Positions 1-64,000 of a stretch of DNA of 64,000 nt are shown here, one piece after another. Source of the DNA: an uncultured Bacilli bacterium (GTDB lineage: Bacteria > Bacillota_I > Bacilli_A > RF39 > UBA660); NCBI GenBank assembly GCA_947588685.1, contig CANPYM010000004.1, positions 1 to 64,000 of the forward strand. The letters run 5' to 3'. How positions within the stretch are numbered: the stretch's first letter is position 1; every line of letters begins with the position of its first letter. The notes below the pieces were generated by a model that did not search any database, had not been told where the DNA came from, and was given only the letters and a program-made list of their open reading frames with translations. Both the position numbers and the translations under genes were made by a program.

Positions 1-281
1 CGTCGTGGGCGTAGGAAAATTGAGGAGAGCTGTTCCTAGTACGAGAGGACCGGAACGGACATACCTCTGGTGTATCTATTGTCACGCCAGTGGCAGTGTA
101 GAGTAGCTATGTATGGAAAGGATAATCGCTGAAAGCATCTAAGCGAGAAGCCAACTTCAAGATGAGTTTTCCCATACATTATGTAGTAAGATCCCAGATA
201 GACTAACTGGTTGATAGGCTAGAGGTGGAAGCATAGCAATATGTTGAGCTGACTAGTACTAATAGATCGAGGATTTAATCC
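1..281 (+). rRNA. 23S ribosomal RNA, 3' end (partial)
   Basis: The sarcin-ricin loop sequence AGTACGAGAGGACC is at about 37-50, and the stretch ends in the typical 3' terminus GACTAGTACTAATAGATCGAGG. The gene starts outside the window. The mature end is placed near 281 because GGATTTAATCC resembles the usual 3' closing strand of 23S. It is followed closely by 5S rRNA in the same direction, so this is the distal end of an rRNA operon. Confidence 0.95.
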
Positions 282-340
282 TATTATTCTTAGATGAGAT
301 TACACATTATCATGTTTTCAGGGAATTATTTTCCCATAGT

Positions 341-448
341 AAATTTGTGACGATAGCAAGAGTGATACACCTGTTCCCATCCCGAACACAGAAGTTAAGA
401 CTCTTAGCGCCGACGATAGTGTATGCGAAAATAGGGCGTTGCAAATTT
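341..448 (+). rRNA. 5S ribosomal RNA
   Basis: The conserved 5S core CCCATCCCGAACACAGAAG is at about 376-394. The ends AAATTTG (341-347) and CAAATTT (442-448) pair to form helix I. The length of about 108 nt is normal for 5S. It lies about 60 nt behind 23S in the same transcript and is followed by a terminator. Confidence 0.93.
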
Positions 449-459
449 TTTTTTGTCTT

Positions 460-481
460 AAAATGGCCTTGCCATTTTTTT
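460..481 (+). terminator. rRNA operon terminator
   Basis: Short hairpin AATGGC / GCCATT with a 3-nt loop, followed by a T run, directly downstream of 5S. Confidence 0.7.
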
Positions 482-482
482 G

Positions 483-511
483 TTGTTAAATCACCCTTTT
501 TATGATAGAAT
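483..511 (+). promoter_or_regulatory. Sigma-A-type promoter of the paralogous membrane gene pair
   Basis: TTGTTA (483-488), 17-bp spacer, TAGAAT (506-511). It overlaps the T tract of the rRNA terminator and sits about 30 nt before the first gene. Confidence 0.5.
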
Positions 512-540
512 ACATAATACGTATTTATGGGGGTGAGATG

Positions 541-1299
541 ATGAAAAATAACCGATGGGAGCGGATGAAAAAGTATAATTTTCGGCATCGTTTAGGTTTA
601 ATTATGCCAATAATTAGTGTGGGCTTTGTAATGGCTTTGGTATCGGAAATTACAGCCATCATTGTCTTTTTCACCCTCTTACCTCTTATGGCTATCTTGG
701 AAACTGATTTTGTGGAAAGCGCTGTCGTTAAAAGCTTTAAGAATACTTGCTTTTGTTTTTTTCATAATGATGATTATTATGAAGTAACCCAAAGGCTTAC
801 TAGTATGAAAGATTATGTTGATAGTAAAATTTTAAAAGACCGGACTGCTTATTATAAAATGAGTGCGGTTAATTTAATTAATCAATTACCTATCTATGAT
901 GCTGAAGATAAAAGAATGCATTATTCTTTTGTCTCACACGCTTATACGATGTATCTTTTCCGCATTTTAGAACGTAAGCGTTATGTCCAAGATGTGGTTA
1001 TAAATAGGGATAAGAGTAATGACGCCTTAAGTAGTTATGCTAAAGCTTTAGGCTATAAACCACACTCTAGACGTTATAAGTTATACCAAGTTAGTTTTAC
1101 TTTAACTGACGAAGTAGATAAGCCACATGTGGCTTTAGAATTAATTAATGAAGTAGGTCTTGATCAAGAACGATTTCGAATTGTTAAAGATGCCTCAACT
1201 TATTATTTGAAGATTCGCTATAGGCATATTATTAAAAGTCGTATCTTTAAAAGTGATGACTTAGGTGCGTCATCAAAGATTAAAACATTAGTGAAGTGA
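541..1299 (+). CDS. Uncharacterised membrane protein, paralogue 1
   Basis: 252 aa and not recognised. A hydrophobic stretch lies at residues 17-50 (two short membrane segments or one hairpin), after a basic leader with the motif RHRLGLI. The soluble remainder is rich in Lys, Arg and Tyr. It shares clear colinear similarity with the next gene, including AYYKM-AVN-INQLP and a C-terminal FRIVK-TYYL-RY block, so the two arose by tandem duplication. An in-frame ATG exists at 502, but GGGGGTGA at 529-536 is placed for the ATG at 541. The pair is probably co-transcribed (9-nt gap). Confidence 0.75.
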   Translation: MKNNRWERMKKYNFRHRLGLIMPIISVGFVMALVSEITAIIVFFTLLPLMAILETDFVESAVVKSFKNTCFCFFHNDDYYEVTQRLTSMKDYVDSKILKDRTAYYKMSAVNLINQLPIYDAEDKRMHYSFVSHAYTMYLFRILERKRYVQDVVINRDKSNDALSSYAKALGYKPHSRRYKLYQVSFTLTDEVDKPHVALELINEVGLDQERFRIVKDASTYYLKIRYRHIIKSRIFKSDDLGASSKIKTLVK

Positions 1300-1308
1300 G
1301 GATAAACT

Positions 1309-2070
1309 ATGAAATCTAGAAGTAAAAGAGAAGCATTAAAACGTTATAATATTAAACATCGCCTAGCTTTAATCATTCCAGTCAGTATTTGGGCTTTAAT
1401 GGCCACAATACCTAATATCCCTGCTATTATAGGACTTTTCATGGCTGTTACTTTAGGGGTGTGGTTAGGATCTTCTGTAGAAAGACTTTTAATGAAAAGT
1501 TTTCGTCATTCTTGCTTTAGCCTTTTCCTTGGTTTTGACATTATTCAACGCTCGACGTCCATTAGAAATTTTTTAGAAGCCTGTCTTTTAAAAGATCCAA
1601 GAGCTTATTATAAGATGAACGCGGTCAATTTTATCAATCAGTTACCTGTTTATAATACAGATAATAAAAAGCAAGTTTATAATTTTTATTCTCAAGCTTA
1701 TACGGTAAGACTTATTAGATGGGCAAAAAGACAAAATTATATTGATAAAATAGATATTGTTGATACCTATAAATATCAAAATCTCCATATTTACCGAATG
1801 GCTTTAGGCCTTGGCAAACAAAAAAGAAAATACCATATGTATAATGTTTATTTTACATTAGCTGATTCAATGGATAAAACTAAAACTTCTTTACGTCTTA
1901 TTAACGCTGCCGGCTTGGATAACCGTCGTTTTAAAATTGTTAAAGAAGGAAACACGTATTATTTAAGAATGCGTTATGGTAATATTATCGCAGATAGACT
2001 AAAACGTGATGAAAGTAAAATCAAGCCGGAAGAACATGCCCGGATGAAAGTCTATCGTAAACATAATTAA
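1309..2070 (+). CDS. Uncharacterised membrane protein, paralogue 2
   Basis: 253 aa, paralogue of the preceding protein with the same architecture: basic N-terminus (YNIKHRLALI), a hydrophobic stretch at about 20-55, then a cytoplasmic-looking basic domain containing AYYKMNAVNFINQLP. No catalytic motif is visible. The gene begins 9 nt after its partner, with a weak GAGGAT-type Shine-Dalgarno. Function unknown. Confidence 0.75.
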   Translation: MKSRSKREALKRYNIKHRLALIIPVSIWALMATIPNIPAIIGLFMAVTLGVWLGSSVERLLMKSFRHSCFSLFLGFDIIQRSTSIRNFLEACLLKDPRAYYKMNAVNFINQLPVYNTDNKKQVYNFYSQAYTVRLIRWAKRQNYIDKIDIVDTYKYQNLHIYRMALGLGKQKRKYHMYNVYFTLADSMDKTKTSLRLINAAGLDNRRFKIVKEGNTYYLRMRYGNIIADRLKRDESKIKPEEHARMKVYRKHN

Positions 2071-2087
2071 CAGATATTTAAAAAATG

Positions 2088-2117
2088 TTGTCTAACATAT
2101 AAAAAGTTTGCTATAAT
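2088..2117 (+). promoter_or_regulatory. Promoter of the tsaE operon
   Basis: TTGTCT (2088-2093), 18-bp spacer, TATAAT (2112-2117), just upstream of tsaE. Confidence 0.6.
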
Positions 2118-2132
2118 GATAGTGGTGATTTT

Positions 2133-2582
2133 ATGGAATATAAATATACATCTCATAGTGTAACAGAGACACTTGAGTTAGCCCAAAATTTTGAATCAGA
2201 GAAGTTCCCTAATATGGTAATTTGCCTAAATGGTGAATTAGGAAGTGGCAAAACGATGTTTGTTAAAGGTATTGCCCAAGCTTTAGGCATTGAAGAAAGT
2301 ATTACCTCACCAACATTTACAATTGTTAAAGAGTATGATGGCGAGCTACCTTTATACCATTTTGATGTTTATCGTTTAGATGGTAAAACAGATGGCATTG
2401 GTATGGAAGAATATTTTACTAAAGGTGGCGTCGTTGCTATTGAATGGGCCGATACAATTAAAGACGTCTTACCAGAAGAAAGATTAGAAATAAAATTTAA
2501 GGTTGTCGATGAAGATAAACGTGTTCTTATCATCACTCCTTATGGAACAAAATATGAAGAATTATGTGAGGCGGTATTGTGA
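2133..2582 (+). CDS. tsaE: tRNA threonylcarbamoyladenosine biosynthesis ATPase TsaE
   Basis: 149 aa, the usual TsaE length. The Walker A motif GELGSGKT is at residues 34-41, followed by the family sequence TSPTFTIVKEY and the EWAD block. TsaE is the ATPase that resets the TsaB-TsaD complex during formation of t6A37 in ANN-decoding tRNAs. It is the first gene of a tsaE-tsaB-rimI-tsaD operon. Its TGA stop overlaps the GTG start of tsaB by 4 nt, which suggests translational coupling and shows that TGA is a stop codon here. Confidence 0.95.
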   Translation: MEYKYTSHSVTETLELAQNFESEKFPNMVICLNGELGSGKTMFVKGIAQALGIEESITSPTFTIVKEYDGELPLYHFDVYRLDGKTDGIGMEEYFTKGGVVAIEWADTIKDVLPEERLEIKFKVVDEDKRVLIITPYGTKYEELCEAVL

Positions 2583-3196
2583 AAATATTATTTTTAGATA
2601 CGTCTTCTTTTTTTGCTACAGTGGCAATTATTGAAGATGGAAAGATTAAATACTTATTTCAAGAAGAAATAAAGGATGATATGGCATCAAGGATGTTGCC
2701 TGTCATTCAAGAAGGCTTTAATCAAGTATCATTTACAATTAATGACATTGATAAAATAATGGTTGTCAATGGTCCAGGTTCTTTTACGGGTGTCCGCATT
2801 GGTGTGACTATTGCTAAAGTTTTAGCGTGGTCTATTAAAAAAGATATTATTCCGGTATCAAGCCTTGCTTTTTTAGCGACAACGAGAACATCTTCTAAGT
2901 ATATTATTCCGATGATTGATGCTAGAAGAGGATACGTTTATGCTGGTGTTTATGATCAAGAATTAAACAGTGTTTTAGCTGATCAATATATTGCCTATGA
3001 TGCTTTAAAAGAATATTTTGAAGATGGTACAATCATCAGTCATGATGAACTTCCTATGGCAACTAAACCAGAGTTAGATGTTCTTAAAATAGTTTCTAAA
3101 TATCAAAATAATGAACCTGTTCCTTGTCATAGTGTTAACCCTAACTATTTGAAGAAAACGGAAGCGGAAGAAAAATTAGAGGTAAAAAATGATTAG
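2579..3196 (+). CDS. tsaB: t6A biosynthesis protein TsaB
   Basis: 205 aa, slightly short for the family. It carries the TsaB/ASKHA signature GPGSFTGVRIG and starts ILFLDTSS. TsaB is the inactive homologue that dimerises with TsaD. It starts at a GTG overlapping the tsaE stop, and its 3' end overlaps rimI by 8 nt. The C-terminus ends in the family element VNPNYLKKTEAEEK. Confidence 0.93.
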   Translation: MKILFLDTSSFFATVAIIEDGKIKYLFQEEIKDDMASRMLPVIQEGFNQVSFTINDIDKIMVVNGPGSFTGVRIGVTIAKVLAWSIKKDIIPVSSLAFLATTRTSSKYIIPMIDARRGYVYAGVYDQELNSVLADQYIAYDALKEYFEDGTIISHDELPMATKPELDVLKIVSKYQNNEPVPCHSVNPNYLKKTEAEEKLEVKND

Positions 3197-3614
3197 AAAA
3201 GTAGTTAAAAGTGATTATGAAAAGTTAATTAAATATTATCGTTTGTTTGATGATAGCCAAGTTGAACTATTTCCAACGGATCCTTTTGCCCATTTACTTG
3301 TCTACGAATTAGATAATCAGATTGTTGGCTTTGTTAACTACAGCATTATTTATGAGCGAGCTGAAATAAATTATATATATATTGAGGAAGAGTATCGTAA
3401 TAAACATATTGCGAGTGAATTTATGGAATTAATTATTACAGACGCTATTGATAGTGGCTGTGTCAATATTTCTTTAGAAGTTTCCGTTAATAACAAAGCA
3501 GGCCTTGCTTTATATGAAAAATATGGCTTTGAACGTAAAGCCATTCGCAAAAATTATTACCCTGATGGTGATGGGGTCTTAATGGTGAAAGAGTTGGTAA
3601 AAGATGAAAAATGA
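3189..3614 (+). CDS. rimI: GNAT N-acetyltransferase, RimI-like
   Basis: 141 aa single GNAT domain. Motif A is at about 75-90 (IEEEYRNKHIASEF), and the C-terminal ALYEKYGFERKAIRKNYY is typical of RimI, the acetyltransferase of ribosomal protein S18. Position between tsaB and tsaD is the classic RimI context in Firmicutes. Its last codons overlap tsaD by 11 nt. Acetylation of S18 is inferred from family and context. Confidence 0.85.
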   Translation: MIRKVVKSDYEKLIKYYRLFDDSQVELFPTDPFAHLLVYELDNQIVGFVNYSIIYERAEINYIYIEEEYRNKHIASEFMELIITDAIDSGCVNISLEVSVNNKAGLALYEKYGFERKAIRKNYYPDGDGVLMVKELVKDEK

Positions 3615-4611
3615 TGTATATATTTTAGGCATAGAATCTAGTTGTGATGAAACGAGTGTATCAATTGTTAAAAATGGTGAGGAAGATATTGCTACAGTTG
3701 TTTTATCACAAATGGATACCCATGCTAATTATGGTGGCGTTGTTCCCGAGATTGCCAGTAGGATGCATGTTGAAAATATTACGATGGTCATTGAGGAATG
3801 CTTAAATAAGGCTCATATGACGATGGATGATATAACAGCTATTGCTGTAACTTATGGACCAGGTTTAATTGGTTCTTTGCTTGTAGGGGTAACGGCAGCT
3901 AAAACGCTTGCCTACGTTTATAATAAACCCCTTGTACCTGTTCATCATATTGCTGGTCATATCTACGCTAATAACTTAACGAAAAAGATGAGTTTCCCCC
4001 TTATAGCTTTAGTTGTCAGTGGGGGACATACGGAACTTATTTATATGAAAGATAACTATAGCTTCGAAAAAATTGGTGGAACCTTAGATGACGCTGTCGG
4101 TGAAGCTTATGATAAGGTAGCGCGCATTGTTAAAGTTCCATATCCTGGTGGACCATTAGTTGATAAAATGTCTTATCAAGGAGAGGATAATTATGATCTT
4201 CCTTTACCCCTTGATGACGATTCATACAATTTCAGTTTTAGTGGCTTAAAGAGTGCGGTTATTAATCTTGTTCATAATGAAGAACAAAGAGGACATACTA
4301 TTAATAAGGAAGATTTAGCTTGTTCTTTCCAAAAACGCGTTGTGGATATTTTAACCAAGAAGACTATGCGAGCTTTAGAACATTACAATGTTAAGAATAT
4401 GATTATCGCTGGTGGGGTGGCTGCTAATAGTGGCATTAGAACTAAATTTACAGAGTTATGTGCTGAAAATGGTGTTGATCTTACGATACCAGAGTTTAAA
4501 TATTGTACGGATAATGCGACGATGATTGCAGCGGCAGGATTCTTTGCCTATGAAAAAGGTAAAAGAGCTGACCTTGACCTAAAAGCTAAAGCTAATACAA
4601 AATTAGAATAG
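3604..4611 (+). CDS. tsaD: tRNA N6-adenosine threonylcarbamoyltransferase TsaD
   Basis: 335 aa, full length. It starts ILGIESSCDET. The metal-binding HxxxH is at residues 115-119 (HHIAGH), and the nucleotide-binding block IAGGVAANSGIR is in the C-terminal half. It transfers the threonylcarbamoyl group to A37 of tRNA in complex with TsaB and TsaE. The start lies inside the end of rimI. Confidence 0.96.
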   Translation: MKNDVYILGIESSCDETSVSIVKNGEEDIATVVLSQMDTHANYGGVVPEIASRMHVENITMVIEECLNKAHMTMDDITAIAVTYGPGLIGSLLVGVTAAKTLAYVYNKPLVPVHHIAGHIYANNLTKKMSFPLIALVVSGGHTELIYMKDNYSFEKIGGTLDDAVGEAYDKVARIVKVPYPGGPLVDKMSYQGEDNYDLPLPLDDDSYNFSFSGLKSAVINLVHNEEQRGHTINKEDLACSFQKRVVDILTKKTMRALEHYNVKNMIIAGGVAANSGIRTKFTELCAENGVDLTIPEFKYCTDNATMIAAAGFFAYEKGKRADLDLKAKANTKLE

Positions 4612-4620
4612 AGGGAATAA

Positions 4621-5298
4621 ATGAAATGTCTTATCTTATGTGCTGATCATAATGATGATGCTACCATTGAGCCATATGCTTTAATGGAAATTGATGAAGG
4701 GATAACGGCTTTAGATGTCTTAATTGATCAGGTTCATCAAATTGCGGAAATTGATCAAATATATGTTGTAACTAATGGTAAAAGTTATGATGCTTTTCTA
4801 AATTGGTATGATAATCGTTATTCTGATGTTAAGATTATTAACGATAATACGACTTCGCCTGATGCCAAGTTAGGAGCAATTGGCGATATTAAGTTCACTT
4901 TAAATTGTGAAAATATCAACGATGATTTACTAATTATCGCAGGTGATGCGGTATATGACTTTGACTTATTAGATATTTATAACTATTATAAGCTTAAAGA
5001 AGCGCCAGTCATCGCTGTTAAAAAAGCTTTAAATTTACTAGATTTAAAACGCTATGGTGTTGTCAGATTTGATGATGATAATAAAATTATTGAAATGCAT
5101 GAAAAAGTAACAGATCCGATTGGTAGTCACATTGCGTTAGCGCTTTACTTTTATCCAAAAGAGGTTATTAGAACATTTGATTATTATCTATCTGAAGGAA
5201 ATAAGACGACCTCACCTGGATATTTCCTTGAATATTTATATCCTAATAGTGATACTTATGCCTATGTTATTGATGGTGAATATTATACGTTAAAATAA
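4621..5298 (+). CDS. Nucleotidyltransferase-like protein (sugar-phosphate NTase fold)
   Basis: 225 aa. Layout of a short RmlA/GlmU-type nucleotidyltransferase: an N-terminal Rossmann-like segment with LDVLIDQV, a LLIIAGDAVYDFDLLDIY block around residues 100-118 in the place of the catalytic aspartate motif, then RYGVVRFDDDNKIIEMHEKV. The usual N-terminal G-x-G-T-R-x nucleotide loop is replaced by a divergent LCADHNDDATIEPYALMEI. Last gene of the t6A operon, 9 nt behind tsaD. The substrate cannot be read from sequence. Confidence 0.65.
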   Translation: MKCLILCADHNDDATIEPYALMEIDEGITALDVLIDQVHQIAEIDQIYVVTNGKSYDAFLNWYDNRYSDVKIINDNTTSPDAKLGAIGDIKFTLNCENINDDLLIIAGDAVYDFDLLDIYNYYKLKEAPVIAVKKALNLLDLKRYGVVRFDDDNKIIEMHEKVTDPIGSHIALALYFYPKEVIRTFDYYLSEGNKTTSPGYFLEYLYPNSDTYAYVIDGEYYTLK

Positions 5299-5301
5299 AT
5301 G

Positions 5302-5328
5302 TAAAAGGTTTGTTTATCAAGCCTTTTT
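5302..5328 (+). terminator. Terminator of the t6A operon
   Basis: AAAAGGTTTG / CAAGCCTTTT stem (one G-T wobble, 5-nt loop) ending in T5. Confidence 0.7.
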
Positions 5329-5330
5329 AA

Positions 5331-5359
5331 TTGACTTTAAGACCTTTATATAGTACAAT
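5331..5359 (+). promoter_or_regulatory. Promoter of the SPFH gene
   Basis: TTGACT (5331-5336), 17-bp spacer, TACAAT (5354-5359). The start codon is 25 nt downstream, with CGGAG as ribosome binding site. Confidence 0.65.
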
Positions 5360-5383
5360 TGTTTTAGAAACGGAGATGTAGTT

Positions 5384-6751
5384 ATGGCTGAAGAAAATAT
5401 GAAACATATGCCTCAATTTGTTCGCACGGGATTTTTATGGCAAATTGAGGGGGGACATGTTTTAGTTAAACAAAATAGATGGGGTAATAATGGTAAAATT
5501 CGGGCCGTTGCCAAGTTTTTTTATGATAGGAAAGTAATTGAAGAAAAAAAGTCTCTTAGTGAACTATCTAATGATGAATTAAGACAAGAACTTAGAAATG
5601 CTGAAAGAACATCTGAAGAAATTGAAATGATTAGAAGTGAGCTCTCTTATCGTAGACGTTTATGGGTACGTCAATTATCTGACGAACAATTAGAAAGTAA
5701 AAAAGATGAAACGGGAAGCCAATTACAAAGAGACTTAATCAATGCAGAAATTGAATATCGCAAAAGTAGAAGAGACAATAATCTTCCTCTTGAAGAAGTA
5801 CGAAGGGATGAGAAGCTTCAAGACTATAAATTAACTTTTGTACATGAAAAAAGATTCAAGGGATTTAAAACTAAAAATGGTGCCCGTATTGTATGGCCTT
5901 GGGAATCAGGTATCGTTTTATCAACTGGTACAGTTACCATTATAACACCAGCTATTTCTGAAATTTCTAGAGATAAAGTTAGGGTAACATTTGATACAAA
6001 CTATATGTATCATGTTGCGGATCCTGAATTATTTGCTTTTAGAATTAATGAGCACAGAGGTGTTTCTGGTGTTGAAAGACAAATTGGTGTTTTGCTAGAT
6101 AATGATGTTCGTGAATATGTAAAGTCGGTTTCAGCCGATACGTTTAGAGAAAAAGGTTATAAAGCATTGAAAACACTGCTTCGGTCTAAAATTAGCGAAG
6201 TAGAAAAAGATTATGGTATAGAACTAGAAGATTTTACCTTAAGTAAAATACAATTGCCAAATGAGATACTTGAAAGAGAGGATGAACTAAAAGCTGCCGA
6301 AGCTGAATCTTCAAGAAAAATAAAGTTAGCTAAAGCAGAGGCAGAAGCTGCTAAGATAAAAGCAGAGGCAGATGCATACGCTGCTAGACTAAGTGCCGAG
6401 GCACAGGCATATAAAGATCAAAAACGGCTTGAAGCAGCAATAGAAACAGTAAAAACTTTAGGTTTACCACTTGACCCTAACCAGTTAGCAGCAATAATGG
6501 CTGCAACGGCAGCCGACAGTAACGTTGTTGTCAATACTTCTGGCGATGCATCTAAAATGGATACTACAACTGCTGTTGTGACATCGCAACAAATCGGAAA
6601 AGTTAGTCAAAAGCAACAACAAGGACAAGATCAGCAGCCAACTCAGCAACAAGGTCAACCACAACCACCTGCTCCAACTACTCCAACTACTCCAACTACT
6701 CCAACTGATGGTGATAAAGTATCAAACGATGGAAAAGCAAGAACCCGCTAA
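5384..6751 (+). CDS. SPFH/band 7 domain protein with charged insertion and PT-rich tail
   Basis: 455 aa. After a short N-terminal strand region (WQIEGGHVLVKQNRWG) there is a highly charged helical insertion at about 50-140. The SPFH-like core follows at about 150-290 (VRVTFDTNYMYHVADPELFAF), then an Ala/Glu/Lys-rich coiled coil at about 295-350 and a low-complexity Gln/Pro/Thr tail. No signal peptide or membrane helix is visible, which is unusual because most SPFH proteins are anchored. It may scaffold a membrane-associated complex peripherally. Followed after 15 nt by a small protein, probably in one transcript. Confidence 0.7.
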   Translation: MAEENMKHMPQFVRTGFLWQIEGGHVLVKQNRWGNNGKIRAVAKFFYDRKVIEEKKSLSELSNDELRQELRNAERTSEEIEMIRSELSYRRRLWVRQLSDEQLESKKDETGSQLQRDLINAEIEYRKSRRDNNLPLEEVRRDEKLQDYKLTFVHEKRFKGFKTKNGARIVWPWESGIVLSTGTVTIITPAISEISRDKVRVTFDTNYMYHVADPELFAFRINEHRGVSGVERQIGVLLDNDVREYVKSVSADTFREKGYKALKTLLRSKISEVEKDYGIELEDFTLSKIQLPNEILEREDELKAAEAESSRKIKLAKAEAEAAKIKAEADAYAARLSAEAQAYKDQKRLEAAIETVKTLGLPLDPNQLAAIMAATAADSNVVVNTSGDASKMDTTTAVVTSQQIGKVSQKQQQGQDQQPTQQQGQPQPPAPTTPTTPTTPTDGDKVSNDGKARTR

Positions 6752-6766
6752 TAAAGGAAACAATCT

Positions 6767-7054
6767 ATGAATATATATGATAAAGATGAACTAATGGCTC
6801 TAGCTGAAAAGTTAAATGATAAGATGCCATATGCTCCAGCATTAGAAGAACAATTATGTGAGGCATATCATCTTGTTAGTAAAGATGGCTATTTTAATCG
6901 TGATGATTCTTTGGTTTTAGCAGAACTTAAAGGCGAAGAACTAGAACCATTTATGGTTTATCCTCGCGCTTTTGTTAAGCCATCAGAAATGATTCAACTT
7001 ATTTTAAGAACGAGGTTTAATAATCTTGAAGATGAGCAAACTAAAACAAAATAA
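6767..7054 (+). CDS. Small hypothetical protein
   Basis: 95 aa, acidic, soluble, largely helical by composition, no recognised domain. The start has a good AGGAAA site 10 nt upstream. It sits between the SPFH gene and a terminator and is probably co-transcribed with the SPFH gene. Function unknown. Confidence 0.65.
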   Translation: MNIYDKDELMALAEKLNDKMPYAPALEEQLCEAYHLVSKDGYFNRDDSLVLAELKGEELEPFMVYPRAFVKPSEMIQLILRTRFNNLEDEQTKTK

Positions 7055-7076
7055 ACTACGCTAATGCGTAGTTTTT
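7054..7076 (+). terminator. Terminator between convergent operons
   Basis: AACTACGC / GCGTAGTT stem with TAAT loop and T6. It overlaps the stop codon of the convergent permease gene, so the hairpin may serve both strands. Confidence 0.75.
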
Positions 7077-7852
7077 TCATACTTTTTTTCAATATAATAC
7101 ACTAAATAATAAAGAGTTGTTGCGACAATACATAAAAGAATAATGCCACTCATAACTAAATCTAGATTAAATACTTGTGATCCATACATAATAAGATATC
7201 CAATCCCTTTTTTAGATACTAAGAACTCACCCATAATGATACCAATTAAAGACATACTAATACAAATCTTTAAATTGCTGATAATTGTTGGAATATTACT
7301 TGGAAAGACAAGATAATAATATAATTTAATCTTACTTTTCGTAAATGATTTAACTAATTTAATCTTGTTTTCATCAATATTGATAAAGCCATTATAAATG
7401 TTGATAGTTAAAACTATTGAACTAATTAAAATAGCCATAATTATGATTGATGTGGTCGTTGTTCCAAACCAAATTAAAATAATCGGTCCTAAAGCGACTT
7501 TAGGTAGACTATTTAAAATGGTAAGATATGGTTCCATAACTTTGGCTAGAGTTTGTGATGACCATAAAAGACTAGCAAAAACAATACCAATAAGCATACT
7601 AATGATAAAACTGATAATAGTTTCATAAATAGTTGTTCCAATATGAATAAATAAGTTATGGCTCTGATATAATCCAACAATTGTATCGACAATTTTCTTA
7701 GGTGAGGAAACAATAAAAGCGTCGACAACTTTCATATCAGTTAATAATTGCCATAAGATAATAAAAATAATAAAGATTATAATTTGACCAAGGTATATTA
7801 ATATTTTTTTTGTCTTTCTTTTCTTTAAATAAAGTTGATGTTCTTTACTCAT
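7061..7852 (-). CDS. ABC transporter permease, SsuC/TauC type
   Basis: 263 aa with about six hydrophobic segments. The EAA-loop region lies near residue 175-200 (FPSNIPTIISNLKI), and the early LWQLLTDMKV is typical of nitrate/sulfonate/taurine/NMT1-type permeases. A TTG at 7858 is in frame, but the ATG at 7852 has AAGGAAA upstream and overlaps the stop region of the ATPase gene. Third gene of a substrate-binding protein, ATPase, permease operon. The substrate is not determined. Confidence 0.85.
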   Translation of the reverse strand: MSKEHQLYLKKRKTKKILIYLGQIIIFIIFIILWQLLTDMKVVDAFIVSSPKKIVDTIVGLYQSHNLFIHIGTTIYETIISFIISMLIGIVFASLLWSSQTLAKVMEPYLTILNSLPKVALGPIILIWFGTTTTSIIIMAILISSIVLTINIYNGFINIDENKIKLVKSFTKSKIKLYYYLVFPSNIPTIISNLKICISMSLIGIIMGEFLVSKKGIGYLIMYGSQVFNLDLVMSGIILLCIVATTLYYLVYYIEKKYEKTTH

Positions 7853-8585
7853 AATCAATTTCCTTCCATATCAGTTGATAATATTCATTGAAAAGGGGTG
7901 TGTTGCGCCTTTCTGATGGGAGGGTGTTCTGATCAAAATTAATATCATATACTTTTTTTATATAACTAGGTCTTTTGGATAAAATGACAACTTTATTACA
8001 AAGCGTTACAGCTTCCGAGATGTCGTGTGTAACTATAACTAGAGTTTTATGCTCAGCTTTTAAAATACTATAGACATCATTAGATATATTTAGTCGTGAT
8101 TGAAAATCAAGAGCACTAAAAGGTTCATCCATCAAAAGAATATCAGGCTTGATAGCTAAACTGCGGATAAGGGCAACTCTTTGACGCATTCCTCCTGATA
8201 AGTTTCTAGGATAACTATAAATGAAGTCTTTAAGTCCATATTTATTTAAAAGATTAAGAACATATTCTTTACTATCACTATCTAATTTACCTTTAATTTT
8301 AAGCCCAATAAGGCAATTATCTAAGACATTAAGCCAATCGAATAAAGCATCTTCTTGAAGCATATACCCGATTGTTTTATTATGATAATTAATTGTTCCG
8401 CTTGACGCTTTTTCTTGTCCATTTAAAATTGATAAAAGAGTAGACTTGCCACAACCACTAGGTCCTACAATAGCAACAAAATCCCCATCTTCAATATCAA
8501 GGGATATGTTTTTAGTAGCTACTATTTCGCCTTTAGGGGTGTGATATACTTTAGAAACGTTTTTTATGGATAAAATATTAGTCAT
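7845..8585 (-). CDS. ABC transporter ATP-binding protein, SsuB/TauB type
   Basis: 246 aa. Walker A GPSGCGKST, signature LSGGMRQRV and Walker B ILLMDEPFSALD are all present. The family Q-loop area reads IGYMLQEDALFDW. It energises the adjacent permease. It overlaps the permease start by 8 nt and the end of the binding-protein gene by 8 nt, so the three are translated as a coupled operon. Confidence 0.92.
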   Translation of the reverse strand: MTNILSIKNVSKVYHTPKGEIVATKNISLDIEDGDFVAIVGPSGCGKSTLLSILNGQEKASSGTINYHNKTIGYMLQEDALFDWLNVLDNCLIGLKIKGKLDSDSKEYVLNLLNKYGLKDFIYSYPRNLSGGMRQRVALIRSLAIKPDILLMDEPFSALDFQSRLNISNDVYSILKAEHKTLVIVTHDISEAVTLCNKVVILSKRPSYIKKVYDINFDQNTLPSERRNTPLFNEYYQLIWKEIDYE

Positions 8586-9561
8586 TATTTTGATTTTGAA
8601 CTAATTTACTAAAATCTACTCGTTTATCAAGAAAACCATTTTCAGCGACGATATCTTGCATATGATTAAATCCTTCTTCGTTAATTTTAGTAGTATCATA
8701 CCAAGAATCAATTTCCCGGTAACGACCGATGACAGTAGCGATATCATCTAAACTGGTATCTGGAAAATAATCAACTAACAATTTAGCTAATTCTTCATCC
8801 GAATGTGTTTTTGTATAATCAATTCCTTTTTGGATTGCTTGGGTAAACTTTTCAATTACTTGCGGATTATTTTCAATATAGCTTTTTAAAGCATTAAAAG
8901 TTGTATAAGGAACTTCCCCACCAATTTCTCCAACGGAACTTATAACGTATCCTTTACCTTCTTTTTCTAGCGCTAGAGCATTAGGTTCAAATAAAGTAAC
9001 CAAATCACCATTTCCTCCAATAAAGGCCCCTGATAAGCTAGCAAAATCAACACTCGTATCGACTATTGCATTAATACCTTTTTCTTTTAAGGTATAGTTT
9101 AGTGTCATAGCGGGCATACCGCCATTACGACCTCCTAAAATAGTTTTATTTTCTAAGTAATCAAGATTAAAGTTATCAATTTTTTCTCGAGCTACAAGAA
9201 AACTACCATCTCTTTTAGTTAAACCGGCAAAGTTAATAAGATAGTCTTTCGCGCCACGGTTATAGATATATAAGGTTTGTTCACTACCACAAAAACCAAT
9301 TTGAACATCACCTGACATAACAGCGGAAGCAACTTTATCGGCTCCACTAGTTAAAATAATTTCTACATCCAAACCAGCATCTTTGAAATATCCCTTCGCA
9401 TCAGCGACATACATTGGTGTATAAAATAGACTGTGCGTAACTTCAGCAACTTTCACTGAGGTAAGTTCTTCTTTTTGCTCATCTTTTTGACTATTTTTAA
9501 TGACAAGATAAAAAGTTACAATAAAGGCAATACAAATTAATGGAATAATAATTTTTCTCAT
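8578..9561 (-). CDS. ABC transporter substrate-binding protein, NMT1/THI5-like
   Basis: 327 aa. The N-terminal hydrophobic segment at residues 3-22 acts as a signal anchor. A cysteine is present at about 10 but lies in mid-helix and not in a convincing lipobox. The mature part follows the NMT1/SsuA pattern: HSLFYTPMYVADAKGYFKDAGLDVEI, then GFCGSEQTL. Members bind thiamine precursors, sulfonates or related small molecules. No TPP riboswitch sequence is seen in the leader, so the ligand is left open. First gene of its operon, with AAGGAGAAG upstream. Confidence 0.85.
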   Translation of the reverse strand: MRKIIIPLICIAFIVTFYLVIKNSQKDEQKEELTSVKVAEVTHSLFYTPMYVADAKGYFKDAGLDVEIILTSGADKVASAVMSGDVQIGFCGSEQTLYIYNRGAKDYLINFAGLTKRDGSFLVAREKIDNFNLDYLENKTILGGRNGGMPAMTLNYTLKEKGINAIVDTSVDFASLSGAFIGGNGDLVTLFEPNALALEKEGKGYVISSVGEIGGEVPYTTFNALKSYIENNPQVIEKFTQAIQKGIDYTKTHSDEELAKLLVDYFPDTSLDDIATVIGRYREIDSWYDTTKINEEGFNHMQDIVAENGFLDKRVDFSKLVQNQNND

Positions 9562-9822
9562 TTTCTTCTCCTTTCTTTAACTAGTATATTCATTACGCTT
9601 TATAATGTGTTATAATGTGAATGATAGGATTAGAGCTTTATAAACGTGTAAATAATTGACGATTACTTTCTAAAATTAAAAATAGGCACTATAACTTTGA
9701 CAATTATTTAAATACACAAAAGTAATATTTTGAAAAAATAGATATAATAATTGTCAAAAATAAATAATTGACAATAGGAAATGTTAATGAATTGTGTTAA
9801 GATGGTAGCGATGGAGGATTTT
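9562..9822. promoter_or_regulatory. Divergent intergenic region with repeated TTGWCAA sites
   Basis: 261 bp between two divergently transcribed ABC operons, with no gene seen. It carries four copies of an AATAATTGWCRA motif in both orientations: cores at 9656-9662 (one mismatch), 9697-9703, 9751-9757 and 9768-9774. A tandem direct repeat TATAATGTG is at 9601-9609 and 9611-9619. TATAAT at 9743-9748 is a possible -10 for the rightward operon. Operator function is inferred. Confidence 0.45.
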
Positions 9823-10728
9823 ATGAGCATTTTAAAATGTGAAAAAATATGTAAAAGTTTTGGTAAAAAAGAAGTACTTAAAGATGTAACTTTTGAAGTA
9901 AATGAAGGCGACATTTTAGGCTTTATTGGACCTAATGGCGCTGGTAAGACAACAACGATTAAACTTATCTTAGGTCTTCAAAAAATCACGGCTGGTGAGG
10001 TTACAATTAACGGATTTGATATAAAAAAAGATTTTGTTAAAGCTATTGAACGAGTGGGCGCTATTGTGGAAAACCCAGACTTGTATATGTATTTAACGGG
10101 TCGTGAGAATCTTAAAATGATTGCGCGTCTTTACCATGACATTGACGCTAAAAGAATTGAAGAAGTTATCGCTATTTCCGGATTAGGCAATCGCATTGAT
10201 GATAATGTAAGCAAATATTCTTTAGGAATGCGGCAACGTCTAGGTATTGCAGCTGCGCTACTTCATAGACCTAATTTATTAATTTTAGATGAACCAACGA
10301 ATGGACTTGATCCAGAGGGAATAAGGGAGTTACGTGACCTGCTTACAAAATTGGCCCGAGAAGAGAAGATGGGGATTTTAGTATCCAGCCATAATTTATC
10401 CGAATTAGAAAGCTTTTGTAATCAAATATGCATTATTAAAAATGGTATGATTATTGATAAAACATCTCTTATCGATTTAAAGAAGGAGGTATCTAATTCT
10501 AAATACATTTTAGAACTTGATCATATAGACGGTTTAAAAGATATCATCGATTATTCATATGACGAAATATCACCAACGCAAATTTCTATCAATATCGAAA
10601 GAGAAAAAATACCGGAATTGATAAAAACACTTATCGCTAATGATTACCTTCTTTACCAAATTGTTGAGGATAAGGCCAGCTTAGAAGATGCTTTCTTAAG
10701 AAAGACAGGAGGTAATATCATTGATTAA
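9823..10728 (+). CDS. ABC-2 type exporter ATPase
   Basis: 301 aa. Walker A GPNGAGKTT, signature YSLGMRQRLG, Walker B LLILDEPTNGLDP, and a C-terminal extension typical of DrrA/BcrA-like exporters. An in-frame ATG at 9781 exists, but GGAGG at 9813-9817 precedes the ATG at 9823. It pairs with the overlapping permease gene. Bacitracin/lantibiotic-type self-protection or drug export is possible but cannot be told from sequence. Confidence 0.9.
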   Translation: MSILKCEKICKSFGKKEVLKDVTFEVNEGDILGFIGPNGAGKTTTIKLILGLQKITAGEVTINGFDIKKDFVKAIERVGAIVENPDLYMYLTGRENLKMIARLYHDIDAKRIEEVIAISGLGNRIDDNVSKYSLGMRQRLGIAAALLHRPNLLILDEPTNGLDPEGIRELRDLLTKLAREEKMGILVSSHNLSELESFCNQICIIKNGMIIDKTSLIDLKKEVSNSKYILELDHIDGLKDIIDYSYDEISPTQISINIEREKIPELIKTLIANDYLLYQIVEDKASLEDAFLRKTGGNIID

Positions 10729-12100
10729 TTTACTAAAAAATGAGATTACAAAAGTTATCAAGAAAAAAAGTTTTTTAATTATGGTTATAGTAATGTTTGG
10801 ATATGCTCTTTTAACTAATATTATCTATTTAACTTTAAGTAATGTTGATGAAGTGGAATTTGCCCAAAATGTAGCGAGCACGATTGACGATGACAATCTT
10901 GATCCAGAAACTAAAGCTTATAATGAAGCTTTAAAAGAAACTTATGATTTGGCTCAAAAGTATGAAAAGTCATCTTGGCAATATAATTACGTTATAACTT
11001 ATGATTATGATAACTTAGAGACCATTCATCTTTATGAAGCCTCTCAATTGTTTGATTCTAAAATCTATAATGAGGCTAAAGAAAAGCATGAAAAGATTGT
11101 TTCGCTATTAAAAGAAGATGATTGGAAAAGTGTTGTTAAAATTGAAATGGACGAGTTAAAAGAAGCATTTGAAGAGGGCGATTATACCAAAGAAGAGTAT
11201 GATATTAAATTAGAATGTTTAAAGATGCGTTTAGATCAAAATATTTCTTATGCAAATAGTTATCAAAATGACAATCTGATTAATTATGAAGAAAGTAAAA
11301 TATCTTTATTGGGATATGCTAACGTTGATAAATTAGACGCCGGAGATAAAGAATTTTATCAGGAGCGAAGAGAGACTTATTTAACTAGTGAATATGCTTT
11401 AAAACATAATCTTAATATTACATCAGAAATTAGTCTTCAATCAGTTCTAATGAATTTCTTTGATGAGTTTATGCTTATGATTATCATTATGGTATTTATG
11501 ATAGCTGGATCAATCATGAGTAATGAGTATAATAATGGTACAATTAAACTTTTGCTTGTAAGACCATATAGTCGTATTAAAATATTACTTAGTAAATATA
11601 TAACAGTATTAATTTGTATCCTAATAGCTATCTTAATAATGGTTATTGCTGAACTCTTAATTGGTGGGGTGACATTGGGATTCTCTTCATTATCAAATCC
11701 AGCTTTATACTATAATGCTAAACTTGATACCCTTCAAACATATAATATTTTTGCTTATTTAGGATTAAATATTATTGGTCAATTACCTAATTTAATTATT
11801 TTAGCTACATTAGCATTTGCTATTAGTACCATTTTCTCTAATACAGCTTTAGCAATTATTATGGGTTTTGTTGGCCAGTTTGTTGGTAGTTTATTTAGTA
11901 CTTTTGCAACATCTGATATATGGTGGATTAAATATATTATTTCGCTTAATTGGAACTGGACACCATATTTATTTAAATCTACCCCTAGTATTGAAGGAAT
12001 GTCTTTTATCTTTTCGTTTGTTATTTGTCTAATTTTCCTTTTAGCGATGATTATACCAACATTCTTAATTTTTAAGCATAAAGATATTGTTAATGTTTAA
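10721..12100 (+). CDS. ABC-2 type transporter permease
   Basis: 459 aa. One membrane segment near residues 18-38, a long charged extracytoplasmic coiled region at about 45-230, then about five membrane segments to the C-terminus. This is the BcrB/NatB-like layout (SNEYNNGTIKLLLVRPYSR follows the second segment). It overlaps the ATPase gene by 8 nt, so the two form one transporter. Confidence 0.85.
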   Translation: MINLLKNEITKVIKKKSFLIMVIVMFGYALLTNIIYLTLSNVDEVEFAQNVASTIDDDNLDPETKAYNEALKETYDLAQKYEKSSWQYNYVITYDYDNLETIHLYEASQLFDSKIYNEAKEKHEKIVSLLKEDDWKSVVKIEMDELKEAFEEGDYTKEEYDIKLECLKMRLDQNISYANSYQNDNLINYEESKISLLGYANVDKLDAGDKEFYQERRETYLTSEYALKHNLNITSEISLQSVLMNFFDEFMLMIIIMVFMIAGSIMSNEYNNGTIKLLLVRPYSRIKILLSKYITVLICILIAILIMVIAELLIGGVTLGFSSLSNPALYYNAKLDTLQTYNIFAYLGLNIIGQLPNLIILATLAFAISTIFSNTALAIIMGFVGQFVGSLFSTFATSDIWWIKYIISLNWNWTPYLFKSTPSIEGMSFIFSFVICLIFLLAMIIPTFLIFKHKDIVNV

Positions 12101-12105
12101 ACGTG

Positions 12106-12128
12106 AAAGGTATGGCTCATACCTTTTT
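12106..12128 (+). terminator. Terminator of the ABC-2 operon
   Basis: AAAGGTATG / CATACCTTT stem, GCT loop, T5. Confidence 0.8.
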
Positions 12129-12130
12129 CG

Positions 12131-12159
12131 TTGCAACTTTATATAATTTTTTATATAAT
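12131..12159 (+). promoter_or_regulatory. Promoter of the anchored extracytoplasmic protein gene
   Basis: TTGCAA (12131-12136), 17-bp spacer, TATAAT (12154-12159). Because the promoter occupies the upstream TTG codon at 12131, translation should start further down, at 12176. Confidence 0.6.
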
Positions 12160-12175
12160 ATATTTAGTGGTGTTT

Positions 12176-13429
12176 ATGGTTAGTTATAAGAGGTATATTA
12201 AATTTGCTTTAGTTATTGTAGGTATTCTTTTAATTGTTTTTGGTTGTGTCCATTTCTTATCAAAAGGATACACTAATAATTATGTACTTAAAGATACATA
12301 TAATATTAAAGAGATATATACAAAAGATGAGCAGAATGAACATGATAATTATTATCTAGAGATTACCCCACCATCAGGAACGACTTATAATTATCAGTTT
12401 TATCATGAATTTGATAATAATAATCAAATTGTTGATGATGTCGTTTACTATGATGGTGAGTATCGTTGCTTACTACCTATTTTAAAAGATGGCGTTAAAG
12501 TTGATTTTGTCTGCTACAAGGATGGTGTTTATACTAATTATCAAGCATTAGTTGGTGTTGATGAGGATTTAGATAATTACATATCAAAGCTAGATAAAAA
12601 AGTATATGATTCTAAGATGTTTAAGGATGATGAGACAAACGCTAAAGAAGAAAATAAAATAACTTATTACCCTAAAAACATTCCTGATGGTTATATTATT
12701 GCTCTATCAACTTTAAAAGGAATTGTTATTGTCTCTGATGGTGAGACGAAAAGCGTTGACATCTTTGATGAAGATATCTATAAACGAGAGATAAGTGCCT
12801 TTAATGAAAACTACTATATAACTGCTGATTATAGTGATAATCAAAATTTCCGGGTTTTTTATGTTGTTGACTTAATAACTGGTAAAGAGAAAATTTTAAA
12901 AGCCCCTGATAATATCTCTTTTGATGCATATATCCAAGGCTTTGTTGGGAATAAGGCATATGTATACGATGTCAATAATGAAAAACAATATGAAATTGAT
13001 TTGGATAATGGCGAGATTAAAGCAATTGGTAGTGCTAGTAGAGGTATTAGCTATTATGATGGCAAATGGTCTTATATAACAGCCGTTAAGGCTAACAATA
13101 AGCTTTTATTCAAAACTTCTAAAGAAACATATACAAATTACGCATCTTTTGATAAAATAGGTAATAAGTTATCCGGTTTTTATTACTTCTATGAAAAAGA
13201 TGAAGATGTATACAATGTATATCGTAGTTTTGTTCAATGGAAAAAATTACGCCGGAAACTATTTACTGTTGATGATTATCGTGAACTAGCTTTTGAAGAA
13301 GATTATATCTTCTATAAAGATGGTGATACCATCAAAATGTATAGTGACTATACCGGTATTAAAACAGTTGTTAAGACAAGTGAATTATCTTTTAATGAGA
13401 ACACTTTGTTTGGCGTATATAAAAAATAA
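12176..13429 (+). CDS. Membrane-anchored extracytoplasmic protein, unknown function
   Basis: 417 aa. N-terminal basic patch and hydrophobic segment at about 8-30 ending FGC, which could be a weak lipobox or a plain anchor. The outside part is Asp/Tyr/Lys-rich with repeated short strands (YDGEYR, YDGKWSYI, VYDVNNEKQYEIDL), as in beta-propeller-like surface proteins; the propeller is an inference. The ATG at 12176 with GTGGTG upstream is chosen over TTG 12131. A separate promoter suggests it is monocistronic. Confidence 0.7.
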   Translation: MVSYKRYIKFALVIVGILLIVFGCVHFLSKGYTNNYVLKDTYNIKEIYTKDEQNEHDNYYLEITPPSGTTYNYQFYHEFDNNNQIVDDVVYYDGEYRCLLPILKDGVKVDFVCYKDGVYTNYQALVGVDEDLDNYISKLDKKVYDSKMFKDDETNAKEENKITYYPKNIPDGYIIALSTLKGIVIVSDGETKSVDIFDEDIYKREISAFNENYYITADYSDNQNFRVFYVVDLITGKEKILKAPDNISFDAYIQGFVGNKAYVYDVNNEKQYEIDLDNGEIKAIGSASRGISYYDGKWSYITAVKANNKLLFKTSKETYTNYASFDKIGNKLSGFYYFYEKDEDVYNVYRSFVQWKKLRRKLFTVDDYRELAFEEDYIFYKDGDTIKMYSDYTGIKTVVKTSELSFNENTLFGVYKK

Positions 13430-13505
13430 TTAAGGGTGATATAGTGAAAATAAAACGATGGTGCCTTTTATAGTTATTTTAAATAAATTATAGAAGGAGA
13501 GATTT

Positions 13506-14522
13506 ATGAAAACAATTATAACTGGCGATCGTCCAACAGGGCGTTTGCATTTAGGCCACTATTTTGGGTCTGTTAAAAGTCGTGTTGATTTACAATACGA
13601 TTATGATACATATATTTTAATAGCTGATGTTCAAGCTTTAACGGATAATTTTGAAGCACCCGAAAAGGTACGCAAGAATGTTCATGAACTTGCACTTGAT
13701 TATTTGGCAGCAGGGATTGATCCTAAACATAGCCATATCTATATTCAATCATTAATTCCCGAGGTAGCTGAACTAACAGTTTACTATTCGAATCTTGTTT
13801 CGGTAGCGCGTCTTTATCGTAATCCGACGACTAAAAATGAGGTTAGTCAAAAACAAGAATTATTCGGTGAGAAAGGTGAAAGTATTACCTATGGCTTTTT
13901 AGGATATCCTGTAAGCCAAGCTGCTGATATAACGGCCTTAGATGGTGATTTAGTACCTGTTGGTGAAGATCAGTTACCACATATTGAACAAACGAGAGAA
14001 ATTGTAAGAAAGTTTAATCATATTTATGGTGAGACTTTAAAGGAACCTAGTGCTTACTTAAGTATGACGCCACGAATCAAAGGGTTAGATGGCAATGAGA
14101 AAATGAGCAAGAGTTTAAATAATGCTATTTATCTTGCTGATACAGAAGAGGAAATCTTAAAAAAAGTTATGAGTGCAGTAACGGATCCTAACAAAATTAA
14201 AAAAGATGATCCGGCTAACCCCGATGTTTGTATGGTATATTACTACCATAAATTAATTAATAATAATGTTGATACAATTTGCGCAGAATGTAAGAAAGGC
14301 GCAAGGGGCTGCGTTGCTTGTAAGAAAGAGTTAGCTAAAGCTTTAACTGAGTATTTAAGACCAATGCAAGAGCGTCGTCATTACTATGAAGAACATCCTG
14401 AAGAAGTAGATACTATTTTAAAAGAGGGTACTAAAGCCGCTAAAAAAAGAGCTGAAGAAGTAATGATGCGTGTAAGAGAACATATGAAATTAGATTATTT
14501 TGAAAATAATCTTGATAAGTAG
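13506..14522 (+). CDS. trpS: Tryptophan-tRNA ligase
   Basis: 338 aa class I synthetase. The HIGH-type motif is in PTGRLHLGHYFGS at the N-terminus and KMSKS is around residue 200. A CAECKKGARGCVACKK cysteine cluster near residue 260 is known from some Firmicute TrpS. A strong site (AAGGAGAGA) precedes the ATG. No T-box sequence is present upstream; a short Trp-containing reading frame at 13444-13473 is noted separately. Confidence 0.95.
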   Translation: MKTIITGDRPTGRLHLGHYFGSVKSRVDLQYDYDTYILIADVQALTDNFEAPEKVRKNVHELALDYLAAGIDPKHSHIYIQSLIPEVAELTVYYSNLVSVARLYRNPTTKNEVSQKQELFGEKGESITYGFLGYPVSQAADITALDGDLVPVGEDQLPHIEQTREIVRKFNHIYGETLKEPSAYLSMTPRIKGLDGNEKMSKSLNNAIYLADTEEEILKKVMSAVTDPNKIKKDDPANPDVCMVYYYHKLINNNVDTICAECKKGARGCVACKKELAKALTEYLRPMQERRHYYEEHPEEVDTILKEGTKAAKKRAEEVMMRVREHMKLDYFENNLDK

Positions 14523-14539
14523 CGTAAAATATTATAAAA

Positions 14540-14574
14540 ACAATAGAATTCTGTTGACTTTTCTATTGTTTTTT
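14540..14574 (+). terminator. trpS terminator with the rplM -35 box in its loop
   Basis: ACAATAGAA / TTCTATTGT perfect 9-bp stem followed by T6. The 12-nt loop contains TTGACT, the -35 element of the next operon. Confidence 0.8.
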
Positions 14575-14582
14575 AGTACAAT
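14554..14582 (+). promoter_or_regulatory. Promoter of rplM-rpsI
   Basis: TTGACT (14554-14559), 17-bp spacer, TACAAT (14577-14582). It is embedded in the upstream terminator. Confidence 0.75.
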
Positions 14583-14588
14583 TCTAGT

Positions 14589-14660
14589 TGGTACATTTTA
14601 TTAATCCCACATTTAGTAAGTCCTGGGAAAACTTACTTTATGTAATGGAGAAAGGATATT
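14589..14660 (+). promoter_or_regulatory. Ribosomal protein L13 leader-like structured 5' UTR
   Basis: The 5' UTR folds as ACAT (14609-14612) with ATGT (14640-14643), enclosing AGTAAGT (14615-14621) with ACTTACT (14631-14637) around the loop CCTGGGAAA. Position and shape match the known Firmicute L13 leader, which mediates autoregulation of the rplM-rpsI operon. Assignment rests on position and hairpin and was not checked with a covariance model. Confidence 0.6.
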
Positions 14661-14661
14661 T

Positions 14662-15096
14662 ATGAAAAATTCATATATGCAAAAAAAAGAAGATGTAGTA
14701 CGTAATTGGTATGTTATCGACGCTACGGGTGTTAGCCTAGGTCGTTTAGCTGCTAAAGCATCTAACGTATTACAAGGAAAGCATAAACCTACATATACAC
14801 CACATGTTGATTGCGGTGATTGTGTAATCGTTATTAATGCTTCTAAAGTTAACCTAACAGGTAACAAATTAGATGACAAGATTTATTATAACCATAGTGG
14901 TTATACTGGTGGCTTAAGAGAAAGAACAGCTCGTGATATGGTTGAAAAATACCCAGTTGAAATGATTGAAAGAGCTGTTAAAGGTATGCTACCAAAAACA
15001 AGATTAGGACGTCAAATGTATAAAAAATTATTCGTATATGCTGGTGAGGAGCATCCACATATGGCTCAAAAACCAGAAGTTATGGAAGTTAAATAG
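14662..15096 (+). CDS. rplM: 50S ribosomal protein L13
   Basis: 144 aa, normal length. Family sequences [19 protein letters not shown] near the N-terminus and the [18 protein letters not shown] block are present. First gene of the rplM-rpsI pair, preceded by AATGGAGAAAGG. Confidence 0.97.
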
Positions 15097-15107
15097 GAGG
15101 GTTAGGT

Positions 15108-15518
15108 ATGGCAAAAGTATATTGCGGAACAGGTCGAAGAAAATCATCAGTTGCTCAAGTTAAAATGACGGCTGGTAAAGGAAAAATTACTGTTAATGGT
15201 CGTGATGTAAGAGATTTCTTACCATACGAAACTCAAGTTATGGATTTAATGCAACCATTAGTTGCAACGAATAACGAAAATACATTTGATATCGAAGTAA
15301 AAGTTACAGGTGGTGGCTCTACAGGAGCAACGGGTGCTATTCGTTTAGGTATTACGCGTGCACTTCTTGAATACGATGCTGCTAACGAAGGTAATGAAGA
15401 TAGTTACCGTGCCATTTTAAAAAGAGCTGGTTTTGTAACTCGTGACTCACGTGCTAAAGAACGTAAGAAACCAGGTTTAAAAGCTGCTCGTCGTGCACCA
15501 CAATTCTCAAAGAGATAA
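15108..15518 (+). CDS. rpsI: 30S ribosomal protein S9
   Basis: 136 aa. N-terminal [14 protein letters not shown] and the invariant basic C-terminus ending in FSKR, which reaches the ribosomal P site. 11 nt behind rplM with AGGAGGG as ribosome binding site. Confidence 0.97.
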
Positions 15519-15522
15519 GAAG

Positions 15523-15545
15523 AACCCATTTTTATGGGTTTTTTG
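15523..15545 (+). terminator. rplM-rpsI terminator
   Basis: AACCCAT / ATGGGTT stem with T4 loop and T6 tail. Confidence 0.85.
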
Positions 15546-15604
15546 TTGCTCTAAAATATATAAAAAAAGTAAATTATGATATAATCATACTAGGATGTGA
15601 TGAT

Positions 15605-16375
15605 ATGAAATTAGAAGAATTCGATGAGACTAGAGTTGCAACGATTGAACCATCAGAGGCTGAAAGTGTTGTTCCTAATATGCCTAAGATTGGTATTACA
15701 TGTTTTTCTAAAAAATTAATTGATCATTATGTCGAGATATTTAATGGTGAAAAAATTGCGGAGTTAGCTAATGCTAATGGGCGCATTCCTGTCTATAAAA
15801 TCCATTATCAGGGACACGAGTTTGCTTTATTTATGAGCCGCGTTGGCGCTCCTGCATGCGTCATTTCTTATGAAGAGATGATTGCTAAGGGCCTAGACAA
15901 ATTAATTATGTTTGGCACTTGTGGTGTATTGGATAAAAATATCGAGGACTTGGCTATTATTATTCCAACATCAGCTATTCGTGATGAAGGTACCAGTTAT
16001 CACTATATGAAAGCCAGTGATGAAGTAAGTGTTAATGATAAATATCGGGCGGATTTTATTCATATTTTAAATCATAATCAAGTTACCTATGTCGAGGGTA
16101 AGACGTGGACAACTGATGCTGCATATCGCGAGACGCGATCTAAAGTTCAAAGACGGAAACAAGAAGATTGTATTTGTGTCGATATGGAATGTTCTGCTAT
16201 GAGTGCTGTTAGTAAGTTCCGCGGTAAAGATTTGTTTCAATTTTTCTATGCTGCCGACAATTTAGATAGTGCTACTTGGGATAAACGTAGTTTAGAATGT
16301 GACGACCGTTTAGCCGAAAAAGAAAAAATAATCTATTTAGCTCTCGACTTAGCTATGAAAATAGCTCAAGAATAA
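15605..16375 (+). CDS. Nucleoside phosphorylase (uridine phosphorylase family)
   Basis: 256 aa PNP/UDP-fold protein. It carries the ribose/phosphate-site pattern FGTCGVL and the catalytic stretch VDMECSAMSAVSKF, where the Glu in MEC binds ribose. IPTSAIRDEGTSYHYM corresponds to the uridine phosphorylase loop. It would cleave nucleosides to base and ribose-1-phosphate in salvage. Substrate preference (uridine against purine) is inferred from the Udp-like motif. Own promoter region and no operon partner. Confidence 0.85.
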   Translation: MKLEEFDETRVATIEPSEAESVVPNMPKIGITCFSKKLIDHYVEIFNGEKIAELANANGRIPVYKIHYQGHEFALFMSRVGAPACVISYEEMIAKGLDKLIMFGTCGVLDKNIEDLAIIIPTSAIRDEGTSYHYMKASDEVSVNDKYRADFIHILNHNQVTYVEGKTWTTDAAYRETRSKVQRRKQEDCICVDMECSAMSAVSKFRGKDLFQFFYAADNLDSATWDKRSLECDDRLAEKEKIIYLALDLAMKIAQE

Positions 16376-16384
16376 TTTTATAGT

Positions 16385-16412
16385 TTGTATAAAATAAAAG
16401 TTATGTTATAAT
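16385..16412 (+). promoter_or_regulatory. Promoter of the 544-aa unknown gene
   Basis: TTGTAT (16385-16390), 16-bp spacer, TATAAT (16407-16412). Confidence 0.45.
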
Positions 16413-16441
16413 ATGATGGCTATATTGAAAAGAGGAAGATT

Positions 16442-18076
16442 ATGAAAATAAAAACTGTATCAGGAACGCCAGAGTCATTTAAGGATTTTTTTCCACCTGA
16501 AGAGTTGTTTCATCCCGATTCATTTTATGATAGTGAATGGACTTTAGGTGGTGGTTATGATTTAGATGAACCTGAAGTTGATATGTTAGTTATCAATGCT
16601 AAAGAGATAAATGGTAAGAATGCTTATCTAGAGTTTTTGGATAAACATTACTTTAAACCTTTACGTTCAGCGATTGTATCATCAATTCCCATTAAGAATT
16701 TTTATCCTAAAATTGCTCTTAATGTCGACTATGACAAAGGTGAAAGAAGAGTAGCTTTTTCCTATGGCCAATTTGTTCGTCAATTAATGCTTAGTTTGAT
16801 AAACATTAAGTATGCCCAGGAAGCTTTCGGAGAAGTAAAAGATGATTCGTATGAATATGTTATTAATGTAGCTAGAACTTTTTTGCGCGATGAACTTAAA
16901 CGATTAAATGATGTTAAAGAACATTTACAAGCGTCAAAATATTATCGTGACGCGAAAGAAAACTATGATTACTTCTTAAAAGAAACCCAAAAATATGTTT
17001 CTTTTCCAACTTTTCTTCAACTAAAAATTGACTCAACTAGTTCCTTAATTTTTTCTTTAAAATTTTGTGGCAATATTTTTAATAAGAGTCTTGATGAACA
17101 AGCCCTTGTAGATTGCTTTGATTATGATAAGCTTTGTCTTATGGCTTGCTACAGTGCTTTAGATGCCTGTGCCTTTACGGAAAAGACGACTAATCTTGTT
17201 GATGGTAGTGCGACATATGTAAGTAAATATCTATATGTTGTTGATTTATATAGGAAAATAGAACCTAATTATAATCCTTTTGCTATCGTTATTGATCATA
17301 AAACAGGAAAGAAAAAAGTTATTCACATTGAAGACATCAAAAAAGCTTATGATCAATTGATTAGTCGGCATCCTGACTATGGTGTTGTTATGACTGATAC
17401 CCATAAAATCATAATGATTTTAAAAGCTAATGGTTATACTGATGAAGAGATTGAAGCTTTTGATACAAGTAAAAAGAAAGATCAAGAAACCTTAGAAAAA
17501 TTATATGAAAAATTTGAGGCTGATCGTGAGTTAGCAGCCAACTGGGAGTTTATGCCTAAAGGTGAAGATGAAAAGGAAAGAGAACCTTCTTCTAAACCTC
17601 GTCATCATTTAGAAGGGGCATCAGCCGCTTCAACTGAAAGAGCACGTCGTTTAGCTATCGGTTGGGAATATTTAGCAGCATCAAACTATTTGTATCATTT
17701 ATCAGGTATTAATAAATTTGCTGGCTATCATGCTTATATCTATCCGACGAAAAAGGTTGTCTTTGAAGCGATGGAAAATGATAAGTCATCTTTTGTACCA
17801 TCAACGGCAACCTATATTATGACTTTGGATAATTTTATTGAATTATCAAAATTAAGTAAACCAGAAATTATTGCTTTAATGAAAGGTGATAGCATCGGTT
17901 CAACACCAATTAATGTTAGAAGACTTTATCATCGTGAGAATATGGAACGTTGGAAGCAAGATTTAGCGCGAGCTATCAGTGGTCAAGAATATACGCATGA
18001 AGTAAAAACGTATATTGATGCTTTACTTAGTGAAGAACAATTACGAAGAGGAGGTCGTCAGAATGTCCTTAGCTAG
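16442..18076 (+). CDS. Hypothetical protein, 544 aa
   Basis: Not recognised. A soluble acidic protein with an aromatic N-terminal segment (FFPPEELFHPDSFYDSEW), a helical middle and a charged linker at about 370-400 (GEDEKEREPSSKPRHH). The C-terminal domain contains FAGYHAYIYPTKKVVFEAM. No membrane segment or catalytic signature was found. It overlaps the next small gene by 14 nt, so the pair is translationally coupled and may act together. Confidence 0.7.
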   Translation: MKIKTVSGTPESFKDFFPPEELFHPDSFYDSEWTLGGGYDLDEPEVDMLVINAKEINGKNAYLEFLDKHYFKPLRSAIVSSIPIKNFYPKIALNVDYDKGERRVAFSYGQFVRQLMLSLINIKYAQEAFGEVKDDSYEYVINVARTFLRDELKRLNDVKEHLQASKYYRDAKENYDYFLKETQKYVSFPTFLQLKIDSTSSLIFSLKFCGNIFNKSLDEQALVDCFDYDKLCLMACYSALDACAFTEKTTNLVDGSATYVSKYLYVVDLYRKIEPNYNPFAIVIDHKTGKKKVIHIEDIKKAYDQLISRHPDYGVVMTDTHKIIMILKANGYTDEEIEAFDTSKKKDQETLEKLYEKFEADRELAANWEFMPKGEDEKEREPSSKPRHHLEGASAASTERARRLAIGWEYLAASNYLYHLSGINKFAGYHAYIYPTKKVVFEAMENDKSSFVPSTATYIMTLDNFIELSKLSKPEIIALMKGDSIGSTPINVRRLYHRENMERWKQDLARAISGQEYTHEVKTYIDALLSEEQLRRGGRQNVLS

Positions 18077-18527
18077 TTATATTATGGATGCTTTTCTTAA
18101 AGAAGAAGATGTTATTAAAGAATTACTTGCTATTGATAATCAAGTTTGTATGACGACGCTAACTTATGATGAGTTATATAAGCAACTTAATGATGCCTCA
18201 CCACTTAATGATCTTAACTATGATTGTGTTATGTTAACTGATGGGGATCCAGATACGGTATATGAAGCTTTAGTCAATAACGCTTGTAACATTTTAAGTT
18301 TACATATTGATAATAGCTTTTTAGGAATTAATAAATGGCTTGTTAATCAAGCTTATAAGTATTATGGAGATCAGGATATTAGCCTTAAATTAACGCTTGA
18401 TGAAACCGATAACTATAGTAAATATAAGGGTATTCAAACTAAAATAGTCATCTATGGCTTTGATGAGTTTGCCTTTGGGACTAAAGAATTATTTGACGGT
18501 CAAGATGTCTTAATTGTAAGTAGATAG
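18063..18527 (+). CDS. Hypothetical protein, 154 aa
   Basis: Acidic soluble protein without a recognised domain. An in-frame ATG at 18015 exists, but GAGGAGG at 18048-18054 points to the ATG at 18063, inside the end of the upstream gene. A fabG-like gene follows 9 nt later, so it probably belongs to a longer operon reaching the rubredoxin gene. Confidence 0.65.
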   Translation: MSLASYIMDAFLKEEDVIKELLAIDNQVCMTTLTYDELYKQLNDASPLNDLNYDCVMLTDGDPDTVYEALVNNACNILSLHIDNSFLGINKWLVNQAYKYYGDQDISLKLTLDETDNYSKYKGIQTKIVIYGFDEFAFGTKELFDGQDVLIVSR

Positions 18528-18536
18528 GATGGTTTT

Positions 18537-19280
18537 ATGTTAGAAGATAAAATTGCTATTGTAACAGGGGGAACACGTGGAATTGGTTTAGCAATCGTAA
18601 GAAAGTTCCTAGATAACGGAGCTAAAGTCATTTTGCTTGGCAGTCGTGAAGAGAGTGTCAATAAAGCAATCGATTTACTACGCAATGAAAATGAAACTTA
18701 TGAAGTAACCGGTTATTATCCCAATTTATGTAAAGAGAGTGAAGTCGATGAAATGTTTAAAGATGTCATCGATAAATATGGCCGTATTGACATTTTAGTT
18801 AATAATGCTGGTGTTACATCGACAACCCCAATTGAGGAATATACGATTGAAGATTATGATAAAACAATGGATATTAATACTAAAGCTACCTTTGTTTGTT
18901 CTAAAGGAGTCGTTAAGTATATGAAAGAAGAGGGGAAAGGCGCTATTATCAACACTAGTTCGATGGTAAGCTTATATGGACAACCTCGTGGCGTTGCCTA
19001 TCCGATGTCTAAATATGCTGTAAATGGCTTAACGAAATCCTTAGCCCGGGAACTTGGTAAATATAATATTCGCGTTAATGCTGTTAGCCCTGGTGTAACT
19101 AATACGGATATGGTAGCTAATTTACCTAAAGAGTATATTGAACCGCTTCTTAAAACGATTCCTTTAGGAAGAATTGGTGAACCTGAAGAACTTGCCAATG
19201 CCTATTTGTTCTTGGCAAGTGACCTAGCTTCTTATATAACGGGAGCTATCCTACAAGTAGATGGGGCGGCGATGAATTAA
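18537..19280 (+). CDS. Short-chain dehydrogenase/reductase, FabG-like
   Basis: 247 aa classical SDR. Cofactor loop TGGTRGIG near residue 12-19, NNAG at about 90, catalytic Ser in NTSSMVS and YPMSK (Tyr-x-x-x-Lys), plus the C-terminal [11 protein letters not shown]. It could be the 3-oxoacyl-ACP reductase or another NAD(P)-dependent alcohol/ketone reductase. No other fab gene is nearby, so the substrate is left open. Its TAA overlaps the ATG of the flavoprotein gene by one base. Confidence 0.88.
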
Positions 19281-19906
19281 TGAATAAAGATATATTAAGA
19301 GATTTATCATATGGTGTCTATGTTATTAGTAGTAAAAAAGATAAGCGAGATGTTGGATGTATCGCTAATAGCGTGATGCAAATAACATCAAATCCGGTAA
19401 CACTAGCTATAAGTATTAATGTTGATAACTTTACGAATCAAGCTATTAAAGAAAGTGAAGAGTTTGTCTGTATGGTTTTACCAAATGATATTGATAATAA
19501 TGTTATTGGAACGTTTGGTTTTAAGACAAGTGCGGAAGTAGATAAGTTTGAAAAGATGGACACAGTTGAAGTAGATGGCTATCCTATTTTAAAAGATGCC
19601 ATTGGTTATATGCGGTGTAAATTAATTAAACAAGTCGATATGAATACGCATACTATTTTTGTCGGTGAAGTTATTAGTTCAGATAAACTTAATACGAAAG
19701 AACCGATGACATATGCTTATTATCATCAAGTCAAAAAAGGTAAAAGTCCAGCTAAAGCTCCAACATATATTGAAGAAGAGGTATCAGGCAAAAAGAGGTA
19801 TGTTTGTCCTATTTGTGGCTATGTCTATGAAGAAGGCGAAATGCCTGATGATTTCGTTTGTCCTATTTGTGGCGCACCTAAAAAAGTCTTTAAAGAGGTA
19901 TCATAA
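19280..19906 (+). CDS. Flavin reductase-rubredoxin fusion (high-molecular-weight rubredoxin type)
   Basis: 208 aa. Residues 1-150 form a flavin reductase-like FMN-binding domain ([31 protein letters not shown]). Residues 170-206 are a rubredoxin with [11 protein letters not shown] and [11 protein letters not shown], giving four Cys iron ligands. Such fusions pass electrons to flavodiiron proteins and protect anaerobes from oxygen or NO. The terminal reductase partner is not in this window. Confidence 0.9.
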
Positions 19907-19918
19907 CCTCTTTTATTT
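19892..19918 (+). terminator. Terminator overlapping the rubredoxin fusion gene end
   Basis: AAAGAGGT / ACCTCTTTT stem with the stop codon in the loop, followed by a T-rich tail. Confidence 0.65.
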
Positions 19919-19962
19919 TAAAATAAAAAAATGTATGATATACTAATGACGAGGGGATAAGT

Positions 19963-20838
19963 ATGTTACGTGTAAGTGATGAATGGCAAGATTATGAATG
20001 CTTGGATGCCGGAAATGGTGAGAAACTAGAGCGTTGGAAAGACGTTATTTTAAGACGTCCTGATCCTCAAGCAATGTGGTTAGTCGATATGAAAACCTCG
20101 CTATGGAATAATCCTGACGGCCAATATTTTCGTAGTAATAAAGGTGGTGGCCATTGGGAGTTTCATAAAGAACTTAAGGATTATTGGACCGTTTCATATA
20201 AAGAATTGACTTTTAAAGTTAGTCCAACTAATTTTAAACATACAGGTCTCTTCCCTGAACAAGCCGCCAACTGGGACTTTATGATGGATAAAATAAGAAA
20301 AGCTAACCGCCCTATTCGGGTTTTAAATCTTTTTGCGTATACAGGAGCAGCGACAATGGCTTGTGCGAAAGCTGGCGCCACGGAAGTTGTTCAAGTTGAT
20401 GCTTCTAAAGGTATGACAGAGTGGGCTAAAGAAAATATGCATTTAAGTAACTTAGATGACTGTCATATCCGTTTTATCGTTGATGATTGTTTAAAGTTTG
20501 TCGAACGTGAAGCGCGCCGTGGTCGCAAGTATGATGCCATTGTTATGGATCCACCTAGTTATGGTCGGGGACCTAATGGCGAGGTATGGAAGTTTGAACA
20601 TAATCTTGATAAATTAATTAATGCTTGTATGAATATTTTAAGCGATAAGCCTCTATTCTTTTTAATTAATGCCTATACAACGGGAATCTCTAGTACTGTT
20701 TTATATAACATTTTAAAAATGACCTTGGACGTTAAATATCAAGGCGAAGTCGATGCTGGTGAGATTGGTCTTCGCATTACGAATAACAATTTAATATTAC
20801 CTTGTGGTATTTATGGAAGATGGCAGAGCAATGATTGA
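19963..20838 (+). CDS. Class I SAM-dependent RNA methyltransferase (RlmI/RlmK-like)
   Basis: 291 aa. SAM-binding motif I VLNLFAYTGAATMACAKAGA, acidic VDASKGM, and the amino-methylating/cytosine C5-type catalytic motif MDPPSYGRG. No PUA domain is visible. The organisation matches 23S rRNA methyltransferases of the YwbD/RlmI/RlmK group; the target base is not determined. The 3' end overlaps the following pseudouridine synthase, giving a coupled RNA-modification pair. Confidence 0.82.
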   Translation: MLRVSDEWQDYECLDAGNGEKLERWKDVILRRPDPQAMWLVDMKTSLWNNPDGQYFRSNKGGGHWEFHKELKDYWTVSYKELTFKVSPTNFKHTGLFPEQAANWDFMMDKIRKANRPIRVLNLFAYTGAATMACAKAGATEVVQVDASKGMTEWAKENMHLSNLDDCHIRFIVDDCLKFVEREARRGRKYDAIVMDPPSYGRGPNGEVWKFEHNLDKLINACMNILSDKPLFFLINAYTTGISSTVLYNILKMTLDVKYQGEVDAGEIGLRITNNNLILPCGIYGRWQSND

Positions 20839-21481
20839 TGTTTTATATGAAGATAATCATATTATCGTCGTCATTAAAAAGGTCAATGTTCCAACCCAAG
20901 CTGATGATAGTAAAGATTTAGATATGCAAACGATGATTAAGAATTATTTAAAAGAAAAATATCATAAACCAGGGAACGTCTATTTAGGTATTGTTCATCG
21001 TTTGGATCGCCCGGTTGGTGGGGTGATGGTCTTTGCTAAAACAAGTAAAGCGGCATCAAGGCTAAGTGAAGAAGTAAGAACTCATCAACTAACTAAGAAA
21101 TATTATGCTGTTGTTTTAAATGCGATAGAAGATAAAGCTACTTTAAAAGATTACCTTTTAAAAGATAATAAAACTAATATGGTTAGTGTTAATGATAAGG
21201 GAAAAGAAGCCGTTTTAAACTTTGAAAAAGTCGCGACGAAAGATAATTTAAGCCTTGTTAGTATTGATTTAAAAACAGGTAGATCCCATCAAATTCGTGT
21301 TCAAATGTCGCATCATGGTAATCCTTTGTATGGTGATCAAAGATATAATAAAGAAGCTAAGGTTGGGGAACAAATTGCCTTGTTTGCCTATTCTTTATCT
21401 TTTCATCATCCGATAACCAAAGAGGTAATGACTTTTAATTTACCTCTACCTAATCAATATCCATTTAGTTTATTTAAATAG
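20831..21481 (+). CDS. Pseudouridine synthase, RluA family
   Basis: 216 aa. The catalytic block IVHRLDRPVGGVMVFAKT carries the conserved Asp, and KTGRSHQIRVQMSHHGNPLYGD is the family signature. No S4 domain. The ATG at 20804 is in frame, but the family start (IDVLYEDNHIIVV) aligns with the ATG at 20831, which overlaps the methyltransferase stop. It isomerises uridine in rRNA or tRNA; the site is unknown. Confidence 0.88.
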   Translation: MIDVLYEDNHIIVVIKKVNVPTQADDSKDLDMQTMIKNYLKEKYHKPGNVYLGIVHRLDRPVGGVMVFAKTSKAASRLSEEVRTHQLTKKYYAVVLNAIEDKATLKDYLLKDNKTNMVSVNDKGKEAVLNFEKVATKDNLSLVSIDLKTGRSHQIRVQMSHHGNPLYGDQRYNKEAKVGEQIALFAYSLSFHHPITKEVMTFNLPLPNQYPFSLFK

Positions 21482-21482
21482 A

Positions 21483-21508
21483 AATATCAGTTTGAACTGA
21501 TATTTTTT
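21483..21508 (+). terminator. Terminator of the RNA-modification operon
   Basis: AATATCAGTT / ACTGATATT stem with a short loop and T7. Confidence 0.85.
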
Positions 21509-21540
21509 TAGTATCCATCATAAAATGTATTAGGTGAGAT

Positions 21541-22185
21541 ATGGATAACCTTAAATACTATTACTTTTTATTAGTGGTTAGTATTTGTACTTTTGCTTTT
21601 ATTAATGTAAAAAGTTATGATAATCCCTTAAAAGGACGGATGATATACATAGATGTTGGTCATGGCGGGGTTGATAGCGGGACAAAATATAAAGATCTTC
21701 TTGAAAAAGATCTTAATCTTGAAATTGGTTATGAACTTATGGGCGAATTAGAAAATGCTGGCGCTAAAGTATATATGACAAGATATGGTGACTATGATTT
21801 AAGTACGAATAATGCTTATTTTAGAAAAAGAAGTGATTTAGCTAATCGAGCTAAGATAATTAATGATAGTAATTGTGATATGTTTATATCTCTTCATCTA
21901 AACGCGACAACATCATCTAAGTGGTCAGGTGTTCAAGTTTTTTATGATGATGTTAATCTAGCCAATGAAAAAATAGCTACCTATTTACAAGCGTCTTTAG
22001 GAGGGGAAAGAAAGCAGATGGAATTAAATGGTCACTATATGTATGAAAGAGTAAAAGTACCAGGTGTTTTAATTGAATTAGGTTTTTTATCTAATGCTAA
22101 TGACCGGGCTAAATTACAAGATGCGACGGAACGTATCAAGATGGTTCGTAAAATAGTAAAGGGCATTGTCAAATATTACGAATAA
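21541..22185 (+). CDS. N-acetylmuramoyl-L-alanine amidase (Amidase_3, CwlD-like)
   Basis: 214 aa. An N-terminal hydrophobic anchor at residues 5-22 and a single Amidase_3 domain. The zinc ligands and catalytic Glu are visible: His in DVGHGG, Glu in LEKDLNLEIG, His in ISLHLNA and Glu in LIELGFLSN. It cuts the amide bond between muramic acid and the stem peptide. The length and single-domain layout resemble CwlD of spore cortex formation, but no sporulation gene is seen in this window, so a general role is equally possible. Confidence 0.9.
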   Translation: MDNLKYYYFLLVVSICTFAFINVKSYDNPLKGRMIYIDVGHGGVDSGTKYKDLLEKDLNLEIGYELMGELENAGAKVYMTRYGDYDLSTNNAYFRKRSDLANRAKIINDSNCDMFISLHLNATTSSKWSGVQVFYDDVNLANEKIATYLQASLGGERKQMELNGHYMYERVKVPGVLIELGFLSNANDRAKLQDATERIKMVRKIVKGIVKYYE

Positions 22186-22243
22186 GGTGGATATTAATAT
22201 TAATTTAAAAACATTTGTGTTATAATTTCTATAAGGTGATAGT

Positions 22244-23173
22244 ATGCCAGCAATTAAGGTATTTAAAACTTTAGATGAACAAATTGAAATCTTGCGTTCT
22301 AAAGGTTTAGTCATTAATGATGAAGAGTTTACTAAAAGAGTTCTTCTTCGGGAAAATTACTTTTTTATTAGTGGCTATCGTCATCTTTTTATGCATCGTG
22401 AAAATAAATTTTATACAGGTACAACTTTTGAAGAGTTGTATGCGATGTTTTCTTTCGATCGTAATTTGCGTAATATTTTCTTTAAACATATTTTAATAGT
22501 TGAAAATAACATTAAATCTTTAATAAGTTATGAACTATCTAAAAAATATGGTTTTAAAGAGAAAGATTATTTAAATGTTGATAACTTTACACAAAATCCG
22601 ATGAAAGTAAGACAAGTTCATGACATTTTGGATAAAATGCGTCGGCAAATTAGAGTTAATGGTAAGCAACATACGGCTACTCTTCACTATTTAAGTAATT
22701 ATGGTTACATTCCCCTATGGATTTTGGTTAAAGTATTATCTTTTGGTATTGTATCAGAGCTATATACTATTTTAAAAGATGAAGATCAAATGGCTATCAG
22801 TGACTTTTATAAGACTGATCCATCAACTTTAGCTATTTATCTAAATGTTTTATCTAATTATCGTAATTTATGTGCCCATGAGGAAATTTTGTATGATCAC
22901 CGAACACAGCGTGTTATACCTGATAGTAAATATCATACTAATTTAAATATTCCTAAAATTGAAGATGAATATATTTATGGTAAAAATGATTTGTTTGCCG
23001 TAATTATCATTTTAAAAATTATGCTTGATGAACGGGAATTCCGTAATATGATGAATGAAATATCATATGAAATTGACCTTTTAGGCGGACGTCTTAAAGT
23101 TGTTCGGGTTGAATCAATTCTTGAACAAATTGGTTTCCCATTAAACTGGCGTGATATTGATCGTAATGACTAG
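22244..23173 (+). CDS. Abi family protein (AbiD/AbiF-like, HEPN)
   Basis: 309 aa Abi_2 family protein. N-terminal KTLDEQIEILRSKGL and FISGYRHLF are family hallmarks, and RNLCAH in the second half is the HEPN Rx4H ribonuclease motif. Such proteins cause abortive infection, sometimes as the toxin of a two-component system. No antitoxin gene adjoins it: it stands alone between an amidase and an HtrA protease, with TATAAT about 20 nt upstream and a GGTGAT ribosome binding site. The phage-defence role is inferred from the family. Confidence 0.85.
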   Translation: MPAIKVFKTLDEQIEILRSKGLVINDEEFTKRVLLRENYFFISGYRHLFMHRENKFYTGTTFEELYAMFSFDRNLRNIFFKHILIVENNIKSLISYELSKKYGFKEKDYLNVDNFTQNPMKVRQVHDILDKMRRQIRVNGKQHTATLHYLSNYGYIPLWILVKVLSFGIVSELYTILKDEDQMAISDFYKTDPSTLAIYLNVLSNYRNLCAHEEILYDHRTQRVIPDSKYHTNLNIPKIEDEYIYGKNDLFAVIIILKIMLDEREFRNMMNEISYEIDLLGGRLKVVRVESILEQIGFPLNWRDIDRND

Positions 23174-23184
23174 GAGATGATGAT

Positions 23185-24177
23185 ATCAAATATCTTAACT
23201 TCATCGGATTGGTAGTTTTATCAATAGTTGTAGGTGGATATATTAGTGATACTAATCAAAATAGAACAAATCAAATAACGAAAAATATTAATATTGTTGA
23301 AGAAAATACTATTAAAGAAGCCATCGACAAAGTATATAATGCGGTGGTTTTAATTACGTCTTATCGCCTTGATGATGGTGATAGTGTTGGATCAGGTTTT
23401 ATCTATAAAACCGATGATAAATATGGTTATATTCTAACTAATAATCATGTTATCGCGAAAAGTAATACTATAAGTGTTATGACCAACGATTTAAAAGAGA
23501 TTGATGCTACCCTTTTAGGCTATGATGAGCCTATGGATTTAGCTATATTAAGAATTGCAAAAGAAGACGTCTCATTAGTGGCGCCCATTGGCAATAGTTC
23601 AGATATGAAAATAGGTGATACTGTTTTTACAGTTGGTTCACCAGAAGGTATACAATATATGGGAACGGTGACAAAGGGAATTATATCGGGGCTTAACCGG
23701 GAAGTAAAAATAGGCACTCTTGGTGAAGATTATACGATGAGTGTTATTCAAACTGATGCTGCTATCAATCCCGGCAATAGTGGTGGCCCCTTAGTTAATA
23801 TCAATGGCGAGGTTATCGGTATTAACTCTTTAAAATTAGTCCAAGATGAAATTGAAGGAATGGGTTTTGCTATTCCTATTGAAGAAGTATTACTTTATAC
23901 CGATTCTTTAGAAAAAGGCGAGACGATTAAAAGACCTTATCTTGGATTAGAACTTATGGATAATGATATTGGTATCGTTATAAATGCTATTAACAATAAT
24001 GCCATAAGTAGGGATTTGCAAAAGGGTGATATCATTATAAAACTAGATGATACCAGCATCCGAGATACGAGTCATTTTCGATATCTTTTATATAAACATA
24101 AAATAGGTGATAAAGTTAAAATCACATATATTAGAGGTTTAAAAGAAGCAGAAACTTATATCGAATTAGAAACTTAG
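23185..24177 (+). CDS. HtrA-like membrane-anchored serine protease
   Basis: 330 aa from the proposed ATC start. Trypsin-like domain with catalytic His in TNNHVI, Asp in PMDLAIL and Ser in NPGNSGGPL, then one PDZ domain at about 245-325. The N-terminal hydrophobic segment is an anchor. The first conventional codon in frame is TTG at 23209, which has no ribosome site and cuts off the MKYLNFIG-like start. The ATC at 23185 has GGAG eight nt upstream (23173-23176). It would degrade or chaperone misfolded exported proteins. Confidence 0.8.
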   Translation: MKYLNFIGLVVLSIVVGGYISDTNQNRTNQITKNINIVEENTIKEAIDKVYNAVVLITSYRLDDGDSVGSGFIYKTDDKYGYILTNNHVIAKSNTISVMTNDLKEIDATLLGYDEPMDLAILRIAKEDVSLVAPIGNSSDMKIGDTVFTVGSPEGIQYMGTVTKGIISGLNREVKIGTLGEDYTMSVIQTDAAINPGNSGGPLVNINGEVIGINSLKLVQDEIEGMGFAIPIEEVLLYTDSLEKGETIKRPYLGLELMDNDIGIVINAINNNAISRDLQKGDIIIKLDDTSIRDTSHFRYLLYKHKIGDKVKITYIRGLKEAETYIELET

Positions 24178-24206
24178 AACATATCTTTTTAAAGAAGATA
24201 TGTTTT
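24178..24206 (+). terminator. htrA terminator
   Basis: AACATATCTT / AAGATATGTT stem with T-rich tail. Confidence 0.8.
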
Positions 24207-24209
24207 AAT

Positions 24210-24237
24210 TTGCAAAATTAGGAAATAATAGTATAAT
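24210..24237 (+). promoter_or_regulatory. Promoter of the glycosylation operon
   Basis: TTGCAA (24210-24215), 16-bp spacer, TATAAT (24232-24237), 45 nt before the glycosyltransferase start. Confidence 0.5.
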
Positions 24238-24282
24238 ACTAGTAGTTTGGCTTGATTTTGTGGAGAATTAGAGGTGTTTTAG

Positions 24283-25014
24283 ATGAAAATTTTAATTATC
24301 ATTCCGGCTTATAATGAATCTTTAAACATTGTAAGAACAGTTGATAGTTTAAAAGACGCTAAGTTGGGGAAGAAATATACCTTAGATTATGTTATTGTCA
24401 ATGATGGATCTTGTGATAATACGAAAGAAATATGTGAAGAAAATCATTTTAATGTTATCAATTTACCAGTTAATTTAGGTATCGGTGGCGCTGTTCAAAC
24501 CGGATATAAGTATGCCTATTACAATAACTATGATATTGCTATCCAATACGATGGTGATGGACAACACGATGCTGCTTACATCAAAGATTTAGTTAAAGAA
24601 ATAGAAGATGGAAATGATATTGCTATTGGTTCTCGTTTTGTTAAGGAATTAAGTGAGTTTAAATCCACTTTTATAAGACGCTGTGGTATTAACTTTTTAT
24701 CTTTCTTAATCAAAATATTAACCGGTAAAAAGATATATGATCCAACAAGTGGTTTTAGAGCTAGTAATACTAGAATAATTAAAGAATTTGCTACAGACTA
24801 TCCAACGGATTTTCCTGAACCAGATTCAATTACTAAAATTATCAAAAAAGGTTATCGAGTATCGGAAATACCTGTTAAAATGAAACCGCGCCTTGATGGT
24901 GTATCATCTCTTACAACAAATATTTTTAAGCCAGCTTACTATATGATAAAGGTAAGTATCGCCATTATTATTGCTGGTGTAACAACGAGAAAAGTGGGTG
25001 ATAAAAATGAGTAA
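24283..25014 (+). CDS. Family 2 glycosyltransferase (polyprenyl-phosphate sugar synthase type)
   Basis: 243 aa. GT-A fold: IPAYNESLNIVRTV at the start, VNDGSCDNT, DGDGQHD (metal-binding Asp residues) and DPTSGFRA. This is the DPM1/GtrB-like layout without C-terminal membrane helices. It likely loads a sugar onto undecaprenyl phosphate. It overlaps the DUF2304 gene; together with the GtrA protein it forms a typical synthase-accessory-flippase operon. Confidence 0.88.
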   Translation: MKILIIIPAYNESLNIVRTVDSLKDAKLGKKYTLDYVIVNDGSCDNTKEICEENHFNVINLPVNLGIGGAVQTGYKYAYYNNYDIAIQYDGDGQHDAAYIKDLVKEIEDGNDIAIGSRFVKELSEFKSTFIRRCGINFLSFLIKILTGKKIYDPTSGFRASNTRIIKEFATDYPTDFPEPDSITKIIKKGYRVSEIPVKMKPRLDGVSSLTTNIFKPAYYMIKVSIAIIIAGVTTRKVGDKNE

Positions 25015-25378
25015 TAATTTAATGATTTCCTTATTAGTAATTTGCGTTTTAGGTTTCCTATTTGTTTTATGGGCCGTTAAGAAAAAAGAAATGCTTTTTA
25101 AACATGCTTTGTTATGGTGGTTTTTAGATATCATTTTAATTATTCTTATCTTTATACCTGGTATTTTACGCTTTATTGCTGATTTAATGGGTATTGAAAC
25201 AATATCTAATATGATTTTCTTGTTTGGTTTTATCATTGTTTTAGGAATTATTCTCCTTTTAACAATGCTAGTTGCTGAACAAAAAGCACAAATAACGACT
25301 TTAAGTCAAGAAGTAGGTATTTTAGAAAATAAGGTTAGGGGGTTAGAGAATGGCAACCATAAAAAAACTAATCGCTAA
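25007..25378 (+). CDS. DUF2304 family membrane protein
   Basis: 123 aa with three hydrophobic segments (about 4-24, 36-56, 65-86) and a short C-terminal coiled coil. This is the usual shape of DUF2304 proteins, which accompany polyprenyl-phosphate glycosyltransferases. The GTG at 24998 is in frame, but GTGGGTGAT is placed for the ATG at 25007. It overlaps both neighbours, indicating tight coupling. Confidence 0.8.
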   Translation: MSNNLMISLLVICVLGFLFVLWAVKKKEMLFKHALLWWFLDIILIILIFIPGILRFIADLMGIETISNMIFLFGFIIVLGIILLLTMLVAEQKAQITTLSQEVGILENKVRGLENGNHKKTNR

Positions 25379-27653
25379 AAATATAACCTTTATTAAATAT
25401 ATTATGGTAGCTGCTTTCTCTTTTATTCTAGATATAACTTTATTTACTGTTTTTAAAATCCTTTTAAATGAAAAAATAGCATCAGCTATTTTAGTGGCAA
25501 CTATTATGGCTAGAGTTATCTCATCATTTGTCAATTATCTTTTAAATCGTAATGCGGTATTCCAAAATAATAGTGGTAAAGCCGATTCTAAAACACTAGT
25601 TAAATATTATATCTTAGTTATTATTCAAACTCTTATAAGCGGCTTTGCCGTTGAAGCTTTAGCTAGTCATTTTGATGCTGATATGATGATTTTATTTCTT
25701 CCTATTGCTACCGTTATTAAAATGCCAGTAGAGATGATTCTTTTTGTTGTCAACTATTTTGCTCAAAAACTTTTTGTGTTTAAGGGTAGTGATAGCAAAT
25801 TAAATATTAAGGATTACATTAAGATAAATGATACTATTGTTTATCTTGCTTTGGCCTTTATAACAACAATTACCCTAATATTTAAAGTTAATTCAGGTAG
25901 TAAGTTTACGGCAAGTTTTTACCAAGGCGACAACAATAACTTCTTTATATCAGTTATTGTATTTATATGTACATATAAATATTATAAATATTATCTTTAT
26001 AAATATAAAAGTAATGTCTTATTTAGACTTTTAGCAGTATTATTTAGTTTATTTATGATTTTAGGATATAGCTATGCTGCTGTAGGTAATGCCAGTTTAG
26101 TCTTTGGTAACCTTGCTTACTTTGGCTATTCGTGTGTTAAACTAGTTGGCTATTATTTTCTATTTATCGTAGCTATTAACATAGCTTATGACTTTATGTG
26201 TAATGGCAAAATCAAAGAGATTAAAATCAAGAATAAATTTATTGATGCTTTTAACAAACACCCCGTGCTTGTTAGTGCCATTGTTATTTTAATTTGTTAT
26301 ATGCCATATATTATTTCTTATTATCCTGCCATAATGGGATATGATCCAGCTAATCAAATTAAAGAAGTAATGGGTATGCATACAAGATATATGGATTCAG
26401 TTATTTTACTTGATCCTAATATGACAATTACGAATTTTAATCCCGTTTTACATACCCTATTATTAGGTGGATGCTTTAAATTAGGTCATGTAATGGGTAG
26501 CGATAATTTGGGCTTATTTATGTATACGATTATTCAAGTAGCTCTTGTTATTGCAACACTATCATATTCTATTAGCTATATGAAAAAAGAAGGCGTCAAT
26601 AATACTTTCTTATTTATCATTTTAGCTATTTATGCTTTAGTTCCAATGTATCCATTCTATGCGATAGGTACAAATAAAGATATGATTTTCTGCTGCTTTA
26701 TCTTACTATATTGTATTAAGGTATATGATTTAATTCACCATGAGCAGACCTTAAAAAAATATATTGAGGTCTTCCTCGTTATCATAATGGTTGTTTTAAC
26801 TCGTAATAATGGTATTTATACGTTTATATTATCTTTCCCATTTTTACTTATCTGGTTAAAAGGTAAAAGAAAGGCTATTTTAACTATTTTAATAGCGACA
26901 TTGCTATTTTATGTTGGATATAATAAAGTATTGCTTCCAACACTAAAAATAAGTAATACAAGCGTTAGAGAAATATTATCTATTCCTTTCCAACAAACAG
27001 CGCGTTACGCTAAAGAGTATCCAGAAGATTTTACGGATGAAGATAAAGAGACAATTGATAAGATTTTAAACTTTGATACGTTAGCGACACGTTATAATCC
27101 TCGTCTTTCTGATCCTGTTAAAAACGAATATAATATTTATACGACTAAAGATGATTTAGTTAAATATTTTAAAGTTTGGAGTAAAGGTTTAATAAAAAGA
27201 CCAGTTGTCTATATTGATGCGACGATTGCTAATACATATGGCTATTTCTATCCAGGTAAGACGATGTGGTATCTATATTATAAGTATAATACTAAGTTAG
27301 CTAATGCGGGATTTGATTATCACTATAATGGCTTATCCGTACCTCGTAAAGTTTTAAATGTTTATGGTGAGTACTTCCCACATATTCCAATTGTTGGATT
27401 ACTTGTTAATATTGCTTTTATGGGTTGGGTTTATTTCTTCTTGTTCGTAGCTTTGATTATTAAAAAGCAGTATAAGTATTTGCCATTAGTCTTTATTGCT
27501 TTATCATTTATTTTAACGAATATAGCGGGACCAGCCAATACTTATTTTAGATATGCAATGCCATATATTATTCCGCTTCCTTTAACATTTGCTTTGCTAT
27601 ATCTTTTGTTTCATGAAAATGAAAAAAAAAGTTCTAGGAAAAAATTATCCTAG
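25350..27653 (+). CDS. GtrA domain fused to a large multi-pass (DUF6020-like) membrane protein
   Basis: 767 aa. Residues 1-150 are a GtrA-type four-helix domain (FIKYIMVAAFSFILDITLF; SSFVNYLLNRNAVF), the proposed flippase of polyprenyl-linked sugars. The remaining 600 residues have about ten membrane segments with large loops, including YYPAIMGYDPANQIKEV and a charged loop around residues 545-600. They resemble DUF6020 or GT-C-like proteins. The fusion suggests flipping and transfer of the sugar by one protein. The last codons and stop lie in the terminator stem. Confidence 0.75.
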   Translation: MATIKKLIAKNITFIKYIMVAAFSFILDITLFTVFKILLNEKIASAILVATIMARVISSFVNYLLNRNAVFQNNSGKADSKTLVKYYILVIIQTLISGFAVEALASHFDADMMILFLPIATVIKMPVEMILFVVNYFAQKLFVFKGSDSKLNIKDYIKINDTIVYLALAFITTITLIFKVNSGSKFTASFYQGDNNNFFISVIVFICTYKYYKYYLYKYKSNVLFRLLAVLFSLFMILGYSYAAVGNASLVFGNLAYFGYSCVKLVGYYFLFIVAINIAYDFMCNGKIKEIKIKNKFIDAFNKHPVLVSAIVILICYMPYIISYYPAIMGYDPANQIKEVMGMHTRYMDSVILLDPNMTITNFNPVLHTLLLGGCFKLGHVMGSDNLGLFMYTIIQVALVIATLSYSISYMKKEGVNNTFLFIILAIYALVPMYPFYAIGTNKDMIFCCFILLYCIKVYDLIHHEQTLKKYIEVFLVIIMVVLTRNNGIYTFILSFPFLLIWLKGKRKAILTILIATLLFYVGYNKVLLPTLKISNTSVREILSIPFQQTARYAKEYPEDFTDEDKETIDKILNFDTLATRYNPRLSDPVKNEYNIYTTKDDLVKYFKVWSKGLIKRPVVYIDATIANTYGYFYPGKTMWYLYYKYNTKLANAGFDYHYNGLSVPRKVLNVYGEYFPHIPIVGLLVNIAFMGWVYFFLFVALIIKKQYKYLPLVFIALSFILTNIAGPANTYFRYAMPYIIPLPLTFALLYLLFHENEKKSSRKKLS

Positions 27654-27661
27654 AACTTTTT
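27626..27661 (+). terminator. Terminator containing the upstream stop codon
   Basis: AAAAAGTTCTAGG / CCTAGAACTTTTT perfect 13-bp stem. The TAG stop of the GtrA fusion gene is inside the descending arm, so ribosomes finishing the gene would disturb the hairpin. Confidence 0.8.
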
Positions 27662-27696
27662 AATTGCAAATGAATAACGTATTACTAGGTGATGGT

Positions 27697-28668
27697 ATGG
27701 ATTATAAAGTCATTATTAATCCTGAATTAGGTGGTAGTGAGGTAGGGATTAATTATGGTGGTGAGAAAGCAAAAGATTTTAACTTACGTTTTAGTAAACT
27801 ATTAAGTAATAAGCTTAAGGATATTGGTGTATCCAATCTTTTATTGCGTAATAATGATGTGAATATGACAAGTGAAGAGCGCATTAATTTGATTAAGGAA
27901 ATAGGAAGTACGCCGCTTGTTATTTCCAATGGCGTTAGTAATGATGGGAATCTTGAAATTATCTATCCCTTACGTAGTAATGATGTCTTAGCTAGCAGGT
28001 TAGCTAATAGCTTAGAAGAAAATGGTTTTATAGTTAATAAGTACTATCAAAGACGATCTAATAGTGTCCCTGTTAAAGATTATGAGGCTATTTTTAGAGA
28101 TAATGTTAACCCTAGTATTATTATTCGCTATGGCAATTTAAATGGCCGAATAAATGAGATTATTGACGTTATAGCGAATACCATCAAAAGCTATTTAGGA
28201 CTTGCTAACGACTATTATATTGTAAAAAAGGGTGACAATTTATATAGCATTGCTAGAAAATATAATACGACGGTTGATGTTATTAAAAAACTAAATAATT
28301 TAACGAATAATAATTTAAGTATCGGTCAAAGGCTAACTATAAAAGCTATACCAACAACTGATGATAGTAATACCTATTATATAGTTAAGAAAGGTGATAA
28401 CTTATATAGTATCGCTAGAAAGTACAATACGACGGTTGATGAAATCAAAAGACTAAATAATCTAACAAATAACAATTTAAGTATTGGTCAAAAATTAATA
28501 ATAAAAACAATTTCAATGACAACTGATTATTATATTGTAAAAAAAGGCGATACCTTATATGACATTGCAAGAAAATATAACACAACTATTGATAATATTA
28601 AAAGACTAAATAATCTAACAAACAACAATTTAAGTATCGGTCAAAGATTAGTTATAAAGGCGATATAA
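27697..28668 (+). CDS. Degenerate Amidase_3 domain with three LysM repeats
   Basis: 323 aa. Residues 1-165 follow the Amidase_3 fold, but the zinc and catalytic positions are lost: NPELGG replaces DPGHGG, KAKDFNL replaces EKDLNL, ISNGVSN replaces ISLHLNA and IIRYGN replaces LIELGF. Three LysM domains follow at about 175-220, 230-275 and 280-323 (YYIVKKGDNLYSIARKY). No signal peptide is visible. Start chosen at 27697 (AGGTGA upstream) over TTG 27664. It may bind but not cut peptidoglycan. Confidence 0.75.
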   Translation: MDYKVIINPELGGSEVGINYGGEKAKDFNLRFSKLLSNKLKDIGVSNLLLRNNDVNMTSEERINLIKEIGSTPLVISNGVSNDGNLEIIYPLRSNDVLASRLANSLEENGFIVNKYYQRRSNSVPVKDYEAIFRDNVNPSIIIRYGNLNGRINEIIDVIANTIKSYLGLANDYYIVKKGDNLYSIARKYNTTVDVIKKLNNLTNNNLSIGQRLTIKAIPTTDDSNTYYIVKKGDNLYSIARKYNTTVDEIKRLNNLTNNNLSIGQKLIIKTISMTTDYYIVKKGDTLYDIARKYNTTIDNIKRLNNLTNNNLSIGQRLVIKAI

Positions 28669-28772
28669 CCATCTGACAATGATAATATTTATTACACTAT
28701 TAAAAAGGGTAAAAAAATTTTATGAGTAGCAATGATAATTATTATGTCTAAATAAAAATGTCATCAAAATAT
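28669..28772 (+). pseudogene. Remnants of further LysM repeats behind the stop codon
   Basis: Directly after the TAA, in frame, the sequence reads PSDNDNIYYTIKKGKKIL then stop, the start of a fourth LysM (YYIVKKGDNLY in the intact copies). A second fragment, SSNDNYYV then stop, follows at about 28722. The ancestral protein probably had more repeats. Confidence 0.5.
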
Positions 28773-28882
28773 AAGATATTTTAAAAAATTGTCTTTTTGC
28801 ATGTTATAATTAACAGTAGAATGATGAAAATATCATAAGTAAATTAATGTACATATAAATCAAAATAGGCAAGGTGTTTATA

Positions 28883-29575
28883 GTGAAAAAATTAGAAACA
28901 AGTTTATGTAAAATAAATTATTCCGATAGTTTAGAAACTCTAGCCAAAGCGACTGTTCCTTTGCTTAATCAAAAAATGAAAGAATTTGAATCGCTTTTTG
29001 ATATTTCTAATCATGAACAAATAGTTGTTAATTATTTTGATAATACTGAAGAATTTAGAGAGTTTATCTATTCTATAAGAGGTGAAAGAGAGTCATTACC
29101 TAAATATGCTGAAGGAACTTATGATAATGGAATGGTAAATGCTTATATAAATCCTGAATTGCAATTAGAAAAATTGTATACTTCTAGTCATGAGTTATTT
29201 CATATTTTATATATGAAGTATATATTGAACAATGATTATTCAAAAAGAATCGTTTGGTATGATGAAGGTATGGCTCAACTTATGTCAGGAGAAAAAGATT
29301 CTCTAACTGATGATGCTTTTAAAGAGTTCTATTTTAATGTAAGAGAAAAAACAAAAATAATACCCCAGATGAATAGTTTAAATCATGGAAAGTCTTTTAT
29401 TAATGAAGATTACAATGGTTATGATTTAAGTTATTTATCTGTAAAATATTTATCAGAAATATTAAGTGATATACAATTTAAAAATTTAATGTCTGACTTT
29501 TCAAAAATTAATCAATTTGGTGATGATATAATTCATAAAATGTTTAGTTATTATGATGAAAAATTTAAAAACTGA
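28883..29575 (+). CDS. Putative zinc metallopeptidase (HExxH)
   Basis: 230 aa. HELFH near residue 105 (in SSHELFHILYM) and, about 30 residues later, WYDEGMAQ with a Glu fit the gluzincin pattern HExxH plus downstream Glu, as in M1-like and DUF2268-like peptidases. No signal peptide, so it is probably intracellular. A GTG at 28874 is in frame, but AAGGTG at 28871-28876 serves the GTG at 28883. The coding sequence is very A/T-rich. It lies alone between the LysM gene and the mini-SepF operon; the substrate is unknown. Confidence 0.65.
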   Translation: MKKLETSLCKINYSDSLETLAKATVPLLNQKMKEFESLFDISNHEQIVVNYFDNTEEFREFIYSIRGERESLPKYAEGTYDNGMVNAYINPELQLEKLYTSSHELFHILYMKYILNNDYSKRIVWYDEGMAQLMSGEKDSLTDDAFKEFYFNVREKTKIIPQMNSLNHGKSFINEDYNGYDLSYLSVKYLSEILSDIQFKNLMSDFSKINQFGDDIIHKMFSYYDEKFKN

Positions 29576-29846
29576 TTTGGTAAAAAATAGATATAAATTT
29601 AATCATCCTATAAAGTCAGTAGAAGCTATAAATATCTTTAAATTAATATATTTATAAGTTTTATAGGATGATAGGTAAAACTTTCCGTGCTTTATGACTC
29701 GACTCACCTTTTTGATGGTATTATCATATAGCTCGTTAAAAAAGATGAATGAATAATCTATTTAATAATTTATTAAGTGTTGGATGACGTTTGATTATAA
29801 AAATGAAAAAGTAATACGCATTTAGGTAAAATACGTATTACTTTTA
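29576..29846. other. Intergenic stretch with two long inverted repeats
   Basis: No gene is seen in this gap. It holds a perfect 13-bp inverted repeat ATCATCCTATAAA (29602-29614) / TTTATAGGATGAT (29660-29672), then a perfect 12-bp stem AAAAGTAATACG (29807-29818) / CGTATTACTTTT (29834-29845). The latter ends in T-rich sequence and could terminate transcription just before the next promoter. Confidence 0.55.
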
Positions 29847-29875
29847 TTGAATTTGAGTAAAATACAGTTTACAAT
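29847..29875 (+). promoter_or_regulatory. Promoter of the four-gene mini-SepF operon
   Basis: TTGAAT (29847-29852), 17-bp spacer, TACAAT (29870-29875), 24 nt before the first start codon. Confidence 0.55.
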
Positions 29876-29898
29876 GTATTTAGAGAGGAGAAATGGAA

Positions 29899-31215
29899 AT
29901 GAAAAAGGAAAACATTTATTCTAATGATAATTTGGAAGCTTTGGTACTTGACCTAATTAAGTATTTATATAAAACAAAGGATTATAATAAAAATCGACTA
30001 TCTAATAATGTCATAATTTATAGTATGAATAAGGCTTATTATATAGGTGGTGAAAAGGCTAACTATAAATTAGGTAGTATTCCTGTTTTTATTGAAGAAA
30101 ACATGAAAATAGAAGATTATTTTGATTATTATTATCCTAATACATTAGCTTTATCAATGGACTCTACTCTTAGTGAATATTTATATAATTATGATGTTCC
30201 GAACTGTGAAGAAGTGGCAGACAAAATAAGTCAAATATTTAATAAGCATGGTTTTTATTATAACTTTGGTTCTAATTGGTATTTATATGCCGTACCTTTA
30301 AAAAAAGATGATAACAAAATAACTGCTGTTTACGATTTTACTGATGATACTTTAGGTAGTAGCAAAATAAATCCGACAAATTATGAAGAATATGAAAAAG
30401 CAAAAGGTTTAGAAAGATATTTAATGTATAGATTATCATCTAACTCAGGAAAAGATCCGGATAATCATAGTATAAAACTTAAACTTTTTTATCGCACAAA
30501 ATATTCTAAATATGCTAAAAGCGATTTAAAAGATATTTATTCCGATACTATGACTAGCGCTCAAACTCTTCTTTCGGCTTTTTATATAAAAGAAGCTCCT
30601 GAGGAATGGAAGCATTTTAAAGAAGTATTTTGTCCAAAAGCTAAAGGGCTGAGTGCTGTTGCTATGAGTAACATTTTAACTAAAATAGATGAATTCCCAA
30701 AGTTTAAGGAGATATTTGTTTCTACAACTAAAAAATATGTTAATGTTAGGGAGTTTATCAACTTATATCATACTATCGGTAATTATATACCCGTAGCTAA
30801 ATATTTTAACTCTAATAGAAGTGGTGCTGGAGCAAGTGCTATGCATGATATGTGGGATTTGACTTTGACGAAAATATTTAATTACTATCAGTTAATGAAA
30901 GTAAACAAAGTTGAAGCAGCTAATTATTCATTACAAGAATTATTACATTTAAAAAAGATGGATAAAAAAAGTAGAGAAATATTACAAAGTACTAAAGATT
31001 GGTTGGATTCATACCAAAGTTGGAAAAACTTTATTAAAGAAAATTATCTTCAGGATTATGTTGATATCAACACTAAAAATTGGAACATAATTTCAGAGTT
31101 TACAAGTATTCATGATTGGGACAACCCTTATGAGATAGAAGATTATCTAGCTTATTTTAAACTTCTCGTCGAAACAATTGAAAAAAGAGCTGACCGAATA
31201 CTTAAAGGGGAATAA
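29899..31215 (+). CDS. Hypothetical protein, first gene of the mini-SepF operon
   Basis: 438 aa, not recognised. Soluble, rich in Tyr, Lys and Asn, no signal peptide. Features include NFGSNWYLYAVPLKKDDNK at about 120-138 and a conserved-looking GAGASAMHDMWDLTLTKIFNYY near residue 315. An in-frame ATG at 29893 is only 2 nt from AGGAG, so the ATG at 29899 (8 nt) is preferred. The next gene begins 2 nt after the stop, so the two are surely co-translated. Confidence 0.7.
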   Translation: MKKENIYSNDNLEALVLDLIKYLYKTKDYNKNRLSNNVIIYSMNKAYYIGGEKANYKLGSIPVFIEENMKIEDYFDYYYPNTLALSMDSTLSEYLYNYDVPNCEEVADKISQIFNKHGFYYNFGSNWYLYAVPLKKDDNKITAVYDFTDDTLGSSKINPTNYEEYEKAKGLERYLMYRLSSNSGKDPDNHSIKLKLFYRTKYSKYAKSDLKDIYSDTMTSAQTLLSAFYIKEAPEEWKHFKEVFCPKAKGLSAVAMSNILTKIDEFPKFKEIFVSTTKKYVNVREFINLYHTIGNYIPVAKYFNSNRSGAGASAMHDMWDLTLTKIFNYYQLMKVNKVEAANYSLQELLHLKKMDKKSREILQSTKDWLDSYQSWKNFIKENYLQDYVDINTKNWNIISEFTSIHDWDNPYEIEDYLAYFKLLVETIEKRADRILKGE

Positions 31216-31217
31216 TA

Positions 31218-31904
31218 ATGAATAATAGTGAGTTATCTTATAAATTAAAATATATTTTAAAAGAGCTTGGTATGAACAAGAAAGAGTTCTTAGAAGCGTG
31301 TAAAGTTTTTAATCCATCTATTTCTAAACCTACTATTTTGAATGCTATTAACGGGAGAAACACCATAACGCCAACGATTGAAACATTAAGTACTATTATT
31401 AAGGTATGTCAAACGTCAAATAACAAGAAATTAGAACATATTTCTTATGACTTTTTATTAAATGATAATATTCAAGAGGTTGAAGCTAATACCGTTCAAC
31501 TATATCAAGAAATAGGATTATCTCTTGATGTTATAAAAAAACTAAAGCAATATAATCATCCCTTTTATTATAATTATGGCAATATCATAAACTATTACTT
31601 ATATCATTTACCAACTAATTATTTTAAATATCTAGAATATTTAAAAATCACTGATGATATTTCTAAAGAACTAAAAAAAGATCATTATGATGTAAAGAAA
31701 GTATTAAAATGCTTTAATAATGATGCTTATCTAGAATATCTTTCCCGAAATTTTAAAAACATCTATACCATTTATTTAGTTATAAAAAATAATAATGATT
31801 TTGATAAGCCTGAAGTATTAGATTTATTAGATATAGTTAGTAGTAATATAAAATATAAATTATTAGAAATAAATAGAAAGTTATATGAGGAGATGGAAAA
31901 ATGA
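31218..31904 (+). CDS. XRE-type helix-turn-helix regulator with unknown C-terminal domain
   Basis: 228 aa. Residues 5-70 form a Cro/CI-like HTH: LKELGMNKKEFLEACKVF, then SKPTILNAINGRNTITPTIETLSTII. The C-terminal 150 residues are helical and unrecognised. It could repress its own operon or act as the DNA- or protein-sensing part of a module with its neighbours. Its stop overlaps the mini-SepF start as ATGA. Confidence 0.7.
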   Translation: MNNSELSYKLKYILKELGMNKKEFLEACKVFNPSISKPTILNAINGRNTITPTIETLSTIIKVCQTSNNKKLEHISYDFLLNDNIQEVEANTVQLYQEIGLSLDVIKKLKQYNHPFYYNYGNIINYYLYHLPTNYFKYLEYLKITDDISKELKKDHYDVKKVLKCFNNDAYLEYLSRNFKNIYTIYLVIKNNNDFDKPEVLDLLDIVSSNIKYKLLEINRKLYEEMEK

Positions 31905-32104
31905 AAATAGAATTAGAAAAATATAGTGATATTGAAAAATTAAGAAATAATTTAGATAAGAATTGTACCATTAATTTATCCCATTGCCATCCCAAAGTTA
32001 AACTTAGAATCATTGACTTTTTAAGTGGCCTAGTATTTTTCAAAGGAATGCTAAAAAAGATAAATAAGGATGAGTATCAAATTACAATGTCAGAGGAAAT
32101 GTAA
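31901..32104 (+). CDS. Free-standing mini-SepF (SepF core domain only)
   Basis: 67 aa. Residues 20-64 align with the SepF core of the chromosomal SepF encoded at 46651: INLSHCHPKVKLRIIDFLSG here, [20 protein letters not shown] there. The membrane-binding N-terminal helix and linker of SepF are absent. SepF dimers bind the FtsZ C-terminus, so this fragment might bind FtsZ or native SepF without tethering it to the membrane; that is inference. Good AGGAGATGG site. Co-translated with the XRE gene. Confidence 0.7.
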   Translation: MKIELEKYSDIEKLRNNLDKNCTINLSHCHPKVKLRIIDFLSGLVFFKGMLKKINKDEYQITMSEEM

Positions 32105-32133
32105 TTTACTTTATCTAAAGATGTAGGTAAAAA

Positions 32134-33144
32134 ATGGCAGAATTAATAGTCAGAAATAAAAGAGTTGTCAGTGAATATTTTAATATTCCATTAGAAGATA
32201 AAGAAGATTTATTTAACCGGGCTGAGAAAAATATAAAAGAGTTTATTAAAACATATCAGAATATTTTATTTAATAATAATTATGATAAATTGAAAGAGTT
32301 TACTAAGCAAACGGGTCTTAGTATACTTAGAGTATATCATTATAAGGATAGTTATAATGTTTTATATTTAGATGAACGAGGTATGGTATCCAAATGGGAA
32401 AATGATCATCATCTTTTAAGTGATAAAGATTATGTCTTTAAACATCATTTGACGGTTCATATTTATCTAGATAAAGTAACAATCGAAAATAATTGTGTTT
32501 ATGGTTTTGTAAATGATAAAAAGCAATTGATTTATCGAGAAGCTAAAGAGTATAACAAAGTTAATGATGAAGAAAAATCTATTCGAAAACATATTAACCA
32601 AGATTATTTATTAACTGAAGGCCAGATAAAAAAAGGATTAAAGCTGCTTTCAAAACAGGGATTACCAAAATTAGCTATCAAAGAAATAAAACAAATTATG
32701 TGTGTTTATCCTTTCTATGACATACTGATTCTCAAAAAAGATGGCAACCTTTTTGTTAATGGTCAACTATACGCTAAAAAGGTAAGGGAATTATGTTGCC
32801 TAACTTCCTATCGTACTTATATAATATTTGATGATGATAGTGTAGAACTTTATACTTGCCCTTTCATTAGTTCGGCTTCACCAACTATCAAAGCTATTAA
32901 AACGTCATCTATCAATGAATCTTTCTTAGCAAGTCTTACTAGTGATAAAGATTTATTCATAAGTACAATAGGCAGTGATAATTGCTCAAGTGATTTTGAT
33001 TGTGATAGTTGCATTGATTTTTATTTATCAAATGTTGATGATTTTTCTTATACTTATGATATTGATAATAAAGTGTCGACTTTAAACTTAATCGTTGGTG
33101 ATAAAAAAATATTATTACCATTATATATAACAATTCGTAAGTAA
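32134..33144 (+). CDS. Hypothetical protein, last gene of the mini-SepF operon
   Basis: 336 aa, not recognised. An N-terminal helical region, a middle segment LTEGQIKKGLKLLSKQGLPKLAIKEIKQI, and a C-terminal strand-rich half (DILILKKDGNLFVNGQLYAKKV, repeated VYGFVND-like turns) with a C-S-S-D-F-D-C-D-S-C cluster near residue 290. No membrane segments. It starts 29 nt behind mini-SepF and ends at a bidirectional terminator. Confidence 0.65.
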   Translation: MAELIVRNKRVVSEYFNIPLEDKEDLFNRAEKNIKEFIKTYQNILFNNNYDKLKEFTKQTGLSILRVYHYKDSYNVLYLDERGMVSKWENDHHLLSDKDYVFKHHLTVHIYLDKVTIENNCVYGFVNDKKQLIYREAKEYNKVNDEEKSIRKHINQDYLLTEGQIKKGLKLLSKQGLPKLAIKEIKQIMCVYPFYDILILKKDGNLFVNGQLYAKKVRELCCLTSYRTYIIFDDDSVELYTCPFISSASPTIKAIKTSSINESFLASLTSDKDLFISTIGSDNCSSDFDCDSCIDFYLSNVDDFSYTYDIDNKVSTLNLIVGDKKILLPLYITIRK

Positions 33145-33181
33145 AATTTTACTAATTTTGAAGCTATTTTCAACTTCACTA

Positions 33182-33213
33182 AAAAAACAATACTCAATGT
33201 ATTGCTTTTTTTT
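33182..33213. terminator. Bidirectional terminator
   Basis: CAATAC (33188-33193) / GTATTG (33199-33204) stem, flanked by A7 on one side and T8 on the other. It serves the mini-SepF operon and the convergent ATP-grasp gene. Confidence 0.75.
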
Positions 33214-34222
33214 GATTAAAAGTATCTTTTTTCCTTTCTTCAACTTCCCTAAAGCGTGGTAATAATCCATAATTGTCGTCACGATGTGGTGGTAATTGAT
33301 AGATATCATGACCAGGGTATTCATTAGCTTCAATGAAGAAACATTTATCTTCGCCAACGCAGACATCCCAGCCGATATACCCAACTTCGGGAACAACTAA
33401 AGCAGCTTCCTCACAAAGCTTTTTTACTTCATCCCAATGTGGTATTTTAAGACCAACAAACTCTTTATTAGTTAAAGGATGCTTAGTATATAAGTTTTTC
33501 TTTTTATCAATAGCTGGATATTTAATAATACCATCATCGATATCGATGGGAGCAGCTACACCTTCATGGTTAAAGTTATCAACATTATTATGATTCATAC
33601 CAACTCTAATAAAAGCTGCTACAACTTCACCAAGTAACGTAACAACACGAAGGGTATTGATGGAATCAGGGTGTAATTCGGTTAGTTCTTTACATTGGAA
33701 AGCTTGCTCTTCAATAAGGGTTTGACCATTGTTAACTAACTCATCAAATAAGTGATCTAAATCTTTATCTTTGACATTTATTTTAACAATTCCTTTTCCT
33801 TGCATACCACTTTGGGGTTTAGCGAAGATTACTTCATGTTTAGCGCAAAAAGCTTTAAACTCACGTTTATTAGAATTATTTAAATCTAACCATTCACGAT
33901 TAATATATTTACTAAACTTTTTATGGAATTCAACTTTATCAACAAAATATTTTAAATAAGCAGGATCATTATAGTTTTTAACAAACTCATTATTTCGGCC
34001 TCTTGTTATGACGGTTTTTCTTTCTTCATCGTTCATTTTATACATCTCGAAAAGATTATAATCGACATATCCAGCTTGGTATTTTAACCCACAGCGGATA
34101 ATATCAAAAAAGACATAAAGAGAACTTTTGCCCGTCTTTTTATGAACTTCTTTAACCATTTTGAAAAAGCCTTTATAATTCATCCCAAAAATTCTTTGAA
34201 TTAAATATTTGATTTTTCGCAT
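33194..34222 (-). CDS. ATP-grasp protein, sugar-transfer-associated type
   Basis: 342 aa. ATP-grasp motifs: IFAKPQSGMQGKGIVKI (nucleotide-binding loop), LIEEQAFQC, SINTLRVVTLL, and the metal-binding IGWDVCVGEDKCFFIEANEYPGHD near the C-terminus. This matches the family associated with sugar-transfer and cell-surface polysaccharide genes, which ligates a carboxylate to an amine or hydroxyl. No partner gene is adjacent. The C-terminal codons overlap the terminator. Confidence 0.82.
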   Translation of the reverse strand: MRKIKYLIQRIFGMNYKGFFKMVKEVHKKTGKSSLYVFFDIIRCGLKYQAGYVDYNLFEMYKMNDEERKTVITRGRNNEFVKNYNDPAYLKYFVDKVEFHKKFSKYINREWLDLNNSNKREFKAFCAKHEVIFAKPQSGMQGKGIVKINVKDKDLDHLFDELVNNGQTLIEEQAFQCKELTELHPDSINTLRVVTLLGEVVAAFIRVGMNHNNVDNFNHEGVAAPIDIDDGIIKYPAIDKKKNLYTKHPLTNKEFVGLKIPHWDEVKKLCEEAALVVPEVGYIGWDVCVGEDKCFFIEANEYPGHDIYQLPPHRDDNYGLLPRFREVEERKKDTFNQKKAIH

Positions 34223-34270
34223 TTCACATCACAAGTCAATTATACCATACCTTAATAGTTGGAACAATAA

Positions 34271-34305
34271 AAAATAAAATTAGTTCAAAAGACTAATTTT
34301 ATTTT
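34271..34305 (-). terminator. Terminator at the end of the HEPN gene
   Basis: Perfect 14-bp stem AAAATAAAATTAGT / ACTAATTTTATTTT, overlapping the last codons of the minus-strand gene. The minus-strand T tract corresponds to the A-rich 34260-34274. Confidence 0.65.
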
Positions 34306-34885
34306 CTTTTTTTATAATTCGAACTTGTTTATCAAGATAGCGAGCTAGTTGCATACCATTTTCAACTTTTTCTTTCAAATTAGCATAGACACTATCAATA
34401 TTTTTATGCATTAAAGCATGAATGATATTGTTTCTAAAAACACACCATGTTTTAACTTCATCTAACACACTAAGAAAAGAGTCGATATCTAAATCGTTTA
34501 AGGCACATTTTAAATCGTCAGCATAATTTTGATTATCCATTGTTAAAATAGAATTATTTCGTTTGGCCCATTTTAGTAATGATTCAATGAGCTTTCTTTT
34601 GTCAGCTATTTTTTCAATATCGACTTCATACCGATAATTTCGATTGTAACAACTATAAATAGTTTTTAGTGTTCTTTTTGTTTTATTAACATCTAGAAAA
34701 GTTGATTCCATACTCTTAATTGCATTGATATGATATAAAAAGGAAGTTAAACGATCTTCCATCATTGCATAAATGATGATTATAGCTTCAAAGTAAAACT
34801 CATTTTCCATCGCTAAATTGTACTTGGTTAGATGCTCTTTATATGTTCGATATTTTTCATGATTGTTAATAACTGACTTGACCAT
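34280..34885 (-). CDS. HEPN-like protein (putative ribonuclease toxin)
   Basis: 201 aa, all-helical. The first third (FYFEAIIIIYAMMEDRLTSFL) looks like the first HEPN helix pair, and FRNNIIHALMH near residue 153 supplies the Rx4H motif RNNIIH. Many HEPN proteins with this motif are RNases in toxin-antitoxin or abortive-infection systems. No MNT-type antitoxin adjoins. Alternative: a non-catalytic HEPN scaffold. GAGGG precedes the ATG. Confidence 0.55.
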   Translation of the reverse strand: MVKSVINNHEKYRTYKEHLTKYNLAMENEFYFEAIIIIYAMMEDRLTSFLYHINAIKSMESTFLDVNKTKRTLKTIYSCYNRNYRYEVDIEKIADKRKLIESLLKWAKRNNSILTMDNQNYADDLKCALNDLDIDSFLSVLDEVKTWCVFRNNIIHALMHKNIDSVYANLKEKVENGMQLARYLDKQVRIIKKENKISLLN

Positions 34886-34945
34886 ATCATAATCCCTCTT
34901 TTTTAATTATAGCTATTATTGTAAATAACGTCAATTAAATATTTG

Positions 34946-34975
34946 TTGTTAAAATGTTAAGAAATCTAGTATAAT
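34946..34975 (+). promoter_or_regulatory. Promoter of the MFS transporter gene, with long leader
   Basis: TTGTTA (34946-34951), 18-bp spacer, TATAAT (34970-34975). Transcription would start near 34982, leaving a leader of about 195 nt before the transporter. In the leader only a 16-codon frame at 35000-35050 without a ribosome site is seen. Confidence 0.5.
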
Positions 34976-35176
34976 GAAATTAGAAATAAATGAACTCATA
35001 TGATGGCATTATTAATAGTGCACATCGTTGATAGTTTATCAAGCAAGTAACCTTTAGTAATAACATACAAAAGTAATATTTTATGAAAATTACCAATGAT
35101 AATAGGCTTTACTATATTATTGACAGTAAATAAATGACTAATCATTTAAGGAATTAGTTTTCTAGTAGGTGAACAA

Positions 35177-36418
35177 ATGGAAAAAAGTAAGAAGATGAAC
35201 AAGTTTATTAAAATCTTTCCTTGGTTTTCAGGTCTATCAAAAGATTTATTATTTTGGGTAGCCATTAACACTCTTTTCTTAACCGTCGTAAAAAAATTAA
35301 CTATTTCACAAATTGTATCTTTAACACCTATTTCTTTGATTGCCTGTATTGTTTTGCAGATTCCGTTACTTAAAATTATTAAAAAAATTGGCAATACTAC
35401 TGCTGTTAGGGTAGGAACTTTTTTATTTTTATTGTCTAGTATTTTACTTACTTTTGGTAATTGTTATATAGTTATTTTAATTGGGAAAGTAGTATATGAG
35501 ATAGCTTTTACATTTAAAAATATGGCTAATGCCATACTTGAAAACAATCTAAGATTACAGAATCGTGATGATGATTTTATAATGCTTAGTACTAAAGCTA
35601 ATACTATTTATTCGATAATTACGATGTTGATTTCATTAGTGGCCAGCATAATGTTTAATATAAATCATTATTTACCAATGCTGGGATGTATCTTTTTCTG
35701 TCTATTATGTTTCATATTATCATTTTATATGGTTGATTATTCCAACTTAGAAATAGCAAAAAATGATAGAAAAATTAAGCCTCGTATAGTTAAGTATAGT
35801 ACCATTATTTTATTAATAATTTTATCATATGGATTGTTTTATCCGGTTGTGGCTTCCGGTCAACTTAACGGGCAACTATTTATTCAACAAGAACTATTAG
35901 ATAATTATAAAGTTAATCCAGCAGCTTTAATAATTGGCGTAATTTTATTCATATCCAGAGTTATTAGAGTAATATCTAATGTTTTATTTAATCGAGCTAA
36001 TAAAAAATATCAAGATAGAATAGGTGTTATTTTTCCATGCTTATTATTTGCAGCTCTTTTCCTAATGATTGCTGGTTCTTTTATATCTTCATCAATTGTG
36101 ATTAAAATTTTAGCTATGAGTTTGGGATTTATCATTATGTTATTTATTCGCGATCCGTTTGAAGTATACATTCAAAATTTGCTTTTATCACAATCTTCAA
36201 AGGATGAACAACAAACTTTATTGACTATTTTAGATTTGGCTAAAAAAATTGTTCGAGCTATTATTGATTTAAGTTTTGCTGTTATCTTAATTGGACATCA
36301 ATTATTAAGTGTTATGATTATATTATTAGCTTTATCGTTTGTAGAAATAGTTGTTGGCTTCATCTTATATAGATATCTTATGAAAGATAAGCTAAAAGCC
36401 ACTGTTAGTGAATATTGA
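35177..36418 (+). CDS. Major facilitator superfamily transporter
   Basis: 413 aa with about 11-12 hydrophobic segments and a central cytoplasmic loop near residues 185-210 (basic, KNDRKIKPRIVKY). No family-specific motif gives the substrate. An AGGTGA site precedes the ATG at 35177. Next come a tiny reading frame and the ASCH gene in the same direction, leading into cas9. Confidence 0.75.
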   Translation: MEKSKKMNKFIKIFPWFSGLSKDLLFWVAINTLFLTVVKKLTISQIVSLTPISLIACIVLQIPLLKIIKKIGNTTAVRVGTFLFLLSSILLTFGNCYIVILIGKVVYEIAFTFKNMANAILENNLRLQNRDDDFIMLSTKANTIYSIITMLISLVASIMFNINHYLPMLGCIFFCLLCFILSFYMVDYSNLEIAKNDRKIKPRIVKYSTIILLIILSYGLFYPVVASGQLNGQLFIQQELLDNYKVNPAALIIGVILFISRVIRVISNVLFNRANKKYQDRIGVIFPCLLFAALFLMIAGSFISSSIVIKILAMSLGFIIMLFIRDPFEVYIQNLLLSQSSKDEQQTLLTILDLAKKIVRAIIDLSFAVILIGHQLLSVMIILLALSFVEIVVGFILYRYLMKDKLKATVSEY

Positions 36419-36432
36419 AGGGGGTAATATCT

Positions 36433-36504
36433 TTGATTACATTAATTATAATTTTATTATTTATTCGTTGGCTATTAGACGGGGCTGGGTATAAGCGCAA
36501 GTAG
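36433..36504 (+). CDS. Possible 23-aa membrane peptide
   Basis: TTG-started frame with AAGGGGGT (36418-36424) well placed upstream. It encodes a hydrophobic helix with a basic end (ITLIIILLFIRWLL, then GYKRK). It fits between the MFS and ASCH genes. Expression is uncertain. Confidence 0.35.
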   Translation: MITLIIILLFIRWLLDGAGYKRK

Positions 36505-36537
36505 ATAAAGGGTATATGATTAAGGGAGGGATTTAAT

Positions 36538-36882
36538 ATGTATGAATATAGAATCTATAAAGAAGTTTATGATGAAATGATATCGGGAAGAAAAAATATT
36601 GAAATTAGACTGTTAACAGATAAGTCTGAACAAATCAAGGTAGGGGATACACTTACTTTTAAGGTTATTGATGAAGATTTGTTTTTAACTACGAAAGTAA
36701 CAAACAAATATATTTTTGATGATGTTGATGAACTATGGACTAATGAAGATGTAAGACGTCGTAGTTCAATAAGAGATACAAAAGAAGACTTCGTTAAACT
36801 TTTATATGAAATATTTGGTGAAGAAAAAGTTAAAGCATCTAAATTAGTTGGCATAGAATTTCAAATATGTATAGATGAGTAA
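36538..36882 (+). CDS. ASCH (PUA-like) domain protein
   Basis: 114 aa. The ASCH signature is visible: SGRKNIEIRLLTDK near the start, KVGDTLTFK, and the C-terminal VGIEFQI strand. ASCH domains bind RNA or modified nucleotides. It lies 27 nt upstream of cas9 with no terminator between, so it may share the cas9 transcript. A link to CRISPR function is unproven; it may just mark the edge of the island. Confidence 0.75.
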   Translation: MYEYRIYKEVYDEMISGRKNIEIRLLTDKSEQIKVGDTLTFKVIDEDLFLTTKVTNKYIFDDVDELWTNEDVRRRSSIRDTKEDFVKLLYEIFGEEKVKASKLVGIEFQICIDE

Positions 36883-36909
36883 TTGGGGTTAGAATGGAGG
36901 TAAATTTAA

Positions 36910-39900
36910 ATGACTAAAAATTATATTATTGGGTTAGATCTTGGTATAAACAATGTTGGTTATTCTGTTATAGATGGAGATGGTAAAAAAATTATTAAAA
37001 CTGGTGTTAGGTTGTATTCTCCAGCTAACAAAGCCAGTGATAGAAGAGAATTTAGAAATAGCCGTAGGCGGAGAAAAAGAAAAGAAAATAGAGTTCAAGA
37101 AAGTCTAAATTTATTTAAAACAATATCTTTTCCAAATAGTATAACAACAGATACCAACTTGCTTCAAAAAAGAATTAAAGGACTACAGGAACAAATAACT
37201 CAGCAAGATATTGTTAATATTACGTGTTATTTTGTGGCTCATAGGGGGTATATTCCATACGGAGATGAACCTGCTAAAATTGATTTGCACGGAGAATATC
37301 CCTGCAAATATTATCAAAAATTATTTGAAGAGAATGGAAAATATCGAGCTTTGGATGAAACTGTTAACAATTATGATTTAAAACGGGAATTAAATGATAT
37401 TTTAAGTAAACAGGCGTCATTTTATCCTGAATTAAAAAAAATAATTGATTCTGAAAAGGGATTACTATGGATATTTGGCCGTAAAAGAAAATTTTGGGAG
37501 GGACCAGGAAGTCCTAGCTCTTTTACACCTTTTGGTAGATTTAAAAACGAAGATGACGCTAGAGAATATTTTGAATTAAAGGCTCTTGGAAAAGAAAAAT
37601 ACTTATTTGAAGATTTAATAGGTCATTGTGAAATTTTCCCTAATGAAAAATGTGTGCCTAAATGTAATGTGTTTGCTGAACAATTTAACTTATTAAATGA
37701 TTTTATTAATATTAGAATTACTAATTCTGATAATATAAAAAAGCAAGATTATGTATCTGCATTTGATAACGATACTTATAAATTAACAACGATGGCTTTG
37801 AATGATATTATCAAATACTGCATGGATAGTGATGCCAAATCATTATCCTATAACAAGGTCTTAAAGGATGCTTTAGGCTTAAATATAAGTGATATCAGAG
37901 GATATAGAATTGACAAAAATAAAAAACCACTATTTTCTTTAATGAAAGCATTTAGATATGTAAAACGTATTTATCTTGAAAACGATATAGATATGTCGTG
38001 GTTAATTTTAGACCAATATAAAAATTATAATGTGCTTATGAACTTATTAGCAGTGTCTCCTGGTATAGTTGAAACGGAGCGAATGATTTCTAGTATTCAT
38101 CATTGTGATGCCAAAGAATTAAACGCTATAAAAGAGATAAAAAATAAGCTTGATAGAGATAATTTCTTTCAATATCATGCCCTATCAGAAAAGGCTTTAA
38201 AAATAGCAATTAATGATATGATAACTAATTGTTTGAATTTTATGCAAGCGTCTAGAAAATTTGATTATGGCAAAGCAGCTAGAGAAAATTTAGTTAAAAA
38301 CTATGGCAATGGTGAGGGACATTTATTAATGACATCTAAATATATTGATGATATTGTGGCATCTCCTCAAGTTAAAAAGACGTTACGTCAGTCTATTCGT
38401 GTGATTAATGCGATTATTAAGGAACAAGGGTGCTATCCTAGCGTCATAGCTATCGAATCAACAAAAGATATGAATGGTGATAATCAAAAAAAGGCTATTG
38501 AACGTTATCAAAAAATTCAAGAAAGTTTGCGTTCGAAAGCTAGAGAATATATTGAAAAAAATATCGGCGAAGATAAAGTAACAGAAAACTTAATAGAAAA
38601 AATTATGCTTTATTTTGAAATTAATTCAGAATGCCCATATTGTGGTAATCATATACCAATAAATGATATTTTAAATGGTAATGCACAAACAGAACATATA
38701 TTGCCATTAAGTCAAAGTTCCGATGATTCTCAGGACAATAAAACCATAGCATGCGACAACTGTAATCAAAGAGGTAAGAAAAATAAAACGCCTTATGAAT
38801 TTTTGAGCCCTGTGGAATTTGATAAATTTGTTAGTCGTGTTTCTCAAATGAAAATAAGTGATAAAAAGCGTGAAAACTTTTTAACAACTGAAGATGTTAA
38901 TAAATATCAAATTCGCTTTTTCAATCGTAATTTAAGGGATACGGCTTATGCTACTAAAGAACTTGTTTCGCAAGTCCAACTATTTAACTTATATTTAAAA
39001 GAAAATCTTAATGATACACAAATATTGACATTATCAACCCCAGGACAATTAACCTATAAAGTTCGTTCAGATTGGAAATTAGATAAAGATAGAAATGAGG
39101 AGTATCATCACGCTGTCGATGCTACAATTGTTGCAGGTATAGCTACTACCAAAATCGGGCGAGAAATAATCAAATTGCAAAATGATTCTCAATATTTATT
39201 ATTAAATAAAGAAACTTTAAAAGAAATACCAAAGTTAATTAATCAAACGTTTCCTACTAATATTAAACCAGAAATATTAAAAATTAAAAGTATGGATGAT
39301 ATATTCGTATCGCGCCAGGTAAATAAGGATGCTAATGCATCATTATCCAATGCTAATATCTGCTCATATGTCAAAAAAGAAGATAAATATTATATGATTA
39401 ATCAAATTGATGATATATATGCACCAGATTTAATCAAAGATGATAAAAAGAAAAATAAAGTGGATCTTTTATTTGATGAAAATGATAAGACTTCGATATT
39501 GTTGTGTCAAGAAAAAGACCCTCATTTGTTTAGTTATTTACGTGACATATATAACAAATATCAACAAGACCACACTAATCCATTTTTAAATTATTGTTAT
39601 GAAATGATGAAAGATGGCACTGAAAAATTTAACTATTTAAAGCATGGCATAAAGACACCATCTAAAGGTGGCAAAGGAATACTTGTTAAAAAACTTAGAT
39701 ATATGACTTCAGCCACAGATCCATTTTTACTAGAAAAGAAAAATATAAATAAGAAAGATACAACTTTAATTGGTTTAGATACAGTTTCTATTTATTGTAC
39801 GAGGTTATATTGGGATTTAGATAAGAATAAAATAATTTTTATGCCAATTTATACGCCTTGTGTAGACTTTAATACTAAAAAAATTAATGAAAATCATAGT

Positions 39901-40158
39901 CTTTATAAATTATATTATAAGAAATGTATTGAAGGAAAAAATGTTGAGTTTATAACCGAATTGTTTAATGGTAATTACATTGAAATTGAAAAACCAGATG
40001 GAACTATATTAAAAGATTATGTTAAAACTTATCACAAGATAAGTAAGTCTATAGAATGCAGGTCAGGAAAATATTTATCATCTAAAGATAAGTTTACATT
40101 ATACGATGTTGATATTTTAGGAAACAAGTATAAACGTTTGACATGGCCACTAAAATAA
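36910..40158 (+). CDS. cas9: CRISPR-associated endonuclease Cas9 (compact, type II-A locus)
   Basis: 1082 aa. RuvC-I with Asp10 (IIGLDLGINNVGYSV), Arg-rich bridge helix at 45-62, RuvC-II Glu516 (VIAIEST), HNH with Glu595-His596 (EHILPLS) flanked by CxxC pairs 575/578 and 615/618, and RuvC-III His734-Asp737 (HHAVDA). All nuclease residues are present, so it should be active. The recognition lobe (63-510) is short, as in small Cas9s. GGAGGT precedes the ATG. The -35 box of the tracrRNA promoter lies within its last codons. Confidence 0.96.
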   Translation: MTKNYIIGLDLGINNVGYSVIDGDGKKIIKTGVRLYSPANKASDRREFRNSRRRRKRKENRVQESLNLFKTISFPNSITTDTNLLQKRIKGLQEQITQQDIVNITCYFVAHRGYIPYGDEPAKIDLHGEYPCKYYQKLFEENGKYRALDETVNNYDLKRELNDILSKQASFYPELKKIIDSEKGLLWIFGRKRKFWEGPGSPSSFTPFGRFKNEDDAREYFELKALGKEKYLFEDLIGHCEIFPNEKCVPKCNVFAEQFNLLNDFINIRITNSDNIKKQDYVSAFDNDTYKLTTMALNDIIKYCMDSDAKSLSYNKVLKDALGLNISDIRGYRIDKNKKPLFSLMKAFRYVKRIYLENDIDMSWLILDQYKNYNVLMNLLAVSPGIVETERMISSIHHCDAKELNAIKEIKNKLDRDNFFQYHALSEKALKIAINDMITNCLNFMQASRKFDYGKAARENLVKNYGNGEGHLLMTSKYIDDIVASPQVKKTLRQSIRVINAIIKEQGCYPSVIAIESTKDMNGDNQKKAIERYQKIQESLRSKAREYIEKNIGEDKVTENLIEKIMLYFEINSECPYCGNHIPINDILNGNAQTEHILPLSQSSDDSQDNKTIACDNCNQRGKKNKTPYEFLSPVEFDKFVSRVSQMKISDKKRENFLTTEDVNKYQIRFFNRNLRDTAYATKELVSQVQLFNLYLKENLNDTQILTLSTPGQLTYKVRSDWKLDKDRNEEYHHAVDATIVAGIATTKIGREIIKLQNDSQYLLLNKETLKEIPKLINQTFPTNIKPEILKIKSMDDIFVSRQVNKDANASLSNANICSYVKKEDKYYMINQIDDIYAPDLIKDDKKKNKVDLLFDENDKTSILLCQEKDPHLFSYLRDIYNKYQQDHTNPFLNYCYEMMKDGTEKFNYLKHGIKTPSKGGKGILVKKLRYMTSATDPFLLEKKNINKKDTTLIGLDTVSIYCTRLYWDLDKNKIIFMPIYTPCVDFNTKKINENHSLYKLYYKKCIEGKNVEFITELFNGNYIEIEKPDGTILKDYVKTYHKISKSIECRSGKYLSSKDKFTLYDVDILGNKYKRLTWPLK

Positions 40159-40166
40159 TGTATACT
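40138..40166 (+). promoter_or_regulatory. tracrRNA promoter
   Basis: Consensus TTGACA (40138-40143), 17-bp spacer, TATACT (40161-40166). It overlaps the cas9 stop codon. Predicted start near 40173. Confidence 0.8.
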
Positions 40167-40172
40167 TAAAAT

Positions 40173-40268
40173 GGATATCGAAAAATTGTTTTCGCTATCT
40201 CAAATTACACAGGGTTTCCTATTATAACTAATTTTAGGTAACCAAAAGGTGCTTCGGCACCTTTTTTT
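40173..40268 (+). ncRNA. tracrRNA
   Basis: The anti-repeat at 40188-40213 (GTTTTCGCTATCTCAAATTA and onward) is complementary to the 3' 26 nt of the CRISPR repeat, with one G-U wobble. A bulged region and a nexus-like segment follow, then a hairpin AAAAGGTGC-TTCG-GCACCTTTT with T7 (40244-40268) as Rho-independent end. It lies between cas9 and cas1 in the cas direction. It pairs with crRNA repeats for RNase III processing and Cas9 loading. The 5' end is set from the promoter. Confidence 0.88.
40244..40268 (+). terminator. tracrRNA terminator hairpin
   Basis: 9-bp stem with TTCG tetraloop and T7. The cas1 ATG begins 3 nt after the T run. Confidence 0.85.
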
Positions 40269-40271
40269 GTT

Positions 40272-41165
40272 ATGGCATTTAGAACAATTTATATTGAAAA
40301 GGCTTTACGAGTTAAATTAGACTTGAACAATATTGTTGTATATTACGAAGATGACAATTATTATATTAGTATTGATGAAATTAGTACAATTATTTTTGAT
40401 GATCCAAGATGTAATATATCTTTACGATTACTATCAAAATTATGTGAGTCAGGTGTTAATGTAATATTTAATAATGCATCACATTTACCAATTGGCTCAT
40501 TACAAACATTATATAATCATACACGAGCATCTAAAAAAATAGAATTGCAAATGCATTGGAATGATCATGAGAAAATATTTTTGTGGACGAAAATTGTTGA
40601 ACAAAAAATAAGTAGCCAAATTGCTACTTTAAAAGCTGTAGAAATTGATGATAAAGTATGCTTATTAAATGATATGTTAAAGGATATGACTATTGGCGAT
40701 TTAACAAATAAAGAAGGAATAGCTAGTCGTGTCTATTTTCGAGAACTTTTTGGTAATACTTTTAAAAGATTTAATGAAGATATTGTCAATTATTGCTTAA
40801 ATTATATATATCAAATTATTCGCTCAAAAATTGCTCAAGAAATAGTCGCTAGTGGATATGTACCAGCAATAGGAATATGCCATAAAAACGAATTTAATTG
40901 TTATAATTTGGCAGATGATTTTATTGAACCTTTTAGGCCGATTTGTGATTATTATGTTTATCATATTTTAAGTGACTGCGTTGATGATTACTTAACTCCA
41001 TCTATTAAAAGAGAAATTATCAATATCTTAAATAAAAATGTTTATTTTAAATCATCAATTTATAAAATTCACAATGTTATTTCTTTCTACGTGCAATCAT
41101 TATTTCGTTTCCTAGAGATTGGTGATATTGATGCTATAGCATTTCCCACTTTATGCATTCTATAA
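40272..41165 (+). CDS. cas1: CRISPR adaptation integrase Cas1
   Basis: 297 aa, type II Cas1. The start FRTIYIEKALRVKLDLNN and the NIIFNNASHLPIGSL-like region match II-A Cas1. Catalytic candidates are Glu in NKEGIASRVYFREL, His in ICHKNEFNCYNLADD and the following acidic residue. The ATG directly follows the tracrRNA terminator, and no Shine-Dalgarno lies in the gap, since AAGGTG is inside the hairpin stem. Expression must come from read-through, or from leaderless or poor initiation. Confidence 0.93.
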   Translation: MAFRTIYIEKALRVKLDLNNIVVYYEDDNYYISIDEISTIIFDDPRCNISLRLLSKLCESGVNVIFNNASHLPIGSLQTLYNHTRASKKIELQMHWNDHEKIFLWTKIVEQKISSQIATLKAVEIDDKVCLLNDMLKDMTIGDLTNKEGIASRVYFRELFGNTFKRFNEDIVNYCLNYIYQIIRSKIAQEIVASGYVPAIGICHKNEFNCYNLADDFIEPFRPICDYYVYHILSDCVDDYLTPSIKREIINILNKNVYFKSSIYKIHNVISFYVQSLFRFLEIGDIDAIAFPTLCIL

Positions 41166-41509
41166 ATTTATATCGTCAAGTGCGACTTATGCTGATTTAT
41201 GATATACCAGTCGGCGAGGAAATTGAAAGAAAGAATTACAGCAAATTCCATAAAGATATAATAAGATTAGGCTTCCATATGCTTCAATATTCCGTTTATA
41301 CTAAAGTCATCTCTAATGACACTAATATGCATCAAAATATTTCTAGGGTTGAACGAATCTTACCTAAGTATGGTAATGTTATTGCTTTTAAAATTACTGA
41401 AAAACAATATCAAGATATGCTTTATTTGCGAGGTGAAAAAAATAAAGCTGATATTATTATTGGTAATAAAGAGCTAGTTATTTTTGGTGGTGATGATAAA
41501 TTAATTTAA
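41153..41509 (+). CDS. cas2: CRISPR adaptation protein Cas2
   Basis: 118 aa. LMLIYDIPVGEEIERKNYSKFHKDIIRLGFHMLQYSVYTK is the ferredoxin-like Cas2 core with the Asp of the first strand. It overlaps cas1 by 13 nt. It forms the Cas1-Cas2 integrase that inserts new spacers. Confidence 0.94.
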   Translation: MHSINLYRQVRLMLIYDIPVGEEIERKNYSKFHKDIIRLGFHMLQYSVYTKVISNDTNMHQNISRVERILPKYGNVIAFKITEKQYQDMLYLRGEKNKADIIIGNKELVIFGGDDKLI

Positions 41510-42381
41510 AAATAGTCGATACTGAAGAGTATTTAGAACCAATAAGAAAAGAAAACAAAATATATGTATTGAATAAAAAAGAACTATTTAAATTTTATTA
41601 TAAATTTTATAAACTTATTGTGTTGAAAGATGAAAATATAAATATTAAAATAGGTGAAAAAACTTTAGAAAATAGGAATAGTATATTATTAAACTTAACG
41701 AGTTTTAACGAAATATTGAATAATTTAATGTTTAAAAAAGGGACGTTATTTTATGAATATATTGAAAATTGTTTACAGAATGTAGACTTTAATATTATTG
41801 AATCATTAAATGTAATATGTGATGACATAGGAAAATCCATAGTAGATCAAACGCATTTAGATATATCATATCAATTGGAAAATGATCTAGCCAAAAAGAC
41901 TTTTGACCTAATAAAATTTAAATTTGCTCATTTGGAGTTGTTTGATAATTGTATTTTTGAACAGGTACTTAAAGATGTTATTGAAAAAAACACTTCAAAA
42001 CTTTTTATTATTTTTTATAATTCAGAAATAATGTCGCTCGATTTTTCTTTGCATAGTAACTGTTATACATTCGACGTTTCGGATACTACGTTAATTAGTG
42101 AATGTAATTTAATATGCAATGAAGGTGTGATTAATTTTAATGTGGAGACACTTCAAAACTATTTATATGATAATTGGCCTATCGATTTTAATGCTAATGA
42201 TGTTACTGCATATATAGATAGATATTATTTTTATTGTAAAATGAAAAGTAATATCTTTGCATATAACGATATAGAATACTTAGTTTACAAACTATTATCA
42301 AAGTTAAATAATAATATGCCAATAGTATTGCCAAAGTATGTAATTTCTCATAATGTTAAAGCCTTTTTAGACATAATATAA
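41500..42381 (+). CDS. csn2: Csn2-like adaptation protein, divergent, proposed ATT start
   Basis: 293 aa from ATT 41500. Read from there, the N-terminus is MNLKIVDTEEYLEPI, matching the usual MNL/MKL-(x)n-DEPI start of Csn2. The first conventional codon, TTG 41569, would drop 23 residues and has no ribosome site, whereas GGTGGTGA lies 6 nt before the ATT (41486-41493). The body is divergent and Asn/Leu/Asp-rich, longer than the short Csn2 group. Csn2 rings bind DNA ends in II-A adaptation. The assignment rests on N-terminal pattern and position. Confidence 0.7.
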   Translation: MNLKIVDTEEYLEPIRKENKIYVLNKKELFKFYYKFYKLIVLKDENINIKIGEKTLENRNSILLNLTSFNEILNNLMFKKGTLFYEYIENCLQNVDFNIIESLNVICDDIGKSIVDQTHLDISYQLENDLAKKTFDLIKFKFAHLELFDNCIFEQVLKDVIEKNTSKLFIIFYNSEIMSLDFSLHSNCYTFDVSDTTLISECNLICNEGVINFNVETLQNYLYDNWPIDFNANDVTAYIDRYYFYCKMKSNIFAYNDIEYLVYKLLSKLNNNMPIVLPKYVISHNVKAFLDII

Positions 42382-42396
42382 TAAGTGTGATATAAT
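42368..42396 (+). promoter_or_regulatory. CRISPR leader promoter
   Basis: TAGACA (42368-42373), 17-bp spacer, TATAAT (42391-42396) with TG extension. It overlaps the end of csn2. Predicted start near 42403, at the first repeat, so precursor crRNA carries almost no leader. Confidence 0.7.
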
Positions 42397-42404
42397 TTTT
42401 ATAG

Positions 42405-42704
42405 GTTTTAGGATCCTGTGTAATTTGAGATAGTGAAAACTATTTTATAAAATTTCTATGCTTTCAGTAAGTTTTAGGATCCTGTGTAATTTGAGATAGT
42501 GAAAACTTTATCGCCAACTTTTAAAGCGCTTGGTACGTTTTAGGATCCTGTGTAATTTGAGATAGTGAAAACTCAATTCCTAATGTACTAGGACTAATTA
42601 AAGTTTTAGGATCCTGTGTAATTTGAGATAGTGAAAACCTTACAATATACCACAAATCAAGAGTATCAGTTTTAGGATTCTGTGTAATTTGAAATGGTGT
42701 ATGA
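42405..42704 (+). CRISPR. Type II-A CRISPR array, four spacers
   Basis: Five 36-bp repeats beginning GTTTTAGGATCCTGTGTAAT and ending GAGATAGTGAAAAC, at 42405, 42471, 42537, 42603 and 42669. Four are identical. The last (42669-42704) has 7 mismatches, five of them in its final 9 nt region, and marks the trailer end. All four spacers are exactly 30 nt (42441, 42507, 42573, 42639). The repeat 3' half is complementary to the tracrRNA. The leader end adjoins csn2. No spacer was seen to match this window. Confidence 0.97.
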
Positions 42705-42761
42705 TGCTATATATCACTAAAATATTTTGCATTTAACTTTATAAAATATGCACACCAAAGC

Positions 42762-42794
42762 AAAAAGAGAAAAATAATATTTTTTCTCTTTTTT
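42762..42794. terminator. Bidirectional terminator between array and rpmB
   Basis: AAAAAGAGAAAAA / TTTTTTCTCTTTTT stem around TAATA, with T-rich tails in both directions. Confidence 0.75.
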
Positions 42795-42826
42795 ATATGT
42801 TTAAAAAACTAATTAAAAAAGCTACC

Positions 42827-43009
42827 TTAAGCAGCTTTACGGTCTAACTTTGATAATGTTCTTTTTTCTCTTGCACTCGTACGGAATTTAGTTCCATCAG
42901 CTAGAGTAACAGTTACCATATTAACTTTTTGTTGGTGCTTTGTCGCACGACAAGAATGTGACCGTCTATTACCAGCAAGTGGCTTTTTACTTGTTAATTT
43001 TGTTGCCAT
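42827..43009 (-). CDS. rpmB: 50S ribosomal protein L28
   Basis: 60 aa. KKPLAGNRRSHSCRATKHQQKVN and the VTVTLADGTKFRTSAREKRTL segment are the L28 pattern. GGAGGTTA precedes the ATG. A core gene directly bordering the CRISPR array, so it marks the island edge. Confidence 0.95.
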   Translation of the reverse strand: MATKLTSKKPLAGNRRSHSCRATKHQQKVNMVTVTLADGTKFRTSAREKRTLSKLDRKAA

Positions 43010-43051
43010 AAATAACCTCCATTCAAAGTTTTTTTCTTCCTACGCCTTTTG

Positions 43052-43080
43052 ATTTTAACATATAACGCTAGGAAAGTCAA
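43052..43080 (-). promoter_or_regulatory. rpmB promoter
   Basis: On the minus strand TTGACT (43080-43075), 17-bp spacer, TAAAAT (43057-43052). Confidence 0.65.
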
Positions 43081-43095
43081 ATGTTTTTGTACCTT

Positions 43096-43551
43096 TTAGG
43101 CACACCAAAAGATATTTTTATCGGGAATTGTTCCTAGGAAATCATTTAACTTAGGTGAATCCATAATTGATACCGAATATGATGTATTATCATTTAATAC
43201 GATGCGGTAGTTAAGACCCGTTTTATTATCAAACGGATAATTCTTTATTTCATTGATAAGACTTTGTATATCGTAGTCATATTCACCTTTAGATATAAGA
43301 GGATCTTCGCCCTCGGGATAGGCGCCTTTTAGGATTTCGTATGTATTGTCATCATAAATAACTAAGACATTCGAAAAACAGTTCATTGATACATCAGCAA
43401 TGCTAAGAAGTTTTTCTCTTTCTTGCTCTTCTTTTTCTTCTACTTTAGGAATGTCGCTACTACTTTTCTCACTCTTTAAAACATTAATCGCTATTGCTAG
43501 ACTTAAACTGATTGTTGCCATAACGATAATGGCTATCATTAACTTTTTCAT
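43096..43551 (-). CDS. Hypothetical exported or anchored protein
   Basis: 151 aa. N-terminal hydrophobic signal/anchor at residues 3-25, an acidic Ser/Glu/Lys linker at 27-48, then a small strand-rich domain (VLVIYDDNTYEILKG; YRIVLNDNTSYSVSI). No recognised family. It ends close upstream of the rpmB promoter and is transcribed in the same direction as rpmB. Confidence 0.65.
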   Translation of the reverse strand: MKKLMIAIIVMATISLSLAIAINVLKSEKSSSDIPKVEEKEEQEREKLLSIADVSMNCFSNVLVIYDDNTYEILKGAYPEGEDPLISKGEYDYDIQSLINEIKNYPFDNKTGLNYRIVLNDNTSYSVSIMDSPKLNDFLGTIPDKNIFWCA

Positions 43552-43649
43552 ATCTCACCATTTTTATTATAAAGTAATGTTTAAAACTCGTCAATGCTCT
43601 ATTTAAAAAACCTAGGAAATATAGTAAAATAAATGTAGGAGGGTTAATA

Positions 43650-46580
43650 ATGAGCTATGTTCCACTTTATATTAAAACGGATAATTCGCTACAACAATCT
43701 TTAATTAAGATTGATGATTTAATTAATAAAGCTAAAGAATATGGCCTTAAGGCCCTTACCATTACCGATAATAATATGTATGGGGTAATGGATTTTTATC
43801 ACGCTTGTCTTAAAAATGATATTAAACCGATTATTGGTTTAGAGATAACTTGTGAGAAAAATACGCTTGTTTTATATTGTATGAATTATCAAGGATATCA
43901 AAACTTAATCAAGTTATGTACGATTATGTCGAGCCGGGAGTTAACTTTAACTGATCTTGAAACTTATGCGGAAAATATCCTTTGTCTTCTTCCTTATGGT
44001 TCTTCATCGTTACTTGATAGTGTTAAAAAAATATATAAGTATGTTTTTAGAACTTATCAAAATGCTGATGAAAAAAAAGAATTATCAAGTGATGCTTTAT
44101 TTATGCGCGAGACATTATATCTAAATAAAGAAGACAGTCGCTATTATAAGTATTTAAAAGCTGTTAAAGATGGGGTTAGTGTTGATAACATCAGTACGGA
44201 TAAGTTAAATAATTATTTACTTTCTTATGATGAAGTCCAAACTTTAGATGACTTAAAAAATAATGAACGCATAGATGAATTATGCTCTTTAGAGATTCCT
44301 TTTCATCAAAAATTAATGCCTATTTTTAAAAATGATGAAGGACTAGATAGTTATACTTTCTTAAAAAGAAAATGTATTGAAGGCTTAAAGAAAAAGTTTG
44401 GTGAGCGAGTTAGTAGCGTCTATCAAAATCGCTTGAAGTATGAACTTGATGTCATAAATAAAATGGGGTTTTGTGATTACTTTTTAATTGTCTATGATTA
44501 CATTAAATATAGTAAAGAACATAATATTATCGTTGGCCCTGGAAGAGGTAGTGCGGTTGGATCGTTAGTTGCTTATTGCCTTGATATAACAGAGATTGAT
44601 CCCATTAAATATGATTTGTTGTTTGAACGTTTCTTAAATGTCGAACGGGTTAGCATGCCCGATATTGATATTGACTTTGAACACCTACGCCGGGAAGAAG
44701 TTATCAACTATTGTATGGAAAAGTATGGCCTTAAATCGGTCGCTCCTATTATTAGTTTTGGAACATTAGGGCCTAAACAAGCTGTTCGGGATGTAGGAAG
44801 ATGTATGGATATTGCTCCGAATATTGTTGATGGTTTGTGTAAGATTTTAGATTCGCGCCTTTCCTTAAAAGAAAATCAACAAAATCCTAAAGTTCAAAAA
44901 TATCTCGAACGTTATGATAATTTAGAGGTTTTATATAAAATGGCGATGCGGTTTGAAGGTTTAAAGAGACATACGAGTATTCACGCATCAGGTGTTGTTA
45001 TGTCTGAGTGTGCCTTGGATGATGTTATCCCTCTTGATCAAGGTCATAACAGTTTTTATACGAGTGGCTATGATATGACCTATTTAGAAGAGATTGGTTT
45101 ACTAAAGATGGATTTCTTAGCTATCAAGTATTTGACAATTATTCATGAGATTATCGATGATGTAAACCGTACCTGTCAAGCATCGTTAACTTTCGATAAT
45201 ATTCCTTTTAATGACCGAAAAGCGATGAAAATTATGGAAGAAGGTAATACTTTAGGAATCTTCCAATTCGAGTCAGAAGGGATGATTAATTTCTTAAAAC
45301 AATTAAAGATTACTTCCTTTGATGACATCTGCGCCGCGATTGCATTATATCGACCAGGTCCTATGAACAATATTCCTCTTTATATCAAAAGAAAAAATAG
45401 TGAAGAGAAAATTGATTACATCGACGATTCTTTAAAACCTATTTTAAAGTCAACTTATGGGATTATGATCTATCAAGAGCAAATTATGCAGATAGCTAAT
45501 GTTATGGCTGATTACTCTTTAGGAGAAGCCGATATTTTAAGAAAAGCGATGAGTAAAAAGAAGAAAGATTTACTTCTTCAAGAAGAAAAACGCTTTAAAG
45601 AACGTAGCCTTAAAAAGGGATATGCGAAAGATACGGTTGATAAAGTGTATGCGATGATGCTAAAGTTTGCGGAATATGGCTTTAATAAATCCCATTCCGT
45701 AGGTTATTCATTAGTCGCTTATCGAATGGCTTACTTAAAAGCGCATTATCCTGAAATATTTATATCTAATCTATTATCGACCGAGATGAATGATGATAGT
45801 AAATGTAAAAGATATATTTATGAATGTAAGAAAATGGGCATTACGGTTTTACCACCTGATATCAATCTTAGTGGAACGAAGTATCTTAAAGAAAAGAATG
45901 GCATTAGATATCCTTTAAATAGTATTAAAAACTTAGGTATTAATGCTTCTTCAACCATTATGGAAGCAAGATCATCCGGCCCTTTTGCCAATATTTTTGA
46001 CTTTGTTAAAAGATGTTATGGTAATGTGGTCAATAAAAAAACCCTTGAGTCACTTATTTATGCTGGCGTCTTTGATAGTTTTAATATTAACCGGGCGACT
46101 TTAATTAATAATCTTGATGCGATTATCGGCTATGGTGAGTTAATTAAAGATTTGGATGAAGAGTTTGCTTTAAAGCCAGAAATTACCAGTTATCCTGAAT
46201 ACGATAGTAAGTTTATTATGGCCAAAGAATTAGAATTATTCGGATTATATTTAAGTCGGCATCCGGTTACGGATTTAAGAGTTAAATACCCAAATAGTGT
46301 TCCTTTAAGTGAAGTAAATCAACACTTCGATAAGTTTATCAATATTATTGCCTATGTCGACCAAATAAGAGAAATAACGACGAAGAAGGGTGATAAAATG
46401 GCTTTTATCGTGGGTAGTGATGAACTAGCTACGCTAGATATAACGCTATTCCCTAAAATATATAAAGATAACATACGTATTCAAAAGGGTGATGTTATTG
46501 CCGTTTATGGTCATATTGAGAAAAGATATGATAAATATCAAATAATTGCTAGTAAAATAGCAAAGCTAAAAACTGATTAA
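43650..46580 (+). CDS. dnaE: DNA polymerase III subunit alpha, DnaE type
   Basis: 976 aa, shorter than the usual 1100-1160. N-terminal PHP domain with HxH replaced (LYIKTDNSL), so metal binding there is lost. The polymerase palm has GPGRGSAVGSLVAYCL and the catalytic PDIDIDFE. Further on come AIALYRPGPMNN, the tandem HhH region and a C-terminal OB fold (IIAYVDQIREITTKKGDKMAF). It extends RNA primers in low-GC bacteria alongside PolC. Monocistronic, AGGAGGG ribosome site. Confidence 0.95.
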   Translation: MSYVPLYIKTDNSLQQSLIKIDDLINKAKEYGLKALTITDNNMYGVMDFYHACLKNDIKPIIGLEITCEKNTLVLYCMNYQGYQNLIKLCTIMSSRELTLTDLETYAENILCLLPYGSSSLLDSVKKIYKYVFRTYQNADEKKELSSDALFMRETLYLNKEDSRYYKYLKAVKDGVSVDNISTDKLNNYLLSYDEVQTLDDLKNNERIDELCSLEIPFHQKLMPIFKNDEGLDSYTFLKRKCIEGLKKKFGERVSSVYQNRLKYELDVINKMGFCDYFLIVYDYIKYSKEHNIIVGPGRGSAVGSLVAYCLDITEIDPIKYDLLFERFLNVERVSMPDIDIDFEHLRREEVINYCMEKYGLKSVAPIISFGTLGPKQAVRDVGRCMDIAPNIVDGLCKILDSRLSLKENQQNPKVQKYLERYDNLEVLYKMAMRFEGLKRHTSIHASGVVMSECALDDVIPLDQGHNSFYTSGYDMTYLEEIGLLKMDFLAIKYLTIIHEIIDDVNRTCQASLTFDNIPFNDRKAMKIMEEGNTLGIFQFESEGMINFLKQLKITSFDDICAAIALYRPGPMNNIPLYIKRKNSEEKIDYIDDSLKPILKSTYGIMIYQEQIMQIANVMADYSLGEADILRKAMSKKKKDLLLQEEKRFKERSLKKGYAKDTVDKVYAMMLKFAEYGFNKSHSVGYSLVAYRMAYLKAHYPEIFISNLLSTEMNDDSKCKRYIYECKKMGITVLPPDINLSGTKYLKEKNGIRYPLNSIKNLGINASSTIMEARSSGPFANIFDFVKRCYGNVVNKKTLESLIYAGVFDSFNINRATLINNLDAIIGYGELIKDLDEEFALKPEITSYPEYDSKFIMAKELELFGLYLSRHPVTDLRVKYPNSVPLSEVNQHFDKFINIIAYVDQIREITTKKGDKMAFIVGSDELATLDITLFPKIYKDNIRIQKGDVIAVYGHIEKRYDKYQIIASKIAKLKTD

Positions 46581-46650
46581 AGACTTTTCTTTTTAGCGTA
46601 AATATGTTAAAATTATTTATAATGAAGTATACTAAGAGGAGGTATCCGAT

Positions 46651-47067
46651 ATGGGATTTATGAAAAAAATATTTGAAGGTGACGAAGAGAAAGACATCTT
46701 CAATGATGATGAGAGTCAATTTTATGAAGTAGATACCAAAGAATTAGAAGAAATGGCTGATAAAAATGGGGGAGCGAAGATGATTCTTTTGGAACCTCGA
46801 GCTTTTTCAGAATCACAACAAATTGCTGATCATTTAAAGAAAAGAAATACGGTCGTTATCAATTTAAGACGTGTTACAAGTGATCAAGCTAAAAGAATTA
46901 TTGACTTTGTAAGTGGATCTATTTATGCCCTTAAAGGCCATATTGAAAAGATTGGTAGTGGCATTTTCTTATGTACACCAAACAATGTTAATATTCAAGG
47001 TAAGATATCTACAGAAAAAGAATCAAAAGAAGTATACAACAATGATGATATTGAAATTGATTGGTAA
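46651..47067 (+). CDS. sepF: Cell division protein SepF
   Basis: 138 aa. The amphipathic N-terminal helix GFMKKIFEG is for membrane binding, then an acidic linker and the SepF core at about 55-125 ([31 protein letters not shown]). It tethers FtsZ filaments to the membrane. GAGGAGG precedes the ATG. It is followed by divIVA, as in many Firmicutes; the core resembles the free-standing domain encoded at 31901. Confidence 0.94.
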
Positions 47068-47122
47068 GTATTGAAATTATTGAATACTTATGTTAGAATA
47101 TCACAGGTAATGAGGTGAACTT

Positions 47123-47518
47123 ATGGATAAATTTACGTCCACTATTCGCGGTTATGATAAAGGCGAAGTTAATAAGTTTATCGATGAAGTTATCGTTCAA
47201 GTTGAAACAATGGTTAAAGAAATCGAAGAAAAAGATAAGAAGATTAAAAAGCTGCAATCTTTAGTTAAAGAAAACCAGGCGGCAATGAAAAAAATGCTTG
47301 CCGAAATGGATAAATTACACAAACAAGTAAAGACTTTAGAGGAAAAAGAGGAACTAGCTCATCAGTATGATGTGACGGTATCCGAATTAAAGAAAGCTAA
47401 AGAAGAAGCAGAAAGAACCATTAAGAAAGCTCAAAAACGAAGTGATGAAATTATCAAAGAAGCTGAAGAGCGAGCTGATGAGATTATCAAAGAAAGTTTG
47501 ACGAGCGTAAGTGAATAA
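47123..47518 (+). CDS. divIVA: DivIVA-domain protein
   Basis: 131 aa. FTSTIRGYDKGEVNKFIDEV is the lipid-binding DivIVA N-terminus, and the rest is a continuous coiled coil to the end. Shorter than B. subtilis DivIVA, with no extended tail. It localises at negatively curved division sites and poles. Position sepF-divIVA-ileS is conserved in low-GC Gram-positives. Confidence 0.9.
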   Translation: MDKFTSTIRGYDKGEVNKFIDEVIVQVETMVKEIEEKDKKIKKLQSLVKENQAAMKKMLAEMDKLHKQVKTLEEKEELAHQYDVTVSELKKAKEEAERTIKKAQKRSDEIIKEAEERADEIIKESLTSVSE

Positions 47519-47519
47519 T

Positions 47520-47709
47520 TGCAAGTGAAAGAGACGGTATTTATAGCGCTTTAAGAGAGTCTATGGTTGGTGCGAATAGATAAGTTAAGTAAATACGGAT
47601 CACTCTGGATGCAAAACCGGTAACGCGTTATAGTTATTAGTGCATAATAAAGTATTATGAAATAGGATGGTACCACGGCCTTGTTCGTTCCTATACGTAA
47701 TACTTTTTA
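47520..47709 (+). ncRNA. T-box leader of ileS
   Basis: The T-box sequence TGGTACCACGG (47668-47678) and downstream TTCGTTCCTA form the antiterminator region. The competing terminator is AAAGTATTA (47649-47657) / TAATACTTT (47698-47706) plus T tail. Stem I has GGTTGGTGCGAATAG, and the specifier is read as ATC (47599-47601) in ACGGATCACTCTGG, fitting Ile. Uncharged tRNA-Ile binding allows ileS transcription. Confidence 0.92.
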
Positions 47710-47731
47710 TTTGTTATAAAGGAGTGATAAG

Positions 47732-50700
47732 ATGAAAAATTTTAAAGAATTAGACAAACGCCCTGTTAGTGAAGTTGAAGATAGTATTAGAGCTTCTTGG
47801 GGTAGTATCAATGATATGCATAATAAACAAGTAGAAATGCATAAGGATGATGAGACTTTTGTCTTCTATGATGGGCCTGCCTTTGCTAATGGGTTCCCAG
47901 GCCTACATCATATGGTTAGTAAAAACCTTAAAGATGCCGTAACTAAATACCAAGTTATGAATGGTAAGAAAGTTATTCGTAAAATCGGTTGGGATACACA
48001 TGGCTTACCAATTGAAAATCACGTTGAGAAAAAACTTGGTATTTCATCTAAAAAAGAGATTGAAGAATTAGGTGTAGCTAAGTTTAATGAAGAATGCCGT
48101 CATAGTGTTCGGGAAAATGAATCAGCCTTTACTGATTTAACTAGTAAAATGGGTCAATTCTTTGATGTTGAACATCCATATTTAACTTATAAGAATGAAT
48201 ACATTGAAACCGAATGGTGGATTTTAAAACAGATGTATGAAAAAGATATGTTCTATGAAGGAACAAGGGTTGTACCTTATTGTCCACACTGTGGAACAGG
48301 GCTAGCTAGTCATGAGGTTGCGCAAAACTATCAAACTGATACCGCTATTACTGTTTATGTACCATTTAAAAAGAAAGACGAAGATGTATATTTCTTAGTT
48401 TGGACAACAACCCCTTGGACTTTAATTGCCAATGTCGCTTTATGTGTTCATCCTGATGAAGATTATGTTTTAGCTGAATCTAAAGGTCATAAGTTTATCT
48501 TAGCTAAAGCTTTACTTAGCCAAGTTTTAGGTGATGAAGCAACTGTTTTAGAAACATATAAAGGTAAAGATTTAGAATATGTTGAATATGAACAATTAAT
48601 TCCATCTTTTGATGTTGATAAAAAAGCTTTCTATGTAACGTGTGATGAATATGTAACGATGGAAGATGGTACGGGTATCGTTCATATTGCTCCAGCCTTT
48701 GGTGAGGATGATGCTAATGTCGGTAAGAAATATGATCTTCCATACTTAAATCCGGTTGGTAAAGATGGTTGCTACGTCGGGGGAATGTGGGATGGCCGTT
48801 TTGTTCACGATGTTAATGAAGACGTTGTTGAATATTTAAAGGCTAACGATAAGTTATTCCGTCGTCAAAAGATTAGCCACGAATATCCACATTGCTGGCG
48901 ATGTGATACACCACTTATCTATTATTCAATGCCAAGTTATTATATTAAAGTAAGTGAGATGACAGATGATCTTGTTAAGGCTAACGCTGAAGTTAATTGG
49001 TATCCAGCACACGTTGGTGAGAAAAGATTTGCTAACTGGTTAGCTAATGCTAGAGATTGGAATGTCTCACGGAGTCGTTATTGGGGTAGTCCAATCCCAT
49101 ACTTTAAGTGTGAATGTGGCTATAATCATATGGTTGGTTCGATTGCCGAATTAAAAGAAATGGCTACTAAAGGAATTGGTGATGACTTTGATTTACATAA
49201 ACCATATATTGATGAAGTTCATCTAAAATGTCCAAAATGTGGTGGGGAAATGACTAGAATACCAGATGTTTTGGATTGTTGGTTTGACTCTGGTTCTATG
49301 CCTTTTGCCCAATATCATTACCCATTTGAGAATAAAGAATTATGGGAAAGCCAATTCCCAGCTGATTTTATCTGTGAAGGAATCGATCAAACTAGAGGTT
49401 GGTTTTACACTTTACTTATCATTTCTGTCTTTGTCAAGGGTGTCTCACCATTTAAGAATGTTCTAGTAAACGATTTATTACTCGATGCTGAAGGTAAGAA
49501 AATGAGTAAATCACGTGGTAACATTGTCGAACCATTTACAACCATTAAAGACTATGGTGCTGACACAGTTAGATTCTATCTTCTTTATGTCTCACCAGTA
49601 TGGACGCCATTAAAGTTTGATATGGCTGGTTTAAAAGAAGTTTATTCAAAGTTCTTTAACCCATTAAAGAATACATATAGCTTCTTTGCTATGTACGCTA
49701 ATATCGATGCAATCGATACGGATGAATGCAATATTGAATATAGTAAAAGAGAAGAAATTGACCGGTGGTTATTATCTAAATATAATAAACTAGTTCGGGA
49801 TGTTAGAGCTGATTTTGATGAATATGATTTAAATAAAGTTGTTCATCATCTAGCTAACTTTGTATCTGATGATTTATCTAACTGGTATATTAGACGTAAT
49901 CGTAACCGTTTCTGGGGCAGTGAATTAGATGATTCTAAGAAGAGTGTTTACCGGACAACTTATGAAGTATTAACGAGCTTAGCTAAGTTAATCGCTCCAA
50001 TCACCCCATTCTTATCTGAGGAATTATATCGTAATTTAACTGGTGAAGAATCTGTTCATTTTGCTAGTTATCCTGTATGTGATGAGTCTTTAATTGATGA
50101 ACACGTTGAAGAAAGAATGGATCTTGTAAGAAGCTTAATTTCCGTTGGCCGTTTTGTTCGGGAAGAGACAAAAATTAAAGTTCGTCAACCACTTAAAGAA
50201 GCTCTAATTGATGGTAAAAATAAAGATTTAATTGAAGATTTAGTACCTTTAATTAGTGAAGAGTTAAATATTAAAGAAGTTCTATTTGTCGATGATTTAA
50301 ATGAATATATGAATATTTCTTTAAAACCTAACTTCAAAGAAGTGGGTAAAGTTTTAGGTTCTCTTATGAAAGAGTTCCAAGAAAAACTTGCATCTTTAAG
50401 CTTAGATGAAGTTAATCTTCTTCAAAAAGGCGAGACTATCAAGATGACTTTAGGTGGAGAGGAAAAAGAGATCACTCCTAATATGATTGATATTCGTATT
50501 TCTAGCAAGGAAGGCTTTAATGTCGGTATGGAAAACAATAATTTTATGATTATTGATACAACTTTAACTGATGACTTAATTTTAGAAGGTATTGCTAGAG
50601 AACTTGTTTCCAAAGTTCAAAACTTAAGAAAACAAAGTGATTTTGAAATAACCGATCGCATTAAACTATATTATCATAGTGATGATTTAGTTAATGAAGC

Positions 50701-50827
50701 TATCAATAACTTCAAAGACTTCATTATGGGAGAAACTTTATCTTTAGAGTTAAATGAAAGTGATGACGCTAAAGAAGAGTTTGATTTAAATGGTCATACT
50801 TGCTTAATTAAAATTGAAAAAGCTTAA
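47732..50827 (+). CDS. ileS: Isoleucine-tRNA ligase
   Basis: 1031 aa, the long archaeal/eukaryal-like type. The HIGH-equivalent is in ANGFPGLHHMVSKNLKD with a GLHH core, and KMSKSRGN is near residue 590. WTTTPWTL marks the editing CP1 domain. The anticodon-binding domain (RRNRNRFW) and a long C-terminus follow. Regulated by the upstream T-box. AAAGGAGTGA ribosome site. Confidence 0.96.
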   Translation: MKNFKELDKRPVSEVEDSIRASWGSINDMHNKQVEMHKDDETFVFYDGPAFANGFPGLHHMVSKNLKDAVTKYQVMNGKKVIRKIGWDTHGLPIENHVEKKLGISSKKEIEELGVAKFNEECRHSVRENESAFTDLTSKMGQFFDVEHPYLTYKNEYIETEWWILKQMYEKDMFYEGTRVVPYCPHCGTGLASHEVAQNYQTDTAITVYVPFKKKDEDVYFLVWTTTPWTLIANVALCVHPDEDYVLAESKGHKFILAKALLSQVLGDEATVLETYKGKDLEYVEYEQLIPSFDVDKKAFYVTCDEYVTMEDGTGIVHIAPAFGEDDANVGKKYDLPYLNPVGKDGCYVGGMWDGRFVHDVNEDVVEYLKANDKLFRRQKISHEYPHCWRCDTPLIYYSMPSYYIKVSEMTDDLVKANAEVNWYPAHVGEKRFANWLANARDWNVSRSRYWGSPIPYFKCECGYNHMVGSIAELKEMATKGIGDDFDLHKPYIDEVHLKCPKCGGEMTRIPDVLDCWFDSGSMPFAQYHYPFENKELWESQFPADFICEGIDQTRGWFYTLLIISVFVKGVSPFKNVLVNDLLLDAEGKKMSKSRGNIVEPFTTIKDYGADTVRFYLLYVSPVWTPLKFDMAGLKEVYSKFFNPLKNTYSFFAMYANIDAIDTDECNIEYSKREEIDRWLLSKYNKLVRDVRADFDEYDLNKVVHHLANFVSDDLSNWYIRRNRNRFWGSELDDSKKSVYRTTYEVLTSLAKLIAPITPFLSEELYRNLTGEESVHFASYPVCDESLIDEHVEERMDLVRSLISVGRFVREETKIKVRQPLKEALIDGKNKDLIEDLVPLISEELNIKEVLFVDDLNEYMNISLKPNFKEVGKVLGSLMKEFQEKLASLSLDEVNLLQKGETIKMTLGGEEKEITPNMIDIRISSKEGFNVGMENNNFMIIDTTLTDDLILEGIARELVSKVQNLRKQSDFEITDRIKLYYHSDDLVNEAINNFKDFIMGETLSLELNESDDAKEEFDLNGHTCLIKIEKA

Positions 50828-50830
50828 TAT

Positions 50831-50867
50831 AAAAGCTAACCTGAAATTGTCTAAGGTTAGCTTTTTT
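50831..50867 (+). terminator. ileS terminator
   Basis: AAAAGCTAACC / GGTTAGCTTTT stem followed by T6. Confidence 0.85.
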
Positions 50868-50872
50868 GATAT

Positions 50873-51038
50873 CATTTAGTATTCAACTTAAAGACCATCG
50901 CTATGTTGAATATCTTATTATTTTATATACTATAATTTTATCATATATAATTAATCATTACAACGATTATCATCTTTTATTGCTTTAAATTTCACAAAAA
51001 AACTTAAAGATTTAAGTCTTTAAGTTGAATACTAAATG
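50873..51038. repeat. Segment bounded by perfect 23-bp inverted repeats
   Basis: Arm 1 at 50873-50895 (CATTTAGTATTCAACTTAAA then GAC) is an exact reverse complement of arm 2 at 51016-51038. The 120-bp interior has no gene. It carries a possible rightward promoter (TTGAAT 50906-50911, 19 bp, TATAAT 50931-50936) and, on the other strand, TTGTAA-17-TAAAAT. A third AACTTAAAGA at 51001-51010 forms an alternative hairpin with arm 2. It lies between the ileS terminator and the giant adhesin. Invertible promoter or attenuator are the two readings. Confidence 0.6.
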
Positions 51039-51187
51039 GTTAGTTAATATTAGTACAATATAAAGTTATGATATAAACAACTTAAGTATAAAAATTAAAT
51101 TACCGGTAATAAATAAATATAGTAATAAATAATATCTAACCAAATTATTTAAAACTTTAGCTGATGAAGATTTGGAGTGGATAATAA
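51039..51187 (+). promoter_or_regulatory. Upstream region of the giant adhesin
   Basis: About 150 nt of A/T-rich DNA with a 12-bp perfect palindrome ATTACCGGTAAT (51099-51110), a possible operator, and a TTTGGAGTGG ribosome site before the ATG. No gene is seen. Confidence 0.4.
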
Positions 51188-54100
51188 ATGCTGAAAAGAA
51201 GAAAAATTAAAAGAAAATGGATAAATATTTCTCTAGCAATTCTTTTAGTAGCGCTTATTTTAACAGGTACGGGGATAGTGGTTAATGTCACTAATTTTTT
51301 AAGTGGTCAAAAGTTAAGTGGTAATAACTTTGGTAATCGTTTAGTTGATCCTAATACAATGGATTCATATAAAGACGAATTATTGAATGATAAGAATGGA
51401 TCACGTTATGCTGGAAGAATTTGGTCGGATAAGACTACCCTTTTAGATAAAGTTGATCTTGATATGGAAACAGATGGAATCTCTAAAACAATTAATGGCA
51501 ATTCAGAGTTCATTCAAGTCTTTTCTACTTTAGGAAGTAGTGAGCAAAAGGTTGATGTAATTAAAAATCCATTAGATTTGGTAATTGCGATTGATTTGTC
51601 ATCTTCAATGGGGCGTGATTCTGTCGATGATGGTTGGACACCGGAGGATCAAAATATTAGACTTTCTCACTCCCGAATTTATGCTACTGTTCAGGCTGTT
51701 AATGAAGCTATTGATGCTTTAATGGAGAAAAATCCTGAAAATCGTATTGCGGTTATTGGATATGGCGCTAATGCGACGGTCTTACTACCTTTAGGGCAAT
51801 ATAAGCGAAATGAGAAAGCTGATTATATAACAATTGAAGGTCTTCGTAGCGTTTTTGGTGATAATCCTAATGCTGATGGAAAGTTTACTTATCAAGCTGA
51901 TTGTTTTTTTGAACTTTCAATCAATGCTTTAAAGAAAAATGGGAATACTTATGATCCAATTCAAAAAAAGATTACTAATCATCCTGATGTTGTTAGTGGA
52001 AATGGGGCTCAAGAAACAATTGGCTTTCTTACTAATATGCAAGGTGGCATTTATCTTGGCCTTAATGAATTAACTTCAACCGAAGAAGCTACATATACAA
52101 CAGAACAAAATGGTAAAAGAATAACTATTGCAAGAATACCTGCCATCTTTATTATGACTGATGGTGGTTCTAATTTTGCCTTTAGAAAAGAAGGCGATAA
52201 TCCTAAAATACCTGATAATAAAGGTGATGAATGGTATAACGTTTATATCCCTGAACCAAGCCTTGCCGATCAATATATTTATTTTGGTTATCCTGATGCA
52301 AACGCTAGTGGTGTTTTATACTCTAATGATTCAAGTATTGATGGCGCACCAGGTATTATCTTAGAAAACTTGCTAACTTCTTCATATATGAAGTTAAAAG
52401 TTGAAAAACATTATACAGCTTTACAAAAGAAGGCTGGAATTAGTGATGCTAAAGCAAAACTTAATGTTCAAACGATTGGTGTTGATTTAAAAGATACACC
52501 AGCTTGGGCAAGATCAAGATTGTATATTTCATTGGATCCTGAAAATTATTTTAAAGAAGATTTAACTACTGATAATGATAAGTTCCTTTCTGAAACAGAA
52601 ATTGAAACAGTTATGAAAGATACTTTAGATAGTTGGAATATTTTGAAGCAAAAACAAAGTACCAAAGTTAAAATAGGTTTTATGCAAAAGCCAAAAGATC
52701 CTGATAAATATATAAATATTGCGCCAATTCCAGAAGAAGGTATCGGTTCTGGTGAAGAGAAGATAACGATGGATGAGGTTATTGAAAATATTAATTATGC
52801 TGATAATTTTAGTGATATATCTAGTAATGGTGGTCAACTAGAACAGTTATTCCTTAATGTTATTCAGAACCTTGATGGTGAGGCTTCTAGTCCAATTAGT
52901 GGAACTAACGAAGCTGGTGTTAGCGATTCTTTAATGTATTCAGACCCAATGGGTAAATATATGGAAATTAAAAGAAATGGTCTCACCATTGATGGCGAAA
53001 AGTATGATATGAGCTTACTTTTGTTTGGTAAATTACATAATATGCGTAAAGCTGCCGTTTATGATTATACATTCAATAGCACCCACAGAGGTCCAAATCA
53101 TAACAGTGATGATATGGCTTTAGGCTTTACTAGTGGTTGGTATGATAAAGAAGGAAATTATCTAGAAGATGGTGGATCTTGGGATAAGGGTGATACTTAT
53201 TATGCTGATGTTACCCAAGTTCAAAAATATATTCCAACTTTAGATGAGTCAAGTAATATTACCCCAAAACAAAAGAAAACTATTTATACTTTGTATAGTT
53301 TTGTTGATAAAGAAGACGAAGAACAAATTAATCCATCATATGAAGATGAAAGCGTCAAATATAAAGTTAATGATATTCGGGTTTGGACAGAGTATACGGG
53401 TAATTATGTCGATGAAGATCCAAGCGCTAACCCTAACTTAGGTTTCGATGAAGCTTTATATGTTAATATTCCAACGACAGCTTTACCACTTCAAATGGTT
53501 AAACTATATGTTGAAAGTGATGGCAGCATTTCTGATTATCAAACGAATTTAAATAACTATATAGCCTCAACACCACTTCGTTTATTTTATAGTGTTGGTG
53601 TTTCATCACAAGTTATGACTGAAGATGGCTTAGATCTTGATTTAGCTAAAATAAATCAAGAATACATTCAAAAAAATAAAGTTAATGACACAATTAGATT
53701 TTATGCCAATTATTATAGTAATACGAAGTATGATGGTTATTTAACTGATACTGAGGTAGAACGAACAAGGGGAGATGCTAGTGTTAGTTTTTCACCAAGT
53801 GCTACTAATCGTTATTATACATATCAAAAGCCATTACCATTATATGAAATGGCTATCAGTGATATACCGGATGAAAATGGCTTATATAAATCTCTTGAAT
53901 TAGGTACTAAAGAAGAATACGAATTATTTAAAAGTACCCATAAAACAATATCTAATAGTTCATCATTTGATGATAATAAATGGTATTATATCGTTGTTGA
54001 TTATTATATGCCAGGAAAAAGTGAAGCTATGCATTTAGCTGTTCCAAGAGAAGGTAAAGAGTTTGGCTCTGGTATCGGTGATGGAACTATTAAAAAGGGT

Positions 54101-57100
54101 GAATATTTAGAGTGGTATAGTGAAAAGACTGATACTTCGGCTACCTTTGATGCTTCCGAGGAAGCACCAAGTGATGCAGATGATTATGTTATTGCTACGC
54201 GTCCTGGTGGTTTAAGAGTCGGCGATTTAGCGCAAAATCTAAGAGGTAAGACGAATAATGCAACCCAAACAGCTTATAATTATTATTTACCAACGATAAG
54301 TTCATCAACAAGTGGCTTTAAGACGCGCGATAATAATGTTATTATTAATATTTTCTTAGGAAATAATGGTCGTTTGGATGTTAATGATTCTCTTATGATG
54401 ATTGCTAAAGAAGTAAAGACTGATACATTCAGTGAAAAGACTATCGATAGATCACGTGATTATCAATTTGAAGTTAAAATTGATGGCCATGAAGGGGATT
54501 ATAGTGCGATTAAAATGTATAAAAACCCTTATAGTAATGAATGGCAACTTCGCCTTAGTACCATTGATATCCTAACTGATAATGATGGTTTCTTACAAGA
54601 TAAGGATACGAAGTTATATGTTTATGAAGATGGTGGCCAACAGTATTACGTTTATATCGGTGATAATGAAATAGATGGTGATACCGGTGGCGATGATGTT
54701 TTTAGAGTATATTCAGCTCCTGATAATGATAATCACATTGAACTAACGAAATCGGGAATGACAACTTATGTAACCGATCCAAATACGATTGATGGCGCTA
54801 CTGCATTAAATAAATATAAAGCGGTTGATGATAATCATACTTTAGGCTCAATTGATTTTTGGATTGATAAAGTATACTTAATTCCAACCAATATTGTTGA
54901 TGAAAAAACTTGGAATCATTCATTAGAAGGTTATAAAACATTAACAGAGTTTGTTGTGGCACATTTGGATTCTATGAAAAAGGGTGTTGATGAATTAACA
55001 ACATCATATAAAACAGAAACAACATATTTAACAACGACCCTTAAATTTGGTTATACTGCTCAAAACAAACCAGAAACAAAACCAAATAGTTGGACCGATG
55101 ATGAATGGGATAGTCAAAAAGAACATATTGCTAAATTAGTTTTAAAAGATAATGAAGGGATTATGTTATCAGGACTAAAATCCGGCGTAAACTATGAGAC
55201 TGTAGAAGAGATAACAAATAAAGATAATAAAGAAGGATATTATTTTGAAGAGATTAAACTAGGTGAAGAAGATATGGCCACGATAACTGATAAGACGGTT
55301 AAAGGAAGAGTAAACGCAAATTATATTGATGAAGTAGAATACATTAACCGCTATTATGCACCGACTAGTTTAGCTATTAAAAAGACCGTTAGTGGTTTAT
55401 TAGGTGAGAAAGAAAAAGACTGGACGTTTGATCTTACTATTACCTTACCACCTTCTGCTGTCATTCTTGATAGTTATGATTATCATTATGATGTAATTGA
55501 TGGTGTTACAAAAAGAGCTGATGGTAAGATAACTTTTGAAAGTCTTACTGACAATCATTATTTAGCTCATCTATCTATTAAACATGGTGAGACACTTGTA
55601 ATTGAAGGTCTTCCTGAAGGAACAACCTATGAAGTTAGTGAAAATGATGCTAATCAGAATGGATATGTAACAACATCATTAAATGAAGTAGGTACACTAA
55701 GGCCTACTCAAACTGATGTAAGTTTTGAAAATAGTAAAATTGCTAAAAGCGATTTAACAATTACTAAAGAAGTTCAGGGCTTGTTAGGCGATAAAGAAAA
55801 AGAATGGGAATTTGAAGTTACTTTAAAGCCAAGCATAGAACAAGACTTCCCAACGAATTATGTCTATACTGGTACTAAGAATGGTACATTGGAATTAACT
55901 CCAAAAGAAGATGCTTATGTTGGTAAAATAACTTTGAAACACAATGATACAATTACTATTAAAGATATTCCTGAAAATACAACTTATGAAATAAAAGAGT
56001 TAGATGCTTCAAAGGATGGATACATTAGTAATGCTCAAAATGCAACCGGTCTTATCAAGGGCGAAGGCGTTTATGAAGTTCGCTTTACGAATATTAAATA
56101 TGAACGTCATAGTCTTACTATATCTAAAGAAGTAACTGGTAGCGCTGGTGATAAGAATAAAAATTGGAAGTTTAAAATCGTCTTCACACCAGATACAGAT
56201 GTCATTTTTGATAAAAGCTATCCATATGATGGTGGTACTTTAGAGCTAACGGAAAAAGATGGAAAGTATACAGGTGAAATAACTTTAAGACATAACGAGA
56301 GTATAACAATTAAAAATATTCCAGAACGAACTAATTATGACATTGAAGAAGTAGAAGCTAATGCAAACGATTATCAGACATTTATAACAGGTAATCAAAG
56401 TGGAATTATGAATGATGATGTGACCGTTAAATATACAAATCGTAAATTATCAAAACAAGATTTAACGATATCTAAAGAAGTAACGGGAGCATGGGCTAAT
56501 AAAGATAAAGAGTGGACTTTTACAGTTAAACTTACGCCTAGTAAAGATGTTTATCTAAATGGTTTTTATCATTATGAAGGCAGTAAAGAAGGCGAGATGG
56601 AGTTAACTAATAATTCGGGTATCTATACAGGTAAAATTACTTTAAAAAGTGGGGAGAGTATAACACTTAAAGAAATACCTGAAGGAACAGCTTACGAAGT
56701 TAGCGAAGATGACGCCAATACTGACGGGTATACGACAAGAGTAACAGGGGATACTAAAGGTGTATTAACTTTCAATACCCCAACGCCACATATAGCTTTT
56801 GAAAATATTAAATTATCAAAGCATAGTTTAACAATATCAAAAGAAGTAGCTGGTGGCGCCAGTGATCCTGATAAAGAATGGACTTTTAGCCTTACTTTAA
56901 CTAGTAAAGATGGTGTTACACTATTAGATAGCTATCCTATTTTAGGTGGTAATACAGCCAGTGAAGTAAGTGTTATTGATGAAAAACGTTTAACACTAGA
57001 AAAAGAAAGTGATACTAAAGCTAAAGCAACCTTTAAATTAAAGGGTGGTCAATCGATAACTATCAATGATTTACCAGAAGGTACAACTTATGAGGTTAAA

Positions 57101-58423
57101 GAACTAGAAGCCAATACTGAAGGCTATGACACTAGAATTACTGGTGATGAAAAAGGTGTTTTAGAAAATGTGGATACCAAGTCCGTTAAGTATGTTAACC
57201 ATAAAGCACTTAAATACGATCTATCTATTGGTAAAGTTGTAAAAGGTGGAGCTGGTGAAAAAGATGCATCTTGGACCTTTAATATTACATTGACACCAAT
57301 GGATGGGGAAGAACTATTAACTACTTATCTTGTTGAGGGTATTGAGCCAAGTCTTATCAGTTTAACCCGTACCGAAGATGGCTATAAAGGCTCATTATCA
57401 TTAAAACATGGTGATACAGCAACGATTAAAGGTATACCTGAAAATACGGGTTTTAAAATTGAAGAAGAAGAAGCCAATAAAAATGGATATATAACTGAAG
57501 TAAATAACCCTAATACAGGTATACTAGATAAGCAGTTAGATCCAATAATCTTTACTAATACTAAACTAGCTAAATATAATTTAACAATTGTTAAAACTGT
57601 TAAAGGTAATTTGGGTGACAAAGATAAAGAGTGGACCTTTAAAGTTTTATTAACCCCACCAACAATTAAAGATTTAGATAAAGAATATGCTTACACTAAA
57701 GAAGATGCTCACGGAACTAATTTAGATGGTAAGATGTCTTTAAATAAAGTATCAGATCATTATGAGGGTGAGATAAGCATAAAAGATCAAGAAAAAATAA
57801 CCATTAAAGATTTGCCAGAAGGAGCGACATATCAAGTTGTGGAACAAGGTGCTGAAGATGATGGTTATAAGGTAGCCACCGGTAACGATAATGGTATTTT
57901 AAATGATCATCAAATGGTAAAAGTTACTAATACCAAAGTTTCATATCATGATTTGCAAATTGAATCGCATTTAAAGGGTAATAATTCAGATCCTGAAATC
58001 GAATGGGATGTTGAAGTAACATTAACACCATCTTCTGATAGTGGATTAGAAGATAGTTATGTATGGGTTGATGATGATGGTGTATCACATCTTCTTCCAT
58101 TAACACCAAACGATGATGGAACTTATACAGGCCACTTATCTTTAAAAGGTAATAGTCATGGAACAATTAAGGATTTACCATATGGAACAACCTATGAAGT
58201 TAAAGTTCAAAATGCTAATCAAGACGGTCATAAGACAACCATTGATGAGAATAGTGGTGTTTTATCAGAAAATATGGAGGTTACTTTTACAAATGAGCGT
58301 AATTTGAAAATACCAAATACCTTAGATGATATTATGAAATATATAATTATCTTTGTTATGGCTCTAATAATTAGTAGCTGTGGTCTATATTTATATTTAC
58401 AAAAAAGAGGAACTAACAATTAA
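51188..58423 (+). CDS. Giant cell-surface adhesin: VWA domain plus eight Cna_B-like repeats
   Basis: 2411 aa. N-terminal signal segment at 12-34. VWA domain from about 125 with MIDAS DLSSS (Asp136) and IFIMTDGGS. A middle region of about 800 residues is unrecognised. Eight repeats of about 110-125 aa run from about 1395 to 2370, each starting like LTISKEVTGSAGDKNK-W and containing ITIK-IPEGTTYEV-E. The C-terminal IPNTLDD, hydrophobic helix and KRG tail look like a variant sorting signal. Probably a cell-wall-linked pilin-tip or adhesin protein. Confidence 0.85.
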   Translation: MLKRRKIKRKWINISLAILLVALILTGTGIVVNVTNFLSGQKLSGNNFGNRLVDPNTMDSYKDELLNDKNGSRYAGRIWSDKTTLLDKVDLDMETDGISKTINGNSEFIQVFSTLGSSEQKVDVIKNPLDLVIAIDLSSSMGRDSVDDGWTPEDQNIRLSHSRIYATVQAVNEAIDALMEKNPENRIAVIGYGANATVLLPLGQYKRNEKADYITIEGLRSVFGDNPNADGKFTYQADCFFELSINALKKNGNTYDPIQKKITNHPDVVSGNGAQETIGFLTNMQGGIYLGLNELTSTEEATYTTEQNGKRITIARIPAIFIMTDGGSNFAFRKEGDNPKIPDNKGDEWYNVYIPEPSLADQYIYFGYPDANASGVLYSNDSSIDGAPGIILENLLTSSYMKLKVEKHYTALQKKAGISDAKAKLNVQTIGVDLKDTPAWARSRLYISLDPENYFKEDLTTDNDKFLSETEIETVMKDTLDSWNILKQKQSTKVKIGFMQKPKDPDKYINIAPIPEEGIGSGEEKITMDEVIENINYADNFSDISSNGGQLEQLFLNVIQNLDGEASSPISGTNEAGVSDSLMYSDPMGKYMEIKRNGLTIDGEKYDMSLLLFGKLHNMRKAAVYDYTFNSTHRGPNHNSDDMALGFTSGWYDKEGNYLEDGGSWDKGDTYYADVTQVQKYIPTLDESSNITPKQKKTIYTLYSFVDKEDEEQINPSYEDESVKYKVNDIRVWTEYTGNYVDEDPSANPNLGFDEALYVNIPTTALPLQMVKLYVESDGSISDYQTNLNNYIASTPLRLFYSVGVSSQVMTEDGLDLDLAKINQEYIQKNKVNDTIRFYANYYSNTKYDGYLTDTEVERTRGDASVSFSPSATNRYYTYQKPLPLYEMAISDIPDENGLYKSLELGTKEEYELFKSTHKTISNSSSFDDNKWYYIVVDYYMPGKSEAMHLAVPREGKEFGSGIGDGTIKKGEYLEWYSEKTDTSATFDASEEAPSDADDYVIATRPGGLRVGDLAQNLRGKTNNATQTAYNYYLPTISSSTSGFKTRDNNVIINIFLGNNGRLDVNDSLMMIAKEVKTDTFSEKTIDRSRDYQFEVKIDGHEGDYSAIKMYKNPYSNEWQLRLSTIDILTDNDGFLQDKDTKLYVYEDGGQQYYVYIGDNEIDGDTGGDDVFRVYSAPDNDNHIELTKSGMTTYVTDPNTIDGATALNKYKAVDDNHTLGSIDFWIDKVYLIPTNIVDEKTWNHSLEGYKTLTEFVVAHLDSMKKGVDELTTSYKTETTYLTTTLKFGYTAQNKPETKPNSWTDDEWDSQKEHIAKLVLKDNEGIMLSGLKSGVNYETVEEITNKDNKEGYYFEEIKLGEEDMATITDKTVKGRVNANYIDEVEYINRYYAPTSLAIKKTVSGLLGEKEKDWTFDLTITLPPSAVILDSYDYHYDVIDGVTKRADGKITFESLTDNHYLAHLSIKHGETLVIEGLPEGTTYEVSENDANQNGYVTTSLNEVGTLRPTQTDVSFENSKIAKSDLTITKEVQGLLGDKEKEWEFEVTLKPSIEQDFPTNYVYTGTKNGTLELTPKEDAYVGKITLKHNDTITIKDIPENTTYEIKELDASKDGYISNAQNATGLIKGEGVYEVRFTNIKYERHSLTISKEVTGSAGDKNKNWKFKIVFTPDTDVIFDKSYPYDGGTLELTEKDGKYTGEITLRHNESITIKNIPERTNYDIEEVEANANDYQTFITGNQSGIMNDDVTVKYTNRKLSKQDLTISKEVTGAWANKDKEWTFTVKLTPSKDVYLNGFYHYEGSKEGEMELTNNSGIYTGKITLKSGESITLKEIPEGTAYEVSEDDANTDGYTTRVTGDTKGVLTFNTPTPHIAFENIKLSKHSLTISKEVAGGASDPDKEWTFSLTLTSKDGVTLLDSYPILGGNTASEVSVIDEKRLTLEKESDTKAKATFKLKGGQSITINDLPEGTTYEVKELEANTEGYDTRITGDEKGVLENVDTKSVKYVNHKALKYDLSIGKVVKGGAGEKDASWTFNITLTPMDGEELLTTYLVEGIEPSLISLTRTEDGYKGSLSLKHGDTATIKGIPENTGFKIEEEEANKNGYITEVNNPNTGILDKQLDPIIFTNTKLAKYNLTIVKTVKGNLGDKDKEWTFKVLLTPPTIKDLDKEYAYTKEDAHGTNLDGKMSLNKVSDHYEGEISIKDQEKITIKDLPEGATYQVVEQGAEDDGYKVATGNDNGILNDHQMVKVTNTKVSYHDLQIESHLKGNNSDPEIEWDVEVTLTPSSDSGLEDSYVWVDDDGVSHLLPLTPNDDGTYTGHLSLKGNSHGTIKDLPYGTTYEVKVQNANQDGHKTTIDENSGVLSENMEVTFTNERNLKIPNTLDDIMKYIIIFVMALIISSCGLYLYLQKRGTNN
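55370..58303 (+). repeat. Eight tandem Cna_B-like domain repeats in the adhesin
   Basis: Repeat starts at about residues 1395, 1520, 1640, 1756, 1877, 2015, 2134 and 2255, recognised by L-T-I-x-K-x-V-x-G and E-W-T-F-x-V-x-L-T-P. They are diverged from one another. Each has a conserved Lys in the first strand and Glu in the EGTTYEV turn, compatible with isopeptide-type cross-links. The bond is inferred. Boundaries are approximate. Confidence 0.7.
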
Positions 58424-58435
58424 GTTCCTTTTTTA
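58403..58435 (+). terminator. Adhesin gene terminator
   Basis: AGGAACT / AGTTCCT stem overlapping the stop codon, followed by T6. It also abuts the end of the convergent small membrane protein gene. Confidence 0.7.
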
Positions 58436-58810
58436 AATATTTGGATTTTCGACATCTGCTAGCGTTTCTGTCGAAGATAAAGAAATAACATATAGAGCAA
58501 TAACTTCGGAGATAACCACTAAAATTGAGGCAGCTATCTGTAATTCATAACTTTTAAGACTATCGCCTCTTTTTTTAGCGATATTATATAACTGATAGTT
58601 GATATATAAAAAGAAGACGCCGGATAGTAAAATGACGACGCGATTAAAAGTTGTTAACTTTAAAGTATTTTTATTACTTAAGATCTTTGGGCGCTTTTGT
58701 AAACCTCGCTTTTGATTATAAGTGATGACAATCGCAATGATTGTTGTAACAATTGATATAACAAGGGTTATAATTTGGTAGTTAACATACTTAATTTCTT
58801 CTTCCTTCAT
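58433..58810 (-). CDS. Small three-helix membrane protein, unknown
   Basis: 125 aa. Hydrophobic segments at about 10-30, 52-72 and 88-110 with a basic loop (QKRGLQKRPKIL). No recognised family. Convergent with the adhesin and divergent from lepA. GAAGGAAGAAG-like purine tract before the ATG. Confidence 0.65.
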   Translation of the reverse strand: MKEEEIKYVNYQIITLVISIVTTIIAIVITYNQKRGLQKRPKILSNKNTLKLTTFNRVVILLSGVFFLYINYQLYNIAKKRGDSLKSYELQIAASILVVISEVIALYVISLSSTETLADVENPNI

Positions 58811-58854
58811 AATACAATATATGTTTTTTATGATATAATAACTATGGTGGTTTG

Positions 58855-60654
58855 ATGAAACAGAATAATATTAGAAATTTCTCAATCATTGCGCATATCG
58901 ACCATGGTAAAAGTACCTTAGCTGATCGTATCCTTGAAAAAACGGGAACGATTAGTCAAAGAGAAATGAAAGATCAATTACTTGATAGTATGGATATTGA
59001 AAGAGAACGTGGTATTACTATTAAGTTAAACGCTGTCAGGTTAAAATATAATTATAAAGGTGAAGATTATATCCTTCATCTTATTGACACTCCAGGTCAT
59101 GTTGATTTTACCTATGAAGTATCTAGATCGCTTGCGGCTTGTGAAGGAGCTTTATTAGTTGTTGATGCAGCTCAAGGAATTGAAGCTCAAACCCTAGCTA
59201 ATTTATATCAAGCCTTAGATAACAATTTAACGATTATTCCAGTTATTAATAAAATTGATTTACCTAATGCTGATATTGCTAAAGTCACAGCTGAGCTTGT
59301 TAACACTATCGGTTTTGATGAAGATGAAATTATTTTAGTTAGTGCGAAGACCGGTGTTGGGGTTGATGAGTTATTAGCGTCTATCATTGAGCGTATTCCT
59401 GCCCCTAAAGGGAATAATGATGAAGCTTTGCAGGCTTTAATTTTTGATAGTTATTTTGATGCCTACCGGGGCATTGTAACCCTTGTTAGAGTTATTAATG
59501 GTCATATTAAAGTTGGCGATAAAATAAAAATGATGGCGACTAATGCCAGTTATGATGTAACAGAACTAGGCTTTAATAGTCCTTATGAACATAAAGTTGA
59601 TACCCTTTTAGCGGGTGAGGTTGGTTATTTATGCGCTAGTATTAAAAGTATTGAAGACGTTAAAGTTGGCGATACGATTACGCTAGATGCTAACCCTGCT
59701 AAAAAACCGCTAGCTGGTTATAAACCAATGAAATCGATGGTTTTTTGTGGATTATATCCAATTGAATCAAGCAAGTTTCCACTTCTAAGAGAAGCTTTAG
59801 AAAAATTAAAACTAAATGATGCCTCTTTGTCTTTTGAGCCGGAAACGTCTCAAGCATTGGGATTCGGTTTTCGATGTGGTTTCTTAGGATTACTGCATAT
59901 GGAAATCATTGAAGAAAGACTAGAGCGCGAGTTTAATATTGAACTAATTGCGACGAGCCCATCAGTTGTGTATGAAGTTGAATTAACAGATAAAACACTA
60001 GTGATGGTTGATAGTCCAGCTAAACTTCCAGACCGGGCTAGAATTGCCGAAATAAGAGAACCTTATATTAAGACCAATATTTTTGTTCCTAGTGAATATA
60101 TTGGACCAATTATGGAGTTATGTCAAAATAAACGGGGTAATTATTTATCAATGGAATATCTTGATGCGACTAGAGTTAATATTCATTATGAGATACCTTT
60201 ATCAGAAATTGTGTATGATTTTTTTGATAAATTAAAAAGTTATACCAAAGGGTATGCTTCATTTGACTATGAATTAGTTGGCTATAAACCAAGTAATCTT
60301 GTTAAAATGGATATATTATTAAATGGGGAAGCGGTTGATGCTTTAAGTACCATTGTCCATAAGGATTTCGCTTATAAAAGAGGTAAGGCTATTGTCGAAA
60401 GCTTAAGAAAACTTATCCCAAGACAACAGTTTGAAATACCTATTCAAGCAGTTATTGGGACTAAAGCTATTGCGCGGGCTGACATTAAAGCGATGCGTAA
60501 AAATGTCTTAGCTAAATGTTATGGCGGCGATGTATCTCGTAAAAGAAAATTACTAGAAAAACAAAAAGAAGGAAAGAAACGAATGAAGATGGTTGGCAGT
60601 GTTGAAGTGCCACAAGAAGCATTCTTATCTGTCCTTAGTATGGAAGATGAATAG
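58855..60654 (+). CDS. lepA: Elongation factor 4 (LepA)
   Basis: 599 aa. G1 [10 protein letters not shown]2 RERGITIK, G3 DTPGHVDF and G4 NKIDLP are intact, and the LepA-specific C-terminal domain follows ([43 protein letters not shown]). It acts on stalled or mistranslocated ribosomes. ATG at 58855 preferred over the preceding TTG, since GGTGG lies upstream. First of a lepA, multi-HTH, hemW operon. Confidence 0.97.
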
Positions 60655-60667
60655 AAGGAGTTAGAAG

Positions 60668-62380
60668 ATGGAAAAGAAATTAACGGAACAAGATGTTGTC
60701 AATGACTTTTTAAATAATGATTATACACCGGCGGAATTAGCTAGGTATTATGATAAAGTCTTCTTCCCGGGAAGATTAAGTGCTAAAACAATTAGTTCCA
60801 TTTTAAAGACGAGTTTATATGCGAAAGAACATAAAGATGAAATTGCTGCTAAGATGGCCTCTTTAAGTAAAAGAGTCAATAGTGGTAATACGGTAACAGT
60901 AGAAGAAGTATATCGCCGAATTGATCAAGAATTAAGTAAGATTGTTCACGATGAAAGTCTTATTAATAAACATAATATTATGATGTTACGTTGTACATAT
61001 CTTTATATTAGTGGTTATAATTATGCGGAAATATCAAAGATTTTATATTTATCTAAATCAACGGTTTCTAAATATATTGGTGAGGTCTTATCTGCTGGAT
61101 TACTTAATGAGATTACTAAATCTTTACTTCAAGATCGTCGTCAAGATAAGGGTAAATATAATCCAAATCATCTAAATGAAGCTATTTTAAAAGTTGTCAA
61201 AACATTTATTGAAACTGGTGGTGATTATAAAAAAACTATTCAAATTAGTGGTATATCTGATCGAACCTTAACGAGATACTTAGCTCATCCGGAATTAAAA
61301 AGTATTATCGGCGATGAAGCTTTTGAGCAAGTTAAAAGACTTGTTCGACAAAGAAACGTCGAGCAGGCTCACCGCGCTACGGAAGTATCGATGCGAAACC
61401 AAAATATTCGTACGGCTTTAGCTAAAGCTAAAACACGTAGTAAAAGTCGTCAAGTTTTAGAACTTATGTTATTAGATGGCTTAACCGATCTTAAAAAAAT
61501 AGCAGCTTTAGTAGATGTTCCTGAAAGTTATATTTTAAGATTATTAGATAAAACTGAAGAAATAGAATATACATATGGCGAATACGTCTATCAAGAACTT
61601 TTAATATATAAGAAATCTTTACCAAAAAAGGATATCAATCCTTATGATGATACTAAATTAGATTTAATTAAAGCATATTTAGGTAGCAGGTATCGTTTAG
61701 ATGACTTTATGTATGAATATCATCTAGGTACCGAAAACTTACGACAATATTTCTTTGGTAGTGGCAATCCTACTTCTGCTAGTCCCGAAGAGTGGGAAAC
61801 GTTAAAAGGATTGGTTGATAATCACATTTCAGAAGTAACTACTATTTATAAACGTTGTCCTCGTGATAAAAGGGTTATTGATCGCTTTGATTTAGTAGCT
61901 ATAGCTGATGAGAAAACTTTCTATGTTACTGATACCGAGTATAAATTGCTTAATAATGTTGCTATGTATTTTGCCTGTGATGGCAATTTAGGACTATGTG
62001 CGGAAAAGTATCATGTCAACTATGCTTTTGCATACAATAGTTTATCCTCACCAATTCTTCAAGTTCTTTTATCAGATGATGCTTACCATCGTTTGCAGAC
62101 ATATTTAAAATATGAAGATATTATTACTTCCGCCGAACATTTAGCTAATAAAAGAGATTTACTTCGTTTGGTAGTAACGTCTTTAAACAATAATAAAGAT
62201 GATGTGGCTAAAACTCTTGATACTTTTGATATGCCCGTTGAGGTATTAAAACGGTTATTAAAAGATGATGTCGCAACCCAATTATATGCTTCTGAAGCTG
62301 TAGCGCAACTATTAGAACGCGTTGATGCTTATGAGGCATCTCTTAAGGCTAAAGCTAATTCTAAGGAAAAACAAAGATGA
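60668..62380 (+). CDS. Multi-helix-turn-helix protein of unknown function
   Basis: 570 aa. Several helix-turn-helix-like units are visible: YISGYNYAEISKILYLSKSTVSKYI (about 115-140), a second around 180-210 (ISGISDRTLTRYLAHPEL), a third around 270-290 (DLKKIAALVDVPESYILRLL) and perhaps a fourth near 510 (DVAKTLDTFDMPVEVLKRLL). The first resembles SpoIIID/sigma-region-4-type HTHs. A repetitive DNA-binding protein is inferred. It overlaps hemW by 4 nt (ATGA) and follows lepA by 13 nt. Confidence 0.65.
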   Translation: MEKKLTEQDVVNDFLNNDYTPAELARYYDKVFFPGRLSAKTISSILKTSLYAKEHKDEIAAKMASLSKRVNSGNTVTVEEVYRRIDQELSKIVHDESLINKHNIMMLRCTYLYISGYNYAEISKILYLSKSTVSKYIGEVLSAGLLNEITKSLLQDRRQDKGKYNPNHLNEAILKVVKTFIETGGDYKKTIQISGISDRTLTRYLAHPELKSIIGDEAFEQVKRLVRQRNVEQAHRATEVSMRNQNIRTALAKAKTRSKSRQVLELMLLDGLTDLKKIAALVDVPESYILRLLDKTEEIEYTYGEYVYQELLIYKKSLPKKDINPYDDTKLDLIKAYLGSRYRLDDFMYEYHLGTENLRQYFFGSGNPTSASPEEWETLKGLVDNHISEVTTIYKRCPRDKRVIDRFDLVAIADEKTFYVTDTEYKLLNNVAMYFACDGNLGLCAEKYHVNYAFAYNSLSSPILQVLLSDDAYHRLQTYLKYEDIITSAEHLANKRDLLRLVVTSLNNNKDDVAKTLDTFDMPVEVLKRLLKDDVATQLYASEAVAQLLERVDAYEASLKAKANSKEKQR

Positions 62381-63465
62381 TTAAAGCGTGTTATATCCAT
62401 ATTCCTTTTTGTAATGATATATGTACATACTGTGATTTTTGTAAGTATTATTATCATAAACCTTGGATTTCTAAGTATTTAGATGCTTTAGAAAAAGAAA
62501 TAGATACGTTTTATAAAGGGGAAGAACTAGGCTCTATCTATATTGGTGGGGGAACACCTAGTTCTTTATCTTTAGATGAATTAAAACGTCTTTTAATGAT
62601 AACGAAGAAATTGCAAAGGAAAGATGTGGAATTTACTTTTGAAGCTAATATTGAATCTTTAGATGAAGATAAAGTTAAACTTTTAAAAGAATATGGTGTT
62701 AACCGCATCAGTATTGGTGTTCAAACATTTAATCCTAAATACATTCATTTCTTAAATCGTCATCATACGAAAGATATGGTCAAAGAAAAAATCTTAATGA
62801 TTAAGAAGTATATTACCAATATTAATATTGATCTTATCTATGCTATACCGGGGGAGACACTAGAGGAATTAAAAGAAGATATAGATACTTTTTTAAGCCT
62901 AGATATTCCCCATATTTCAACATATTCTTTAATAATTGAAGATCATACGGCTTTAGCAAACCAACAAATAAAGCCTATTAGTGAGGACGTGGACTTTGCT
63001 ATGTATCAGTTAATATGTTCATCATTATCTAATTATGAACATTATGAAATTAGCAATTTTGGTATTCCTTCCAAACATAATCTTACCTATTGGAATAATG
63101 AAGAATATTATGGCTTTGGCCTTGGTGCGAGTGGTTATGAAGGAAATATTCGCTATACAAACACGAGGAGTTTAAAGCATTACCTAGCGTCTTGTTATCG
63201 CTATCAAAAAGAAGAGTTATCTTTTAATACGATGGTTGAAAATGCTTTTATCCTAGGTCTAAGAAAAATAGCTGGCATTAATAAACAAGAGTTTCAAAAA
63301 AGATACAACATTGATATGACTAAATTACCTAACGTTAAAAAGTTAAAAGAAGAAGGTCATCTATTAGAAGATGAAAATACGATTAAAATTAATCCTAAAG
63401 ATATCTATATAAGTAATGATATCTTAATTGATTTTTTAGATTTTAACTACGAAGAGTATCGTTAA
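62377..63465 (+). CDS. hemW: Heme chaperone HemW / radical SAM protein
   Basis: 362 aa, HemN-like. The radical SAM cluster CNDICTYC (C-x3-C-x2-C) is followed by DFCK, then IGGGTPSSL, the VNRISIGVQTFNPK segment and a C-terminal HemN_C domain ending ISNDILIDFL. Although once annotated as coproporphyrinogen oxidase, the single cluster and short N-terminus fit HemW. Its position after lepA is conserved in Firmicutes. Start overlaps the previous gene. Confidence 0.92.
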   Translation: MIKACYIHIPFCNDICTYCDFCKYYYHKPWISKYLDALEKEIDTFYKGEELGSIYIGGGTPSSLSLDELKRLLMITKKLQRKDVEFTFEANIESLDEDKVKLLKEYGVNRISIGVQTFNPKYIHFLNRHHTKDMVKEKILMIKKYITNINIDLIYAIPGETLEELKEDIDTFLSLDIPHISTYSLIIEDHTALANQQIKPISEDVDFAMYQLICSSLSNYEHYEISNFGIPSKHNLTYWNNEEYYGFGLGASGYEGNIRYTNTRSLKHYLASCYRYQKEELSFNTMVENAFILGLRKIAGINKQEFQKRYNIDMTKLPNVKKLKEEGHLLEDENTIKINPKDIYISNDILIDFLDFNYEEYR

Positions 63466-63499
63466 GCCATTGAAAATAAAGGGATATTTGATAATGATA

Positions 63500-63527
63500 A
63501 AAACTATTTTAAATAGTTTTTATTTTT
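63500..63527 (+). terminator. Terminator of the lepA-hemW operon
   Basis: AAAACTA / TAGTTTT stem with A/T loop and T-rich tail. Confidence 0.65.
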
Positions 63528-63530
63528 ATA

Positions 63531-63560
63531 TTGACAAGTGTACATCAGACGCATTATAAT
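63531..63560 (+). promoter_or_regulatory. thyX promoter
   Basis: TTGACA (63531-63536), 18-bp spacer, TATAAT (63555-63560). Confidence 0.75.
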
Positions 63561-63583
63561 AATTTTAGAAAGTAGATGAACAT

Positions 63584-64000
63584 ATGAGAATAGAACTATT
63601 GTGTGGAAAAAATATTGAAGAAAGAATAAAAGCGGTTGCAGCAGCGGGAAAGCTATCAAGGACAAAAGGAAATGTTTTTGATGTTTTAGATAGCTGTGAG
63701 GTATATGAAAAGAATCTAGGCCTTGTTAAACGTATCATCGGAATGGGCCATAAGTCAATTATGGAACATGACTATTTTGTCTTTGCCTTAAGTGATGTGA
63801 CGCCGATTGTTGAACAGACCATTATCAGTTATCGCTTGACATCTTTTACAATCAAATCAGGACGGGAAGTTGACTTTCGAAGTGTCGGCTATTATGTACC
63901 AACCTTTAAAGATGTAAAGGGAAATATTCTCGAAAATAATGATGAATTGGTAACTAAATACAAAAATCATATGGATTATTTGTTCCAGGAATATGGCAAG
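63584..64000 (+). CDS. thyX: FAD-dependent thymidylate synthase ThyX (partial, 5' end)
   Basis: 139 codons, open to the window edge. GHKSIMEHDYFVFALSDV and TIISYRLTSFTIKSGREVDF correspond to the ThyX region around the dUMP/FAD-binding motif RHR-(x)7-S; here the Arg is in SYRLTSFTIKSGR, so the motif is a variant. It methylates dUMP with methylene-tetrahydrofolate and FADH2. The protein would need its C-terminal half for full assignment. Confidence 0.85.
   Translation, partial: MRIELLCGKNIEERIKAVAAAGKLSRTKGNVFDVLDSCEVYEKNLGLVKRIIGMGHKSIMEHDYFVFALSDVTPIVEQTIISYRLTSFTIKSGREVDFRSVGYYVPTFKDVKGNILENNDELVTKYKNHMDYLFQEYGK

Follow-up and report, generated by a model that had tools for sequence, protein, structure and literature searches.

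Genomic organization of the locus

In the window (the whole stretch of DNA that was analysed, 64 kb), the isoleucyl-tRNA synthetase gene is followed by a terminator, a short segment enclosed by inverted repeats, and the gene of a giant surface protein. The features of the locus are as follows:

47732..50827, plus strand: isoleucyl-tRNA synthetase gene (ileS); left flank, unswitched
50831..50870, plus strand: ileS terminator, with a 12-bp stem and a T run; folds stably on either strand
50871..51040, no strand: putative invertible segment, 170 bp with its sites; in the opposite orientation in the congener G011
50871..50895, no strand: left putative crossover site, ATCATTTAGT-ATTCA-ACTTAAAGAC (outer half, spacer, inner half); includes the arm 50873-50895
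50881-50885: left-site spacer, ATTCA, 5 nt
50935..50963, minus strand: likely switch promoter, TTGTAA-N17-TAAAAT, with a TG extended -10
51001..51026, no strand: third AACTTAAAGA copy (51001-51010), which folds locally with arm 2 into a hairpin
51016..51040, no strand: right putative crossover site, GTCTTTAAGT-TGAAT-ACTAAATGGT; includes the arm 51016-51038
51026-51030: right-site spacer, TGAAT, the reverse complement of the left spacer ATTCA
51174..51177, plus strand: ribosome-binding site GGAG of the adhesin gene, outside the invertible segment
51188..58423, plus strand: putatively switched gene, encoding a 2411-aa surface protein; right flank

The 2411-aa protein has an N-terminal signal/TM segment, a VWA domain, and 8 DUF7601 and 5 DUF5979 repeat stretches; its C-terminus presents the motif IPNTLDD, then a TM segment and a basic tail, which gives it the appearance of a sortase-type anchored adhesin. 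An earlier note on this DNA had named a surface protein of this length as the next gene after the repeats, and the gene is indeed found there (51188-58423). The ileS terminator folds at -14.6 and -14.7 kcal/mol on the two strands (z -5.1 and -6.0) and is apparently bidirectional.

Elsewhere in the window, a CRISPR array of five copies occurs at 42376-42705, with a repeat of about 36 nt and a period of 66 nt. It is preceded by ORFs of 1082, 297, 118 and 270 aa (region 36910-42705), and an inverted partial repeat at 40182-40213 resembles a tracrRNA anti-repeat. The region looks like a type II layout.

The inverted repeats

The arms of the repeat at 50873-50895 and 51016-51038 were re-measured and, as had been claimed, are perfect: 23 nt each, 100% complementary, with an interior of 120 nt. 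This pair is the longest perfect inverted repeat of the window when loops of 20-300 nt are considered. When the window was shuffled 20 times under a second-order Markov model, the longest one reached at most 16 nt, which upholds the view that the arms exceed chance length. Inverted repeats of 10-40 nt around a short segment are the mark of an inverton, and the window locus presents this design.

Inversion between related genomes

The DNA of the locus was searched in 57 related genomes, and the same locus was found in one congener, G011. In its copy (C7:89914-89990 / C21:1-167), the left flank, comprising the end of ileS, the terminator and the left arm, runs into the reverse complement of the window interior. 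A second locus, lying between the gene for the ribosome hibernation factor HPF and that of a 2385-aa adhesin paralogue, also has opposite orientations in the window's own genome, G000 (contig C3), and in G011 (C18). Two loci inverted within unchanged flanks are hard to explain other than by site-specific inversion.

The ends of several contigs fall at the arm boundaries. In G000, the overlap of contigs C3 and C6 is exactly 77 nt long and begins at the inner arm boundary, and the preceding base is G in the assembled orientation, with A expected in the opposite one. In G011, contigs C3 and C26 also overlap by exactly 77 nt from the inner arm boundary, the preceding base being T or C; at the window-locus copy, the inner arm boundary is where C21 starts, and C7 stops exactly 77 nt beyond the outer one. 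From these contig ends, the assembler and word length being undocumented, we infer that the break points are the forks which a 77-mer assembly graph would form if both orientations were in the sample. The base-exact coincidence at three loci is strong. The forks in G000 concern a locus other than that of the window; at the window locus, contig C4 passes both arms unbroken, and one orientation was therefore dominant there in that sample. Both orientations, as expected of an inverton, are represented across the orthologous loci of G000 and G011, together with the contig forks.

A family of sites with pair-specific spacers

The arms belong to a 25-bp near-palindromic site, GTCYTTAAGT-N5-ACTTAARGAC, which is found genome-wide. 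Pairs matching a gapped pattern made from the inner half-sites, whose reversed-pattern control gave 0-1 matches, are present in G000, G011, G003 and G006. Seven other congeners gave zero matches to the gapped pattern, and G005 gave one single-strand match, which looks like chance and has no same-spacer pair. Segments of the same design number three clear ones in G000, three counterparts in G011, five in G003, and 21 in G006, a few of the last being perhaps duplicate contigs of one locus, given their common spacers. A 20-nt pattern with 3 mismatches, applied over the genus, was dropped as too noisy. Over 386 genomes of the family, the gapped pattern gave mostly chance matches in coding sequence, and same-spacer pairs alone were retained. 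Further pairs obeying the rule occur in G003 (C40, C57) and, beyond this genus, in two more, represented by G340 and G227.

Among 32 pairs, picked without any condition on N5, the 5-nt spacer is identical within the pair in 28, versus 18 of 756 agreements (2.4%) when left and right spacers are compared across loci. The four exceptions are the third copy in the window, two pairs that involve extra site-like matches in G006, and the doubtful locus G000:C7:43861. Strand exchange by tyrosine recombinases needs a spacer match, and serine recombinases need only a 2-bp match. Equal spacers within fixed half-sites are thus a signature of tyrosine-recombinase crossover, and fixed half-sites with a partner-matched spacer are what this family presents.

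A fourth candidate in G000, C7:43861-43997, differs in its two spacers and probably does not function. The locus that holds it (G000:C7:43846-44013) has similar half-sites and a promoter and keeps the same orientation in G011; it is perhaps a locked or decayed switch. Among the G006 loci L128-L143, the spacers AATAT, TAATT, AATCT and TAGAT are each common to several loci, so that recombination between loci is conceivable. In G003, a segment of the same family (C42, 4600-4757) lies between divergent, apparently paralogous surface-protein genes, and its inversion could alternate between two genes instead of turning one on and off.

Candidate recombinases

The absence of an invertase from the window, reported in the earlier note, was verified: all recombinase candidates of G000 are on other contigs. 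This genome of 1.16 Mb encodes four tyrosine recombinases, namely XerD, XerC, C1:73274 (beside the serine enzyme) and the stand-alone C2:30409-31383, and one large serine recombinase. The search for an invertase elsewhere in the genome, which the same note had advised, thus yielded an orphan tyrosine recombinase. The enzyme encoded at C2:30409-31383 has 325 aa and lies between the gene of ribosomal protein L27 and that of a 1726-aa secreted protein. It is integrase-like, with a PF00589 (Phage_integrase) match of 97.5 bits and a SAM_3 domain, and in an alignment its catalytic residues R-K-HxxR-H-Y are intact. The FimB/FimE-type invertase model NF007370 gave a score of 23 bits (E 3.8e-05), far under its cut-off of 221.

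Recombinases of the C2 type occur in exactly the four of 12 congeners that have site pairs and are absent from the other eight. The relatives in the site-bearing congeners have 97, 57 and 53% identity, and the clade has a support of 100/99. Such a co-occurrence (4/4 vs 0/8) would have a chance of 1 in 495 under independence, which related genomes do not have. In other genera with a recombinase 49-62% identical, seven of nine genomes lack a confident site pair, and the inverted repeats beside recombinase homologues there are unconvincing. With this partial match outside the genus, the assignment rests mainly on the genus, within which C2:30409-31383 is most likely the enzyme acting on the sites.

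Two other enzymes were rejected: the serine recombinase G000:C1:79765, which is large, CcrB-like and in a likely mobile element, and the tyrosine recombinase C1:73274, which is near it and for which the congeners' matches include no close counterpart. These two genes lie about 6 kb apart (G000:C1:71-82 kb), and the region is probably a mobile element. A recombinase homologue with 61% identity in G376 (C25:24268-25230) has an in-frame TAA stop.

It is unlikely, although worth weighing, that the same switch is flipped by the housekeeping XerC/XerD or by another recombinase instead of the orphan enzyme. XerC and XerD occur in G000 and most congeners, and Xer-type enzymes are reported as candidate inverters of phase loci in some mollicutes (PMC3599477). 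However, XerC/D are also found in congeners without site pairs, where the C2 clade tracks the sites. In addition, both half-sites have the same palindromic sequence, which suits a single homotetrameric enzyme.

Predicted promoter and direction of the proposed switch

Promoter-like matches are present on both strands of the segment, as the earlier note stated, but their number (8 vs 4.9 +/- 2.1 expected) is not significant alone, and single matches are weak because the region is very AT-rich. Among the candidates of both strands, the minus-strand extended -10 element is the likely switch promoter. With this promoter on the minus strand, facing away from the adhesin gene, the window would have been assembled in the OFF orientation, and the G011 copy would be ON. 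Likewise, the second locus is predicted to be OFF in G000:C3 and ON in G011:C18.

The congener G006 offers the widest comparison. An extended -10 promoter match (TTTACT-N17-TATTAT type) is present in 21 of its 21 segments, which lie ahead of surface genes, and, as assembled, points away from the gene in every one; the genes have a GGAGG...ATG start just outside the site. Each segment has a single outstanding predicted promoter. This all-OFF assembly suggests a biased or exclusive system.

The segment could instead work through a terminator or 5'-UTR effect, in the style of the C. difficile flagellar switch, which sits in a 5' UTR (PMC7446863). After inversion, a hairpin and T run would indeed stand just inside the left arm. 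The promoter match conserved in every G006 segment speaks against this explanation, as does the strong ileS terminator just upstream, which leaves no other obvious promoter, and we consider it improbable.

Another alternative, raised in the earlier note, is a long-range RNA stem or attenuator in which the arms pair in the leader RNA and the third AACTTAAAGA copy competes. The arms are complementary, the third copy at 51001-51010 is real, and its hairpin with arm 2 folds at -8.5 kcal/mol (z -3.2). In G011, however, this hairpin is lost (z +0.7), and with a promoter within the segment no transcript would hold both arms, so that the conserved competing stems on one transcript which define an attenuator are wanting. 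An RNA stem also leaves unexplained the inverted orientations, the forks at the arm boundaries, and the invariant half-sites with variable spacers. This alternative is very improbable. The last one, a chance repeat in an AT-rich genome or a dead mobile-element remnant, has a negligible probability, since shuffles stop at 16 nt, a segment family with pair-specific spacers extends over loci and species, merely 120 bp lie between the arms, and the inverted orthologues make it untenable.

Proposed mechanism and its meaning

We propose, with a probability of about 0.92, that the window locus is a site-specific invertible promoter switch (inverton) operated by a tyrosine recombinase encoded elsewhere. 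The invertible-promoter reading of the earlier note is supported by the inverted locus in G011, the segment family with pair-specific spacers, the contig breaks and the co-occurring recombinase. The promoter activity, the ON/OFF assignment and the acting recombinase are what we infer from the genomes compared.

In this switch, the recombinase C2:30409-31383 would bind both near-palindromic 25-bp sites, and recombination inside the 5-nt spacer would flip the segment of about 170 bp. In the OFF state, the extended -10 promoter would face away from the adhesin gene and ileS transcription would end at its terminator, keeping readthrough from the adhesin. After inversion to ON, the promoter would drive the adhesin gene, whose transcript would begin with about 200 nt of 5' UTR. 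A broader scheme is tentative and somewhat doubtful: one orphan recombinase would serve at most about 20 surface genes, the spacer being the address of each locus, with a bias to OFF and one or few proteins displayed. With such an address, each segment could invert at its own locus and stay free of recombination with the others.

The switch is of a known type and not a new mechanism. A partial literature search, in which RF39 was the sole lineage name, found no earlier report of an inverton in such a lineage. The locus would represent phase variation of giant adhesins in an uncultured lineage of small genomes, where one recombinase is the candidate master and the sites carry a readable code. 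The size and composition of the genome, and its relatives, suggest that this lineage is one of the Bacillota (class Bacilli). The rule that the spacers of a pair match is a simple means of locating similar switches in any assembly. In metagenome-assembled genomes, contigs that break at the arm boundaries are evidence of flipping that requires no reads.

Comparison with known systems

The fimS switch of E. coli, acted on by FimB and FimE, is an invertible promoter flipped by tyrosine recombinases upstream of a surface adhesin. The present system would have the same three elements; on the other hand, fimS is one locus against many here, and FimB/E-type models match the C2 enzyme weakly.

In C. 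difficile, the tyrosine recombinase RecV flips several segments upstream of surface and regulatory genes, cwpV, flg and cmr (PMC7446863). The likeness would be that of one tyrosine recombinase for several switches upstream of surface genes. The flg switch follows its promoter and lies within the 5' UTR, whereas here the predicted promoter is inside the segment. The present candidate is integrase-like and carries a SAM_3 domain.

Invertons of gut bacteria have repeats of 10-40 nt around promoters, are often near surface genes, and were grouped by repeat motif (PMC11892184). The present switches likewise join short repeats and a predicted promoter near surface genes. Such invertons are described from Bacteroidota, Akkermansia and Clostridia in PhaseFinder/PhaseFinderDC surveys. 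For Bacillus-like Firmicutes, a 2025 survey of a defined gut community gives a median of 0 invertons per genome (PMC11892184), in contrast to the 21 switches of G006.

The most similar known design, and likeness of design alone is claimed, appears to be the mpl (P35 family) promoter-inversion system of Mycoplasma penetrans (Horino 2003, 2009, as cited in PMC8593674 and PMC10502178). It comprises 38 lipoprotein genes, each with an invertible promoter on which a tyrosine recombinase acts. The mpl genes encode lipoproteins, whereas the genes described here encode large adhesins of a cell-wall type, with VWA and DUF7601 domains and a sortase-like anchor, or other secreted proteins. Many paralogous surface genes with their own invertible promoters would be the shared plan, and G006, with its 21 segments, would be strikingly alike.

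Follow-up and report, generated by a model that had tools for sequence, protein, structure and literature searches.

A putative stand-alone fibrillar adhesin with an exchanged VWA head, a DUF7601 stalk and a class B-type sorting signal in an uncultured Bacilli bacterium

A solitary gene encodes a giant modular protein

We analysed a window of 64,000 nucleotides (contig CANPYM010000004.1, positions 1 to 64,000) from an uncultured Bacilli bacterium whose assembly comprises 1.16 Mb in 30 contigs and is 88.7% complete. On the plus strand, an open reading frame of 2,411 amino acids extends from an ATG at position 51188 to a stop at 58423 with no internal stop. The frame is intact, and the coordinates and length given in the original prediction were exact. 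The gene stands alone between an ileS-like gene (47732-50827) and a lepA-like gene (58852-60654). A promoter search yielded 7 candidates versus 4.0 in shuffled sequences (s.d. 1.7), no clear excess. On the minus strand, a terminator-like hairpin (58408-58429) lies just past a small minus-strand frame (58433-58810) and overlaps the 3' end of the adhesin gene.

The protein begins with a putative signal peptide or membrane segment (amino acids 1-41; 51188-51310) in which positive charges precede a hydrophobic run. There follow a neck, a VWA head, a middle module, eight DUF7601 repeats, and an IPNTLDD tail with a membrane segment and Lys/Arg residues. A single long frame therefore carries the four elements of a sortase-anchored fibrillar adhesin: a signal peptide, an adhesive head, a repetitive stalk and a C-terminal sorting signal. 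We rejected carriage of the gene by phage or plasmid because the middle module had no relatives among IMG/VR contigs or plasmids, and the head plus middle had none among phage genomes.

A conserved neck and a predicted VWA head

The neck motif, DPNTMDSY...NGSRYAGRIWSDK (amino acids 54-82; 51347-51433), consists of near-invariant alignment columns common to the whole family. It is followed by the head (amino acids 100-581; 51485-52930), on the strength of which the protein had been called a VWA adhesin. Pfam VWA_2 matched amino acids 131-204 slightly below threshold (24.4 bits versus a cut-off of 27; E = 5e-5). An AlphaFold model of amino acids 42-601, built from an alignment of 50 sequences, had a pLDDT of 80, and a Foldseek search of the PDB with the head model returned PilB (E = 4e-7), Mfa5 (6e-6) and SpaC (2.5e-5), all of them VWA adhesins. 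Sequence identity to the matched structures is 10-14% over the head, and large insertions presumably account for the low full-chain TM-scores. Judged by the modelled fold, the sub-threshold Pfam match marks a real VWA domain. The MIDAS is complete, with a DxSxS motif (D136-L-S138-S-S140; 51593-51607), Thr282 (52031-52033) and Asp325 in a TDGG sequence (52160-52162). D136, S138, S140, T282 and D325 show at least 90% conservation across 50 diverse heads, with no variation at Thr282 and Asp325. Since a complete MIDAS is kept in heads this diverse, the head likely functions in metal-dependent binding. The VWA assignment is upheld on both counts, fold and MIDAS.

The middle module has no known domain

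The middle module (amino acids 582-1393; 52931-55366) spans about 810 residues, is conserved in the family and has no known domain. Pfam and NCBIfam searches of amino acids ~205 to 1393 found none, save for one DUF7601-like stretch (55055-55354) with a sub-threshold score of 20.7 bits. A model of amino acids 575-1459, based on 36 sequences, was confident (pLDDT 81). Foldseek with the whole-chain middle model returned only pilin/CnaB-type matches, with TM-scores on the query of at most 0.12, and we therefore rejected a known fold for this module. The matches probably stem from its C-terminal end: the sequence profile of the middle reaches the T-antigen and Cpa over its last ~60 positions only. 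In a viral structure library, nothing matched the middle at E <= 0.001. Thus, the claim of a roughly 800-residue middle without a recognised domain stands, with the refinement that its C-terminal end alone resembles streptococcal CnaB pilins.

The stalk is built from eight DUF7601 repeats, seven with an intact isopeptide triad

Eight Cna_B-like repeats had been predicted, and the stalk (amino acids 1394-2371) contains exactly eight full copies of DUF7601 (PF24547), all above the Pfam cut-off, with a whole-protein E of 2e-174. DUF7601 is a CnaB-like domain for which an isopeptide bond has been predicted, with the triad Lys190-Glu263-Asn305 in B8QYD3 (PMC12617251). Sequence comparison shows homology of the repeats to the solved, isopeptide-bonded streptococcal pilins 8f70, 6bbw, 3b2m and 4bug. 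Aligning the repeats located the corresponding residues of the isopeptide triads, for which the original prediction had proposed structure prediction. The Lys-Glu-Asn triad is complete in repeat 1 (55367-55738; K1399-E1485-N1515), repeat 2 (55751-56098; K1527-E1604-N1635), repeat 3 (56108-56446; K1647-E1721-N1751), repeat 4 (56459-56809; K1763-E1840-N1873), repeat 5 (56822-57205; K1885-E1972-N2004), repeat 6 (57218-57565; K2016-E2093-N2124) and repeat 7 (57578-57937; K2136-E2219-N2248). It is lost in the wall-proximal repeat 8 (57947-58300), where Ser and Val replace Lys and Glu (S2260-V2340-N2369). Loss in the last repeat is also seen in a giant paralogue on contig C6 of the same genome and is absent in another on contig C3. 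The complete triad is present in 117 of the 131 repeats aligned from giants across the genus; column by column, Lys is conserved in 123 of 131, Glu in 124 of 131 and Asn in 125 of 127. By this pattern, the seven triad-bearing repeats are predicted to hold isopeptide bonds.

G123, a related genome of the genus, encodes a 2696-aa relative (L106:937-9027) that lacks the VWA-middle part, contains 18 DUF7601-like repeats and has LPNTGD as its tail. What looked like a 24,350-aa frame in the same genome proved to be a run of masked N and was rejected.

The sorting signal belongs to a genome-wide set of xPxTxD tails

The C-terminal tail (...KIPNTLDDIMKYIIIFVMALIISSCGLYLYLQKRGTNN) carries the motif I-P-N-T-L-D at amino acids 2375-2380 (58310-58327), followed by a membrane segment and a Lys/Arg tail (58331-58420). 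These are the features of a class B sortase substrate: an xPxTx motif with a downstream Asp, a membrane segment and a positively charged end. An HMM built from four such tails recovered those four at E <1e-26 and three more at E up to 0.003, which shows that the IPNTLD-type tail exceeds chance. Eight xPxTxD tails of common layout, that of the adhesin among them, emerged from a search covering nearly the whole genome. Asp occupies the sixth place in 8/8, while the P1' residue varies (L, I, G, H, Y). Such tails are also present on the giant paralogues of C6 (2385 aa; IPNTID) and C3 (2538 aa; IPLTGD), and IPNTLD itself recurs in a fibro-slime protein of 1002 aa that contains three DUF7601 domains (L019:6302-9310, contig C7). 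The sorting-type tail described originally is thus joined by seven others of the same layout.

Elsewhere on C7 (41500-45500), a 362-aa open frame ending in SPKTLD matches the last part of a giant of 2359 aa in a sister genome (G121); in the source genome this gene seems to be truncated or broken. Weak tail matches in two other genomes of the genus, G118 and G119, were rejected because they are not sorting signals.

A class B sortase is the best candidate for the anchoring enzyme

The search for sortases that had been proposed together with the tail survey returned four: two of class C, a small sortase on contig C2 and one of class B. The class C enzymes lie in a pilus operon (L020:8256-15529, contig C22) with proteins ending in LPETGG (1083 aa), LPSTGG and LPQTGQ, and the small sortase adjoins a thioester protein with a VPDTGT tail. 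With the LPxTG proteins assigned to class C and the VPDTGT tail to its own adjoining sortase, class B fits the eight xPxTxD proteins by elimination, and we infer that these eight, the adhesin included, pair with a class B sortase. The altered sortase specificity suggested at the outset accordingly finds a counterpart in a class B enzyme and a tail set distinct from the LPxTG set. The result named as refuting the original prediction, a genome devoid of sortases and of other proteins with this kind of tail, did not occur. Two characterised systems offer parallels. Bacillus anthracis SrtB needs Asp at P2', its largest activity losses occurring without P5 or P2' Asp (PMC11987632), and in Clostridioides difficile SrtB is the only sortase, a housekeeping enzyme that recognises (S/P)PXTG and has several adhesins as substrates (PMC4155245).

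The class B sortase (SrtB) is encoded on contig C8 (L022:5272-6087) in an apparent mraZ-rsmH-ftsL-pbp-srtB division (dcw) cluster. It scores 180.6 bits against TIGR03064 (cut-off 153.75) and has the active-site His (YGH) and Cys (TLSTC). By alignment to S. aureus SrtB, Lys stands in place of the catalytic Arg, a change that could mean low activity. The substitution is not peculiar to this genome: Lys and a loop one residue shorter occur in each of the ten short SrtBs belonging to this type (that on C8 and those of nine other genomes of the genus, L163-L171), whereas the majority of the family's class B sortases keep the Arg. In a tree of class B sortases, 12 of 13 Lys forms fall in one clade of 15. 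A literature search on the Arg-to-Lys change in sortases returned nothing to the point.

The short SrtB adjoins pbp in seven genomes of the genus, and three others carry a close relative of it elsewhere. Of 12 genomes sampled from the genus, 10 have the short type; G118 and G119 lack it and also lack giants and xPxTxD tails. This co-absence favours the short SrtB as partner, in a small sample. Three genomes (G117, G120 and G126) have the short type with no giant like the adhesin, and G123 has only a remote giant. In the wider family, proteins with NPxTxD tails (NPxTGD, NPxTSD and others) directly adjoin short class B sortases. A further class B sortase is found in most of the genus. It is about 500 aa long and has retained the catalytic Arg; the copy in G121 (L174:4528-7860) has a long N-terminal extension and lies beside a 598-aa thioester/SpaA-like protein with an IPVTAD tail. 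Its locus is absent from the 88.7%-complete source assembly together with xseA and nusB, so the absence is probably missing data. On the present sequence evidence, an unusual class B sortase probably anchors the adhesin to the wall.

The head is exchanged independently of the middle and stalk

Pairwise comparisons revealed opposite patterns of divergence in head and body. The C6 paralogue of the source genome (G000) has its counterpart on contig C18 of G121; this is one gene in two organisms that hardly differ (lepA 97%, secA 96%). The neck and stalk of the two copies are 94-95% identical at the nucleotide level, with a stalk dS of 0.12, while the heads have a dS of ~1 and share 37% protein identity. 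Conversely, the adhesin and a giant on contig C12 of G127 are 96% identical in nucleotides over head amino acids 100-400 (dS 0.12), while their bodies are 71-78% identical with a dS of about 1 (stalk 0.97); lepA and secA have values of 1.1-1.35. For 19 giants, AU tests rejected the head tree on middle and stalk data and vice versa (p from 1e-9 to 1e-92), and the disagreement between the middle tree and the stalk tree is much smaller. In these trees the C6 head groups with those of L195, L197, L201, L206 and L207 (100% support) and its body with L184. Taken together, the opposite divergence of head and stalk and the rejection of a common tree establish that the VWA head is a module recombined between paralogues and species, independently of the middle and stalk.

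Exchange also affects other parts of the protein. The middle is gene-converted between paralogues: a tract at amino acids ~1075-1400 (54410-55387) is ~95% identical in nucleotides to the C6 paralogue (dS 0.17) with flanks at 60-70%, and the same tract is common to G121. Single stalk repeats are replaced too. Between the C6 and C18 genes (L017 and L091), one repeat at amino acids ~1850-1925 has 52-72% nucleotide identity in stalks that are otherwise 91-100% identical.

The closest relatives carry rabbit-associated names

A scan of 84,980 species genomes (GTDB) with the middle alignment returned 152 relatives. The best 79 of these, by our count from 62 MAGs, all bear isolate names of the form "Lapin-...", lapin being French for rabbit. 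They are labelled Bacilli, Clostridia, Oscillospiraceae, Lachnospiraceae, Eggerthellaceae and, in one case, Muribaculaceae, which is perhaps a binning error. By our estimate from accession letters, the collection contains perhaps 1,100 Lapin MAGs, about 1%. Of 395 sampled genomes of the class, just four matched: the source genome, two that are apparently Lapin MAGs, as judged by protein size and contig number, and one with a remote partial homologue. The isolate names, as opposed to metadata, point to a rabbit host for the relatives and, among the best 79 of the 152, suggest restriction of the adhesin family to rabbits. A genome from another family of the class (G225) has a remote homologue (L338), a 1178-aa open frame that combines a VWA head with part of the middle and carries the tail LPTTGL.

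A model for the adhesin and its alternatives

We favour the view, with a probability of roughly 0.7, that the protein is a stand-alone, wall-anchored fibrillar adhesin in which an SrtB-anchored, isopeptide-locked stalk would display an exchangeable VWA head. The protein would be exported via its signal peptide. A class B sortase, for which the C8 SrtB is the best candidate, would then cut after the Thr of [INS]-P-x-T-x-D and link it to peptidoglycan. The eight CnaB-like domains, with seven intact triads, would form a stiff stalk bearing the middle and head, and the complete MIDAS would bind a ligand, which in the rabbit hindgut is probably a surface of the host or of food particles. In the observed recombination between paralogues and species, the neck and middle likely serve as homologous flanks, and swapping the head could change binding while stalk and anchor stay constant.

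The original prediction likened the domain order to pilus-tip adhesins, and a tip pilin added to a shaft by a class C sortase has some support. The combination of VWA and CnaB domains is typical of tips such as SpaC, PitA and RrgA; SpaC is a structural match to the head, VWA pilus proteins are among the sequence matches of the repeats, and the genome has a genuine pilus operon. That operon is on another contig, though, and comprises LPxTG pilins and an LPETGG protein of 1083 aa of its own, with signals (LPETGG, LPSTGG, LPQTGQ) unlike IPNTLD. The adhesin gene, solitary among housekeeping genes, has no operon with a shaft pilin and class C sortase, and a stalk of 1,000 residues would be needless at a pilus tip. 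The likeness thus does not carry over to the gene's setting, and we consider a tip pilin highly improbable. Faulty metagenome assembly, in which chimeric contigs of co-existing strains would have produced the head mosaics, is scarcely more probable. All sequences are MAGs, and closely related giants do co-exist in one sample. Against this, independent samples (Lapin-004, Lapin-018 and the source assembly) display the same pattern of neck and stalk at 92-100% with a differing head, the C6 head groups with heads of other MAGs at full support, the conversion tract recurs in G000 and G121, and all the frames are open.

Two further alternatives concern anchoring. The P1' Leu, which departs from canonical motifs, and the Lys in the candidate SrtB would both suit a tail that acts as a membrane anchor only, with no sortase involved. 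Yet eight proteins of the genome, of which several are otherwise unrelated, retain P, T and D, as do the relatives throughout, and the membrane segment and positive tail are as in sorting signals; we judge this reading improbable. A stronger contender, though still unlikely in our view, is that the ~500-aa class B sortase anchors the protein and the division-cluster SrtB has another role. The larger enzyme keeps the catalytic Arg, its neighbour's IPVTAD tail is also of the xPxTxD form, and it is widespread in the genus, its locus simply missing from the source assembly. It is present, however, in G118 and G119, which lack giants and their tails, and in the wider family NPxTxD tails stand beside the short enzymes. 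An extension of our favoured reading, in which the family would be a host-restricted lagomorph-gut adhesin system spanning several classes, with interchangeable heads and a Lys-type, dcw-encoded SrtB coupling display to division, is likewise speculative and doubtful.

Comparison with known systems

The kind of protein is already known; what is new is the middle module, the pairing of xPxTxD tails with SrtB, the modular heads and the distribution. Near-identical stalks with unrelated heads, and near-identical heads on diverged stalks in different species, provide a clear example from nature of heads being exchanged as modules. If the rabbit restriction is true, the family would provide a direct handle on the host specificity of gut bacteria. 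The Lys-for-Arg class B sortases call into question an active-site residue held to be essential.

Among described adhesins, SpaC of L. rhamnosus GG, PitA and RrgA share the VWA head with MIDAS, the CnaB-like domains and a sortase signal, and PilB of S. sanguinis shares the head and CnaB-like domains. Unlike these four, the present protein has no pilus operon, has a middle of ~810 aa without a known fold and eight repeats of its own, and ends in xPxTxD and not LPxTG. Its stalk domain family and Lys-Glu-Asn triad are those of the S. pyogenes T-antigen FctA/Spy0128 and of Cpa (DUF7601/DUF5979), which have few such domains per subunit where this protein has eight in tandem. As read from its sequence, it resembles fibrillar adhesins (CshA-like and others) in being a long monomeric protein with an adhesive head, an isopeptide stalk and a wall anchor. 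Head domain shuffling has been described as a principle for that group (PMC12617251, PMC10952558); the present protein differs from its other members in having a VWA head and in that exchange is seen between nearly identical stalks. Finally, the SrtB systems of B. anthracis (NPKTGD, with Asp at P2') and C. difficile ((S/P)PXTG, with several adhesins as substrates) likewise combine a class B sortase with a non-LPXTG motif, whereas here P1' is free, the sortase gene lies in a dcw cluster, and Lys replaces the catalytic Arg.
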